DNA of 64,000 nt from Protonemura montana. Lineage: Eukaryota; Arthropoda; Insecta; Plecoptera; Nemouridae. The DNA is taken from positions 13,082,001-13,146,000 of the forward strand of contig OX387606.1 of assembly GCA_947568835.1 (NCBI GenBank). The letters run 5' to 3'. Shown here piece after piece: positions 1 through 64,000 of the stretch. The position numbers and the translations under genes are program-made. Every line of letters starts with the position of its first letter. Position 1 is the stretch's first letter. A model generated the notes under the pieces. The model did no database searches, had not been told where the DNA came from, and saw nothing but the letters and a program-made list of their open reading frames with translations.

Positions 1-3000
1 GTCGACGCCGTTGTGGGCGTCGCGACGCCTTCGCCGAAAGTCCACCGCGGCTTAGACGAAAAATATATCGTACGTCTCGAGAGCACAAGAGCAGGATAAC
101 TAATTGTGTTAATTATAATTCCTCGTTTATTATAAAAACGTGTTTTTTCACCGTTTTTTGCTCGTGGTTTTCGCATATTTAACTCGCAAAGCGTTGTATT
201 GCATTTAAGCTTGCCCGTTAGTATTCCTCGTTCAATTTAAAATAAGAATCAACCTTTGAAAAACAGAACAGTTTTGGCGCAAGTTGTCTAAAACGGCAAT
301 GCACAAGATTAATGCGTGGGTGGCATAAAAACCCTGTCGTTTAGAGTAAACGAGCCCACATTGCACGTTTTACTGAGGGTTTTCCGTTTTAATTTAAGAA
401 AATATTGCTTAAAATTCATAAACGGAGAACCGGTATCGTATTTTCAGAAGAAGAACCACGAACGGCCGGTATCCACAAATCAGAGTTATACCATACATTT
501 GAAAGTTAAGTTGTTATCACCAAGGTAACAACTCTTGAAAATCTGAAATCAACGTCTGAAATTGGCTGTTAATCTTTAAACTCGGAGGCTTACCTTAAAC
601 TCACTTAACGGATCCGGCTGCAGATTCCTGCCTTTTAGCTCGTACGGGTGAAAGTTGCTTGAAGGCTGTATGTTCGCCATTTTTACTGGTGGCTATTTTT
701 CTTGAAAATGCATGTAATTCCGCAATTTGTGAGCTCTTCAGAGGTTATGGCGGGGGGTTTCTTTGTTCCCCTAGCGTAACAAATGACTGCCCTTTCTTCA
801 GCGCGACGCTGACCGATCCACCAGAGGGCAGCACCGCGTCCCAGCAGATGTTTCCACCTAGCTCAACGAAGCGGGTACAAAGCACGCGTAATGAAACTAA
901 TCTAGACAACTTGAGGATTGTTTGGTGCAAATGAAGAGTAAAATTCCTCAGAATGCTTAAGATTTTAGTGCTGCTGGAAGTAGTGAGGAAATCTGCACTT
1001 TGGGACTAAGGTTTAAGTTCCTCTTGGATCTAGGGCCAGGAACCGTTATGACATTCATCCAAGTGAAACGTTGATGGATGAGCGTCTCATATCGAGAACT
1101 GGCGACTTTTGTTACTCACTAGCTACCTTTAAATTTGGTTTGTAATAAATCACAAATGTTCGTAAAATTGTGTTCTGAAACTGACGCAGATCTTGGCTTG
1201 GAGGTGTTCTTATCCGAAACTATGCATGACATCGGGGCTGAACATCCGAGTTAGTTCATCTGTTTGCTGAGAAAATTGTGGACAAATGCAGAAAGAGGGA
1301 AAAAAAATGAAAAAATAAAAATAATTTGGGTTATTTTGGTGGTCAAATTGAATCACTTTGCTCATATGCGAAGAAAATAAAAAATAACCTCAAATACGAC
1401 CGGCAGACGTTGTGCATGTTTCCAGATGATAATGTCCTAATTCCTAATTTACCGCGTAGCGAAGTACACAGTCCTGAATCTCCCTTCCCCTTCACCGGCT
1501 AGCGCTTGAGACAGGTTCAAATGAATAACAGCTCCCTGGCCTCGTTAAACATCCCCGTGGCGATAAACGTACCTAATTACAAAATCAATCTCTTCTCTTA
1601 AGTAATTATTTCACTGTCTGTGTACAAAGTCGCTGGGCGTACACGGGGTCGACACAGATTCGTATGCTGGAAATAGGTGTACGCAAGCTACTAAGTGGGA
1701 TACATTTCACTACTGTACAAATTGAGTCCACGACCGTTTTGCTGGGTAGATGCCGGAAAACCGCTAACTCAAGCTAGTTGAGAAAGATTACTTTGTGTAT
1801 GTTACTCGAGAGTCGAGGGCTTCGAACGAATAGTTACTCTACTTACCTATACAGAACGAGAGAGAGCGGGAGAATAAGAAAGCTATAGGTAAGAACATTT
1901 CTATTGCTCGCAGAAAAGCACAGGGAAAACGTCTTATTCAAGTAGAGACGCGTCTAACAAAATATAAAAGGCAATTGGGCTTCCTGAACAGTGTTTCAAC
2001 GCAAAGATATAAAACATAATTGTGTTACGATTTTCCAAAAAAAAAATACGTGCTTTTCTCTCCACGAAGAAAATAAAGAGTTGCTCGTTTTAAGTTATTT
2101 TCTTCTTGTGTTGTTTGTGTTGGAAATACTTGTCAAAATCTCGAAAACATCAAAAATATTATATCGCTTTCCTCTTTGCTAACACCTGAATAAAACAGAG
2201 CCGAGCTGAATTCCTGTTCGTTCAGCTTGTGTATCTGACAGAGGCAACGGCTATCGGGGCTGCCTTCAGTGCACGCCAAACAACATAGGAAAGGAGGGCC
2301 TCCTTCTTAAATCCACTAGCTGCATTTAATATTTCATAACATCTTTCAAGCGGATATAAAAAGATAGGTTTTTCAATGTATATAACCCCGCGTCGTATCC
2401 TTTTATATTCGAAACTTGAGAGAGGGAAGTTAAGGGAGAAAAGCTTTCTTCTATTACTTTACTATTTTCACTCATAATTGATACAAAGTTGTAAAGACCA
2501 TGGAGCACGGGAGTAAATATCTGCTAATATTAGCTGAAAACGTTGAATAGCCCTGCCTTTACAACAGATTTCAAGAAAGAGAGGCAAACTTTTGAAGAAA
2601 GAATGTTTGATTTTTGTCGCAAGAAAGTTTCAGATTTTTAAATTCAGACTTTGCCATGGTTATAGCGTGACATGGGAGGAAATTAAACGGAATCAAAATG
2701 GCAGATTTCACGTCCCGTGCATGAAATTATTTTCAAACCAATTCTGAAACGTGAAACAGATGAATTGAACAAGTTTCAAATCAGGTCGTGTTTGTTCTCG
2801 ACGACAGACAAAATGCGCGACGCCGCCGACGACGACGCCAGACGCCGATGAGCCCCCGTGCCCAAGGCAATTACTTTCACCACACTTACTAAACAAATGG
2901 AGTGGCTATATAGTCTTTAATAACGTCCTATTATGCGTTCCCTGACGATGATTGTTCCAATCGTTCTGTAGCTCGTGCGCTACCCGAGGTTTAGATATCA

Positions 3001-3540
3001 AAGTAGCTTGCGGGCTTGAAGGTTAGGGTGGGTGGGTGGGTTGGTGGGTGACTGCTGCAGAACGCCATCAGTCGCTTTGTGTGTGGAGTCGGGCTGAATC
3101 GCAGGAGCTAGCGTGAGCAAACATTGCATACAGCAAACCTATTGTATCTATACGTGCAAAGGGGGAGATTAATTGACCCGGACTTTGCCATACGATATCT
3201 CAAGTTTGGAGCAGTAGCAGTACTTTAGTTCAAAGTGTCGCCAGAACTTTAGTTGAGCTACGTTATATTCTCAAAATAATGTGTGCTGGATCACGGTTCT
3301 TGGCTTGTTGCACGATTTAGTAAGCCAATACTGGCAGGTACTTGTATTTCTAACGTAGCTTAGAAGAGAGGAAAGGAAACTGGGTGCCGGCACGAAGCCT
3401 ACTCATGGAGATGATCACAAGGGACTGCCGGCTCCAAAGGATGTTACAATTTGAACAGCAGGATTCCTCAAGAAATCTATGCTGTCGAGAGGTGGACAAG
3501 GAGGCCAAATGAAGTTGCTGTACTAACTTTCATACCTTCA

Positions 3541-3666
3541 ATCTCTCTCCCAAACCGAATTGGTCATGTATATGATGGTCACCCACCTAATAACTTACCA
3601 AACGCAGTGTGCTTAACTTCGGTGATCTCACGAAAACCGGTTTTTCAAGCACACCAAACCGTTCGA
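3541..3666 (-). mobile_element. 5S-rRNA-derived SINE-like copy 1
   Basis: Read on the minus strand, this stretch resembles the internal part of 5S rRNA: GGTTTTCGTGAGATCACC, then GAAGTTAAGC, then a TAGGTGGGTGACC-like segment in place of the usual CTTGGATGGGTGACC. It is too diverged to be a functional 5S gene. It shares the same 5S-like head and flanking residues (CGAAC...TTGGTCATGT on the plus strand) with the copy at 62561-62696, so the two belong to one family. 5S-headed SINEs (SINE3 type) are known in animals including insects. The body beyond the head is not alignable by eye. Confidence 0.6.
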
Positions 3667-6600
3667 ATGTATCCTTGGTGAGTGATAAAATTTAGGTTGC
3701 GCATTTGCACCTGCGAGGCAAAGTGATACAATTTTATAGATACGTATCTTTTTATGTCTCCGGCAATATGCAAAAAGTGGGCTCAAAACTCGATGTGAAT
3801 GGTGGACAATGGAGAAACAGTTTTATAACACCAGATGTTAAGTGCAAACAAAAAAAAAACTACCCCACTTTTATTTGACATCAGTCGACCAAATAGCAAT
3901 CTGAGCTTAAAACAACGCTGCTGTAACTGATTAAGATACGTTGCCTGGAGGTGCAAATCCCATTAATAAGGTTTGTTAGCTGGTATTACAACGATGTTTG
4001 CATGCGGGAGGTTCCCCAAATTGAAGTGGTATCTGTCAAGCAAAAGCGGCGCAGCGGAAACTTAGGGTAGGTTAAGACGTGCAAGGGGAGAGGGGTATGT
4101 GGTTAACACTGCACTGATTTTGCCCTCAGGAAAGTAAACCATGTGCAAATCAAATCATAGATTCGTCTGATCTGTTTGTTAATTATTCATTTATTCCTTT
4201 CGTATATATGTAGGCTTAGTAGATTTCCGAGGTCTTTGCTTGCAACAGGAAGGGCAATATCTAAAATCGTTGTCGGGTGTGGTATCGCTTTTTTTATCAT
4301 CAACGATCTAAAGGGTTTGACAAGTAAACTGGCAATGAAATTGACAGAGAGTCGGAACCGGGCTGCATAAAAGTGAACGAAGAAGTCATATCGGGATTGA
4401 AATCTAATGCGATTACCTCGATTGTAAGTGTACGATAAGTGACAAAGTAACTGATTGCTATGATTTACATGAACATCCCTCCCCCTATTAAACTCTGATC
4501 TCCAGCTAATTGTCGCCGCCCCTTTCACCCTCTCCCACACCCCAAAAGAGCACCCCATTCCCAGTACCCGTTATCGCAATAATTCGTTATCCATCGCTGG
4601 GTTCCAACGCGCCTATAGGACCAGTGCGATGTTCATTTCACAGCTTCCCTGGTACAGAGTGCCGAATCCTTTAGTGCTTGGTACAATAAACACATGGGAT
4701 AAGTATGGAATTATCACACTTTTTTACAAATAAACGAAATGGTAATATAACAAGTAAAAAATATTTACCGATTAGCCTGTACCAAGCCAGCAAGTCTAAA
4801 TAAAAGCATTTCTGAATATGATGGTAAAGAAAACGTTAGAAATTAACAAATATCGCATGTTTTAACTACAATTTGTAAGCACTTCTTTTAGAATCAAAGG
4901 GATCAAAAAATGTCTTTCGTGAGGATACAATTTTTATGAAAATATATGCCTAAAGGTTTTTAGTTAACATGATTCTATAGAATGTGCTTCTAGCCTGCTG
5001 GAAAATTGTTCCTAGAAGATTGAACGCAATATCATAAAAGAAAACGCGTTTGCAAAATGTACCCATATCAGCTTGTAGTTGAGCAGTTCTTTCCATCATC
5101 TGATCTCCATAATTGGCAACGCAGACATGCGTCACTTACGATTTCCATCAATAACACTTGCTGTTGCTACGTACGCCAGCGCGCTGCCAACGCCACTTGC
5201 CGTGTGGATGCGATCACCCATGCGCTGCCAACTCCGCGCCAACGCCGGGGAGGACGGATTGCACAAGGGCTTTGTGAGAATTACCGAGTGATTTGATTGG
5301 CTTGCTGGATGTCTCTAGGGAACGCTTTTTTTTACAACATCCCTCATCCTAGTGTCAAATGCTTGTGAGTAAATTTTATTGTTCATCACAGGATTATTGT
5401 GACTATATCACATAGCTGGTGGAGTTTTCAAGCACTAGGTTTTGACGGCTAAACCATAGATTATTATGTAACACGATGGTGCACGGCAATTCGTAGGCTA
5501 TACGAACTTGTAAAAGTGGATTAGAGCATAAAACATGTTAAGGGTTATGAATAGTCTAGGCACTTGAAAAATTGTGACTTTTTGATACCTTTTTTTGAGG
5601 TAAACGACGGTTTATTGTCGATCATTCATTCACAAACAGCAAGTGTGAATATTATATAAAAATAACGTTCAATTCTGAAAAATTAGATTCCATTATGCGC
5701 GAGTCTCATCAAACTGACGCGGACTTGCCATCCGATAGCCGCTGAAACGGTGGGCACCAAAAACCAGTCGATTGAGGACGCGAATTACCGACTAATGCCG
5801 GATGACAGAAAAGGAATTAAGCCAATCAGCGAGATGCTTTCATCGTGTCCACGTGTTAAAAGGTTGCAGAATGTTGTGATATGTGTCGATGCCTGCGCTG
5901 CTGGGCGGGCCACAGATTTCCTATACATTATTAACACCACTTATCGCATTTCCCTGCAGAGACTGACGGATCCGGTGGCTGGCTCGACGCAAACACGGCC
6001 CTGCCCAGTGCCGACACTTTTCAAAATCACTCGGGAACGGCGGGAAAACTACACGGGGACTTCGTAGCGATTCTAATTAAGGGGACTGTTTCCTAACTGC
6101 TGATTTTTCAGTGGGTGGTGCAGTTGAAGATAATTGGGATCCCATGTGCTTACCAATTTGGAATGATATATTTGTAGTCCAGTTGACATTTTCTATTCAA
6201 CCACCTATCCACAAGAATCAAAACAAACTCTCTCTAAATATACTTGCAATCTTTTTATAATAAGTACCAACACTTTCTCACACAATTGATTTGAAACATA
6301 AAAATATTTTATTTTCTAAGTGAATTGGATAATATCTGCGAAGGTACGGTAGCAAGCCTAGCGCACCTTTGTTTCTCTGTTTCCGTATTCTTATTAACGG
6401 CCTTCTCTGCAGAAGCATGGAGCAAGGTTGGTTTATGTTACGACTCGAAAGCAGTAAAGGTGTTGTATACGATCTTTTCCCAGCAGAACATTACAATACA
6501 TTGCTGGCTTGGCGGCCGTAGAGTCAGCATCTAGCAGCAGGAGCGGTGCCAACATCAGCACAGGAGCACGAGCAGGATCTTCCAGCTTCCAGTTCAGCGC

Positions 6601-8047
6601 TAGAGCGAGAGAATCTAAATTGCTGGCACTTGTTTCTGCAAGTCCGAGGAGGAATTCTTATGTTCCCGTAGCGACTCCACTGGGAGATATTCCACTTCAC
6701 CTTTTTAAATTGCTGAATTCTTTCTTTATGTTTTCTTGTCTTCCTATTCACCCCGCAGCCATTACAATCTATGTGCACACAGGGTAGTTGCGTATAAGCC
6801 ACGCCTTTTTCATGACATGTGTGGGGTAGCATGCATTGGAGATTCATTGGATTTTAATTGTTTCTTCAATTGAAGATTATATCGCCTCGTGGATAATTTC
6901 CGTGTAAGAAAGAAAATGTCACACGATTTCTCAATTAATGAAAGGTCTGTAAATGAGCTCGCTTTGGAATTACATGATTGAACACTGGATTGTGATTCGA
7001 TTGAGAATAAGACGTTTGCCTTGCTGCAAACTTTATGAATAGACGAGGCACCTTACTTAAACTGCACGTGAAGATATCAGATGAATTATAAATGATAGCA
7101 CATTATTATTTATCGCTGGTTGGTAATAGCAAAAGTATAATACCAAGTTCGTAATAATAATAGTCAATTGCATTTCGGGCTCAGTACGAGGCATGCTTAG
7201 AGCGAAGAAAAAGGAAGCGTGCGGAAGAGGGTGGTTCATTTATATCGAAACTTGGGGCATGTTGTAGTACCACCCTACACGTGATATGTACCCTCCCAGG
7301 GGTCTCGTAACAAAGCTACACAAGATCTTGCTCCGTCGCTACATGCATGAGAGCAACTTTGAGCATACTCAATACAAAATTGGGAACGAAATATATTTAG
7401 GGGAGGCGTTTCGAGGTGCCGGAACACCGTGACTGGAAGAAGGAATCAAGTCGGCAGCATTTTTCTATCACACTGAAGGAAATGATCAGAGATGGTTTTC
7501 CAGATTGTTGGCTTCAGCTGTTATCACGAAGTTTATGATCAGCCGTGAGCTAAGTTGAAACAGCTGAAGATTAAAGTATTTTAAATTTTAATCCCTGTGT
7601 TTTTTAATTAAAATGAACTATAGAAAAATACTGGATTAACACCATTGACAGTGATTGTTCTTGGAGTGAAAAGATTGTGGAGTGTGAATCATTGTTAATG
7701 ACCAAAACCTAATTTTCTTTAGTAAGAAAATCAAGGCATATAGGCATGGTTAACACAATCGCCATTTTATGATAGCGTATAATCCATCCGCATGATTGAA
7801 ATGAAGGTAGCCTCCACGGGAACATATCAAGGGCGAGGATTCTAGAGGGGGTGCAAAGGGCAATAAAGTGACAAGATGTAACACAAATTACGTAGCAGAT
7901 CGGCTGACATAGTGAAGCCACTAGAGATCAAAGCCATCACGAAATAAGTCCATTAAGATCCACTTCATGAGTATATAATATATAGTGCTAGGTGTGGGAA
8001 GTGGAGGGAAGATGAGTTGGGTTAGGCAGCATTTGAAAGGACAGCAG

Positions 8048-8072
8048 CGGCGTCGGCGTCGGCGTCGGCGGG
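8048..8072 (+). repeat. GGCGTC hexamer array
   Basis: Three consecutive GGCGTC hexamers plus GGCGGG in otherwise AT-rich DNA; one of more than ten such loci in the window. Confidence 0.85.
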
Positions 8073-11000
8073 CGATATGGAGGCCGCCGAATGCTAACCA
8101 GTAGGCGTACCTATTCCAATTAGTGCTCGGCCACGAGGCCCTTCAATTACGGGGCACATTATTAGCTACACTGTGCAGAGGGTCGGACGCAATTGCGTGG
8201 ACTTTCATCGGAATATTCAAATCGAGAGTCAATTATCTCGCTGCCGGGTTGAGCGTGATGCGTTAACCAGGCGCGAAAAGACAGGCAACGCGAATTTGCA
8301 TACTCATTTTATAATATGCATGAGAGTGAAATAATGTTTTGTAAACATTATTTCTATGATTAAAATATGATTATCAATTATCAAAATTGAAATCTTCAAA
8401 ATATTGACTGTGGTTTATATTGGAATAGCTTAAAAGCATTGTTGCCTGGTTTTTACAACTGAATTCGCTAACTAGGCAAATGGTAAAATTGTAAATCTCC
8501 AAACAACACTTTATAGAGCGATAGTTTTTAAATTCAAAAATACTTCTGTGATTTAATTATGGACTTAAATAGTTTCGTCAAGACGTCATTCAAAAAGGCT
8601 TGTGATAAATGGCGAAGGAATGAGCTGAGCACCAACGACCACTGTTACTAATGTTGAGTGATGGTCTTGTTTACACGGGGACGTAATAAAAAAAGACTTC
8701 TCAAATTGCAAGTGGATTCCGATGATTTGTTTTGATTAGAGACATTCGATTGACATGAAAAATCATGTCACAGTAAGTGTCGCCCCTTACTCCGAGTCGT
8801 ATGGTCATTTGTCAGCAATCGGGCAGCAGTCTTGCGTCCCAAACAATTCACAATTGATTGTGAACAGTTAGATAATGCATTGTTTCTCCTCATGCGGTGG
8901 CGACGAATGAGTAATGCCGCACACATTCGTGCGTGTGCGTGTGCATTGGGTGGGCGCGACAGATGATGACGTGATGAGATCAGGATTCAGGAGCTAGCGT
9001 GGACGGCAGGACGACAGGGGAGGAAAAAAGGTGGAATGATACGAACGAGCTAGATAGACGAGCTAGGTGGAGGTGCCGGGATGTTGTATTTTTGCATGGC
9101 ATTTTAAAGTTTCTCTGGAAGATTCATAAACACATCTTGGTGTTTAGTTTCATTTCTTTGTCTACTTTTGCCCTAGCTTTCAGGAAAACTGTCATCAAAT
9201 TGTTTTGAATGATATGGTAAAGTAAAACCCCAGTTTTGAATTGGGAACGCAACACTTTTCAAGCACTTTTGCCTACTTTCTATACCTACCTACCTGCTTA
9301 CCTACTTGCCAGCTATAATATAATTTAATGGTTTTCACCTTGAAGTCTAGTGTATGGATGTTTATTATTTACACCAAACCAAGGGTAAATAGGTACACAC
9401 ACGTTGAATGCATGGTTATAATTTTACTTGCAACCATTTAATAAACGCGGTTAATTTTTGGTCACCCTGAAAAATTTAAAATTCCAAAAACAGCAACGAA
9501 ATAAAAACCACGCTAGAAAAAAAACGCCGGTGGTTTTCGTTTTGTTTGGCCGTGGCTTAGGCATTTCGGTTGCTGTCACCATTTTTCATAATCTGGCCGA
9601 GAAACGGTTGCGGCTGGGGATTGTTCAATAATGCATCGCATCGCAGGTCGGCGGTATACAGGAGAGGCAGAAAACAAGGTCTCCTCCGTGCCTGAAAAAA
9701 AATAGCCACGTCCGCGCCCGTAACACAGCCGCACCATTCTCTTTGTGCAGGATAATGACCAGGACAGATCAGTCATCCCCGTTCAGGCTCAAAGAGATTT
9801 TCATATCACCGGTTGTCTGTCAAATATTTCACAGGGTGAGCTTGACATTTTATCAGGACTGTGCGCACATGTAATGGTTAATGAAGGTGCAGATACCGAG
9901 AGGGTGGGTATGTGTTTAGTATGTGAAAGTAGGAGCGAGCACCCTGTGCGGTTAATGAATAGGGTTGAATCGCAAGCCATCAGCAATGAATAAATAACTA
10001 AATAGCGTTCTACCGAAATGGCTTGTTTTCTTGCTGGTATAGTGCAACAATTATGCCACCATACGTGCTCGCGGGAGCTAAAATACACTGTAAATAAATG
10101 TGTGTTGCTTTCCGAGCTTCAATTTACGTGGCACAAAAGATTTTTTATGTGCATTCTCTATGCGTTAAACAACATTTTGGCCAGAATTTTGACCGAGCTT
10201 TGCGTTATAATACGTAGACAATCAAACCAAGTGTTGTTAATGCCCACGAGGTGAGTGTTAACACGTGTTTTTATTTATTTTTGAGCCACGTGGTGGTGGT
10301 GTTGAATTTCTATCGTTTTAGCTAGTTAAGATTTTCAAACGGTGATAAGGTAGATATGTAAGAGGCAGTTCGCCAGTTTATCATATTTTTTAATTCATCA
10401 GATCGCTACATTAAAAGAGTTCAAATCCGTTAGATTAGATCCATCAGACCCTTTGAAAGACTGTCTCTCATAACTCATGAAAATTTAAGAAAAAAAATGA
10501 CTCAAATTTCATAAACCACATTTCCTAAAAGGTGGCACCATCAAAGGAGAAAACAATTTGCAACCACCAACAGTTACACCGACATAAGAGTAAGACGGCA
10601 TTCACATGAGAGTCAACGTCGCCATTCTTAGTCTTCCTTTCCATTAGGTGTGCCGCGTTCCACCTCGGGATGCCTCCGTCTCTCCAGTGCCAACCAAAAC
10701 GTACGATCCACAGATCCACGGATCACGTACAAACTGAACCATTAAGCATACACCAGTCAGAAGGAAACGAGACGCATAATAATTTTCCTAATGCACATCT
10801 GGGATGTGCACAGAGTTGTGCTACGAGGGATTCCCAGGAGACAAGACGCTAGAGCTACGCCTTGTCAAGGGATGGGATACGGCGGCGGTAGGCGTCGCTC
10901 GTGCTGTTTCAACCCTGGGTGCTAGAGACGTAGACGTATAAAGCCGAGAAACACTTTGTATGTCTGAACAATGTCAGAGAAGAGAACACATACGTGCATG

Positions 11001-11489
11001 CCAACGCCAGCGTTGAGATGGAGGTTGGGGTTGGTAGAATGGTGTCTGGAAGTTTGCGAATCGTCAGCTTGAGGTTTCTAAGCCAAGGGATGGTAGCTGA
11101 GGGTATTTATCGAGATTCTTGCACATTTAGATGCAAACAGAGAATTCGTTTCTATTTGAATTGCCGTTATCTGGTAAAATTGCTTGAAGATCGAATTATT
11201 GATAATATTTCCATCACAAATCCGAAGCATATGATACTTAACTTAAAAAATCACAGTTTTGTACGAGTCGCACCCATTTTGAGAGCTCATTGATTTAACT
11301 TCATTTTAATATATTTTTTTGTTGTTTTTGACATACTCCAATAATGCACACATGTGTATCGATATTTTGTTTTGTTTTTTCTGTATACAGCGCTAATGTT
11401 AAACTGTCTTCGCGAAAAATAGCCGCCAATCGAATACTTTACCGATACAAAATGCGGGATGTAAAAAATGAAGGAATGGTGGATCTGGA

Positions 11490-11745
11490 GCGTAGTCACC
11501 GTCGTTTCGAGTGTTAAATTTCGGTTTACGCCTTATGAAACTTTATTAATGCTATCTAAACGACGGATATACGTGTATCGATATTTTGTGTCGTAGTAAT
11601 GTGCCTTATTGTAGATGTTTGTTAAAAAGTACGGCCGTGAGCGCCCTCGGGTGGAGCCTACTGTTACCACGTGTTGCCGACTCGTTTGCTCAACAAAAAG
11701 CTTGACATAAACGCTGGTCCTCTGACAATACCTCTCCACTCAACA
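11490..11745 (+). repeat. Interspersed repeat R1, copy 1
   Basis: About 260-300 bp family with four copies here. Landmarks in order: GTCACCGTCGTTTCGAGTG, a GTTTACGC box, a GTATCGATATTTTG-like box, GAGCGC, the core TACCACGTGTTGCCG.CTCG (with a CACGTG E-box), an AACGCTGG box and an end near CTCTGAC..TACCT. This copy lies inside the TSD-flanked LINE block. A partial duplicate of its GTATCGATATTTTG box lies at 11354-11370. The family is not one I can name. Confidence 0.75.
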
Positions 11746-12140
11746 CCAAAAAAAAGTAATCCGTACTATGCTAAATTTAAAACCTAAAAAATCCTGTCGC
11801 AAATATTTTGAATTACTACAGATAATGACAATGCCTAATCTTTTCATTTATCAACTTCTAACCTTTATAAAAACTAATCAGGACCATTTTTCTGCACATG
11901 ACCATAACCATAGGACTAGAAATAAAAACAACTTCAAACTACCTCGAGAAAAATTAACTGTAATAAAAAAATAAGTGAAACCGACAGGCCTGCTTTTATT
12001 TAATCTATTACCTAAAGATATTAAACAATTAGCTGTAAATAAGTTCAAATCTAGATTAAAAAAGTTCCTCGTAAAAAATGTGTGTTTATACTGTGGACGA
12101 ATTCAAATCAGCAATTAGATGTCCAAATGTAAAGTTGTAA
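11729..12140 (+). pseudogene. Decayed LINE reverse-transcriptase ORF2 C-terminus
   Basis: One frame reads QKKVIRTMLNLKPK, IMTMPNLFIYQLLTF, HNHRTRNKNNFKLPR, then a TAA at 11972-11974, then in the same frame LFNLLPKDIKQL and KFKSRLKKFLVKN. A shift near 12090 then gives VDEFKSAI and a stop at 12138-12140. This order of motifs (QKR-like helix, L-TVPSLYIY-like, YNTRNKNN-like, LYNKLP-like, final KFK/LKxFL) is that of the region after the RT domain in many arthropod jockey-like elements. At least one stop and one frameshift show it is dead. The polymerase core itself is missing through 5' truncation. Confidence 0.8.
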
Positions 12141-13076
12141 AAAAGTGTTGTTATTTCTATCATTATTTTCGTTTTTATTTTTATCATTATTATATCAGTA
12201 GTATTATTATTATTACTATCTGTATTATTATTATTATTCTTAGTTCATAAGAATGTCAACATTGTATGTCATTGTGTTTTAGTATAGTACTTAGTTTTAA
12301 TTCTTAAAAATAGTCTGTACGTTCTGCTGCATAGGTATACCTACAGTATGAGAACTTTTTGACTTAAATAAAAAAAAAATAAATAAAAATAAATCACAAA
12401 TCCAACGCATTAAGAAGTCCGCACATATCAAGAAGTTTGTGCAGATTTTGCAGCACTCGATGTCGTTGCGTTGGAATTTCGATAAAGGTCTCGTATGAAT
12501 TTTATAAAACTGTACATATGCGCAAAAAGAAACGAGCAAAATTTCACTGTAAAGATTCTTCCCTTCTGACGTGTTTCTCAGATACCTACCTACGTAGCAT
12601 GTTCCTTTGCTCCAACTGTCAGTCTTTCAGAAGTCCCTCGGGGACAGAAACGATACACCAGGCGCTGTATTGCTTATAAGAACACTGACTTACATCATAC
12701 CTATATGCACTTTGCTAGCCAGATTCAATCAGTTGTCTTTCGTGTGTCATTTTTGCTCCCATATGCTTTTTTTGGGGAAAATATTTACATGCATTTTTTA
12801 CGAGCTAGCAATTGAGACGTGAAAGGAATTTCCATACACAAGAGACAATATGCTGTTTGGAGTCGTTGTCGAAATCTTTTGCGTGTATACTAAGTTTCTC
12901 TCCGTTATTGATAATTCCCCGTGTCACAACTAACAGTTTAGTGAATCCCCGCGAGTTCTTGGCGACATGTAAGATACATCTGATACTTTCTGCGAGAGTA
13001 AGTACCTAGATGTTTGCAAGGGACATAACCCGCGAGAGCCGATATTGCCGATAAACACTCGGTTTAGGGTAATAGA

Positions 13077-13091
13077 CCCCCCCCCCCCCCC
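13077..13091 (+). repeat. Poly(C) tract, 15 bp
   Basis: Uninterrupted run of 15 C in the upstream non-coding region, followed by a short C-rich tail. Confidence 0.95.
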
Positions 13092-16000
13092 ACCCCACGC
13101 AACACGAGCCAAGGGGTTCGGGGAACACGACGTCTTCGCGAGCGTCTTGGTGAAAACAAGACGATATTGTTTGTCCAAACATGCACGCCATTATTAAATA
13201 GTAACAATGTCGGCAGACCTGACGATGTCGAGAACATTCGGTCTTACTACCAACATCCGTGTTCTCCTCTCGAAAATAAACGAAGGATTCTTCCTTAGTG
13301 TACTTCGTTTCTCCAAGTAAAGTTAGTCTTATAATTAATTTAGATTCATATTAAGTGTAAGCCATAAACAGTTGGCCGTAAGAGACGGCTTCGCTTCTCT
13401 TCGAACATTTCAAAAAGAAGACAAACTTTTTTTACCTGTCCGCCGAGAGAACGTTATAAAATTTCACGGGATCCCTAGAAAACGTTAAGGTGTACACGAA
13501 AGTACGCGGCGTTAAAAGTAAACGTAAATTATGTACGCGCGAGCGTCCCGTTTTAACCCATCCCTTCCGCGCCCAACTCTACGTGGATGTGCCAACCCCA
13601 ACCAAGGCGTCTTAATGCTGAATAACAAGGAACAACTCTTAAAAAATAAAGAAAAATATTTAAGTATGGAAACGAAGAAAAGGCAAGAAAAAAAAGTTTC
13701 ATTTTTCCATCTTTTACCACTGCCCCACGTAGAACTTCACTTCGCTGTGTGCCTTGCACTCCTTTTCAAGATAGGAAAGATGCCACTTAAGTTGCATATT
13801 CTAACGCGGCTTAGGAAATAATTCACCGAGGCAGTGCTGTGAATGTGTGGATCCCAAAACGACAACTCAATTAGCCCTCTCAGCTGGCATGTATTATTAG
13901 CAAGGTGAGAGGCTCACTATCCCGTATCCTGCCCTGCCCCTAGTTCCTAATACTGCCGCCGCGGCGCTCGGCTCACTGAATAAAACACCGGGCAAGTTTT
14001 ACAGCTAGCTAACATCTTTCGCCGTTGAATAAACCGTCGACGAAGGGTCGGCACATTGGGTAGGGCGTTGAGAAACAATTTTTACTTTTTACCTCTCATC
14101 GCTTTGCGTCTGTGCATGTTTAATTGGATTGATACAATTACACACGGCGATTCTTTTCATGTAGACGAATCTGACGTAAAAGAAGGAATCAGAAAGTCAG
14201 TATCGGTCAGTGTATTAATATAAATTGATCTGAAAGGATGAAAATAACACTTTTACAGCTAGAAATAGAAAGGTCTGAATTTCGCAAATAAAAGTCGAGA
14301 TTTTTTTTTTAGATCGGTCGAATGCAATTTTCTTTACGAATTATCCGCCAGTAGATGCTGTCTATTGAAAGCGGTGTCCTGTAGCTCTACGAGGGAAAAA
14401 AAACAGACCTAATGCCATTTGGATCGCAAACCGCGTTGCTCGGCACAGGATTAGTCCTCGGAAAAGACCGACCGGGAAACTGTCAGGGCAAATGTGGATT
14501 TATTTTCTCTATATTAGATTACATAAACCGCGCTCCCTGCGAACCACTGGATAGCGAGAGAGAGGAGGCGGTAGGTTGATCAAACTCGCTCAATGGCCAT
14601 ACTCATCCCGATCCTGCTTTCGGAAAATCAGGACGAAGAACTTGTAGTTCCTTCGCGACGACCGCGGTAAAGAATCCGAGATGAATGTGCTTGGCAGGTA
14701 GCTACAGGGCGATGAAATTTAATTTAAATTTGATTTTTTTTTTTTTTCAATCAATTGGATAAAATAACGCCTGTAGATAGTGGATGATTTTTTATTATCT
14801 TGTGCAGATCTGAAGCAGTGTAAGAAGACAAATGTTTAGGTTTGGAAAGAAATGAGATTTTTTTAATGCAAATTTTTCCTACGTTTCGAAAGTTATTTTT
14901 GATCAGCTGCCTTGACTTTTCTTCAATAACAAAGTAACCATAAAACATGAACCAAGGTATGAAAGGTATTAAGGTTTAAAGGTATTAAAGGTATTGAAGA
15001 ACTAAAACTAAAATTTTAAACAATTTTTTTAAACTAGTGTTAGATACACTGTTAGTAGGTTAGATACAGTGGACATCTCCAGTGTTGAAACCATCATACT
15101 GCGTAAGTTATGTAACAATATTTAAGTTTGTGTTTTTACCTTAAAAAATACGTGAAAACATGTATTGGAATTTGATAGATATTTCCCGAGCGTGCCTACC
15201 TAGATTTCAAGGCACACCCCTGAAAATAATGCAAGAAGGGCAATCGCAGCAGCTACTTTAAAACAACGAAATTGTAATTCTGTATGCATTTCCTGAACGA
15301 CAGTTTTTAATAAAGGATATGGGGCTTGAAATGGATGCACGTAAAACAACTCCACGTGTTAGTCTATGCTATTTAGCATAAAAAATGTATAAAACCAAAT
15401 TGCAATTGTGTATCATTCTCCGCTCTGTATCTCCGCTCTGTAACTCACGTACGATGAAGTATATCCGAGATAAAGGTATATCTGCTCCCGAATTTCATCT
15501 CAAATATCTTGAGATATGCGCGTTAAGTTCGGGGATCCCTCAGGAGTTACCAGGTTTGAACAGGGGATCTCGGATCTCACAGATACATCCCATTCTCGCA
15601 AATAGAGATTGCACAAATTCCGTGCCTCCTCCTCCTGGCAGTCTCACTTTGAGAATAGCTCGGCTCGACTTTGATGGGTGTGTACATGGTGTTACGTAAA
15701 CCTTGTCGTGAACCACCCTTGATATCTGCAGCAGCAGCAGCATCCCTCCTCCTTGTAGCGCTTTATCATTATTGATATGACAAGACAAAAATATAATAAA
15801 TAGGGGATGAAAGAATTGGAAGATGCCAGCTACTTTTTTTAAGAAAGTGTGAATGCCTAGAAAGTGTGCACCTAGTCCCTAACGACCAAATTTAATAAAA
15901 GCAACAAATTTCGATGGAAAATCATGTGGAAAATCAATGGCTGCTTTGCTGTTAACATCTTGGTGTATACTTTAAAATGGTTTCTTGCAACAGATCTCCC

Positions 16001-16751
16001 AACTCTAACCCTATAGTGTTCTGAATGTCATTAAAATATAAGAATCTTTTCCTGAAATACTAAACTTTTAAACTGTATCACCTGACAGAAAACTACCATT
16101 CAGTTCAAAAGCGTATCATAAATGAGTGGATGACACTAAAATCCAAAGTCGCTTCGTATTATACAAGCTTATTGCTTCTAATTTATCTGTCTCGTACTAG
16201 TTTTTTTTCGCTGACGTGAAAATAACACATTTAAAAGGCTCTATTTGACCAAACAACTCGACTAATCGAGCAAACGCCATTCATTCTGCAATCGATTAAA
16301 TAATACATGTTTGCTTTTGACAACTGTATATCTGATCATGTAATTGCAAAAATTATAAGCACTTAGCGCATGACCCGTTTCAATCCTTCTGAGGGAATAT
16401 TCTGTGGTGTGCAAGTCTGATTTAGGGCTTGTGGTTAGCCTAATAGAACACATTTGCCCAATTGATGACCGTTCGATTATTTAATTTCAGCTAATTGACC
16501 TGTAATTGCATTGTACATGCGTACATGGTCAGCACTTAATTAAGAAAATCGTTTCATATTGAATAATCGTGTAACGAACAATTAGAACATCATTATATTT
16601 TGATAGAGAGCAAAGCTCATAGACAGTGTCGTAATTAAAAAAATAGACAATTATTTAATGTGAAACCATTTCATTGTAGCTCGAATTTTAAACAGCTGTC
16701 TTCGTGGTAAATGTTCGCCATGACTACTTTACTGACAAAAATTGAGGATGC

Positions 16752-17052
16752 TACTAAGTGAAGTTACCGTCGTTTCGAGTGCAGACATATTAAATTTCTA
16801 TATTTCTCGCAGATTTCTCGCATTTTACACTGGTTTACGCTTAATTAATCTTTAATAGTGTTAACTTCAACGTTTGATAGACATGTAACGGTATTTTGAA
16901 TCGTAATTAATTAATCGCAGAGTTTTTTTTAAGGGCAAAACCGCGAGCGCTATCGGTCGGCACCTACCGTTACCACGTGTTGCCGGCTCGAATGCTCGAC
17001 AGAAAGTTCAACATTAACGCTGGCTCTCTGACTGTACCTATAAATTCAATAG
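16752..17052 (+). repeat. Interspersed repeat R1, copy 2
   Basis: Same landmarks as the copy at 11490: GTTACCGTCGTTTCGAGTG near 16763, GTTTACGC at about 16832, GAGCGCTATCGG, GTTACCACGTGTTGCCGGCTCG-like core at about 16969-16990, AACGCTGG and CTCTGACTGTACCTATAAA at the end. The most complete plus-strand copy. No clear terminal inverted repeats or TSD. Confidence 0.75.
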
Positions 17053-18811
17053 TGAAACTGTTGAAGATAAAATATGTCAAACAAAAAGACTGCGTACAGA
17101 AATGACATGCATCACGACACTGAACACAACTGAATTTGTCATCAAACAAGAAATTATAGCAAGCATATCATTTTTTTTTGTCTCGATATCAATAATTTCG
17201 AGGCTAGATAGCGAGTGATTAAATGTGATTACCGCGCGTTAAGCCCGGTTCTCGCCGTTGGCGGCGTGCGTGAGTTTCGTTGCATATAATGCTCATCATG
17301 CAGGAAATGTATGCTAAATACCGGATTCCGTGCTAGAGTGTGTGCTTCCAGTCCAGCAACAAGTTCAGAGGGTTTGGAGGGTGCAAGAACTCTGCACTAC
17401 CGACACGTGACTACAACATTAACCCAGCGTGTGCTTGCACTTCCGTCGAGCGGCGAGGGCGAATGTTATCTCATCAACTGCGACTGTGGTGGGGCGTAAG
17501 AACCTGTTAGCTACTACTTGTTGGAATTATTCGACAATGGAGTTTTTCTCAAAAAATAGAGGTTGTTAATTCGCCATCAGTCTTGGCGAGTGCGCATTTT
17601 ATGTGGATTAACAGCTTATCTCTTCAATTGAAAGCAAAGATCTTCTCACAAGTTTTCCTCTGAAGTCAAAAAGGCGTGGCACTATCGAACTCTACAGTGG
17701 TTTGGTTCGGTGTTTGGTGGTTGGTAGGTTGGTTCAAACATTTACTTAAAAAAAAAACTGTGATTACTGACATTGGCACCGCATTGGGTGGGGATAAAAA
17801 GCGAACAGGGTGGGACCCGTAACATAAATCATGGTAAAAATAAGGTGAATTTGAAACTTGCATTTTTGAAAAATAGCTCTTCTAAGCTGGATACACATTT
17901 GAATGGTTGCCACATTCACAAAATTATAAATCCCGTAGCTAAAAGAATCCAGGAAGCTAAACCTCGCAGCAGAAGGGATACGTCCACCAGAAAAAAATTC
18001 AAATTCAGAGCAATCTATGAAGAAACATACAAGTTTAAATCATATGCAAAAATCCTATAGGTGCTGACAGGTCGTAAAACAAAACAACGACAACAATAGC
18101 TTAGGATCACTCAAGCTATTGAAGACCATACAGAAATTAAATGAAACTAACTTTTTGAAATTGTTTTTTGCTACGTATACAGGTTATTTCTCTTTGTAAA
18201 GGAATTTCTCATCCGACCTGAGGAATATTTCATTCATTTCACTCAGGTTGACGGGGTTAAAATGTGTCTCGACTAACGAACAAAAATAACGCATTATTTA
18301 ATGCGATGAAGCATGTTTAACAAGTTTCTAAAAAGCCGATTTTAAGTGACGTACCAAAGTGATCTATCAACATTGCCAGTCAAACATGATGAAAATGACC
18401 CATGAACCGACCCTTTGTACCTCTAACATTCGCCACGTTTCTGTCCAGTAAAACCAACCCGTGTCGATTCGAAACATTTGTCATCGACTTCCGTGTACGA
18501 ACAATCCTTCTTTTTCAAGGAGCCGTGAGCAGGAGTCCTGCACGCGCACTGGTTCGCGTGCTTGTCCTCTTGCAGGGTGCACGTGGCCGGAAAATTATCG
18601 AAGCCCTTTTTTTCTGTCGTTAATTTATCGTGATGCATCATCTCATTCGGTCAACCAAGGGGAACTGACCAAACCCATGCTTATCCAAAGCACTCGACCG
18701 TGAAATATTATGCGAAATATGACCAGGATGTCGTCCTTTGAAACCTGGCTAGCTACTGAAACTGTTAATTGTGTGCCTTGTTTTTAAGAAGTGTTGGTAT
18801 TATACGTATTA

Positions 18812-19095
18812 CCATTGAGTTTATAGGTATAGTCAGTGGGCCAGCGGTAATGTTAAACTTTCTGCTGAGCTAACAAGCCGGCAACACTTGGTAATGGTAG
18901 ATGCCACGCAATGGCTCTTGCGGTCATCATTTTTTATAAACCTTTACAATCAAATAATTACGACTCACACTACGATATATATAGATCAATCGTTAAGTTG
19001 GGCGTTAATAAACATAAATTGAGCGTAAACCTGACTCCTGCAAGAAATAAGAAAATTAAATTTCGACGGTGACTCACTATACTTAGAAGCATCCT
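18812..19095 (-). repeat. Interspersed repeat R1, copy 3
   Basis: Minus-strand copy: begins TTGAGTTTATAGGTATAGTCAG on the plus strand, has the GCCGGCAACACTTGG core at about 18877, a GCGTAAACC box near 19023, and ends CGACGGTGACTCAC. It also shares the few bases beyond (ACTTAGAAGCATCC against GGATGCTACTAAGT of the copy at 16752), so the family extends slightly past the CACCGTCG box. Confidence 0.75.
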
Positions 19096-19314
19096 TCATA
19101 TTTGTTAGTAAAGTTTTAATTTGGCGGTCATTTGTCACGAAGACCATTTAAAACAAGCGCCATGGTAGTACGAAAATACTTTCATACATATGTTTGCCAT
19201 TTTAATTTATTTTCAAACTCAGCTTGCATAATCGGCGACATTCTGTGTATGCGTGCCTATCGTGTTATGTTCTACAACAGTTCCATCGATCTCTTGATAA
19301 AGGCTAGACCATAG

Positions 19315-19433
19315 TGGGGTCGGCGTCGGCCACTGACAATCAACCTACGGGACCCAACGGGCGTCGATTATCATCCGCTGCCCTCGCTTGTTCAACCGAC
19401 GCCGGCGTCGGCGTCGACGGCGTCGGTGGTCGC
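19315..19433. repeat. GGCGTC/GACGCC-rich patch
   Basis: Contains GGTCGGCGTCGGCC near 19319 and GACGCCGGCGTCGGCGTCGA followed by CGGCGTCGG around 19399-19428; the opposite orientations of the hexamer can pair into a short hairpin. Confidence 0.8.
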
Positions 19434-20044
19434 TTCATCTATAGTTACGTTGGAACACCGTATAACCAACACAATAGCCGCGGTTTAGAGGCTGATAGCT
19501 ATTTTCTGACGGGTGAATTATTAATAAACTCTTGGTAGAGATATAGGATGATATGATTTCTACTACCCTCTCCATAGTTTCATCCCCTTCTCTCGATTGT
19601 ACCTCACCGGATGCGGTCGCATCAGCCTCTGTGTGGTCAATAGCCAATGAGGATCCTGGATTATGGGCTGTACGGGTTACATTTTCGATGTGGACAGTTA
19701 ACCGATAACATTGACGTTTCTAATTATTGTTTGGCGGCTGAGGGGAGTGCAATATTGCTAGTCGGTGACGCGATTTTGCGGCCAGACATTTAAATTATGC
19801 TCAAGATATGGTCAAGACCCTCGTTATTTGTTTTTTAAACGCATTTCCTTTTGTGTACATCCGCCATTTACATCTAATTATGATTTATATAATGTTTTCT
19901 AAAATAACTGTTTCTTGATGCCAAATTTTTAAAACATAAAAACGCCCAAGCATAACAAGATTAATGTAAGATTCAACTTTTGGTAGCCATGAAGATGCAG
20001 AATTTCAATTTTGCTTACTTATGTTACTCCGGCTTCGTTGGTGG

Positions 20045-20570
20045 AAGTGCCAAGTTTGTTCTGCGGGATGCGTTTAGGAGCAAATCCTTAATATTACAAT
20101 TTTTCGTTAGAGAGATTGAAAAAAAAATTACCCACTAATGTCCACTATTAAAATTTTCTTTACTCCTGGATAAAGTGGAGTGAAATCAATTTCCATGGCA
20201 AAAACCAATCATAGGCAGTGAAAGTCGGCTGTTTCTGGAAGTTAGAAGCTTGACTCTGAGTTGAAAAATATTATAAAATCAGGCCCAAGGAAATGAACGC
20301 CGCAAAGGCAGGTGTCAGGAGTTATTAAATAAACAATGTAACGTTCTCGCCTGTTTCATTTCAGAGGTGCCAAGTTTGCTCTGGGGGCTGCGTTTAGGGA
20401 CAGATTTAAAAGAAGCCTTAGTACGAATTTATCAAAGACTTTCACAATTCGAAGAGTTCGAAACACCAAAATGTTGACAAAATTTAGTCCATTTTAAATA
20501 AAACGCTAAAACCAAAAAAATTTGTCAGAGTGGACACGATTGCTCTGCGGGCTGCGTTCAGGCGCAAAAC
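20045..20570 (+). repeat. Three diverged copies of a GCTCTGCGGGCTGCGTTTAGG unit
   Basis: A recognisable 40-45 bp unit recurs at 20045-20088, 20364-20405 and 20527-20570: GTGCCAAGTTTG, then CTCTGCGGG.TGCGTT, then AGG.GCAAA and an AAGAA.CCT(T)A tail in the latter two. Spacing is 319 and 163 bp. The DNA between holds an R2 copy after the first unit. Likely a decayed transposable element or local tandem array. Confidence 0.6.
20139..20278 (+). repeat. Interspersed repeat R2, copy 1
   Basis: Alignable over about 130 bp with 59176-59305: TCCACTATTAAAATTTTCTT, CCTGGATAAAGTGGAG, CCATGGCA...CCAATCATAGGCAGTGAAAG, TCGGCTGTTTCTGGAAGTTAG and CTGAGTTGAAA. Lies inside the repeat patch at 20045-20570. Family unknown. 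Confidence 0.7.
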
Positions 20571-22224
20571 TAAAAAGAACCTATTTCGCGTTTACTTGAT
20601 ATTACTCATTCACCTAGTCAGTAAATTACATGAACAAATCAATAAAAAATCAATAAAAAACCTGTTATAAAATCAGTCACAAACACACACACCTTAAATT
20701 AGCGACACACATAAGTGCACTCGACCACCAATCGCAACTCAATAAAACAAGAAAATGAATGGTGCAGCACCCCAACCCGTGGATACCGGGGAATCGTTGA
20801 AGTGGCATAATCGCGGTGCTTTCATTAGCCCGCCGAGTGGCAGTCACGCACGCATAACGCACACCTCGCGATATGGCGACATCTGGAGAGCGACGACGCC
20901 GCCGCCAGCACGCACTATGCAAGCCTGGCCAGGCATGGCGCACGCAACGTACAGGTATTGTCTCATTGATTGCTGGTGGCAGTGCCGATCGCGACTCGGT
21001 GCAACCGCTGCATTCATAATTCACCGAGGATGTTGTTGGCTTTATTAATTGTCGGTGGCATTGCGTACATCGGCGTCGGTGTGCGATCGTGATTGAATTT
21101 TTTATTGTGTTGGTTGACACTGTTTTTGGTTGTCTAGGTCAGTGGTGTCAACTGTTTTGAATAGTTTAACCATGCATATTTTTGTTTTTGCGTTGTAACG
21201 TCTTCTCTTTTCTTTTACTGTAAAAGTTACATTTCAACGAACACAACTGAAAAACTAAACATATTTTGCATAATATTTGCCAGTTGTTTAAGTTTGTTGT
21301 TTAAAAGTAACATATGTCGTGTTGTAGTTTGTTTGTAATTGAATACGACCTATTAAATCAAAGTATGGTATTATCGACAGATGTTTACAGTTTTTGAACG
21401 CACTCAGGCATGGTAATATAATGGTAATATCTCGTCAAAAGTACCTAATTCGTCTGCTGGACATAACACATGATATGCCGTGCTTTTTTTCCAGCTACAA
21501 AGGGTTATTGAAACGCTAACCAATGCCAGATTTGCCGCTCTGTGATTGGCTGAACGTAACGCATAAATTAATTGTCTTATTTTTGGCTGCACAACGTTGA
21601 TCAGAATGTTCGAGTGCGCGAGCCACCGTTGAAAAAATAAAAAGAATAAGCGTGCTGCAGTGCATGTATCAATTAGTGCTGTCAATGCTTTCGAATGGAA
21701 AATAAATACAAATTAAAGGAGAACATGGTGGCCAGGGGCCAAATCAAACGTGGCATTAAATTTTCACGAGTTTGAATGAAGTGAGTGGAATTAGCTGAAG
21801 GGTAGTTGCACCACGGTGAGTTTCCAGAGAGGGGGTATGGGAGGTGGGCGATCATGTTTGTTACCCCCTTACGGTCCCTATGAGTAATAACCCTTACTCT
21901 ACGTTTACGGCCCTAGCATATCACACTGCGCACACACTGACGGGAGATGAGATATTTTTTTTATACACGTTTGTTGCTTATTGCTTCATATTTCGAAATG
22001 GAATTAAAAATATGTATATTTGAAAATTATTTTATATGGTCGTACACATTTTTTTTTTCGGATTTGGCTCCGTTTTAATTTTAATAGGTATCAAGTTGTA
22101 GTTTTGGAGTTATACTAACCAGTACATTTTTAAATTCAAATTTTGAAGTTTTAAATTTTATTTAATTTAACGTGGTTATTAAATATCTTCCCAATTTTAT
22201 TAAAATACTCGTATGTCTGCCCGA

Positions 22225-22440
22225 TATCGTACCCACAAATTGGCACCCCGGCGGCTTTTGGGTATATCGCGCAGCGTGCGGGGGGTGCCCATCGCCAGCG
22301 TCTAGAGCATGGTCCATATTTAGGGGATGAAGCGTGAAGCGTCGAGCCAGCCCCTGGAATGGCCGGCGTCGAGCTAGGGGGGAGGGTCCGGCGCCTGCGT
22401 CGCTCCCCCGGCCCGCTGTGACGTCACAAGAGAAATACAC
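22225..22440 (+). promoter_or_regulatory. GC-rich putative proximal promoter of acj6 with a full CRE
   Basis: A sharp CpG- and GC-rich island in AT-rich surroundings, starting 370-580 bp upstream of the acj6 ATG. It contains the complete cAMP-response palindrome TGACGTCA at 22419-22426 and several C-rich/G-rich boxes. No TATA box with good spacing was recognised. Position and composition suggest a promoter or 5' UTR; the transcription start is not visible. Confidence 0.45.
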
Positions 22441-22737
22441 CGACGGTAACCTCCCACCGCGCAGTCCCCCATTCAATCCACTTGCCAACAGCCCTCATTG
22501 TATCAAAACATACGGACGTTACTGGTCGGCCCGTGGAATCTGTCAAACAAGTGATCTCTCCCCGCAGTTTGAAAATCACGCACCAATGAAAATTTGATTT
22601 TAACCACATTTAAAAAAATATATAAATTAAAAAATAAACAAAATAAGAACATAAATAGCAGTGCGATGAAATAACAGCGAGTAAAATTTTCAATGACGTT
22701 TTGATATGGTGCCTTGGTGGAGGTGTTAGTAGTGTAA

Positions 22738-22785
22738 CTGTTGACGTTTTGTTGACGGCGTTGACGTTGTTGACGGCTGGGTGCT
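22738..22785 (+). repeat. Short GTTGACG repeats just upstream of the acj6 start codon
   Basis: Five imperfectly spaced GTTGACG heptamers (with variable T/G-rich spacers) occur about 25-70 bp before the ATG. On the likely 5' UTR this would be a small GU/GAC-repeated leader; on the other strand it reads CGTCAAC. Origin or role unknown. Confidence 0.6.
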
Positions 22786-22809
22786 GGACGGTTGGGTGGC
22801 CCCGGCTGA

Positions 22810-22953
22810 ATGATGTACTCGCCGGAGAAGATGATGAACGGCAAGCCGACGCTGCACTCGCCCATCAGCGCGCCAGGCTCTTGCTTCCCGGGCAGGTATT
22901 CGCCCACGTACCGGTCGCCCGACCCAATGCGAAGGTGCATGCCGAACCCGTCG
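22810..22953 (+). CDS. acj6: acj6 (POU4/Brn-3 class) coding exon 1: start codon and first half of POU-IV box
   Basis: First coding exon of the class IV POU transcription factor, residues 1-48. The frame opens with two adjacent ATGs (22810 and 22813) directly after an in-frame TGA at 22807-22809, so translation cannot begin further upstream in this exon; the second ATG has A at -3 and may be the better start. The peptide runs through SAPGSCFPGRYSPTYRS-type residues and ends MRRCMPNPS. The segment RYSPTYRS...MRRCMPNP is the N-terminal half of the POU-IV box shared by insect Acj6 and vertebrate BRN3 proteins. A consensus donor (GTAAGT) follows at 22954, phase 0. In Drosophila acj6 acts in olfactory and visual neurons to set receptor choice and axon targeting; that role is family knowledge, not seen here. 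An untranslated 5' exon further upstream is possible but not identified. Confidence 0.9.
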
Positions 22954-25900
22954 GTAAGTCACCTTCAATACAGCTTCACTCCTAGCTTTCTTGACAACTT
23001 TGAGACCAGGAGGACCGAAAGTTATCTGACAGGGTAAATTTTAAACGAATGCGCTGTTTTCTTTTTCCGATAGTCTATCAGTTGACGTTTAGTCTAGAGT
23101 TGGAAAATTTGCAAAATTGGCACCTATTGCTAACCTAATATGTGGGGTACCGTAACACCTTTATTTTGGTATACCAGACTACGGGCTATCAGTTTTTGAA
23201 GGGCGGTTATACTTGCATATTTGTCTTGGCAAAAGCACGTTGCATTCTCTGTGTACAGTGCAAGTACTACACAATTACTGTATGCAGTCTATTTTATTGT
23301 TAAGTTCCATTTGGTGATGTTTTTTTATGGGACCACATTGTGAGGAATTCCTGGCCCATAATTTCTCAGTAACTGTCTTGTGGTCTTGTAATGGGAAAAG
23401 TGTGCGCATTTGATCCCAAAAGTTTGATCAAATTTGCTTGCCGGAATGTTGGGCAAACAAATTCCCTACTACTGTAGACATTCATCACAGCTGATAGTTT
23501 AAAAGTGCAGGTATTGTTAGTACAGGTGTGCAGATATTGGGCTGGAACAAGTCACTTCGATTCAACCTTTCTTGATTGTTTGGCGCTATACAATCAGTTG
23601 TTTTCCTCATGTACTTGAGTGGTGCCTATTTATTGTAGTGGCCAAAAAGATTATAGTTAGTACTTGTTAATACTATCTGCATACTTTATGACTCCATTCT
23701 ATTTTATTGACACTGTTATTTTATTATGGGTAGCACCTGTATCAATATTAATGATTTAAACACAATTAGCAGCAAAATTATGAGAGTCCAGCGTTCAAAT
23801 GATCAATTCCGGCAATATTTTACATACAAAAACAATTTCATTTGATGGTTTGTGTCTGGATTAACTCTAGACTTCAACCACAAACGATTGGTAAGACTCC
23901 AACGCCTAAAATCCTTGTGTGAAATAAGAAACTAGCTAAAGCTTGTTTAACGATTGATTTCGAAAATAGTACTACATAATCCACTCTACTTGAGCCAGGT
24001 CTCAAGTCAGGTCATGTGCATACCTTGCTGATATTTTTTTGTAGACAATTGACTGGTAAGAAGGCACTAGGCAGTGAGATTTATTTCTTGAACAATTCAA
24101 GACAGAGATTTCTCTTATGGTAATCTAACTTCTTGACAAGAAACTTAATTTTTGATATCATTTGACAGAAGTTGATAATGATTGACAAGTATATTTCCAC
24201 CTGATAGGCCAATTTAAAATCTGACAGTTTGTTTACAAAAAAAAATCAGCTGTGTGCAATATCATAAAACTCCGTAGTAAAAAAAAAAGTCGATTTTAAA
24301 CTTTCTTTGCGTTATGCTTGTGTTCAAAAGATCGGAAAACATGAAAGTTTTGAGTTAAAATTTGTACGGAATTGGTAGCTGCGTAAAAAAAACAGGGAAT
24401 TTTTTTCAAAATACTTCACTCTGTGTTTGTACACAACATTCAGATGTTTAATCGTGAGGGTTAGAAATTACCTTAAAATTTCGTTTAAGAAGAGGGATAA
24501 TCTCTGAAATGGGACTCTTAAAACAGGAAAACGGAATCAAAAGCAATTTTCAAATCCAATTTTCCGCACGCGAAAAAATCCAGTTTCCTGAAAAGTACAT
24601 AATCTCAAAACAAAAACTCCAAACATAAAACAAAAAGCACTACAGCGATCGCGAACGTAAAGATATAAATGTTGTTGTCAAAGTCTAAATCTGTGAACCG
24701 CCTAGATTTATTTGCTCGGCTTTGCTGATATTTGTTAAACGCAAAGGCGTATGTCGGCCTGTTTAGCAGCCGCTGTGCACATACATTATTCATACTGACA
24801 TGTAACATTCATACCAACCAAACAGTCGCGACCTGATTGTCATCTTCTCTGGCAACACCAGCTCATTACCAACCTTATAAACCGAATGTCATCCTGATAA
24901 ATTATTTAAAAAGTTAGTTCAAGTCACTAACCCGGGTCACTTAAACGCAATTACAGTGAAAATATACTAAATATATATATATATAGTACTCGTAAACCAA
25001 AGTGTAATATATATTCCAGGGAGTGTGTATACGAGGAGCTTTCTATATCTGTACATGTTAACAATTTTGAACACCTATGAAAATGTGGTGAATGTTGTAT
25101 ACAGGTACATCATGGCGTTGTAGCCAGTCGTGACAATAATATTATACTTTAGTGTGCATGCAGCTACAATGAAGTACAGAACAAGGAATTTTATTTATGC
25201 ATATTTATGTAATTTAATACTCGTTATGCACGCATAGTTGAGTAAACGACTAAATGTTATAGCAAAGCCATGGGAAAAATTGTGTGTTTCAATCTAGAAA
25301 AGAAGTAAAGCGAATGTTAAGAACTATCGACTAGTTTTTGCAAGGAATATTCAATAAATTGAGGATAGTTCGTAAAAATAAGATCAAACAGATGCCTTTA
25401 TGGCAGAAAAAAAAAATAAATACTGCTGATACCTCTAATAAAAGAGATGAAAGATAATGCACGGAGAGAAGAGTTTTCAAAGCTAATCACCTTAAACTCA
25501 AATAATACTAATTGGTTTGTATCGTGTTTGATTGCCATAAATCACAAAAACGACATTTCTCAATGTGATCCCTCAAAATTCTGCGTGCTTTCGAGGTTCT
25601 AGATACTTTCCCAATCTTCCCCTATTTCAAAGCAGATAAAGCCATCAAAAGTCATCTAATTATTATAGAGTGTATGTACTAATTTAGAGGCTGGAACTGC
25701 ATGAGAGATGATAAATCAAAACGTACAGACTCTTCAAGGGTGTTGGTGTTGCACCGTACTCATTAAATTCTTATCAATCTGGTACCTATCTGGTTCTCTT
25801 AGTGGGAGATGATACCAAATAAAAGCTTTCTTGAGCAATTTTTGTATTAAGAGCTGGTGGAAACAAATTCATTTAACGGGAATTTGAAATATTGTCTTCT

Positions 25901-27582
25901 CCCATGGGCTGGACTGTATACAATTTTCCGGAATGCCGAGATTTATTTTTAGCATAGACTTATTTAAAACTATATTTTTGAGATGAACGTCTACTTTTCA
26001 TGACCTTAGAAGCACTATTTTACAAAAAATTCTCTTGCCAAAACCGGTACTAAATGAAAAGTTAAATATTAAAGTTTTCCAAAGGTTTTAGAGACGTTAT
26101 TTCAATTAATTTAATTTACTGGGAAATTATGAGGAAAAAATAAGAAAATTGTTGAGAGAATAGTAAAGACTATTCCATATACCCTTTTCAAAAATAGTAC
26201 CTTTGAACTGATTATAAATATCTCTTAAATATACATGTACACACATGTACATGCACATGTACAGAACTAACTTATTGAAGTAAGTGTTATGTGTCTTGCG
26301 ATGGTAATGTTTGGTACTCTTAAAAAAAAAGGGAAATACCACTAAGTTTCTAATAAACACAGACAAGAAATGTTTGCAGCGAGCGTCGAAAACGTACTTG
26401 TGTTCTCTTCGAAAATGTTTGTGTGCAATTTTGTTCAAGTCTAGCAAGCGGCTCGGATGTGTGACTTGGAGGCACGTAAAAACGCCGCATTGTTGCAGGC
26501 AGGGTGGGCCTACGGGGAATACTGACTTAGGGAACGTGTGAGATACATGCATGTAGAGATAGTAAAAGGTACGCTATTACCATAAAGAATAGGAAGCCGA
26601 CGCGCTCGTACTTACTCGAAACGCGGACCTGGTATTTCTGAGCAGTTTTTAGAACCGCCGGCTCACCTAAAACTGAGCTGTCGTTCGTTTCACACACGTA
26701 TACATAGCAAAGGTGCAAAATAGTATTACTCAGGGAATATCTCGCGTACAATTTCTTGACTGGTAAAAATCGAGTTTCGTGATCTGGGAGCCAAGTTGGC
26801 TTTCAGAGTCTACCGTAAGAGGTAGACATATTATATTTATAAGTAGGAAAACAGAACAGTTTTACTTTGCCCGTAGGCTATTATGGAAATGTTATTTTTT
26901 TTCGAGAAAAAAAAACGAGTGCTGGCACGGCACCTCCACCACGGAGTGAGCCACGAACAGTTCGATGAAGAATGGCGTCGTTTCGGGAATTGTCCACCAG
27001 ACGCGCTCGATGCGGGAAACGTGTCCCCGTGCGCTCCGTGTGTTGCATGTCAAAAATAATAAAAACCCAGGGAAAACTCTAAGTATATACGAGATTGCAT
27101 GCAAACGTAATCCTTTTCCCAGCACTCTTATTGGCCGGAGGAATAATATTAAGACCATTTCTTGCCCAATAGCGACAATTGTAAAACTTAATGACATTAC
27201 ATAAGTGGTTTTCCTCTTGTATTTTTATTGGCGTGCTGCACGTGAATTTAAAGAAATTCTTCGTCCAATAGCAAGTGTGGTAGCAATTGTATAAGTTAGC
27301 TTTAGCCAACCACAAATCGTCTTTGAACGTGAAGTGGAGCCAGAAGCTGGTTTCTTGGGTAATAAAGTTGGAATTGGTTGGCTTTACTGTTGGATGTTAT
27401 GGGTGATAGGGGATTGCCAACACTTGCGGCATGTCGACATTTCACCCCGAAATGGGAATGACTGCGGCCCGCGGAAAGAGACTAGGTACTATAAAATAAA
27501 ACCAGAGAGCTTCTGTTTGTGGCTTCTTGAAATTGCCAAGGGGACGAAGAGCGGCGAACGGAGAGGAAGAGGAGGGAAGCGA

Positions 27583-27629
27583 CCACACACACACACACAC
27601 ACACACCCACACACACACATACTGCACAC
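27583..27629 (+). repeat. (AC)n microsatellite
   Basis: About 47 bp of near-perfect AC dinucleotide repeat (one CCC interruption). It creates spurious low-complexity reading frames on both strands. Confidence 0.95.
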
Positions 27630-27709
27630 AAGTGTGTGGGTGGAATACGGAACACCGCCCGACTACGTAGTAACATTCTTTACGAGCAATTCTCTGACCG
27701 AAATTACAG

Positions 27710-27862
27710 GTCGCCGGCGCCGCCGTCGCCGCCACAGCCGCCACGGTGCAAGAATTGACGCCGTTTACAGCCACAATTAAACTGGCCGGTGGCGAATCGC
27801 TATCGAGTGAATTGCTAGACAATTCGCAGTCGGCATCTAGCAACAGGGAGGGAGTGTTTTAG
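27710..27862 (+). other. Weak candidate coding exon in acj6 intron 1
   Basis: A 50-codon frame begins exactly after a possible acceptor (AAATTACAG, ending 27709) and ends at TAG 27860-27862. It starts VAGAAVAATAATVQELTPF and ends SSELLDNSQSASSNREGVF. Amino-acid make-up is plausible and the frame is phase 0, so splicing from exon 1 would be in frame and give a truncated product without POU domains. No homology recognised, and the first part is a GCC-rich repeat. The opposite strand is also open. Could be chance. Confidence 0.15.
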
Positions 27863-28233
27863 ACACGCTCCACCAGAAACATTATCTGCAGGATTGCCCG
27901 GCATGATTATCGAGAGGCGACCGTGTCACGAGAAAAAACATTTTACCACGACATTTTCCGCGCGGCAAACTTTTCCTCAACCGCAAAACGTTGCCATCAT
28001 GTACGCTAACGCGCGGTTAATCTATTCTATTCCATCTAATTACGCGCTCCCTCATTGCATGTCCGGTAATGACTAAAATATGACAATAGCAAAATGCTAA
28101 ACGTAAAAAAAATAGTAATGCCTATCAATTTGGTCGTTACTACGTCTGCAATATCAGAAAATATTTTGAAACGACACTCACACATAAACAAAGGGAATAT
28201 AAACCCCTTGCCAATTTCTAGGAGTTTCGTATG

Positions 28234-28258
28234 CCCCCCCCCCCCCCCCCCCCCCCCC
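28234..28258 (+). repeat. Poly(C) tract, 25 bp
   Basis: Uninterrupted run of 25 C in acj6 intron 1. Confidence 0.95.
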
Positions 28259-30667
28259 TTAACAGGCAAATCTATGAAAACCCCGTGCGCGTTGTCTTAT
28301 TGATTGTTGTTAATGATAAGAGCGAGTTGTTAATGGGTAGACACTAGACAGATTGAAACTAGGCAGTAAGGGGCTCGAAAGCTTGTTATTGTGATTATTA
28401 CATAATAGGATCTAAACCCTCATCCACTTGAAGGCAACCCCTCGAAAGCTGCTGGCTTTTTATGTGTATTGCGTGTGTGTGATGGTTCTTCCTCGCACCC
28501 CCGAGCCGCCATAGCACGTCCACTCACAATAGTGTGCTGCACAACGCAGATAATTGAAGGGAGAAAGTGGAAAGTGTAGAGGGAAACGACGCGTGTGTCG
28601 CCCATAAGTGTAGTGGAGAGCAAATCAAATAATTGTCCATGTGATCTGAGGAATATCGTGCAGGTATTTCGAGATGAACGACATGTGCGTATGGCGCCCG
28701 ATTTCTGACGTTTGGCTTCTGGTTAGCAACATGGAAGAAATGCCACGAGGAAGAAATTTGACACTATGAATTGATGATTTTTATAAAGTTGTATATCTAA
28801 AGACAGACTGCGTTCTCATACATGGGTGTTGTGTTATGTTTCAGGCAACAAGGCTACATGTGTATTGTTTATTATTAGATACTTTTAATAATAACGTGCG
28901 GTGGTTAGCGGCATTGTTTGTCGAAGTACGCAGCTCATAATCATCGGAGCGGAAGTAATTTCTCTGAGTGTGCGAGCTATACGCTGTAGCGGTCTATGCA
29001 GTGGATTCTCTCCCCTGTCAGATATTCAGATTTTATCGAGTTTCTGTCACATTTCGATGTGTGTGCTCTTTCCTTTTTGTTATTAGTGTTAATCTAATAA
29101 TATAATCACCTGCAATTTCCACTCTGAACCACTATAGAATATTTGAAAATGTCTGCCAAAATGAGATTAAGCATGGAAAGCGATGGATCACAGTGAAAAC
29201 TGTAAAACTACTTTGACTGTTAAATCGATGATAATATGAAGACTGAAACGAAGAATTTAGTAATCGAATAGTTATGAAAACGACCAGCAAACTAATTTGC
29301 TGGTGTACAATATGACGGGCGTCAGATTTTAGATATATTTTTGCTTTGTAAAATATTGACAGAATCTGCCACTCTACTTGAGGCGGACATTTTTAACGAC
29401 CTAAGGTATCCTACAGAAATATTTTGATTTTGTTGACTCTAAAACGTAAGCCATTCATGATAGAAAATATACGTTAATCTTCTTAAAAAATTTTTTTTTC
29501 CGCAAAATATTGGAGACATTTAAAAAAAAATAAAAAAACATTTCATCAATAACTTGTAGTACGACAAACTAACTTAGTATACCCTTATCTTCATCTCTTC
29601 ATCTCATCGATAAAAGCACGCAATGCCTACAGTGATGACCATAATTAACCACAAATCAATTAATCAACTGCGATGAGGCCAATCAGTCGCCCAGTCCTAG
29701 CCGCGCCGCGCAATCCAGGGACGCTGCCGACTCAACACCGACGCCGACGTCGAGGCAGCACGAGGCCACGCGGCGTCACTGAGGGATCACTTTTTCCGAG
29801 ACGCGCCTCCATTAAAGATTCATACGAGATGGAGTATGCTGTGGTCGGTCACTGGGTCGACACTAACATCCGCAATGTTGACAAACATAACCATCCATGA
29901 ACTGCGACCACCGAGGCCCTCCGTGTTACATTTTTTTCGGGTCAGGTGAGCGCACGCGAGCAAAGAAACATGGAATCTGTGCGAGAAAGTAGTTATCACT
30001 GTGTGATTAAATGTGCGATCACTAAAACATTTGGACAGGATTTTAATACTTCTCAAAGCAAAGTTTCAAAATTTCTAACTGTGTAAAATAGTTAGCAAAA
30101 CTTTGGGATATTAGATGTTTAATACAATATTTTTTAACTCATATTTAGGTTCATAACTCACAGAAACAGATGACTTTCACTGCATATGATCGGTTGTTGA
30201 TATGGAATTCATTTAACTCCCATTCTATCTAGAGTTAAGAAAATTGTACTAGCGGGCTTTACTGAAAGGAAGTTTTTTTTGTCGGATACAAAGTTAGGTT
30301 CTTATGAAATGATACTCAACAGTATTCGACAAAATTAAATATTCAGTATGCATGCGTTGACGTTCCATGCTCGAATCAAACACATTCTTTTTTGTCACCC
30401 AGAAATTGCAAAAAAAAACCAGCTGTAGTATACATGCAAAGTTCGGAAACCGTTGTGATTGAAAATCTTTATTTAATTAGATTATGCAATAACATGTAAA
30501 GTTATAATACATAATTAGTGCACGAATAAATCATGGTATGGTCACGTGGATCGTTCAAGTAAACGTATGGCAAGCCGGCGGCAACATCTGTTCCCTGACC
30601 AGGCATTGTGCTCGAAATCTGGAACCGTCGGCGACGACGGCCAGCAGCAAGAGCACACGAGAGTAGG

Positions 30668-30820
30668 TTACTAAGGTGGAGCGGCGTCGACGTCGGCGGC
30701 GTCGGCGGTTGCCCTTAGGGGCTCATCAAATATAGACGCCATTGCTAAAGAATGTATGTCCTGTGGGCCGGCCGGGGCCCCGTTGACACTCACTCGACAA
30801 ACGGCGTCGACCGCAGAGGC
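30668..30820. repeat. GGCGTC-rich patch in acj6 intron 1
   Basis: Several GGCGTCG / GACGTCGGCGG repeats at 30680-30710 and further GGCGTCGACC and GGCGTCG units to about 30822. Confidence 0.75.
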
Positions 30821-31079
30821 GTCGAAATCTGATCGGAATGCAAATAACTGATGGCTTTTCACGATTGCGGAACGAAGCTCGTCGTTGATAGAAGGTGTCG
30901 CGAATGATGCTCGGAATCAAAAGGGGCGCAAAGGTGCAGTCGCTTCTGTCAGCGGGTTGTCAGAAAGTTTGGTGCAGCTTAACGCATCGCTTTCGGTCCC
31001 TTCGGAACAAGATATAAAGAGACGTAGAAAAAATAATTTTGTCTCAAAATAAATATTAACTGTTTGGCTTTCGGGTAGA

Positions 31080-31095
31080 GGGGGGGGGGGGGGGG
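31080..31095 (+). repeat. Poly(G) tract, 16 bp
   Basis: Uninterrupted run of 16 G in acj6 intron 1. Confidence 0.95.
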
Positions 31096-32136
31096 CGTAT
31101 TCTATTTAAATATTTAAAACTCAAATGAAACCTCTTAATTGGTAATTTGTCCTGCTTTTGCTTCGTCCGATGTTTTAAAACACTTTTTATAGACTTTTCA
31201 CCGCTCAAGAAAAATGTTCACTGCAAGACAGTTTTTGACGTTAATAAAGCAACTCCAACTTTCAACTCCAAATTAAAAAGCACATTAATCAAAATGATGA
31301 CGCAAGGACGCCCACATTTTTGTTTCACCGACTTTAAATGTGCCATAGATGTCACAAAACTTCGCTTAAATAAGATCTTATGGAAGTTGAACGAACCTTT
31401 AAGCAATTCTTGGCGTAAATGCATTAAGATTTAAAGCTTATACCTAATCGGTCAGTGATAAGGACTAGATAAGCAGTTTCCAATTTCAATTTCCATTACT
31501 TTTCCTCTCACAAAGCCAAAACCAAACCCCAGTCAAACTATCAAAACATCGACAAAATAATCCACAAAAACAATTTGCAAATCTTGCTCATCAGCTCTTC
31601 CCTTCCAACACAAGGGGTAACTACCCTTAAAACACAGCAGCTTCATTTGAAGCGCCGCCCCTTTCCCCGGCCGGGTTCCACCAATCGCAGCAGAGGTACG
31701 GCACATCGATCTCGCCAAGATATGTGTTTTAACACTGACGCGGCCATGATCGTACTTTGTTCCCGAAAGTGTATTCCGCGCGGCAGCGTTAGGCAGCACA
31801 GCCTTATTATAACGATCAGTTATAAGCACTAGCTAGTTCTTATTAGCGGCAAGTCGGTATGACGTAGCCGGCGATAATCGTTAACGCGATGCCGAGAGGC
31901 CCGCAAAACGACTCCCCGAAGGCACTCAATGGCAGCCACAATGCGGAAATGCTGCATGCCAATTATCGTTACCCGGGTCTAATGCAAATGTAGCTCGCTC
32001 GGCTACTAAGAGTAAGTCCACGGCCAGGGACGATTCGGGGAAAATGGAAAGTGAAGATACACATTTCATGGCGGCTCGTCAGCAAACCCGAGCATGTGCG
32101 CGGGAGGAAGATTTCGACGAATTTTGGATTTAGTGA

Positions 32137-32152
32137 GGGGGGGGGGGGGGGG
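32137..32152 (+). repeat. Poly(G) tract, 16 bp
   Basis: Uninterrupted run of 16 G in acj6 intron 1. Confidence 0.95.
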
Positions 32153-32607
32153 ATGGGGCAAAAAATTGTGTCTATGCAGCGTGGAAATTGCTGGTGAGGC
32201 GTACGAGATGAAAGCCACACGGCTGAATTGAAAAGCGAAAAGTGGATGCCGTTACAAGGAGAGTTTTTAGCGGGAAATTGGACAGGAAACCGAAAATTAT
32301 TCTCCATTTCCAGTGCAACTACCACTCTCGCCAACACTTTGGAAATATTTCACGGATACATTTTTTTGTTTTGTTATTCTGTTTTTTTCCTGTTATTACC
32401 ATATAGAAATGTAGATATCATACAACGCACTCAGCTTTGCGCTGTGCTGCTACCACATTGTCAATTCACTATCGCTCCACAAACCATGAAATACGAACGC
32501 TGATTGTGCGATAGATTTCGGGGGCAGGGGTGCCGGACACCGGCGCTATGCAAATGGGAGTCGATTATGTTGCTCATCTAATGTAGACGGGTTCGGTGGG
32601 GTGGACA

Positions 32608-32609
<2 letters not shown>

Positions 32610-32638
<29 letters not shown>
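32610..32638 (+). repeat. Poly(G) tract, 29 bp
   Basis: Uninterrupted run of 29 G in acj6 intron 1, the longest homopolymer in the window. Length in the assembly may be inexact. Confidence 0.95.
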
Positions 32639-33360
32639 AAGGCGGCGGACGTGGATGAAGGGTGGTCATCTGACCGTCCTGTCAGCCGTAATCTGCGTGA
32701 AAACAGACAGGGCACTACCCGGCCGTCCGTTCGGCAGACGTCGCAGCCTGTGTTGCCGGGTTCGCGCAAACTATGTTCCATTGCGACATTTTCAAATGCA
32801 CCCATGAATAATGAATTGTGTTCCGAGAGTGAGCAGGCGAGTGAGCGAAACAGAGCGATAGAGCAGCAACGATGTTGGAAAGTGCGCGCGCGATGTGACA
32901 GGGGCTGGCGGGTGTTCCGAACATTGTCGCGCGATCTCTTTTCGGAAAAAAAGGATTAGATTGTTGAGTGGTGACTATACGGTGGCTATTGTTCAATTGT
33001 CAGAAAACTTTGTTTGTTCATTGAGTGTAAAGGAAATACATAACATGTTCGTCTGAGTTTTTCTGGGGGTTTACCATATAGGTACACTTTATTTTGTGTG
33101 TGAACGCGATTTGAAAGGATTTTTACTGTAGCATGACGCAGGTTATGAAGATGACATGCAAATAAATCAATCTCGGAAAACCTTCGCACTTCGTGGGGGG
33201 ATTGAGAGGGGGGAGGGGCACGTGGCCGGCGTACGGTAGCTAATTGCCAACACGAGTCCAATAAGTACGCAGCTTCGACTGTAATCGTGTGTGTAAAATA
33301 GATTTACTTGGAACCCGGCCCTGGCCACGGCTCGGGTTGCGTTATGGCCGGTGGTGTTCG

Positions 33361-33375
33361 CCCCCCCCCCCCCCC
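33361..33375 (+). repeat. Poly(C) tract, 15 bp
   Basis: Uninterrupted run of 15 C in acj6 intron 1. Confidence 0.95.
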
Positions 33376-35629
33376 ATCCCAAATGGCGGTGTCTAATTCG
33401 ATTTAAAACCTTTCAGTCAATAAGGACGCCCGTCTATTTTATTGGGTCATTGGAGGGTTTAGTTACACTTACATCTTTCTCAAAATACCGATTAAATTCT
33501 ATGCTTTCCAGCGTTTGCTTCGCTTGCTCCACAAGTTTGGAGTCTGGGGAAGTCAACTTACCGCGAAATACATTGAAAACTTCACCGTCTTTAAGTTATT
33601 ACCGATACTCTGCGATATTCTTGGTTACCTTGCAATGTACTCAACATTTTCTAAGATAACCATTTTCGTTACCACTTTAAAAACCAAAAAAACTACCGTC
33701 ATGTGAGATGCAATGGCATATTCAATTTTTGGCATGCCTTCTAAAATCTGCTTTCTGATATTACCACAGGTCCGTGCAGCTTGCATACTATTTACTATAC
33801 ATTTTTGTGTTTGAATTCAAACAGCCGCATGAAAAACCCATTCAAATAATTATTTAGCTTAATTTCTTTTTTTTAATCATATTATCAAACAATGTCGCAA
33901 TATTTCACCCCATTTCCATACTTTTGAAGCCACCCAAAAGTCTAGCGAGGGCACACACACACAACAGCACACGAACGCTACAAGCGCTGGGTTCTACAAT
34001 AATTAGCCAGTCCTTAGGGAACCTATATCAATGGTTTTATAACGTGCGAAATACTCTGTGTACATTCACACCCCTAGTGTCGAGGCCATGGCACACGGAG
34101 GAATATTATGAGAAATGCATTAACTCTGTCGTGTTGCTTAGCTGCTGGATCAAGGCTCATTGCAAAGGGAATTCATGATTATCAGGTGCTCTTCGTTAGA
34201 TAGTGGCGACACGGTATTGTCAGCAAAATGGAAATTTGTTTAGAAATAACGCGATAAAAAAGTTAGACGAGCCCGGGTAACATGAAGAATAGAAAAAAAA
34301 AATACATATATTAAATAGTTAGTTTAAAGATGGATGTGGTCGTGTGTATCTACACCACAAAGGTGTGTGGTACGTGACCAGTTGCACTTGAGGTGCTAAA
34401 CAAAGAGCATTATTGTCAAAGAGAAATACATATAAATAGAAAATAATTACTCAGTATTTTTTTGTAATGGGTTTTTCGGTTCTTGCCGGTCTTTGATGCC
34501 TAGCAAATGCGACATTATATTCAAGTGTATATTGAATTTGCGTGGCAAAAGGAAAGTAATTTCGACCGTTGAAGTGAAATGTTTCGTCGTACAAGAATTA
34601 CTTTTCACCACGAAAGAAAATGCATTTTCATTTCCATGTTTTTTCAGAACTGTGATTATTTTTTTTTCAACCCTACAAATGATTTCTCATCTTTGATATC
34701 TGTTTATTCAAAAGAATACGTCAGGAGCAGGCTTGTGTATGATATTCCTGTCATATATATATATATAGATATATTATACAGGTGCATTCATAAAGAAGTA
34801 ATTACCTGAAAAGAGGTATGAAGTATAGCAAGACAAAGGGTTATAAAGCAAACGCATTTCTTATTAATAAGGCAAGTTTCCAGAAGCATTATTGTACCCA
34901 AGACGACGTATGTTAATAATATCTCGACGTAGAAAGCAAGGAACACGACTCAGAGCGTGATATCGCGTACACCTACCTACCTTCCAAAAGCCAAGTCATC
35001 TCACATCCTGATTATGTACTAAACGCGCGAGAAATCTTCTACCGAGTCTAGAACGAAAAAAACGGTTTTCTCTTAATGTGTTGTGACTTGTGAGTCATGG
35101 ATAGGTACACATTTTTTATTTATCATCCATTTATTAAAAAATTGTATAAAACAGTTAATTTAAGGCATGTGACTTATGTTAATCACGTTAAAAAAGGTTT
35201 TAACGTTTTTGTCATTGTATTGAGCGATATCGAAGTTTTTAATACTACCTCAGAGGCGAAAAAAACACCTGTCTAAGAAAACCTACAATTTCACATGTGC
35301 CAATGTGGGTATAAGACCAGTACTGAGTCCTCAAGAACTTCAAGTAGTCTAACTTCTCCACGAAAGAAGCATCAATAAATAAGAAAACCCTACCCATTAT
35401 AAATATCTTTCCCTTAACGTACATCAATACTCGTTCTTAAATTCCTCCACAGAAATTTCCCAGAAATCTTCTAGTAATTAGCCATTCTATCAGTGGCTCA
35501 CAGCGACATTGCCGTTACAAACGGCTCGTCGCAGCTATTCTCCTCGCTCGTGGGACATCTAGGGCGTCGCAGGTTATTGGCTGTCCTACCCTGAGAATGC
35601 AACCACCCGGTGTCGTCTGTTTAAAGGAC

Positions 35630-35720
35630 GCTTAGCGTCGGCGTCGGCGTCGCGTGACGTCACGCAATGCCCGCCACGCGGATGGCGGATATAAACACAC
35701 GCCGCGGTATCATACTACGT
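35630..35720 (+). promoter_or_regulatory. Intronic CRE + TATA-like GC-rich patch (candidate internal promoter/enhancer)
   Basis: A GC-rich patch inside AT-rich intron 1. Three GGCGTC-type hexamers (35638-35654) run directly into a full TGACGTCA palindrome (35655-35662), followed about 25 bp later by a TATA-like GATATAAA (about 35687-35694). The CRE matches the one in the 5' proximal region. It could be an internal promoter or enhancer; no downstream first exon is identified. Confidence 0.3.
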
Positions 35721-38700
35721 CCGTGCCAGCGACAAAACCCCGCGACGCTCTCATATACATATATAGCCGCAGAAACCAATCGTGTAATGACACGTCATTA
35801 AAATATGCACGAATGAGAAATACTGAAACGTCCTATTAAGTACTCGACAATAAATTTCATAATTCAAAAGAAAACCATCCCCAACGTGAATTTGATAAAT
35901 TATGTACGAGTGGTAATTTAAGTTTAATTTGTGAATAACTCAGAGTTGGAGTCTTAGTAGCTTGAGAAATGAGTCTTAGTGTCGGCTTTTCAGAGAACCG
36001 TTAAGAAGCTAACAGTCCGTTAAGTTGTTCTTTGATAAAAACAGCCAATCGAAACAAGAAAATATGTTTTTTGTTTATTAACGGTGTGTTCATGTACCAA
36101 TGAAAAACTGTCTTACTTTGGTTTTTATGAGAGCTAATTGTCGATTGTTTCCTTGTGATTTCAGAGTCGGATCCTCGAGGATGCCTCAATCATGTGTAAC
36201 TCGTGGTCGCCGCGGCATAACGTACGTTATTTTCAAAATAATTTCACTTTACCAAATAAGTCTAACAACATTTAAAACAATATTACTATTTAGTAACTTC
36301 AGAACTCTGATAATTTCCTGTGAACGCGTCCCTGGCGTTCAAAAACTGATAGTAAGTCGAAAAACCACAAGATGCAACAAAAATGTAGCAGTATATTTTT
36401 AAAGAAAATATACGATCGCGCTGTGTGAGCTGACGCCATGTTCACAGCTTTCCACCTTTTCCCTTCCGATTGCCGACAAAACTGGCTCATAAATATTTCA
36501 TCTGGAGACCGTGGACATGATAGAAACTGTGTGCAATTCCCTCCCTCGCTTTCGGTGCACTCAGCTTAGCTAACACTCCCGGCTTGCATTTGGCATGCAC
36601 ATTTCCCTGAAACCCAGCCGAACGCGAGTTACTGGAATCGGGAAGGATTGGGATTGGGGAAGGATTGATGATAACTGCTAGAAGATGTGCTTGTATGCTG
36701 GTGTAAATCAACAAATCTCAACACATACAGTTGGAACAGGGTAAATTTATCGTTAAAAGGTCATAGATAACGATGAACTGGTTATTTCTTGTACAGGTAT
36801 GCTAATGACATTACCTTTACTTGGGAGGAATCCTCGTTACGGTCTAATTAAACTCAAAACACGATTTATGATTCAACAGCTGAAACTGAACCCGAATTAA
36901 CAAAAAATGTCAAAATGGTGACGTTAACCGCTTCTTATTTAAGAACGCTTTAAAGTAATTAGAATCATTTGCGTACAGGTGCGTTAGGTCAGACCACAAA
37001 AGTGTCTCGTCAGGTATCGAGACGTGTATTATTTCCGATACCAAGTTCGCTCTATGTAGGCGAACCTGGCAAGTACCGCAGCGAAATCCACCAGCTCGTT
37101 GATGGAGTAGCCCGACGAGAGCATGTAGGTGTGTGCCGTATTGTATCAAGTCGTACTACCTATGTTTGCTCAGTGTTCGAGCGTAGAGGGGGTTGACTTT
37201 CGAACTTGCCAGGCCGCTCCACTGCATCGATTCCCCTCGTCTACGGCTCGATAAGTTAGGCGCTGGCGAGTGAACGTGGAACCATCCCTTGGTCCTGGAA
37301 CGCGTTGCCAACTTCCCCGCGGCCTACAAGACCACCTTGCAGGCCCAACCACCAATATCATAGTGATAACGTGTTAGGGGGGTGCTATGCGAGGGAAACA
37401 CTCTCGCAGGTGGCATATTTCCGAGTTATCCGTCGATAGGTAAAGGTATACCTATCAGAACCGTAGTGTGCAAGCAACTTTTTCGATTCCCTATCTTTAT
37501 AAATATTTGAAATTCTTGTTGTTTATTTAGAATTGTAGAAGAAGCTGTCTGTTTTTTCTTGTTGCCGTATTGGTTGAAAGATAAAAGTAAATCAGTTATG
37601 TAGTCATTATTGACTAAGCTAGCGAGGACGACTGGATAAAGAAAATGTGACCGTTTAAAAAATAACTTTTAATCATAAATAATCTATGTATTTCCCCTAA
37701 TGTGAGTGCTTTAGACTTAGGAGTGACCTATAAACTTAGAGAATATCAGGAAAAGCCAAAGGCAAAGTTATTGTAACGCTATATACGTATCAGTTGTCCG
37801 TTTAGGAAGCTATAGGCAATACACAACGGTGTGGAATACGTTACCTAATAGTAGGACACAAAAGAAAAATATAGTTATCACAAAGAAAATAAACTTTTTA
37901 AAGAAAATAACAGTATCATTTTCCGAGACTTTTTATTGGGTGCTTAGTTTGTACATAAGTATCGTGAAAGAAGTTAAGAGCAGGCGTTTCAGCTTTTATC
38001 CAACTCGTTTCACAACACGCGATAACCACCCCGAGTAGAATTAAGGGTGCGTGATAATAATTCAGACGTGAGATAATGAGCCCACCATCTCGTAATTTCA
38101 TCCCTTACCCCCGAGGTGGTTGCTAGGGCAGACAAATTTACAGCACGCTTATTATTAGTTACTACCCCTTAATATAATAGAATCTACTTTTCATTTGGCT
38201 AAATAGCTACAATTCGTCTGGCGCACTGAAGGCATTTATCATTTTGTAAATGCTTCAAGTTAGACTAAATTTCCCGCGTGTACTACGTAGCTAGCGGAGA
38301 TTTTAGAAAGCAAGCTTGGAAAGTGCGAAAAACGAATGAAAAGTCGATAACTAGGGGAAAGTTCTGTTAAATATAGCCACGATATTGATTGATTTAAAAG
38401 TAAACACAGATTTCAATTCTCATGTATTAATGAAAATATATTTTGACACACATCGCAATGCAGTTTTGTGCAAAAGTTTGCCCACAAAAAAGCACCCAGT
38501 GCAAAAGTAAAACTCTTCGAGTAAAGTTTGTGAGATGCATCGTGAAATCCTTGAGGAACCGCATTGGAATGTTTCTTGCAAACCTCCACGAGTGATCAAT
38601 ATTAATGCAGCTGAAATCACCACAGCACGGAGCACGGAATCAATACCTGGATTTGCGCTGCGAGTGGACATAAAGATTGAAATGTATAGACAGGATCGCC

Positions 38701-39882
38701 GCGACGCTAGGTGCGTTCACCTGCTTTCATTCAGCACGGCTCGGTCAAAACATTGTAGGAGACATTTCGAGAGCATTAGGTATACCAGTCACAACTCAAA
38801 CCAGATTACCTACAAGTTTAGTTTTTAATTGCATTACATTTTTTGACACTTACATTTCATAATTAATGTATCATTGAAATAATTCTCATAGGTGGACGTC
38901 TGCTTCATTTTATAAAGGGTGGGTCAAGTTCATAAATAATTTACTAAGCAAGTTATTAGGTTTTCATAGAAGGCGGTGTCGACTATCGTCGCCAAGTGGT
39001 CTTCATACAACTATTATTCATGGTAACATACTGCTCAGAGCTACCTGCTCAAACGAGAACACAAAGCGTTTTAAAGAGACTCGCCGGCACGAACAAAAAT
39101 CATGGAGCAAACAGAAACGTTGTGCTTTAACGGAATTGAAAATAGATGTTTGTTAACATTAGACTAAGTTTTTTTCCTTTTTTGCTAAAGAATAAAAATT
39201 CAATTCTTGATGACAATAGCGTCGTCGTTCGTTGAGTTTTTTTGTAAATAATCTTCAAAGAAAGTATTTGGAAATGTTCTATTTTGTCGTAATATCAAGA
39301 GAATGTTTCTTTTCAATATTCTGTCGAAAGAAGGAAAACGATTGAAACTTTTATCCGCCTAAAAACAGCTAACCCATGGGCAAAGTTTCATGTGCGTAAA
39401 ACTAAGACAAAACTCTCTAGCCTTATTTTTTTTTCTGCCAAGAAACACAGAATATAATTGGGAGATATTTGAAGCGTATAGGAAAGAGTCGTCAGATCAA
39501 TGGTTCAAAAATCCCCGACATTAATTGAAACAAAAAACATCCGATCGAGGCAAGTTGGGTTACATGATACGCGAATGCGCTTGAAATCATGTGGTAAAGC
39601 GGCACTTTTTGGTTCAATGAGAAATAAATGCAATCAAGGCCAATCCGTTCCAACTCGTCAACGCATTTTCTTTGTCGGAATTTCTTGATCAAGGAAATAT
39701 CACCGCGAAGAAAAGCTAAAAAAATTACTGATCTCCACACTAAGCTTCCCCAAAACTTTTGACCCGTTTCACAGCCACCTCACCACCAAAAACCTTCAGT
39801 AAAAGTCCTTCCAGCATACCATTAAAGAGTACTCCAGGACAATTTGCTTAATATCCAACAGTTTGACGTTTCCTTTCTGCAG

Positions 39883-40062
39883 GGCGACATCTTCAGCGGA
39901 CTGAACGATGGATTGCTGAGCCGCGCCGAAGCGTTGGCTGCGGTGGACATCGGCAAGCACCAGGCCAACCAGGGGTCAGGTCTACCCCCGCTCAAGCACG
40001 ACATGATGTACCACCACGGGATGGGGGCACCACACGGGGCGCCAAACTCCAGACAGCACCAG
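39883..40062 (+). CDS. acj6: acj6 coding exon 2: second half of POU-IV box
   Basis: Residues 49-108. Acceptor is TTTCTGCAG ending at 39882; donor GTAATA starts at 40063; both junctions are phase 0. It opens GDIFSGLNDGLLSRAEAL and continues AAVDIGKHQ, the conserved C-terminal half of the POU-IV box, a transactivation-related motif diagnostic of the POU4 family. It then has a Met/His/Gly/Pro-rich stretch (KHDMMYHHGMGAPHG) as in other insect Acj6 proteins. Joined to exon 1 the box reads continuously (MPNPS then GDIF), matching the spacing in vertebrate BRN3. As I recall it, Drosophila Acj6 carries about 30 extra residues at exactly this junction (ending NSWSARQN); no such exon was found by eye in the 17 kb intron, so here it may be absent, diverged or an optional cassette. 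Confidence 0.95.
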
Positions 40063-42848
40063 GTAATACTGACCACCAATAACCTTATCGAACCGAGAAA
40101 GCCCATATTCCGAACCGCAATCGAATACCAAGGAAGTTGATTCACCTTCAGCAGTAGTAAAGTGGTCAGAAGGTTCTAAAATCAGAGCTACGACACCAAC
40201 ACGTTTCCGTCACCTATAAGCCGACTCAAAATTGTGTGAAACACTGCCAAAATCCGTGGGATACGAAGCGCGAAAGTGACTTGACCACGAACTTCAATGG
40301 TGAAATCTACACATTTAGATTACAATTGAATTAATAAAAGTTATTCCACGAATAATGTCAAGTAATTAATTTACTTGTTACATCAACACTCGTGGTTGGT
40401 GTCAATTGTTTTGAATAAGACACTACGCCAAGAGGAAAAGAATTGTTATTCCTGCCTAATTAATTTGATCATTGGTCATTAAGAGATTACTCACTCAATT
40501 TTGATTAATACTTGACTAAATAATCTGCGTGTTGGTAATCTATGAAAACGAACTATCGCTGACGTCAAAAGCGGTCACAAAGAAAAGCGGTCTACAAAAT
40601 GTTCAGCAAGATCACGCATGACGTTTGTGACCCACACCCCATGGGTTTTCAGTGAAACGTGCAACGCGTGATCGCAAAGACATTGAATTTGTCTTGCCCG
40701 TTCGCGATTGCTATCGGTCGCCCACATTACGTACTCGTCATCATTCGTCCGCGGCGTACGCCATACACAGTCTGCCATAGAAATAAATTCACCATCAAAA
40801 TGTTCTCCTCTGGGATTAGTTTCTATAGCTTTTCCAACTCTCTCCACAGCGGCAGCCCGTTCTTTATCTCTCTCCGGCTCACACATAACTCTATACCTCC
40901 AATAGCAGAGGCAGCAACAAATGAAACAGGGGACATGTAGAAGTTCATGCGTTTCCATTTACTACCCCTAAATTGTTCTACTCCATCCTTCAAAATGACC
41001 ACTTTACAGAGCTCGGCGATGGTGTTTGGGGTGGGCTATGTACGTGAACAGTAGTGAAACAGTAATGATGAAATATTTGACCTGTGGGACACGGAGCCCT
41101 GTGAATCATGTGCCTAAGGATCAGGACCCACACATCAATGCTTGCCCATTCCTGCCGGATTCGCCACGGTACTATAGCAAGCCTGGTCAGGGCAGCAGCG
41201 TCGACTTTAATGTGCTCCCGCCCCGGCATCGGCGTCGGCGTTGCGACAAAATAAAGGACGAAATTTCGAGATCGAAATAAAAGCAATTTTTGAACATTTT
41301 CGTTTTTCTTGTAAGCATCGCGCTGTCACAAAAAAAATATGTTCGTGACAAACAGAAATTACTTTTTGACACGATGCGCCATATTTTCAACAAACTTTGG
41401 CCCCTAAGCATACATTTATACACGGCATCGGCACACAAAGTGCGCTAAAAATAAAAATCTATATTAAACTGAATAATTAACGTTTTATATTTGACTTTAT
41501 ACGTAATATAATTTTGCTGTACAGTACTCTGTATATACGGCACGCTAACAGCCTTATAAGAGCAAGAAAGAGAGCCCGTCGATTACATCTGTACCTCGGG
41601 GAGAGTGGGAGAACGTGGGGGGGAGGGTCCCTGGGGGCATGCCATGCCCCTACGCCGCCCCCAACCCCCCTGCACCGACGCGAGCTACGGCATGTGGGGG
41701 CTTGTGACACAAACTAACATCCCTGGTAACAGGAACAGGAATTTACTGCGCAAACCTGAGATTAAGATCTATCGTGAAAATTACTGGCGGAGGGGCACTG
41801 GTCACTGGGCGACCCACATTTCATTTCCCGGCGTGGAATCGGAAACATGTTCCCAAAGTGGATATTCCAGTCTCTGAAAGTGGAAAATTCGGTTTAAAAG
41901 TTTTGCCTTGATGAAATTTTCAGTGTGTAGTACATAGATTGGGGAAAGAGATCATTCAAAGCCAAAATTATAGTTATTTCTAAAAAATATATGCACTGAT
42001 TTTTGGGTTTTTTACGACGAACTTCGTATGCTTAGTAAAACGACTGACTTTCCGAAATCAAGCTACTTTCACCCTTCATGAAGTAACAGGCATACGTTGC
42101 GAAACGTTAGGAAAATTAGTTATTTTACTGAGTATTCAAACCCCAATTTTTTTTTAACACTTCTAAAGTTAAATAAACTAGACATACGACTAAAAACCAC
42201 AATAGATTTTGTTCAAATAATATTCCCTGCGTCCTGATACTAATTTTGGTTAATCAAACCGTTCTTATTTCTAACTTCCTCGATGTCATTTTTTTCATAG
42301 AAAAAATCCACACTACTTTTGATAAAATTCAAAGAAAAATTAACTGTCGTTATCGTCGATCGGGGAATAATGTCACGCCCTAAATATCCATTAGATTTTA
42401 TTTGTCGAACTAAAGAAACTCCCGAGAGTCGTCCCACCAAACTAACCCGCTACGGGGTCCACGGGGATGCATTCAAGGCACAGTTTTACTCGCGTAATGG
42501 CCGTCATGAATAATATTTTGCATCGCTTTCCGGGGGACGCCGGTACAGGGGGTTGGGGTCACGCCTCATGCGGTATGAGTCGCAAGACACCAGAGACCGA
42601 CAGCTTCATACTTCGGCATACCGATGACCACGCGAGAAGAAAATCAACACCTCATGAATAATGATCATCAATCAAGTCCATTGACACTGGCAGTGTTCTT
42701 TAGTGAGGCCAACTAATTACCCACCAGTTGCACATCCCTCGGAAACCCCACAAAACTGACCGAAGGAAAACACGGTATGATCTGCTCCTAACACAATACA
42801 TACACAATCAAGCCCAATTAAACGGTTTCACTTCTCTTATCCCCTCAG
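40063..42848 (+). other. acj6: acj6 intron 2 (2.8 kb)
   Basis: Phase 0 intron with GTAATA donor and TCCCCTCAG acceptor. AT-rich, with several TAATTA-type homeodomain core sites near 40360-40520, a GGCGTC patch at about 41220-41245 and a C/G-rich patch at about 41600-41690. The open frames in it show no recognisable domain and no plausible flanking splice sites; I see no cassette exon. Confidence 0.9.
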
Positions 42849-43254
42849 ATGAGCCATCACGGGATGGACGGCCTCGACATGCTAGACCCGATCTCGACCA
42901 CCTCGATGACAACGCTAGCGCCAATGTCGGACGGTTCGGGCGGCGGTCATCACCAACTACACAGTTCCTCCGTCTACGGGCCGACAGCGATGAACAGCAT
43001 GATGTCGAGCCACCATCACCACCACCACCACGGTGGACCCCTGTCCGGCCACGGGCCCCCTGGTCACCACAACCCGCACCACCACCCTGGGCACCCAGGG
43101 TCGCATCACCCCGCGATGGCGGCGGCGGCGGCAGCCGCGGCGGCTGCGGCGGGTCTTCATCCTGACTCTGACACGGACCCGAGAGAACTAGAGGCGTTCG
43201 CCGAGAGGTTCAAGCAGAGGAGGATCAAACTGGGTGTCACGCAAGCTGATGTTG
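42849..43254 (+). CDS. acj6: acj6 coding exon 3: His/Ala-rich linker and start of POU-specific domain
   Basis: Residues 109-243 plus the first base of codon 244. Acceptor ATCCCCTCAG ends at 42848 (phase 0); donor GTAAGT starts at 43255, splitting the Gly codon of DVGK (phase 1). Order of parts: a conserved patch MDGLDMLDP...MTTLAP (residues about 114-134), a His-rich low-complexity region including seven consecutive His (163-169), a run of 11 Ala (199-209), then [10 protein letters not shown]...[17 protein letters not shown], the first two helices of the POU-specific domain from about residue 216. His and Ala runs in this linker are typical of the family but their lengths are species-specific. 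The exon is GC-rich against AT-rich introns. Overlapping open frames in this stretch are compositional shadows. Confidence 0.97.
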
Positions 43255-43584
43255 GTAAGTAGATTTGTGATGTGATGATTATGACAGACTTGCACATTCC
43301 CCCGTGGTTCTGGTGAGATTTTTACTCAGTTGCAATAATGTTCTTCATGAGATTATCAGTACAGAGTTACATTATCCTCGTTGGTATAACTAAAAGTCAA
43401 GCGTAGTCCGTTTATATCATAATCGATTTGATGAGCAAAATCGTTTTGATCTTGAATTATTTCATTGAGTATTCTTCCCACTAGAACCGCTCTCCTGGTG
43501 TAGTATATTCACATATACTTACAATATTTGATACAATGTCTTGAAACGGCAAAACTGTACATCTGTGGCATTTCCCATCACTAG
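43255..43584 (+). other. acj6: acj6 intron 3 (330 bp)
   Basis: Short phase 1 intron inside the POU-specific domain, between the V-G and K of TQADVGK. Donor GTAAGT, acceptor CATCACTAG. Nothing else recognisable in it. Confidence 0.95.
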
Positions 43585-43985
43585 GTAAGGCCCTAGCTAA
43601 CCTGAAGCTTCCTGGCGTAGGGGCACTCTCCCAGTCAACGATCTGCCGATTCGAGTCCTTAACACTCTCCCACAACAACATGATAGCGCTGAAACCGATC
43701 CTGCAAGCGTGGCTAGAAGAAGCTGAAGCTCAAGCAAAGAACAAGCGTCGAGATCCCGACGCGCCAAGCGTCTTGCCGTTGGGCGAAAAGAAGCGGAAGC
43801 GGACATCGATAGCGGCGCCGGAAAAGCGTTCGCTAGAAGCGTACTTTGCCGTCCAACCGCGGCCTTCGGGCGAGAAAATTGCAGCGATTGCCGAGAAACT
43901 TGACCTCAAGAAGAATGTGGTACGCGTGTGGTTTTGCAATCAAAGACAGAAGCAAAAGCGAATGAAGTTCGCGGCCCAACACTGA
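43585..43985 (+). CDS. acj6: acj6 coding exon 4: rest of POU-specific domain and POU homeodomain, stop
   Basis: Second part of codon 244 to residue 376 plus TGA (43983-43985). Acceptor CATCACTAG ends at 43584, phase 1. It completes the POU-specific domain (ALANLKLPGVGALSQST..., LTLSHNNMIALKPIL, LEEAEAQ; to about residue 290), then a short basic linker (KNKRRDPDAPSVLPLGEKK), then the homeodomain (about 312-369) with recognition helix NVVRVWFCNQRQKQKR. The WFCNQR motif is the POU-class signature. The two domains together bind bipartite octamer-like DNA in the nucleus. The protein ends MKFAAQH, resembling the vertebrate BRN3 ending; the best known Drosophila isoform instead has a longer tail after KQKR, probably from a further spliced exon that I could not find here. 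This is the most secure part of the gene model. Confidence 0.98.
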
Positions 43986-44045
43986 CAGGGGTCGGGGGGT
44001 AACGGTTACTTTGGTAACCAGCCCTCCACCCAAATACCCACCCAT

Positions 44046-44484
44046 TGTATATAAACCGGGTATATGAGATGCGGAGTGCGGATTAATGTTTTTTTTTTGT
44101 ATATACAAGTGCGTTCGACGAGTTTTCGGGACACATGAAAATTTGCCGAAGTGAAATGCAAATTTCCCTCGGTGTAAGGAATATTGTTTAGTTGGTAACT
44201 TTGTGAAAGAAACGTAACTTTTCCAATGTCTTTTGGCCAATGCGCCCGCATGAATGTGTACATCCAAAAAACAAAAAACAAAACGTTAAGAAACTCGCCA
44301 GTTTGATAATTTCGTGATAATAATTTTGATAAGGAAACATGATGACGATCAATCTATCGAAACTAGTCTTATAAGAAACAACAGTGCAATACGGAATAGG
44401 AATCGTCTTTCCTATTAAAAAAAAAAAAATAATAATAATAATAATTCATTGTACATATCAATAAAAGGTATTAATGTGTATATA
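44046..44484 (+). promoter_or_regulatory. Cluster of four Pumilio-response-like elements in acj6 3' UTR
   Basis: Four exact matches to the PUF-protein consensus UGUANAUA on the sense strand: TGTATATA at 44046-44053, TGTATATA at 44098-44105, TGTACATA at 44450-44457 and TGTATATA at 44477-44484. The third sits two bases before the first poly(A) signal. Pumilio proteins bind this octamer in mRNA 3' UTRs and repress translation or stability, including in insect neurons. The match is exact; function is inference, and three copies are the AT-rich variant. Confidence 0.55.
44460..44465 (+). terminator. Polyadenylation signal AATAAA (proximal)
   Basis: Canonical hexamer about 475 nt downstream of the acj6 stop codon, immediately after a TGTACATA motif and followed by T/G-rich sequence. 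Confidence 0.55.
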
Positions 44485-44966
44485 AGATATATGCATTAAT
44501 AATTAGGCGTCAAACTACATTGATACAATCGATCAATATCGACAATTCGGCTTCAAATTAACGATGACAATGTCTTTCGTTTCGTAAAACAGCAATATAT
44601 TATACAGAACATGTAAATTTAATAACTGAAATTTGTGTAGTAGATAATGTCCATTTGTACTATTCTATAGAATAACGCTCTCAAAAAGTTTCCGAAGAAC
44701 CGATTTTATAAACGCTGTTTTATTTTTAAAAAATGTTACTTTGTGATGATTTTGATATTCAGCGCTTGCATCTTACTATTTAGTGATTGCAGCAGGCCGT
44801 ATTACTCAAATTTCTGTACATTCCTGTTATTTATTGTTTATTTATTTGTGTATTTAACTGTTATTTTTATCAAAGTGAACATTGCCAAGAGCATACCACC
44901 ACCAAAATAATATTAAAAACATATCATCAGAGATAGCGTAAAAAAAAATCTTTTAGCAACTAGGGC

Positions 44967-44972
44967 AATAAA
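44967..44972 (+). terminator. Polyadenylation signal AATAAA (distal)
   Basis: Second canonical hexamer, about 980 nt downstream of the stop codon, in AT-rich DNA. It could define a longer 3' UTR isoform. Confidence 0.4.
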
Positions 44973-45440
44973 ATATAGTAAAGGATGTTACGACAAATGC
45001 TCCTACGCCATTTTGTTCTATATTAATAAGGCCTATACAATCATGCAGCTCATTTCTAGGGATTCTTATGAGAACAAGGCAAGGTACCAATGCCCCAAAC
45101 TAGAAAATATCTTGTGGTTATATCACAATAACGGTAAAAAAGACTGTACAGAACTCGTTTGGAATGTCATTGTTCCTTTCATATCATTTGCTATCGAATT
45201 ACTAAAATATTTTGAAATTAAATTTGCTCACTAAAATGAGGTAAATATTTTAATTGTGATAAGTTGATTTACCTACAGATAGAGAAGCCATGATTTGTTT
45301 AAAATCCTAATCAGTATTACACCTATTTTGGTATGTATCTTTCGTTATGTCATGTTCTTATCTTCATTAATCCAAATAAAAGTCTTGATGTTAAGATATT
45401 TACTACAAAACAGCCAATGTGTTTTCTTCTCTTGTATCAT

Positions 45441-45745
45441 TGAGTTCGTAGGTATAATTAGAGGACCGGTGGTAATATATTTTTTTTTGCTGAGCTCACG
45501 ACCCGGCAACACGTGGTGACGGTAGGTGCTACCCGATGGCTCTTGCGGCCGTCCTTTTGTACAAACATCTACAATAAAATAATTACAACTCAAAATATTG
45601 ATACATATATACATACCAATAAATGAGGTAAGCATAAATAATGATGAATTAAGCGTAAACCCGTCTCCAATGCGAGTAATCTGCGAGAAATAACGAAATA
45701 AAATTTCTGAACATTCGAAACGACGGTGACTCAACTAAGTAGGTA
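45441..45745 (-). repeat. Interspersed repeat R1, copy 4
   Basis: Minus-strand copy just downstream of the acj6 3' UTR. Starts CATTGAGTTCGTAGGTATAA, has core CCCGGCAACACGTGGTGACGG at 45502-45522, GCGTAAACCC at 45653, and ends TTCGAAACGACGGTGACTCA. Same order and spacing as the other three copies. Confidence 0.75.
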
Positions 45746-46266
45746 GTTTCCATTTGTGTCGGTAACGTTAATATTTGGCGCAGACAAATTAAAACGAACG
45801 TGATAGGAGTGCGGTGGTACGCTCATGTCCATGCATAGATTTTACTTTTTCAGAGGTGATACAAAATGCACAATACTTAGAAATCAATGAAAATTGGTGT
45901 ATCAAGATTTCAAATTTATAAAATCCACGTGAATGCATTGTTTCGAATAGACAGCGCAAAATGCAGTCAGCTTGCCAGCTAGCAAACCGTATCGCAAAGT
46001 ACAGAAAACCTCTCGCTCCAGTTTCCCTAAAAAAATCTGATGAAAACCTCTGTCCTCGTATTCAATGTTTGTTTAGCTCTATCAATTCAGAACACAACCG
46101 TATACACCTCACGTACCCCATATTATCGACAATAATAATTACAAAAAAATCACACCAAGCTCAACAGAGTGTGAACATTTTCATTAGCATCTCCATCAAT
46201 ATTAATAAAAGTATTTTTCCACGGTCCAGCATCGAATATCGCACAGATTGCAAATTGCAACTTTAC

Positions 46267-46297
46267 AAACAACAACAACAACAACACACACACATAG
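46267..46297 (+). repeat. (AAC)n / (AC)n microsatellite
   Basis: Run of AAC trinucleotides passing into AC dinucleotides, in downstream non-coding DNA. Confidence 0.9.
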
Positions 46298-46768
46298 GTC
46301 GTATGCACAGCGGTGTACCGAGAGCGGGCCACGTACGTGTACACAATTACAGCAAATTAATTTGTTTTACGCCTGACTAATATCAGTATTTGTAGTTGGT
46401 CCGAACAGGTTGGCAATTCCCACAATTAATCAGACGGTAAATGCGGTTGTGATGTCCAGCGGAGCGTAAAGGGCACGCTCGAGCGCGTATACTTGGCCCG
46501 TGTGCACTTGCGAGCGACCGCGTGATTGATAACACACTGCAGGGCACGCATTGGACGCAATTATTTGTAATATTTCAATCAGTCATTCATGATGTGTAAT
46601 CGATTGGTGGCTGGGACAGTGCAAGGGTTGATTTGCGAATTGTTGCCAGTTGTTTTTGGAATTGGCGAGTGTAGTTTGGACCGGAGTATTCGAAATTTGT
46701 TTTGTGGTGTGTATTTGGGTGGTTATTAGGTCTCAGACAGGAAATAAAATGAAAATAGCTTGATACTA

Positions 46769-46912
46769 GTGTTTTTTTGGTTAATGCTCTTTTGTGAAGG
46801 GTTTTGAGTGTCTGACACTGAAGATGGCAGAGAGATCTCTGCCGAAACGTTGGAACAAGTCCTTTTTAGGACTCAAAACCCTTCAAAAAAGAACGTTAAC
46901 CGAAAAACCACA
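46769..46912 (+). repeat. Long hairpin with hammerhead-ribozyme-like core
   Basis: Two arms of about 41 bp (46769-46809 and 46871-46912) are inverted copies; the inner 14 bp (GAAGGGTTTTGAGT / ACTCAAAACCCTTC) pair perfectly. The 61-nt loop contains CTGAAGA (46818-46824), a 7-bp hairpin GGCAGAG-AGAT-CTCTGCC (46826-46843), GAAAC (46844-46848), and another hairpin AGTCC...GGACT. CTGANGA - stem - GAAA is the hammerhead layout, but one extra T before the stem breaks the standard core. Hammerhead motifs are known in Penelope-like retroelements; that affiliation is inference. Confidence 0.45.
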
Positions 46913-49900
46913 GGTCTCATTCACCAATGGCCCTCAAAACCTCAACAGCTTAGATTTTTGTAACTTAAATTTTTCGGATGTGTGTCAAATAGGAAGCAAA
47001 AATATTTATAACCTGAAAGGAAATGCAAAGTGGCCATACATTTTGGTAATAGTTCAAAAGCTGAACTGAGACCCAAAATTTGTGTGTAGTTAAAAAAAAA
47101 TATAGAGTACGCTGTCTTTGAAAATCAAAGTACCTACCCACACCACTCGTGGTACAAACAACACCTATCAGTTTTTTTAAATGTTTACGATCAACATGGC
47201 GTTGCATTCATGCACGCGAATGAACAAAATTGCTTTCATTGACAAGGAAAATGGTAAATATGTATGATATCCCCATTCTGTCCACAATATGAATAAAATA
47301 TCAGGGTGGTAATTGAACTCGTACTGCGCTCCTGCAAGGACGAGTACGCACATGTACAGTATCACTTGATGCAGATCTTAAGTACCTACACTTGCATTTG
47401 CGGTGCAAAAATGCATCTTGTACCTATTCATTGAGTGCATTTTGATGTGGATGATTCAGTGTCAGTGTCCAGATCCGTTGCAATTTAAAAACGGTCAAAT
47501 TAAAATGGGAAAATGATACTCCAATAGAAAATTAAATCAAATCTTTCAAGGTTGTTCGGATCGTCTTGCAATGATTAGTCTAAAAAAATTGTGAAACAGT
47601 TATGATTCGACAAATCTACAGAATTTACTCCAAAACAGTAGGTACTTATCGAAACTTTGCCAGGTGTGTTATATCTATTTTCGTAAGTTGTATATTTTGC
47701 TAAAACCATAATTTCAGGGAAAAACACCTTGTACCACAAAAATTGAATGTACGATACACGCCTACAACCCCACACCAAACGTACCAAAATCAGTTTCTTT
47801 GTCGTCAAGTGTTTGCACACAACGGTTATCCACAGGGATTCAGTATTTTTTTTCCACTCTATTTGTATACCTTTGTGCATAACATATGGGGTGCATGTAT
47901 GACATGAAATGAATATCTCATCATACATAAACACATCTTACAGCTCTCCTATTCAAAGCTTCCACTTCGATAACTTATCTGAACATCATGTCATGTATTA
48001 CTTTAAGTTCGCAGTACCAGATATATGTGTACACACTACACAATCATAATAGACTTGATAGGGCCTATTATGATCGTTATTCTTGCAGCCTATATCTTCC
48101 ACCTAGTCCATTACATGCATGTATGGCCTATTGTTAAGGGTGGCTTTGTTATTGCAGAGCCTATGGTCTCGAGTGACTTCCATGTGAATAGACGATTTTT
48201 ATTTTCAAAGGAAACTTAAATATATAGAGTAGTGTGTTTTAAAAGCATGATGATGCGATAGAGGGGCACAAAAGGAAGACAAATATTGCAAAGTATTTGC
48301 TCTCATCATGAGCGCAGCTAGAAATCAGAAAACATCTAACAATTATCTCGGAAAAATTATCATATTCAAATTTGCCACCTAGCCACAATCAAAATCGCAT
48401 GACTAATTTATTGATGGTTAACGAAAGAGGTTTGTCTTATATTACCTTTTTCTCGTTTCCCTCAAATTAGTAGCTACTAACCCATAATCTGAATCGACAG
48501 AGTTTAAAACGAAGTCTCCGCCTAAATAAAAGCCTCCCCACGAAGCTTTCTTAAGCTTTAATGCCAGTGGAAATATTCCATTTAATCTCTTCTTAATCCT
48601 ATGCACCCCCTTCCTTTCTAGTACACCTCAATCCAGCCCTCGCGCGAAGCCTACAGCTAGCTAGCACTAAACACAACTGCCAGCAAATAATAACACGAGT
48701 TAAATTAGCTGTAAAATATGGAGAGCTCAACTAATCCCGGCGGAGCTTAAATCCGTTGAGGCAAAGAACGGCTCGGGATGGGTGGGCGAGTAAACACTAT
48801 ATGGAGATACGAGGCATGCGGCACCCGCTCAGTGAGCAGCGAAATTCTGCGCACACCAAGGCGATAACGCCTACAGTTATAGTCAGCGAGTTGCGTTGTA
48901 ATGTAGAGACGGGGTTTGGAAACTTCGGGCAAGTTTCCATGATGCGTTATTAGCTCTACATGAGACTGTTCGGTAGTCGATTATTAGTGCGGTGGGTTAG
49001 GGAACCCGTTTTGAGTTTCCCCTTTCGAAAGGGGATTTCCCTATGAATTAACCTTCTCCAAATTTGGGTTTATAACGATGTACTGAAACTTTCTTGATTT
49101 GGTGAACAAAATCTCGTAGCTTGGAAAATAGGTTTTGACTCTACTTTAGTGGTTTTCATTTTTTGCGTCCAAGGTTCGGATTTTTATCAATTTTCTCACC
49201 ACGAGAAGAGTCATGAAACTCTACTTTTGTAATTACCGTCAATGGCGAAAAATAGGCAGTGAGAAAAAACGGTTAGACCACAAAGTTTCAAATATCTACA
49301 TGTAATTCAACTTGAACAATCTGTTGTTAGAAAAAACATCAAAAGTCGCCCATTCTGAATCTGCTCGGTTCAAAAGGTCCTTTCATCTCTTGCACTCTCA
49401 CGGTCTGCAAACGAATTAACATAAGAAACCAAAGTACACAGATAACTCAGACGGCGGTAAATTGCCTCCAGAGCGTCAGGGGCACCGCCATTTGTTTCCG
49501 GTGGTCCACAATCCACATCATCCACGCGTAGATCCACTGAAAGCCAGTGGCATTGCGGTAGACTCGGCGAACTGGCGAGCTAAGGAAGTGGCCGACGGCA
49601 TGCATACCACCGAGTTGTATCTCGCTCTATGAATTATCCCCAAGGAATTACCCCGTGGCGGTCTGTAGTCTGGATCTAGCCGGCCAGGTCCGGTCAGCTG
49701 ATGGACGGTCTTAGCAGGACATAACTCAGGAGTGCGGTTACGAGAGTGGTGGCCAGCTTCGAGCGAACAACAACACAGGGTTGGGATGTACGTTCTCGAC
49801 AAGCTGTACTCCGTTTTGCTGGCAAAACACTCACGCGCACGAGCCGCCGCAAATTCAGGCCGAGTTTTAATTAAGCAGCTAGCTCATAACTGTGGTCTGC

Positions 49901-52590
49901 TTGTTGGAAATTGAAATCAATTGGGAGTTTAAATGAAGCTAGTATTTAATTGCGGAGATTAAATTAGTGATTTATGTGAGGTATGGGACTCTTAATTTTT
50001 GCGCATTTTAAATGGTGCTTTTTGGAATACATTGTTGAAGGAAACACGTATTCAATGAACTTGCAGAATAGTGTTGACAAAGTTTCTTCAGGTTTATAGG
50101 TTTAGTATGAGTTTGTAATTATTTTAAATGACATTAAGTTCATTTAGCTTGATCTTGATAACTTACATACACATTTTGTGAAGTTTTTTGTACAACAAAA
50201 TTGCTCGTGTTTCGATCCAGGTTTCATAAAACTATCTTTATTCAAGCTTCGAAATTAGGCCAAGCTTTTCGGTCGAATAGGAAAACTAAATACTGATCTT
50301 CATAGATTTCCCAACACGAATAACGCTGAGATTCCATTAAATGTTTTCCCACTAGGTTGAACTGTTGCTGAATATCAGAAGTAACCCAACAACCAACAAC
50401 CAGATACAGGAAGAAACAAGATCACAATCCTCCACCTGCTTCAGCACCATGGTACTAAAACTTGTTAGCACTCACCGCAGTCTCGTTCGTCGCTGGAAAA
50501 CAGCTGATTTGTTTGCGCTGGTTCACTTTTTGTGCGACACCACGTGATTGACTGGGTCGCGTGATTCTCGACAGGCATTCGTGAATAATAAACGACAAAC
50601 TCTTGGTGTTTGATGGATCACCATCACTAACTGTCTTGCCACCACATTTTGTTCCATCGGGAGCTGCTGAACCGATTGCTTCTTCTCCTTTCTGCAAACA
50701 AGAAGACAATGATGTTACCACCGCAAGCGATGTTTTGAACGTAAACAGAACTTGGGTTGCAAAAATAGCTAACAGGTTTGAAGCAGGTAGTCTCGCGTAG
50801 GAAAACGTAAAATTAGGGTATTTTAAACCCACAGACATGGATCGGAATGCAGATATCGTCGGTTCTCTTCTCTACATTTTGATCAGAATTAATTGATATT
50901 TGGGGTACTTGTATCATCGTCTGACAGGTACGGCTTGATAATAAACAATAGCAGGTATGGGTTGTTGTATTTTTTTTTTTCATTTCAACCTAAACTCCCA
51001 ACCAAAATGCTATTTGTGTTATTATTGCTTTTGCGATACGCTGTGGATATAAACAATTTGCTAAAACATCGTATCATTACAACATTTCGGTTTCAGAAAA
51101 TCCAGCTTTGAATAAATACCAATCACAATTTTTATGTTTGAAATCCGGTTTTCGACTTTTGGTTAACTTTAGTAACTGGAAAATCTATTATAAATTACTT
51201 TCCTGAAAATAATTGAGCATCTCAAACTATAAACAATTACACAGATCATGTTTACTGCTCGCTGAAGTACAAGAACTTTGCCAACAAAGAACGACCAGCA
51301 ATGAAAAGCACCAGATTCTCGCATTATCGCCCTCACTTGCACACAGTGTATGCAGCGAGAGGCTTTTCTATAAATGGCAGGCTTATCGAGATAAAGGCCT
51401 GTCAATTTTCTAGTCAATTTTCAGTGAATGGAAGTAGCTAATCCCTGAACAAACCCCTTGTGTATTGATGCTGCGCTCATATGCAAAGAGCCTTCCCCTT
51501 CCCAGCTCCCATTCCTGAACCTCCAACGCTTGAACATCCTCCACCTCTTCCTCCCTAACATTCAATGTAACCCACTCACTCTCTGACGACTCGAAAGTAT
51601 AAGCGCGAGGTTTATTGTATGATAGTAATTTGATGAACTCAGTCTCCCAGCTGTCCCACAGGCCTCCAGTCTCCCTCCCCCGACCACCACACTGAAGTCC
51701 ACCCCACAGGAACGGTACGGCCCCCTGTGTTATGGAGTATCATATATAGAAAGATCGGACCCTCTGACAGGAAGTAAGGGGGTGGGTGAGAGGGTATAGT
51801 AATCGACTGCTAATACACAGTTGTAGCTAGTAACAATAATGTAATTGCTTAAATATCAAACCGACAACAATAACAGAAACCGCAATCCGATTTCTGCCAG
51901 GCGCACGTGAGAAATTGGTAAATAAATATTGTATGACTCGGCAGTTCTTATTGTTGTGGATACCTATTGTAATTGCGTTCTAGTTTGGGGAAGTACAAGA
52001 AAAATATGATAGTGCAGTTGACATAGGTGATAGTTTACATGGGGGACGTGATAGTTGTTGTGATTTAATGAAAATGTGGAGTACTGCAGTGGAAAGTTGG
52101 AGAAAAATCATCAATGAGGTGGGATTTTTGGTAAGAATGTACTTGTGCTGTGAACGTGTGAAGTTGTAAGACATATTGTCGAGTCAATCAAACATTAGGA
52201 TGTATAATATATCTATATATATATACTGTAGAGTGCGTAATTGTAGTATGTTTATTAACGCAATTGCGCGTATGGCTTCGGCAATGTTAACGCGTAGGTT
52301 GCAAAGGAAGGTAGTAATCAGGCCCTGGATTAATCAAGTCTAACACAAAATGAACCTTAGCCCGCTAGATTAAGAGCTTCTTGGGGATTTCATCTCAACC
52401 TAGAGTTAACTCTCAAAAGACAAACTAATCCGCCTTCTAGTAGCTATACGTTATTGTAGGAGTACCTATTCATGTACTTAGCACAGAGGGTTGAGACGGA
52501 AAAGTGTCCCTCTATGCTTTGTTTCATTTTTCATTTTAGAATAAATCGAACACTTTTATTATATTAGAAACACTATTACCCTCTCAAAAA

Positions 52591-52656
52591 TTGATGCCCT
52601 AACGGGGACTCGAACTCCGATCTCCACCTATCGCGGATTGAGCTAGTTGGACACAT
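52591..52656 (-). repeat. tRNA-like unit (left arm of inverted pair, internally deleted)
   Basis: Minus-strand reading keeps TAGCTCAAT, CCGCGATAGGTGGAGATC, B-box GAGTTCGAGTCC and GGGCATCA, but lacks about 14 bases (the GGTAAGAGCAACAC part) present in the right arm. Mirror copy of 52806-52883. Confidence 0.6.
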
Positions 52657-52805
52657 AATTTTTGAGAAGTTTTTAGTGCATTTGATAAGAATGGTTATTA
52701 GCGTCACTAGATTTTGAGTGACTGTACGTTTTCACAGGTTATTGGTTCTACTCCTTGGAGATCCGTCATTCTCATCAAATGCACTCAAATCCTCTCAAAT
52801 AGTTT

Positions 52806-52883
52806 GTGTCTAAGTAGCTCAATAGGTAAGAGCAACACCCGCGATAGGTGGAGATCGCGGTTCAAGTCCCCGTTTGGGCATCA
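52806..52883 (+). repeat. tRNA-like unit (right arm of inverted pair)
   Basis: Contains an A-box-like TAGCTCAATAGG (52815-52826), D-stem GCTC/GAGC, anticodon-stem-like CACC/GGTG, a B-box-like GGTTCAAGTCC (52859-52869), and TGTCTAA pairing (with G-T pairs) to TTGGGCA as acceptor stem. The anticodon loop CGCGATA lacks T33 and the T-stem has a mismatch, so it is a tRNA-derived SINE head or tRNA pseudogene, not a functional tRNA. Confidence 0.6.
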
Positions 52884-55800
52884 ATCTTTGAGAGTAGCTT
52901 TTTTAGTGTTCCTAATAATAAAATACCCCGCGGATTGAAATCGTTTGCAATTTAAATCAGATTTCACAAATCGAACACTTTTCTCGTCACAATTGGGCCT
53001 GTCTTGAGTTACACTGAAAACGTGTTGACGGTGTGCTGGTTGTACGGATCTTCTCCGGATGACGCCTAAAAGTGGCTAATCGTGGGAGATTTTGAGTCGC
53101 AGTCTCAAACAATAATTACATTTTTTACGAGTTGCCTTGTTTTACGTTTCTTAAGAGAATTGCATAAAACTAATTAAACTTTTTCATAGACGTGAAAAAC
53201 GTAAGCTTACAAATTACAACGATAAAAAGCTAATTCTGTTCCACCTTCCATCAACATAGATGAACTAAGGGAGGGTACGAAAAAACTTTGCAAAGTTTCA
53301 TAGTTGCCTTTGTATTTTTTTTTTCAATTAATTTCTTTGCAAGTTGTTTCTCTGCTAAACTAGAACGATTAGACGAAATATATTAGCGCCCTTATTCCTA
53401 GGGAGACCCCTAGCAGCGAGCACTTATGAAGTCTATAAAACTCTTGAGATCACATGGGGACAAAATGTACTTCTTTAAAATAACATGTAGCGTTCTCAGT
53501 TTTCGCATTGATGTATTTTAATTACTTATTTCTGTGCTCGGAGAACTTGCTACGATTTAACCAATGCAGCTTACTTTTTTTTTTTTAAGCTTGGAACGAA
53601 AAGAAATTGTAGATCGCCGTGAAACAAAGGTTATGGAAACGCGCAAAAGAAAGCGTCGTCATAGGAAATGAAAGTCTTAACACAATAACAAATTAGCACG
53701 GAGCAGAAAAGCAAAACAAGGAGAAAGGCTCTTGTCCTTAGCGGAACACGTAGCAGCTTTTATAAAGGATTATAATTTTCTCGCCTCGTTTCGCTTAAAA
53801 ATGCATGCGTATTTAATAATTCTGTCAGTAGTTCTTCCTAAGAATTTACGGTTCCCTTCTTTGGCTCCTTCGCTCGTTGCTAAGGAAGAGAATCTTTCTC
53901 CTTCATTATTGTGGATTAAAATTTACATTGCACAAAGCTTAAATAAAATTACGAAATGGACTGCATTTTCATTACATGAAGTCAGAAGACATCAAAATTT
54001 GTTCGAAAAAAAACTATAAAAATTGACTATTAGTAAGAAAGCTTATTTTGAGCGAGCCCAAGGGTATATGTCCGGTACCCAATGCACCCCTCCCCACCCC
54101 CTTCCAACCCTGCCGGACTCGCGATCTAGGGGTGCGCGCTACCGACAACTTCCGGAAGACAGCCGCGACCAGCAGAGAACTCGTGTCCTCGTCGGCTGCA
54201 GCTTCCGGCCCGGAAAACGCGAGCCAGACCTCAAAACGCGAGCCTCGTTGTCTGTGCTAACCCCGCATATCTACACCTCAATTCTACAGCCCAGATAAGC
54301 ATATAATACCGGAAACCTGCTCACCACTTAGTTTAAAATAGATTTATCATGGTTTCAACAATGCATAGTGTTACAGGATAACCGGAAAAATATATAACGT
54401 AAAGTGCACATGTCTGTCAATTACATGATTTTCTTCGGCAGAGATAAGTGGGTAGGATTTTTTTTCTTTGCCTTAAACTTTTTGTAAGGAGGGTGAGATC
54501 TGATCTTGTAATTAGCTCAGTAATTATTGATGAGCTTTGACATCGTTACTAAGGATATAAAGACTTGCAGGCAATCTCGTTAAACACAAAAAAAAGAAGC
54601 ACAAGTTTTTCTTGGAATTAAAAAAGGGGGTTGGCTAGAAGATAAAAAAACCTTTTAATGAACATGTTAGCGCAATTATTGCGTGTGTCAGCTTGCTTGA
54701 GTGTTTTATATCATCGCATCACGTGAGTAGCACGACAAGGCGCAAGTACTCATTTTCTAAAAAAAAAAAGAAAATTGTGGAAATGAAAAAGAAAACAGGA
54801 GACAATTCCCTTTCAAGACAAATCAACTCTAACCGCGTCGTCGCGGTGAACTGCACGATTGCGATGAGAAAACGAATTGGCGATATTAAGAGAGAGTTCG
54901 AGCTTGAAAAAGAGACGAAAGCAGTATACGAAACAGAGGTAGCTATAGGAAGAGTGACAGAGAGGCAAACACACTGACATAAATAATGCACCAGATAACA
55001 GATTCGTCTGGTTTTGGTTTGACGGTACGAAATCCTCCATGGTGGCACGAGGAAAAATCTCCGAGTCATAAAAGTTGCACGAGTAAAGACCCGTAATGAG
55101 GATATCTGATAAAAGTTTCAAGCAAAAGCTGAAAGAGGGCGGAAAGCCCCCTTAGACTTAACCTATGGTCACTCAAATAGAATGAAGTACATAGATGCAC
55201 TTGGTGGTTGAACGGTGAAGGGGAGGGGCTGGGAAATACCAATGGAAAGTACATTTGAGGTAATGCATGATGTTCAATGTTGTACCAGCTGTCTTGAACT
55301 TTGTCGTTATGGCTACTGGAAAGTGTGTTACTATTCTATAGTGGTTGTGACTGCAGCACGAATAGGGCATCCATCAAGTCGCAAGAAACTGATTGTGAAC
55401 CTGGGTTTTAAGCCTGATGGAGAGGTCACCGGAGAAAGCAAGGAGGATCTTATCGCTAATCGGATTCTATGAGTTCCGGTCGTTTCATCTTCCCGCTAAA
55501 CCGATTCCACAAGTAAGTTCAAAGAAGTTAGTTCGAGTCAAAAACAAACACAACTCCGCTACGAAAGAACTGACATATTTTATTTTTTATTTTTGCAGAA
55601 GACCGAATTATTGAAACATTCTTATTTCGAGGTCAAATCTGCTAGTGCATTTCTTTCCAGCTAAAAAAGTTCGAACGAGTTCTATAAATTTGTATTTTCC
55701 TCGATTCATTCAAAGACTCGGTAGTAAATTTAACTTTGCACGGAATGCAATCACTTTACTCGACGATATATTTTCCATCCAATAAAAAGTGTGTTCGATT

Positions 55801-56666
55801 CTGCAAATCAAGAAAAATTGGACGCTAGGCGACGCCGGCACCGAGGGCAGCGGCAGCCATTGACAGAAAATCTTTGCAAGTTGCCTTCACTCTAGCTCAC
55901 ACTTCGAATTGAATCGGTGGGCTCCTCTGATCAAGCGGCGATAGAGAGAGAGGGGGACAGAGCGAGAGACAGTCCGCGCTTAATGGAGTTGACCTGTTAA
56001 AGAGGAAAGAGGAGACAGAGATGGAGAAAGAAATTGTTGTCAAGAGAGAGTATAGAGAGATGCCATCGGTAGAGACTTTCCGTTGTAGTGCAAAGTTTCG
56101 ACTGGCTAAAGTAGCCAAGAGTAAAATCCAAGTGTTACCACAAGATGGACGTATTTAGTAGCTTTAGTAACCATTCGATCTCAGCATCTCTGTCGTAGTC
56201 TAGTCTAGAATGCGTAATTTTATATCATTCTTTTATAAAGAACATTTGGAGAAATTCTGCTTTTTAAAAGGATGCGGCAAGCGTTTTGGTTTTGAGTCGT
56301 AGTTTTAACCCCATTTTTGTTTTCCTCGTGAAATTTAATTCATCCGGCTTTATTGATAATTCACGCGCTGGAATCATGACTTAGAATTCAAAGTTATTAG
56401 ATTAGAGAAACTAAAATTATTAAAAAAATCAAGTAGCTATAATTTTGATGTATCAACGGTTTCGTCCTATTAACATAATGTCATCTTAATAACTTGAGAA
56501 TAATCCAAAAATAACTACGGTGTTCACAGAAACAAATACTGAAACTAAATAACCCACGATCTTCCACTAAGTTCACAGATCACACTTGAATACCTTATAT
56601 CTCATTTTCTCGGCGTCATCATCCCCTGAGAAAAGTTAGTCAGTACGCGGGTGATCAGTAGAGAAC

Positions 56667-56705
56667 CGACGCCTACGCCGACGCCGAAGCCGACGCCGAC
56701 GATGG
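56667..56705 (-). repeat. GACGCC hexamer array
   Basis: Six tandem, slightly varied GACGCC/GAAGCC hexamers. The minus-strand frame reads a Gly-Val repeat, which is a by-product of the repeat rather than a protein. Confidence 0.85.
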
Positions 56706-59175
56706 CAGCAGGCAGCGGAGGTCGGAGTTGTAAGGTGAGTGACAGCGTCGCGTCCCCGAGAGAGTTCGCCAGCTTGAAAAACATCGCCCGGCAATCAAAG
56801 CGTTAATTACTTTAAAGTAGTTCCGTGGACAAGACGAGGAGATGACGCTGGCAGGGAGCGGGACGGGAGGAGGGGTTGGGACATGGGGTTCAGAGGGCGA
56901 GGGTAGAGGTGCCCGTCGCCTGCTGACAGAAAGTGGAGCCGGGACAAGTTAATACACTCGGCACTCGAAACAACAAGGCTAGGGACGGGTGAAAGAAAAA
57001 AAAAAGTATGGTTTTCTTGCCATCGTTCGCACGAAGAGAAGAAGTGATGGTTGTCAGTTGAAAGTATTGTGAATCAAAAGCAGACTTTTTTTTTGAAATA
57101 CTGTTTTGGTGTTTTTTTTTTTGCATACAAATCCATACCCGAACGTCCGAAAGCTCAGTTGTCTTGAGGCGAATTTGATTTTTCCATAGCTTAGAAAATG
57201 TGTCAAACTTCGGAGAGGTAGTTTTTGTGCACTAGTATTTTTAGTTTTTTCCATTAAATAGGGGAAGTTCTTGGAAAACAACTTGTCGTTTTGTACATTT
57301 CAAACGCTATCGCGGAAATACGCCGATGGCTGTTGTTTCCTGAAAATATTGAGAAAAAGAAACCGGATTCGTGTACCGTTCGTGAAAGTCGACTCAGTTT
57401 CAGGAATTCGTTTTTTCATGACCAACTGGATAATGTTTTACAATTATAAACTGAGTCACAGAAAAAGAAAATGTATGAAAATGATAGTTAAATTTGATCA
57501 GCCGCAATAAAACCACAATACTAATTACACAAACAGTCATACAGTTATCATTAAACTATGGAAGCTTCGTAATCAGACAATGTAATCTGGCAGAAACAAA
57601 TAATAATCTCCTATAAAGCAAAGTTAAATACGAGCGGGGACCACATGAATAATTAGTGTATTTAAAGTAACGATTAAATACATAATTATAAGTTTATTCG
57701 TCGTAGAGCAGGCAGGCTCGACTCGTTAGAGTTTTGACATTAATGCAATAGCTAATCTGTATTATACGTAGAAGTTTAAACCGGATGCTTTCTCTGTAAG
57801 AAAGGGTTAGATAACTTTAATGCGAACTGGTTAAATATGAATGAATGAGATGTGCTAGGGCTGTGGGGTAAGGGAAGGGGGCGAGGATGGGTACAAGGGA
57901 GAAAGGGGGGTGTATAATAATAACGATGTAGGCGTCTACATAACATGGTATTTCATCCCCTCATGAATACATTCTAGTAGAACTAGATATAATATCAAGA
58001 GGGTGTTACTGTTAGGTGTATGCCCCGAATTTCCATCTGTCGTGAATTTAATGCTATTGCTCGCTAATACCTACTATACAAGCTGTGTTTTCATATAGGC
58101 AAAGTTATATGCGATTGCGTATAGTGTAATCTATTACACTGTGTAATGAATGCGATTTGACACTGATAGCTGTGATTCTGCTATTGTAAAGGGTGAAATA
58201 AACAGAGGTTCTCGAACTGCATTCGGGATCATTTGGAACTGAGCACACTACCAATTTTGAGTTCCTTTTTCAAGCGTTACTACCTTTTGCTACTCAGTTA
58301 CATAAAAAATATTCGACCTTGTCCCCAGATTGAAGTGAAACTCATATGGAATAGTTAAATTTTCTTGGATTCACGATTACCTGACAGCTTTGGATCATGA
58401 CGCTAGCGAATGGTTTCCATTATAAATTGACCTTGAAGTTTCAAGGACAACCAAAATGTAGACAAACATATAATTTGAATTCTTTTTCGTTAACATATAC
58501 ATCGCCTAATAGTACAAGTGGATACTTATTTGGTTTACGTTCTGCATTTATGGATACGATCAAAACATAACACAAAATCCAAACATGCTAGATCTTATGT
58601 AATCTTGTGTTATATACAAATGCAATTTGTCTCATGGCTTGTATGTGGTTATCTTTCTACGTTGACAACTAAGTGATAGTTCCACCTCGATCGCGTGTCA
58701 CGGGGTTGTTCTAGTACCTCGCTTTGTCATCGGCAACTAGCCGGACCTTCAATAATTCAACCAACCCCTTGAAGGAGCCCACTGCCGATCTGCCTTGCAG
58801 CGGCACGCTCAAACTATTACCGCATCGTTTACTAAACGACTGTTTGCAACTAGCGGGCTAATCTTCTTCTGAGAATAATGGTAAGAAGACGTAATTTGGT
58901 GGACATGGCCCGGGTGAAAAATGTTGGAAACAACACCCATTATCGTTATCAGTGCATGCAAACGGTAGGGCGATCACCGACAAGCGTCTGCGTATCTGTA
59001 TGGCATTTACGAATCGATTACGATCGGTGAATGTCATTGCAAATTGATTACATTAACAATTTTTTTTTACTTTATCGAGCTTAGAAGTGTTTCATGCAAA
59101 ATGTAAACTTTTGACAGACATTACAAAAAAATATAGATACATTTAGTAATATTAGCATAAACTGAACTTAATCTA

Positions 59176-59305
59176 CGTCCAGTATAACAATTTTCTTAAT
59201 TCCTAGATAAGGTGGGGGGTAAATCAATTGTCATGGCAACAGCCAATCACAGGCAGTGAAAGTCAGCTGTTTCTGAGAGTTAGGAGCTTCTGAGTTGAAA
59301 TACAT
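59176..59305 (+). repeat. Interspersed repeat R2, copy 2
   Basis: Counterpart of the R2 copy at 20139: TCCAGTATAACAATTTTCTT, CCTAGATAAGGTGG, TCATGGCA.CAGCCAATCACAGG, CAGTGAAAGTCAGCTGTTTC and TTCTGAGTTGAAA in the same order and orientation. High identity in the central 50 bp. Confidence 0.7.
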
Positions 59306-62031
59306 TGTTTTACCAAGTAGAAATAATATATAAAATGTTATTGTAAGTTATCACGAAATATAACTATCTCCATGACAGCATCTGAAAAAATTGTAAGCCA
59401 TGCGTTTGATTTTATCAAAAGATTAGACCTAAGATAAGACCTACAGACAAATCATTCACTTAAGTCATACTTTGTTCTAATTAACAGTATTCTTGCACAC
59501 CTTAGAAGATTTTTTATAAGAAGTTGTAATTAAATCTACCTAACTGTACCACGAACAAAACTGAAAGAAAATCAGCTAAACTCACCCCAATTGCCTTCTA
59601 TAAAAACAAAACAATTTCAGGGTGAGTTAATCCTGGGATTTTTCTCTTCATCGAGCATTAAGGAATGAGTAAGACGAAGCCAAAGTTAAACTGTATCAAG
59701 GTAAGAATGCCTGCGAAATAATAGATGCGCTTCGCTGGTATATTATTCAAGAGATCCAGACCTCTGAACTCCGGCACCCGTCATCGAGATTGACTGACGC
59801 AAATCTACAAGTTACGAGCGTCGAGCCGAGCAGCGCGATCTTCACAAACGTCTAATGCTTTAAGCATCACAATCCACCCTTGAATCGCACAAACCAGCAG
59901 ATTTTCATTTCAAAAAAAAAGTTCTTGTTTGTTGCAATTTTGCTTCTCTGAAGTAAAATTTCCAGGGTATACGAAATAGACTCGACTTTTCTCTCTTAGT
60001 TTAGCGTATGCCCACTTTTCTATAAAATAATTAGCTTGATGTAGGGATAGCCTTTGCTAGTTTAGTAAATCTCGTAAAACAAACCAAAAAATTAAAATCT
60101 CATTTTCATAATTTCATAGCAACTTGAGAAAGAACACCTAAATAAATATTAAATTATTGTGAGGAAAGTAAAAAAATCAGAGAGATAATTGTCAAAATTC
60201 TATTTATCCCCCCACCCCCTTGTGGTGGGTGGAAAATCACTTGTAATCATCTTTTTTGCAAGCACAACGCTCCTGTATATGACCATGTTTCAGGACAAAA
60301 CCTTGCAGGATATTACCTGGTGGAGGTGCCGGGTTTTAAGCTTTATTTAGCTTTAGTCTAAATAGAGATGTAAACTCGCATACGCTACACATTTTTTAAA
60401 AACATAACGTGATGGAAACATAACTTAAAGACAGTTATTTTTCGAGTTGTTGTGTCGATATTGAAATGTATGCTTCATTATTTAAATAATATTGAGCGCT
60501 TTGAATGGAGGTGCCGTATTTTTTATCTGTTTTTTTTTTGTGACTGGTGAATCGAGTGCTTGTTCTTGTGTCTTTAATAACATAATCATGACATCATGGT
60601 TCTTAGACTCATGTCTATTTTATCTAATCTTGGCACTCGTTTACCAGTTAACACTAGATAGCACTAACCCTGTTGTAAAGAGGTTTTTTTTCATCATCAT
60701 GGCATGGCTACTAATGGCGTTTCAAATGGTAACCCATTCAGAGCGTGGTTAAAAGAAACGTTGCTTAACCTAAAATGCTCACCCAACTAAAACATGGCAC
60801 CAATAACATGGCACAGCTTACAAAAATAATTTACGAAAGAAAGTACTAAAAAAAAGAGAAAATAAATTATGAGCAAATGCCTGAAATCTGTAAAATTAAT
60901 TTCTACCATAGGATAATGTTTACTTGGGTAAAGTCACAGACTTGGAGACATTCTGAATGGAAAATTTGTATAGCGAAGGCTGTGAGCGGCAATAATGTTA
61001 CTCTGCGTTGTCAATACGTGAAGGCAAATACAAATCCAGTACAATATCTCCCAAATTTTGTAAATTTTCACAAAGTTAACCCACTATATGAACCCTTTAT
61101 TGTGTGCGTGGCAAATGAGCAAGGTGGCAAGCTCAGCGGCTTTAAGAACCTGCGGAGATGGCAGTCTCATAAAGCTTATAAGTCAGCTTCGTTCGGTCGA
61201 AGTGGCAGCAATTAGAAATGTGGCGCAGGAAGATGAACCTGCCTGATCATGCTAAGCGCGTGTGTGGAGTAAAACTGAGTAAAATAAAACTGAGTTGCCT
61301 TTAAAGCTTGCGCATCAGCTAGCTTTAGAAAGTGGAGGCGCCGAGTTGACTAAATATGTGTTCGTGACCGTGTAAACTGGCACCGTAAATATTTGATTTG
61401 ACAAAATATGTTCCTAGTTTGTTTTTTGTCTGCGGTGTACAATTCAATTTCAGTTTGCTGGTTAAGTACCTCACGATTAACGGTCATTATACCATCATTC
61501 GTAACATTGGTGCTGGTTTATTAATAAATGAGCAAAACAACTCTTTTTTTTAATAAAAACAAACTAAGGACGCACCCGAAATAAGCAGGTAGGCCACTTT
61601 TCCAGCGGTAACTAATAGTAGTGATTACGCTATTTTCCTGAACCAAAAATCGATTCAAGGGCACGTACCATTGAAATTAAATGAGCCAACAATAAGAAGA
61701 TACGCTGTGTATAAGTGTTAGGCGGATTATACTTCTTAAATTGTGAGATTGTAGTCAAATCGATGATTTTATAAGCTTTTTACCTATGCCATTATTTTAG
61801 CAATATCCATGCATTTTGTAGATATTATATTTAAATCTAACAGGCAATTGCCATTTTTTCCGAAAATCATTTGAATATTGCCTAAATAAGCGTTAAAAAT
61901 TAATAATTTAAGACATATATTGAGCCACGTCACACCTTTTTTTTAGCTTTACTTAGATTTTCAAAATAACATATAATACCGCGTTCTCGCTATAACCACT
62001 AACTCCAGTTTTCACTTCTTGTTTCCGGCAG

Positions 62032-62210
62032 GCACGTATCAGTTTAATCCTAGCCACGAGATCCTGACCAGATACATGACGTCGTGCAGAGCTAGTACGG
62101 ATCCTCTTACACGGTCCATTCAACACAACCCTTCCCGCATCTACCGGGCTTATCATATACAGGAGCATTCCAGTACCAGTGCCGGCACAGTGCTGGTTGT
62201 GCTGGATTAG
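62032..62210 (+). other. Weak candidate terminal exon downstream of acj6
   Basis: After a good-looking acceptor (pyrimidine-rich tract, then TTTCCGGCAG ending 62031) a 58-codon frame runs TYQFNPSHEILTRYMTSCRA... to ...SAGTVLVVLD and TAG at 62208-62210. Base composition is distinctly less AT-rich than the surroundings. No family recognised, and no partner exon found. It could be a final exon of an unrelated transcript or chance. Confidence 0.2.
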
Positions 62211-62560
62211 CGGACATACTCATCATGCAGATACAACTTCATATCAACTCATCGGATATTTATAAACTCATTTCAATGATATGATTCGTATTATGCTACT
62301 TACAGGAGAAGTGAGCTTTGGTAGGGTTGGTTAATTTTAGGAATTTCTGTGTTGGGATGTGTTCATTTTAGGTTTGGTAAAGAGTGGTAAAAAATAATTC
62401 GTGATCAGGTAAGTGCGTCTCGAGGTTATTTGAGTTGAATTAAGGTCAGAAAGTTGTTTTGATTGGTTGATTTGTGGGATTTAACGCACTGTTTTGACAA
62501 CGAGCCATGTGGCACTGGTCTAATAGCATATGTGAATGAGTGGAAGATGATGATCTAATC

Positions 62561-62696
62561 TCTCCAACCTTTCTCTCGAACAGAACTGGTCATGTGTATG
62601 ATGGTCATCCATCCAATATCTGACCCAACGCAGCGTTGCTTAACTTCGGTAATCTCAAGAGAACCGCTTTTTCCAACACACATGCAAACCGTTCGG
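62561..62696 (-). mobile_element. 5S-rRNA-derived SINE-like copy 2
   Basis: Minus-strand reading gives GCGGTTCTCTTGAGATTACC, GAAGTTAAGCAACGCTGCG, and GGTCAGATATTGGATGGATG followed by ACC. This follows the 5S rRNA order (CGGTTCTCGTCCGATCACC, GAAATTAAGCAGCGTCGGGC, GGTTAGTACTTGGATGGG, GACC) and keeps the region holding the 5S internal promoter, with substitutions. Better preserved than the copy at 3541-3666. A genuine 5S gene is excluded by mismatched ends and the lack of the terminal stem. Confidence 0.65.
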
Positions 62697-63731
62697 TACA
62701 AGGTAGTGTTGATACGAAGAAAAGACACTAAAAAGCAAAATTAGGAAGCTATATTTTTTCATGAACCAATGTTTGCACGCATCCACCTGTTCTCTGCCAT
62801 TCGATTTAAAGCAATAAAATCAATTTATACATTTCCAAAAGTAGCAAAACACTCACTACTTATCAAATTTTGCGGTCTGCAGAAAAGATAAGCTTCCCCA
62901 GTTTGCTCGTGTGTTTATTAAAAGTATAGTCTTATTTTCTTTGAGTCGGAAATAACGTTTTTGACTGGGGCTGTATTTCTACCTTACGGCGAGACTCAAA
63001 CATTAGCAGTAAGTAGAGTTCAAGCTTTCAAGAATTTTATTTCATTACAATTTCCTGTCCCTTCGCTTAACTTTTTAAAACTCTGCTTGGCAGATTTTTA
63101 CTGAGACATCGAATAAGAAGGGGGAATAAAAGCCGACAGAGTAAAACCGTTTCGAAACTGTTTTGTTGTATCTTCTTTTATTTCAGTTAACGTATTAAAT
63201 ACGAGAAACTTTTCCCCCTCCATTAGCATTTAAAACCAAATAAAGAAACTGCGTTGCTTTTCTTTCCTGCATATCACACTGGTTCGTTTTATGACAGGAT
63301 GTACACACAAGGCGGGAAGATTGTTTAACGCTACGAAACCTGGGTCTCGCTCTGAGAAAAAGGAAGATCTAATCCGGGCGTTACTTATTTTGTAAACACT
63401 GGGAGTTCAGAGCGCCGGAAAAGTTTAAAAAATAATGTCTTTGGTGACACACTACAAGAATTTGTAAGAATAATATTTTTGTGATATATAGGTACCTAAT
63501 TTTGTATGGAAAACTCGCAAAAGGCTAACTAGATTGCGTCAAAAAACAATACCAACTTAGAGCGGATGCTCAAATAGAAATTTAGCCATTGAGCATCCAC
63601 TGGTCAAGTAAGAGATGCTATTTAAATAACTAGAATTTCTTAATTTTGTAACCCGTTTCTCTCCACTGATAACATCGGAAGAAAAAAACTTTGCCGCTTC
63701 GAGGTGTTTTTTTGGTACAGCTTTGAACGTC

Positions 63732-63918
63732 GACGCTGTTCCCGACGCCTTAACCGTCCAATCAAGATATCCCGTTACCATGGACACTGACGGCTCCTTT
63801 CTCTAAGCTAACGGTGGCTGAGACTTTACAACAACGCCAAAACTGTTCTCGGCGCCTCCACCGTCCAATCAAGACGTCCGTTACAGTGGGGCGTGGACAC
63901 TAACGGTGGCTGGAAACT
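63732..63918 (+). repeat. 107-bp imperfect tandem duplication
   Basis: Two adjacent units: ACTGTTC.CG.CGCCT-like start, CCGTCCAATCAAGA at 63754 and again at 63861, CCGTTAC, GTGGACACT-like and AACGGTGGCTG near 63811 and 63902. The second unit lacks about 20 bp (GACGGCTCC... segment) and has a GGGGCG insertion. Function unknown. Confidence 0.7.
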
Positions 63919-64000
63919 CACGCGACCTTGGTGAGCCCAGCGTTATTTTATTTAATAGCGAATCACATGACATGAATGTAATTAGGTATGCAAATGCAAG

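What the first reader, a model, noticed from the sequence alone, without database searches (positions are those of the whole stretch)
52543..52982. Head-to-head tRNA-like SINE dimer inserted as one unit, with perfect 15-bp target-site duplication
AAATCGAACACTTTT is repeated exactly at both edges, and between lie two ~140-bp inverted arms, each with A/B-box tRNA-like promoter sequence. SINEs are normally monomers or direct dimers; an inverted dimer mobilised as one unit is unusual and would make a long dsRNA hairpin when transcribed. One arm has lost about 14 bp of the tRNA part. It may represent an unnamed foldback-SINE family.
Basis: partly seen in the sequence, partly recalled or inferred. 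Interest (0 to 1): 0.7.

Follow-up and report, generated by a model that had tools for sequence, protein, structure and literature searches.

The report
Mobile tRNA-like repeat inserted back-to-back
A common tRNA-containing mobile repeat in this genome often lands as two mirror-image copies at once; the mirror image seems to be made afresh at each landing, by copying RNA from both sides of the cut, rather than being inherited as a mirror-image unit.

Summary
In detail: window 52543-52982 is two inverted tRNA-like arms (91% and 84% complementary blocks) inside one perfect 15-bp target-site duplication; the left arm lacks 15 bp of the tRNA part. It is one insertion event, but not a member of a foldback-SINE family moved as a unit. 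Its inner junction occurs once in the 258-Mb genome (up to 3 mismatches), and 64 of 64 other inverted copies compared have different junction strings. What recurs are the outer ends: the inverted arm starts at an internal A-rich site ('A') in 64 of 72 loci with inverted matches. Of 114 copies chosen by their 3' end ('B'), 64 (56%) carry this inverted arm; one paper reports 1 of 5554 for Alu and 4 of 477 for SVA. Best reading: twin priming, the two cut strands priming at A and B. The arms overlap and share a subtype marker in 42 of 64 copies, against 1 of 12 direct dimers, so one RNA (or one source gene) was probably copied twice. The direct arm stops at tRNA position 59-60 in 26 of 112 copies, just past A58, which may record m1A58. 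Microhomology at A was not clearly enriched. Partner LINE and species unknown.

The parts
52543..52557 (.). left copy of the 15-bp target-site duplication
   Evidence: exact repeat of 52968-52982; 9 copies of the 15-mer in the genome, backwards control 3
52558..52693 (-). inverted arm ('A arm'): starts at the A-rich site (unit position 288) and runs to unit position 136; lacks unit positions 193-207 (gap between 52636 and 52637)
   Evidence: alignment to reference unit L028:600-947; inverted repeats
52680..52709 (.). inner junction of the two arms (arms meet around 52693/52694)
   Evidence: this 30-mer is found once in the genome with up to 3 mismatches
52694..52967 (+). direct arm ('B arm'): unit position about 62-68 to the 3' end
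   Evidence: alignment to the L028 unit, 85%
52807..52882 (+). tRNA-like segment with A and B boxes; the position equivalent to A58 is 52865
   Evidence: ARAGORN, Rfam RF00005; T-loop GGTTCAAGTCC starts at 52859, numbering as
52914..52924 (+). A-rich site AATAATAAAAT ('A', unit 279-289), the start point of the inverted arm in other copies
   Evidence: 64 of 72 loci with inverted matches start here
52926..52967 (+). 3' tail, absent from the inverted arm; element 3' end ('B')
52968..52982 (.). right copy of the target-site duplication

Best explanation
The window holds one insertion of a high-copy, tRNA-containing, SINE-like retroelement (unit about 331-336 nt), made by twin priming. Shown: one TSD around both arms; in the family the inverted arm starts at a fixed internal A-rich site and the direct arm ends at the element's 3' end; the inner junctions compared are all different. 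Inferred: one nicked target strand primed reverse transcription at the RNA 3' end (B), the other primed at the A-rich site (A), and the two cDNAs were joined where each stopped. Because the arms overlap and carry the same subtype markers more often than chance, I infer that in most sampled inverted copies both arms were read from one RNA molecule (or two from one source gene), copied twice, rather than from the two units of a direct dimer. Stops at tRNA position 59-60 suggest reverse transcriptase halting at a methylated A58 (m1A58), a further inference.
For: Single TSDs around inverted copies, for example L071 17 bp, L040 15 bp, L073 13 bp and L092 12 bp, all perfect. 64 of 64 junction strings distinct; window junction found once; the window's left half plus junction scored 329 bits on itself and at most 157 elsewhere (40 scored). 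Outer ends: of 72 loci with inverted matches among 114, 64 start at unit 282-297 (one of them, L155, at the edge of the fetched stretch). Position-ordered check: among the 100 places listed, 10 pairs within 600 bp are on opposite strands, all minus-then-plus, and in 8 of 10 exactly one member continues into the tail. L097 (arm 1 288->216, arm 2 starting at 289), L056 and L062 look like textbook non-overlapping twin priming. Same subtype at unit 276-277: 42 of 64 inverted copies against 25.5 expected (0 of 5000 within-sample permutations reach it) and 1 of 12 direct dimers (Fisher p = 0.0003). Unit 239: same in 25 of 28.
Against: Microhomology between the TSD end and the A site is not clearly enriched: overlap of 2 nt or more in 9 of 26 copies with a scored TSD, null 24%; 5'-inverted L1 is reported to depend on it (PMC2912911, passages). 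Classical twin priming gives non-overlapping arms; overlap needs a second pass on the RNA or a second RNA. 22 of 79 loci gave no TSD and many others only a weak one. Not all inverted arms start at A: L123, L129 and L197 start at the 3' end (unit 333-338), L184 is cut off at 330, and L130, L140, L196 and L198 fit neither or are cut off, short or doubtful. The A window (278-300) was set by me after seeing the first copies. No partner LINE was identified.
Confidence: 0.82

Rival explanations
1. A true foldback-SINE family: an inverted-dimer master is transcribed and retrotransposed whole.
For: Other inverted copies with single TSDs exist.
Against: 64 of 64 junction strings distinct; window junction unique; inverted arms range from a few tens of nt to more than one unit.
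Confidence: 0.04
2. Classical twin priming on a direct-dimer RNA: the A arm is read from the first unit, the B arm from the second, without overlap on the template.
For: 5'-truncated direct dimers with TSDs exist (L028 13 bp, L073 13 bp); in L097, L056 and L062 the arms meet at the priming site.
Against: Direct dimers join unlike subtypes (1 of 12 alike, 3.1 expected), whereas inverted arms are alike (42 of 64). The direct-dimer set is small and comes mostly from other queries than the inverted set.
Confidence: 0.25
3. Two RNA molecules from the same source gene, held in one particle, each primed by one target strand.
For: Explains overlap and matching subtypes; U5 RNA with L1 is proposed as such a two-RNA twin-priming product (PMC4476161, passages).
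Against: If direct dimers arise by jumping between RNAs of the same pool, they mix subtypes, so the pool is not uniform.
Confidence: 0.3
4. Snap-back: one cDNA folds on itself and is copied to give the second arm.
For: Some copies are near-perfect palindromes with a short loop (L009).
Against: Several inverted arms extend further into the unit than the direct arm (L109 to 124 against 242, L110 to 3 against 181, L136 to 23 against 128), while the direct arm alone has the tail, so in these neither arm can be a copy of the other.
Confidence: 0.06
5. Two independent insertions side by side.
For: None beyond the presence of two arms.
Against: A single 15-bp TSD around both arms; the only other direct repeats found in 52400-53100 are 17-22 bp at 73-82% identity and lie inside the element; recurrent minus-then-plus geometry.
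Confidence: 0.02

Closest known systems
Twin priming / 5' inversion of L1 (Ostertag and Kazazian 2001, as cited in PMC4476161; PMC2912911; PMC4245944; passages seen)
   Same: Inverted 5' segment, direct 3' segment, one TSD of about 10-17 bp, variable inner junction.
   Different: Here a short tRNA-containing element; the inverted arm starts at one fixed internal A-rich site; the arms overlap in the sampled copies; share of inverted copies 64 of 114 against 639 of 2068 for L1 in PMC2912911. That paper required TSDs; my sample did not.
Alu and SVA
   Same: Non-autonomous, TSD-flanked retroelements mobilised in trans.
   Different: 5' inversion reported in 1 of 5554 Alu and 4 of 477 SVA insertions (PMC2912911, passages); here 64 of 114 in a 3'-end sample.
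Tailless retropseudogenes (PMC5322556, passages)
   Same: Priming at internal, A-rich, single-stranded sites of tRNA-like RNAs.
   Different: Those are single 3'-truncated copies; here the internally primed copy is paired with a second copy primed at the 3' end.
tRNA-derived insect SINEs such as HaSE1 (PMC3272025, passages)
   Same: tRNA-like promoter region, TSDs of similar length, 5'-truncated copies.
   Different: HaSE1 has its tRNA region at the 5' end and TGA repeats at the 3' end; here the tRNA begins about 175 nt into the unit and the 3' end is ...TTCATCCTAAT.
Twin SINE of mosquitoes and Penelope-like elements (both recalled, no call)
   Same: Two tRNA-related parts (Twin); flanking repeats in direct or inverted orientation (Penelope).
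   Different: Twin is a direct dimer; no ribozyme family matched the unit. No Penelope-type gene was looked for.

Membership tests
SINE | internal tRNA-like Pol III promoter region | tested here: met
   Rfam tRNA 37.4 bits and 39.8 bits in L028; ARAGORN
SINE | tRNA-related region at the 5' end of the element | tested here: not met
   tRNA starts at about unit position 177 of about 336; the true 5' end is not proven
SINE | short, dispersed, TSD-flanked, high copy | tested here: met
   2075 exact matches to a 30-mer, backwards control 0; TSDs in a part of the copies
SINE | 3' end shared with a partner LINE | not tested
   only 40 candidates are scored per search, so LINEs would be hidden behind the many copies of the element
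SINE | Pol III transcript reaching the 3' end | not testable with these tools
   a T5 run at unit 254-258 could stop Pol III before the tail
twin priming (5' inversion) | one TSD around an inverted plus a direct segment | tested here: met
   window; further copies; 22 of 79 loci without a TSD
twin priming (5' inversion) | inner junction varies between insertions | tested here: met
   64 of 64 distinct
twin priming (5' inversion) | microhomology where the second strand primes | tested here: inconclusive
   9 of 26 with 2 nt or more, null 24%
twin priming (5' inversion) | segments non-overlapping on the RNA | tested here: not met
   arms overlap in the sampled copies; the sampling asked for long B arms, so non-overlapping copies (L056, L062, L097) are under-counted
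foldback SINE family | copies share the inverted-dimer junction | tested here: not met
retrozyme / ribozyme-bearing retroelement | hammerhead or other self-cleaving ribozyme in the unit | tested here: not met
   L028:440-970 at E up to 10: tRNA and two weak snoRNA matches only

The most novel reading that the evidence does not exclude
A retroelement whose RNA is habitually copied twice in one integration, from its 3' end by one target strand and from a built-in internal A-rich second primer site by the other, so that an inverted overlapping duplication is the normal product; and whose truncation points record a modified base (m1A58) of its tRNA-like fold, so that the genome holds a fossil map of RNA methylation.
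Probability: 0.35. Interest if true: 0.78.

Novelty: new variant of a known kind. Interest (0 to 1): 0.6.

Why it matters
In the one survey whose passages I saw, short trans-mobilised elements are hardly ever 5'-inverted, yet here inversion is the commonest product in a 3'-end sample. A high-copy family (2075 exact matches to one 30-mer) thus becomes a natural data set for how the second strand primes, whether one RNA can be copied twice, and where reverse transcriptase stops in germ cells. The peak at tRNA position 59-60 makes a direct test possible: whether a SINE RNA carries m1A58 and whether that mark sets where copies are truncated. The long inverted repeats are also a potential endogenous dsRNA source.

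Tried and rejected
Foldback family moved as a unit: rejected for the copies compared. Two insertions: rejected (single TSD). Snap-back: rejected for copies whose inverted arm is the longer one. Ribozyme-bearing retrozyme: no Rfam ribozyme match. An m1A signature beyond the stop: in the first set the base just before unit 235 was T in 11 of 13 copies ending there; I wrote this down as a test before fetching a second set, where only 1 copy ended at 235 (with T) and 6 at 236 (preceded by t, a, a, c, t, c), so the misincorporation idea is not supported. Microhomology at A looked strong by eye but not in a defined count (9 of 26 against a 24% null; a first version was spoiled by the variable site at unit 276-277 and discarded). 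A LINE partner search by the 3' tail was not attempted because only 40 candidates are scored. Literature searches on inverted, dimeric or twin-primed SINEs; on m1A58 with SINE truncation. From the titles and abstracts listed I saw no matching report, but the listings were capped and the library lacks most subscription papers. One search (five exact phrases such as 'foldback SINE') found 0 papers.
Full report
WHAT IS THERE. The window lies at G000:C4:13082001-13146000 of a 258-Mb genome in 34 contigs, unnamed here. The interval holds a perfect 15-bp TSD, an inverted arm 52558-52693 and a direct arm 52694-52967. ARAGORN and Rfam both find a tRNA at about 52807-52882 in the direct arm; the inverted arm lacks 15 tRNA bases (unit 193-207). 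The TSD 15-mer occurs 9 times in the genome, backwards control 3. The RNA of the insert folds with z = -16.

THE ELEMENT. A search with the insert gave 3970 first-look candidates (40 scored). I used one copy, L028:600-947 (348 nt, here 'U'), as reference, not a consensus. The tRNA begins at U177, so tRNA number = U - 176; A58 of the T-loop is U234. An A-rich site AATAATAAAAT lies at U279-289 ('A'); the element's 3' end (...CATCCTAAT) is at U338 ('B'). Direct tandem copies join about U338 to U3, and the three same-strand pairs among the 100 places listed are each 331 bp apart. Exact matches to a 30-mer at A: 2075, backwards control 0; a near-nested pattern that continues into the tail has 946, so about half of the A sites are not followed by the exact tail (arm ends or mutations).

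ONE INSERTION, NOT A FAMILY OF INVERTED DIMERS. The window's inner junction (30-mer, up to 3 mismatches) is found once in the genome. To sample copies without regard to their 5' side I searched with three different 3' ends (from L028, from L012, from the window) and fetched 39 of each list of 40, leaving out the query itself (117 loci). With an inverted arm starting at A: 25, 22 and 20 of 39. After dropping three loci (L125, L191, L213), 64 of 114. Because only 330-420 bp upstream were fetched, arms further up would be missed. Eight further loci have other inverted matches: L123, L129 and L197 start at the 3' end; L184 is cut off at U330 by the edge of the stretch; L130 is a cut-off array; L196 starts at U151 near the edge; L198 is a 34-nt match; L140 is a 21-nt match that may be chance. 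One of the 64, L155, also starts at the edge of its stretch. All 64 inner-junction strings differ; of 60 copies with both ends mapped, 57 pairs of end coordinates are distinct. Where I scored a TSD (26 distinct inverted copies, threshold 9) its length is 9-17 bp, and some of the weakest may be chance. In one search, 22 of 79 loci gave no TSD and many more only a weak one.

AN INDEPENDENT CHECK BY POSITION. The 100 A-site matches listed are in chromosomal order (C1 up to 30.35 Mb) and not chosen by likeness to an inverted copy, though both members of a pair must match exactly. Ten pairs lie within 600 bp on opposite strands, all ten minus-then-plus (3' ends outward), and in 8 of 10 exactly one member continues into the tail (one search list); one pair has both, one neither.

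MECHANISM. This is the signature of twin priming: one nicked strand primes at the RNA 3' end, the other on an internal site, and the two cDNAs are joined. PMC2912911 (passages) describes the model and reports 5'-inverted copies in 639 of 2068 L1, 1 of 5554 Alu and 4 of 477 SVA insertions; it counted insertions with TSDs in human and chimpanzee, so the comparison with my 3'-end sample is rough. Retrotransposition experiments found 5' inversion to depend on host and LINE species and to go with TSDs of 10-20 bp (PMC4245944, passages). Tailless retropseudogenes show that internal A-rich loops can serve as priming sites (PMC5322556, passages). In L097, L056 and L062 the direct arm stops where the inverted arm begins, as the classical model requires.

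THE ARMS OVERLAP AND MATCH. In the sampled copies both arms cover a common stretch next to A, so the template was read twice there. The sampling asked for a long direct arm, so non-overlapping copies are under-represented. At a variable dinucleotide (U276-277) both arms agree in 42 of 64 copies, against 25.5 in permutations within each sample (maximum 38 in 5000); in the sample, 19 of 24. At U239, 25 of 28 agree (Fisher p = 0.0005). Direct dimers agree in only 1 of 12 (3.1 expected; Fisher p = 0.0003 against the inverted copies); these 12 come mostly from other queries. I infer that direct dimers join different RNAs, whereas the inverted arms come from one RNA or one source gene. Later gene conversion between the arms could mimic this, and overall identity at U250-288 is less telling (own arm 0.916, other copies 0.885; direct dimers 0.910).

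WHERE COPYING STOPS. The inner end of the direct arm falls at U235-236 in 26 of 112 copies, against about 1.7 expected from neighbouring positions. The first set gave 19 of 76; a second set, fetched after I had written the expectation down, gave 7 of 36, mostly at 236 rather than 235. Inverted arms end there in 8 of 60. U235 is tRNA position 59, directly 3' of A58. m1A58 is a strong stop for reverse transcriptase, and T-loop cleavage gives some 3' tRNA fragments with a similar end (both recalled, no call). A stop caused by the T-stem alone would be expected at about U241, where a smaller cluster lies. The related prediction of a misread base did not hold up.

RESULTS AGAINST. Microhomology at A is not clearly above chance (9 of 26, null 24%). 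A few inverted arms do not start at A. The tRNA is not at the 5' end, and a T5 run at U254-258 could stop Pol III, so 'SINE' is used loosely. Empty sites, transcription and the partner LINE are untested. Species unknown: the genome has no relatives in the collection.

VERDICT. A real structure, correctly seen; the inversion is best explained as produced at insertion by a known kind of mechanism used in an unusual, near-habitual and overlapping form. Interest is moderate to good because of the frequency, the fixed second priming site and the stop at position 59.

Noticed in passing
L051, L052, L055, L060, L067, L069, L070, L071, L074, L075: Arrays of a 52-bp sub-repeat of the tRNA part (about U177-228), from a few to more than 20 copies, in L051 and L071 on both arms. 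The repeat junction joins the similar GTTCRAGT (T-loop) and GTCCAAGT (tRNA start).
   Followed up: partly
one search hits across contigs C1-C5, C11, C12, C15: Of the 40 copies most similar to L028's upstream part, 37 lie within 3 Mb of a contig end by my count from the listing, so the most similar copies seem to be subterminal.
   Followed up: no
window 3548-3667, minus strand: Weak 5S rRNA match (38.5 bits, cut-off 38), perhaps a 5S pseudogene or 5S-derived repeat.
   Followed up: no
L118 (G000:C1:1-400): The contig starts in a tandem repeat of about 100 bp rather than a short telomere repeat (sequence printed).
   Followed up: no
unit position 113-123, window 52744-52754: A second B-box-like GGTTCTACTCC lies upstream of the tRNA, so the unit may contain a second, degenerate tRNA-like head.
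   Followed up: no
L124 and L125 (C14:11859116 and C14:11840706): Same inverted insertion with the same TSD 18 kb apart, most likely a segmental duplication.
   Followed up: partly
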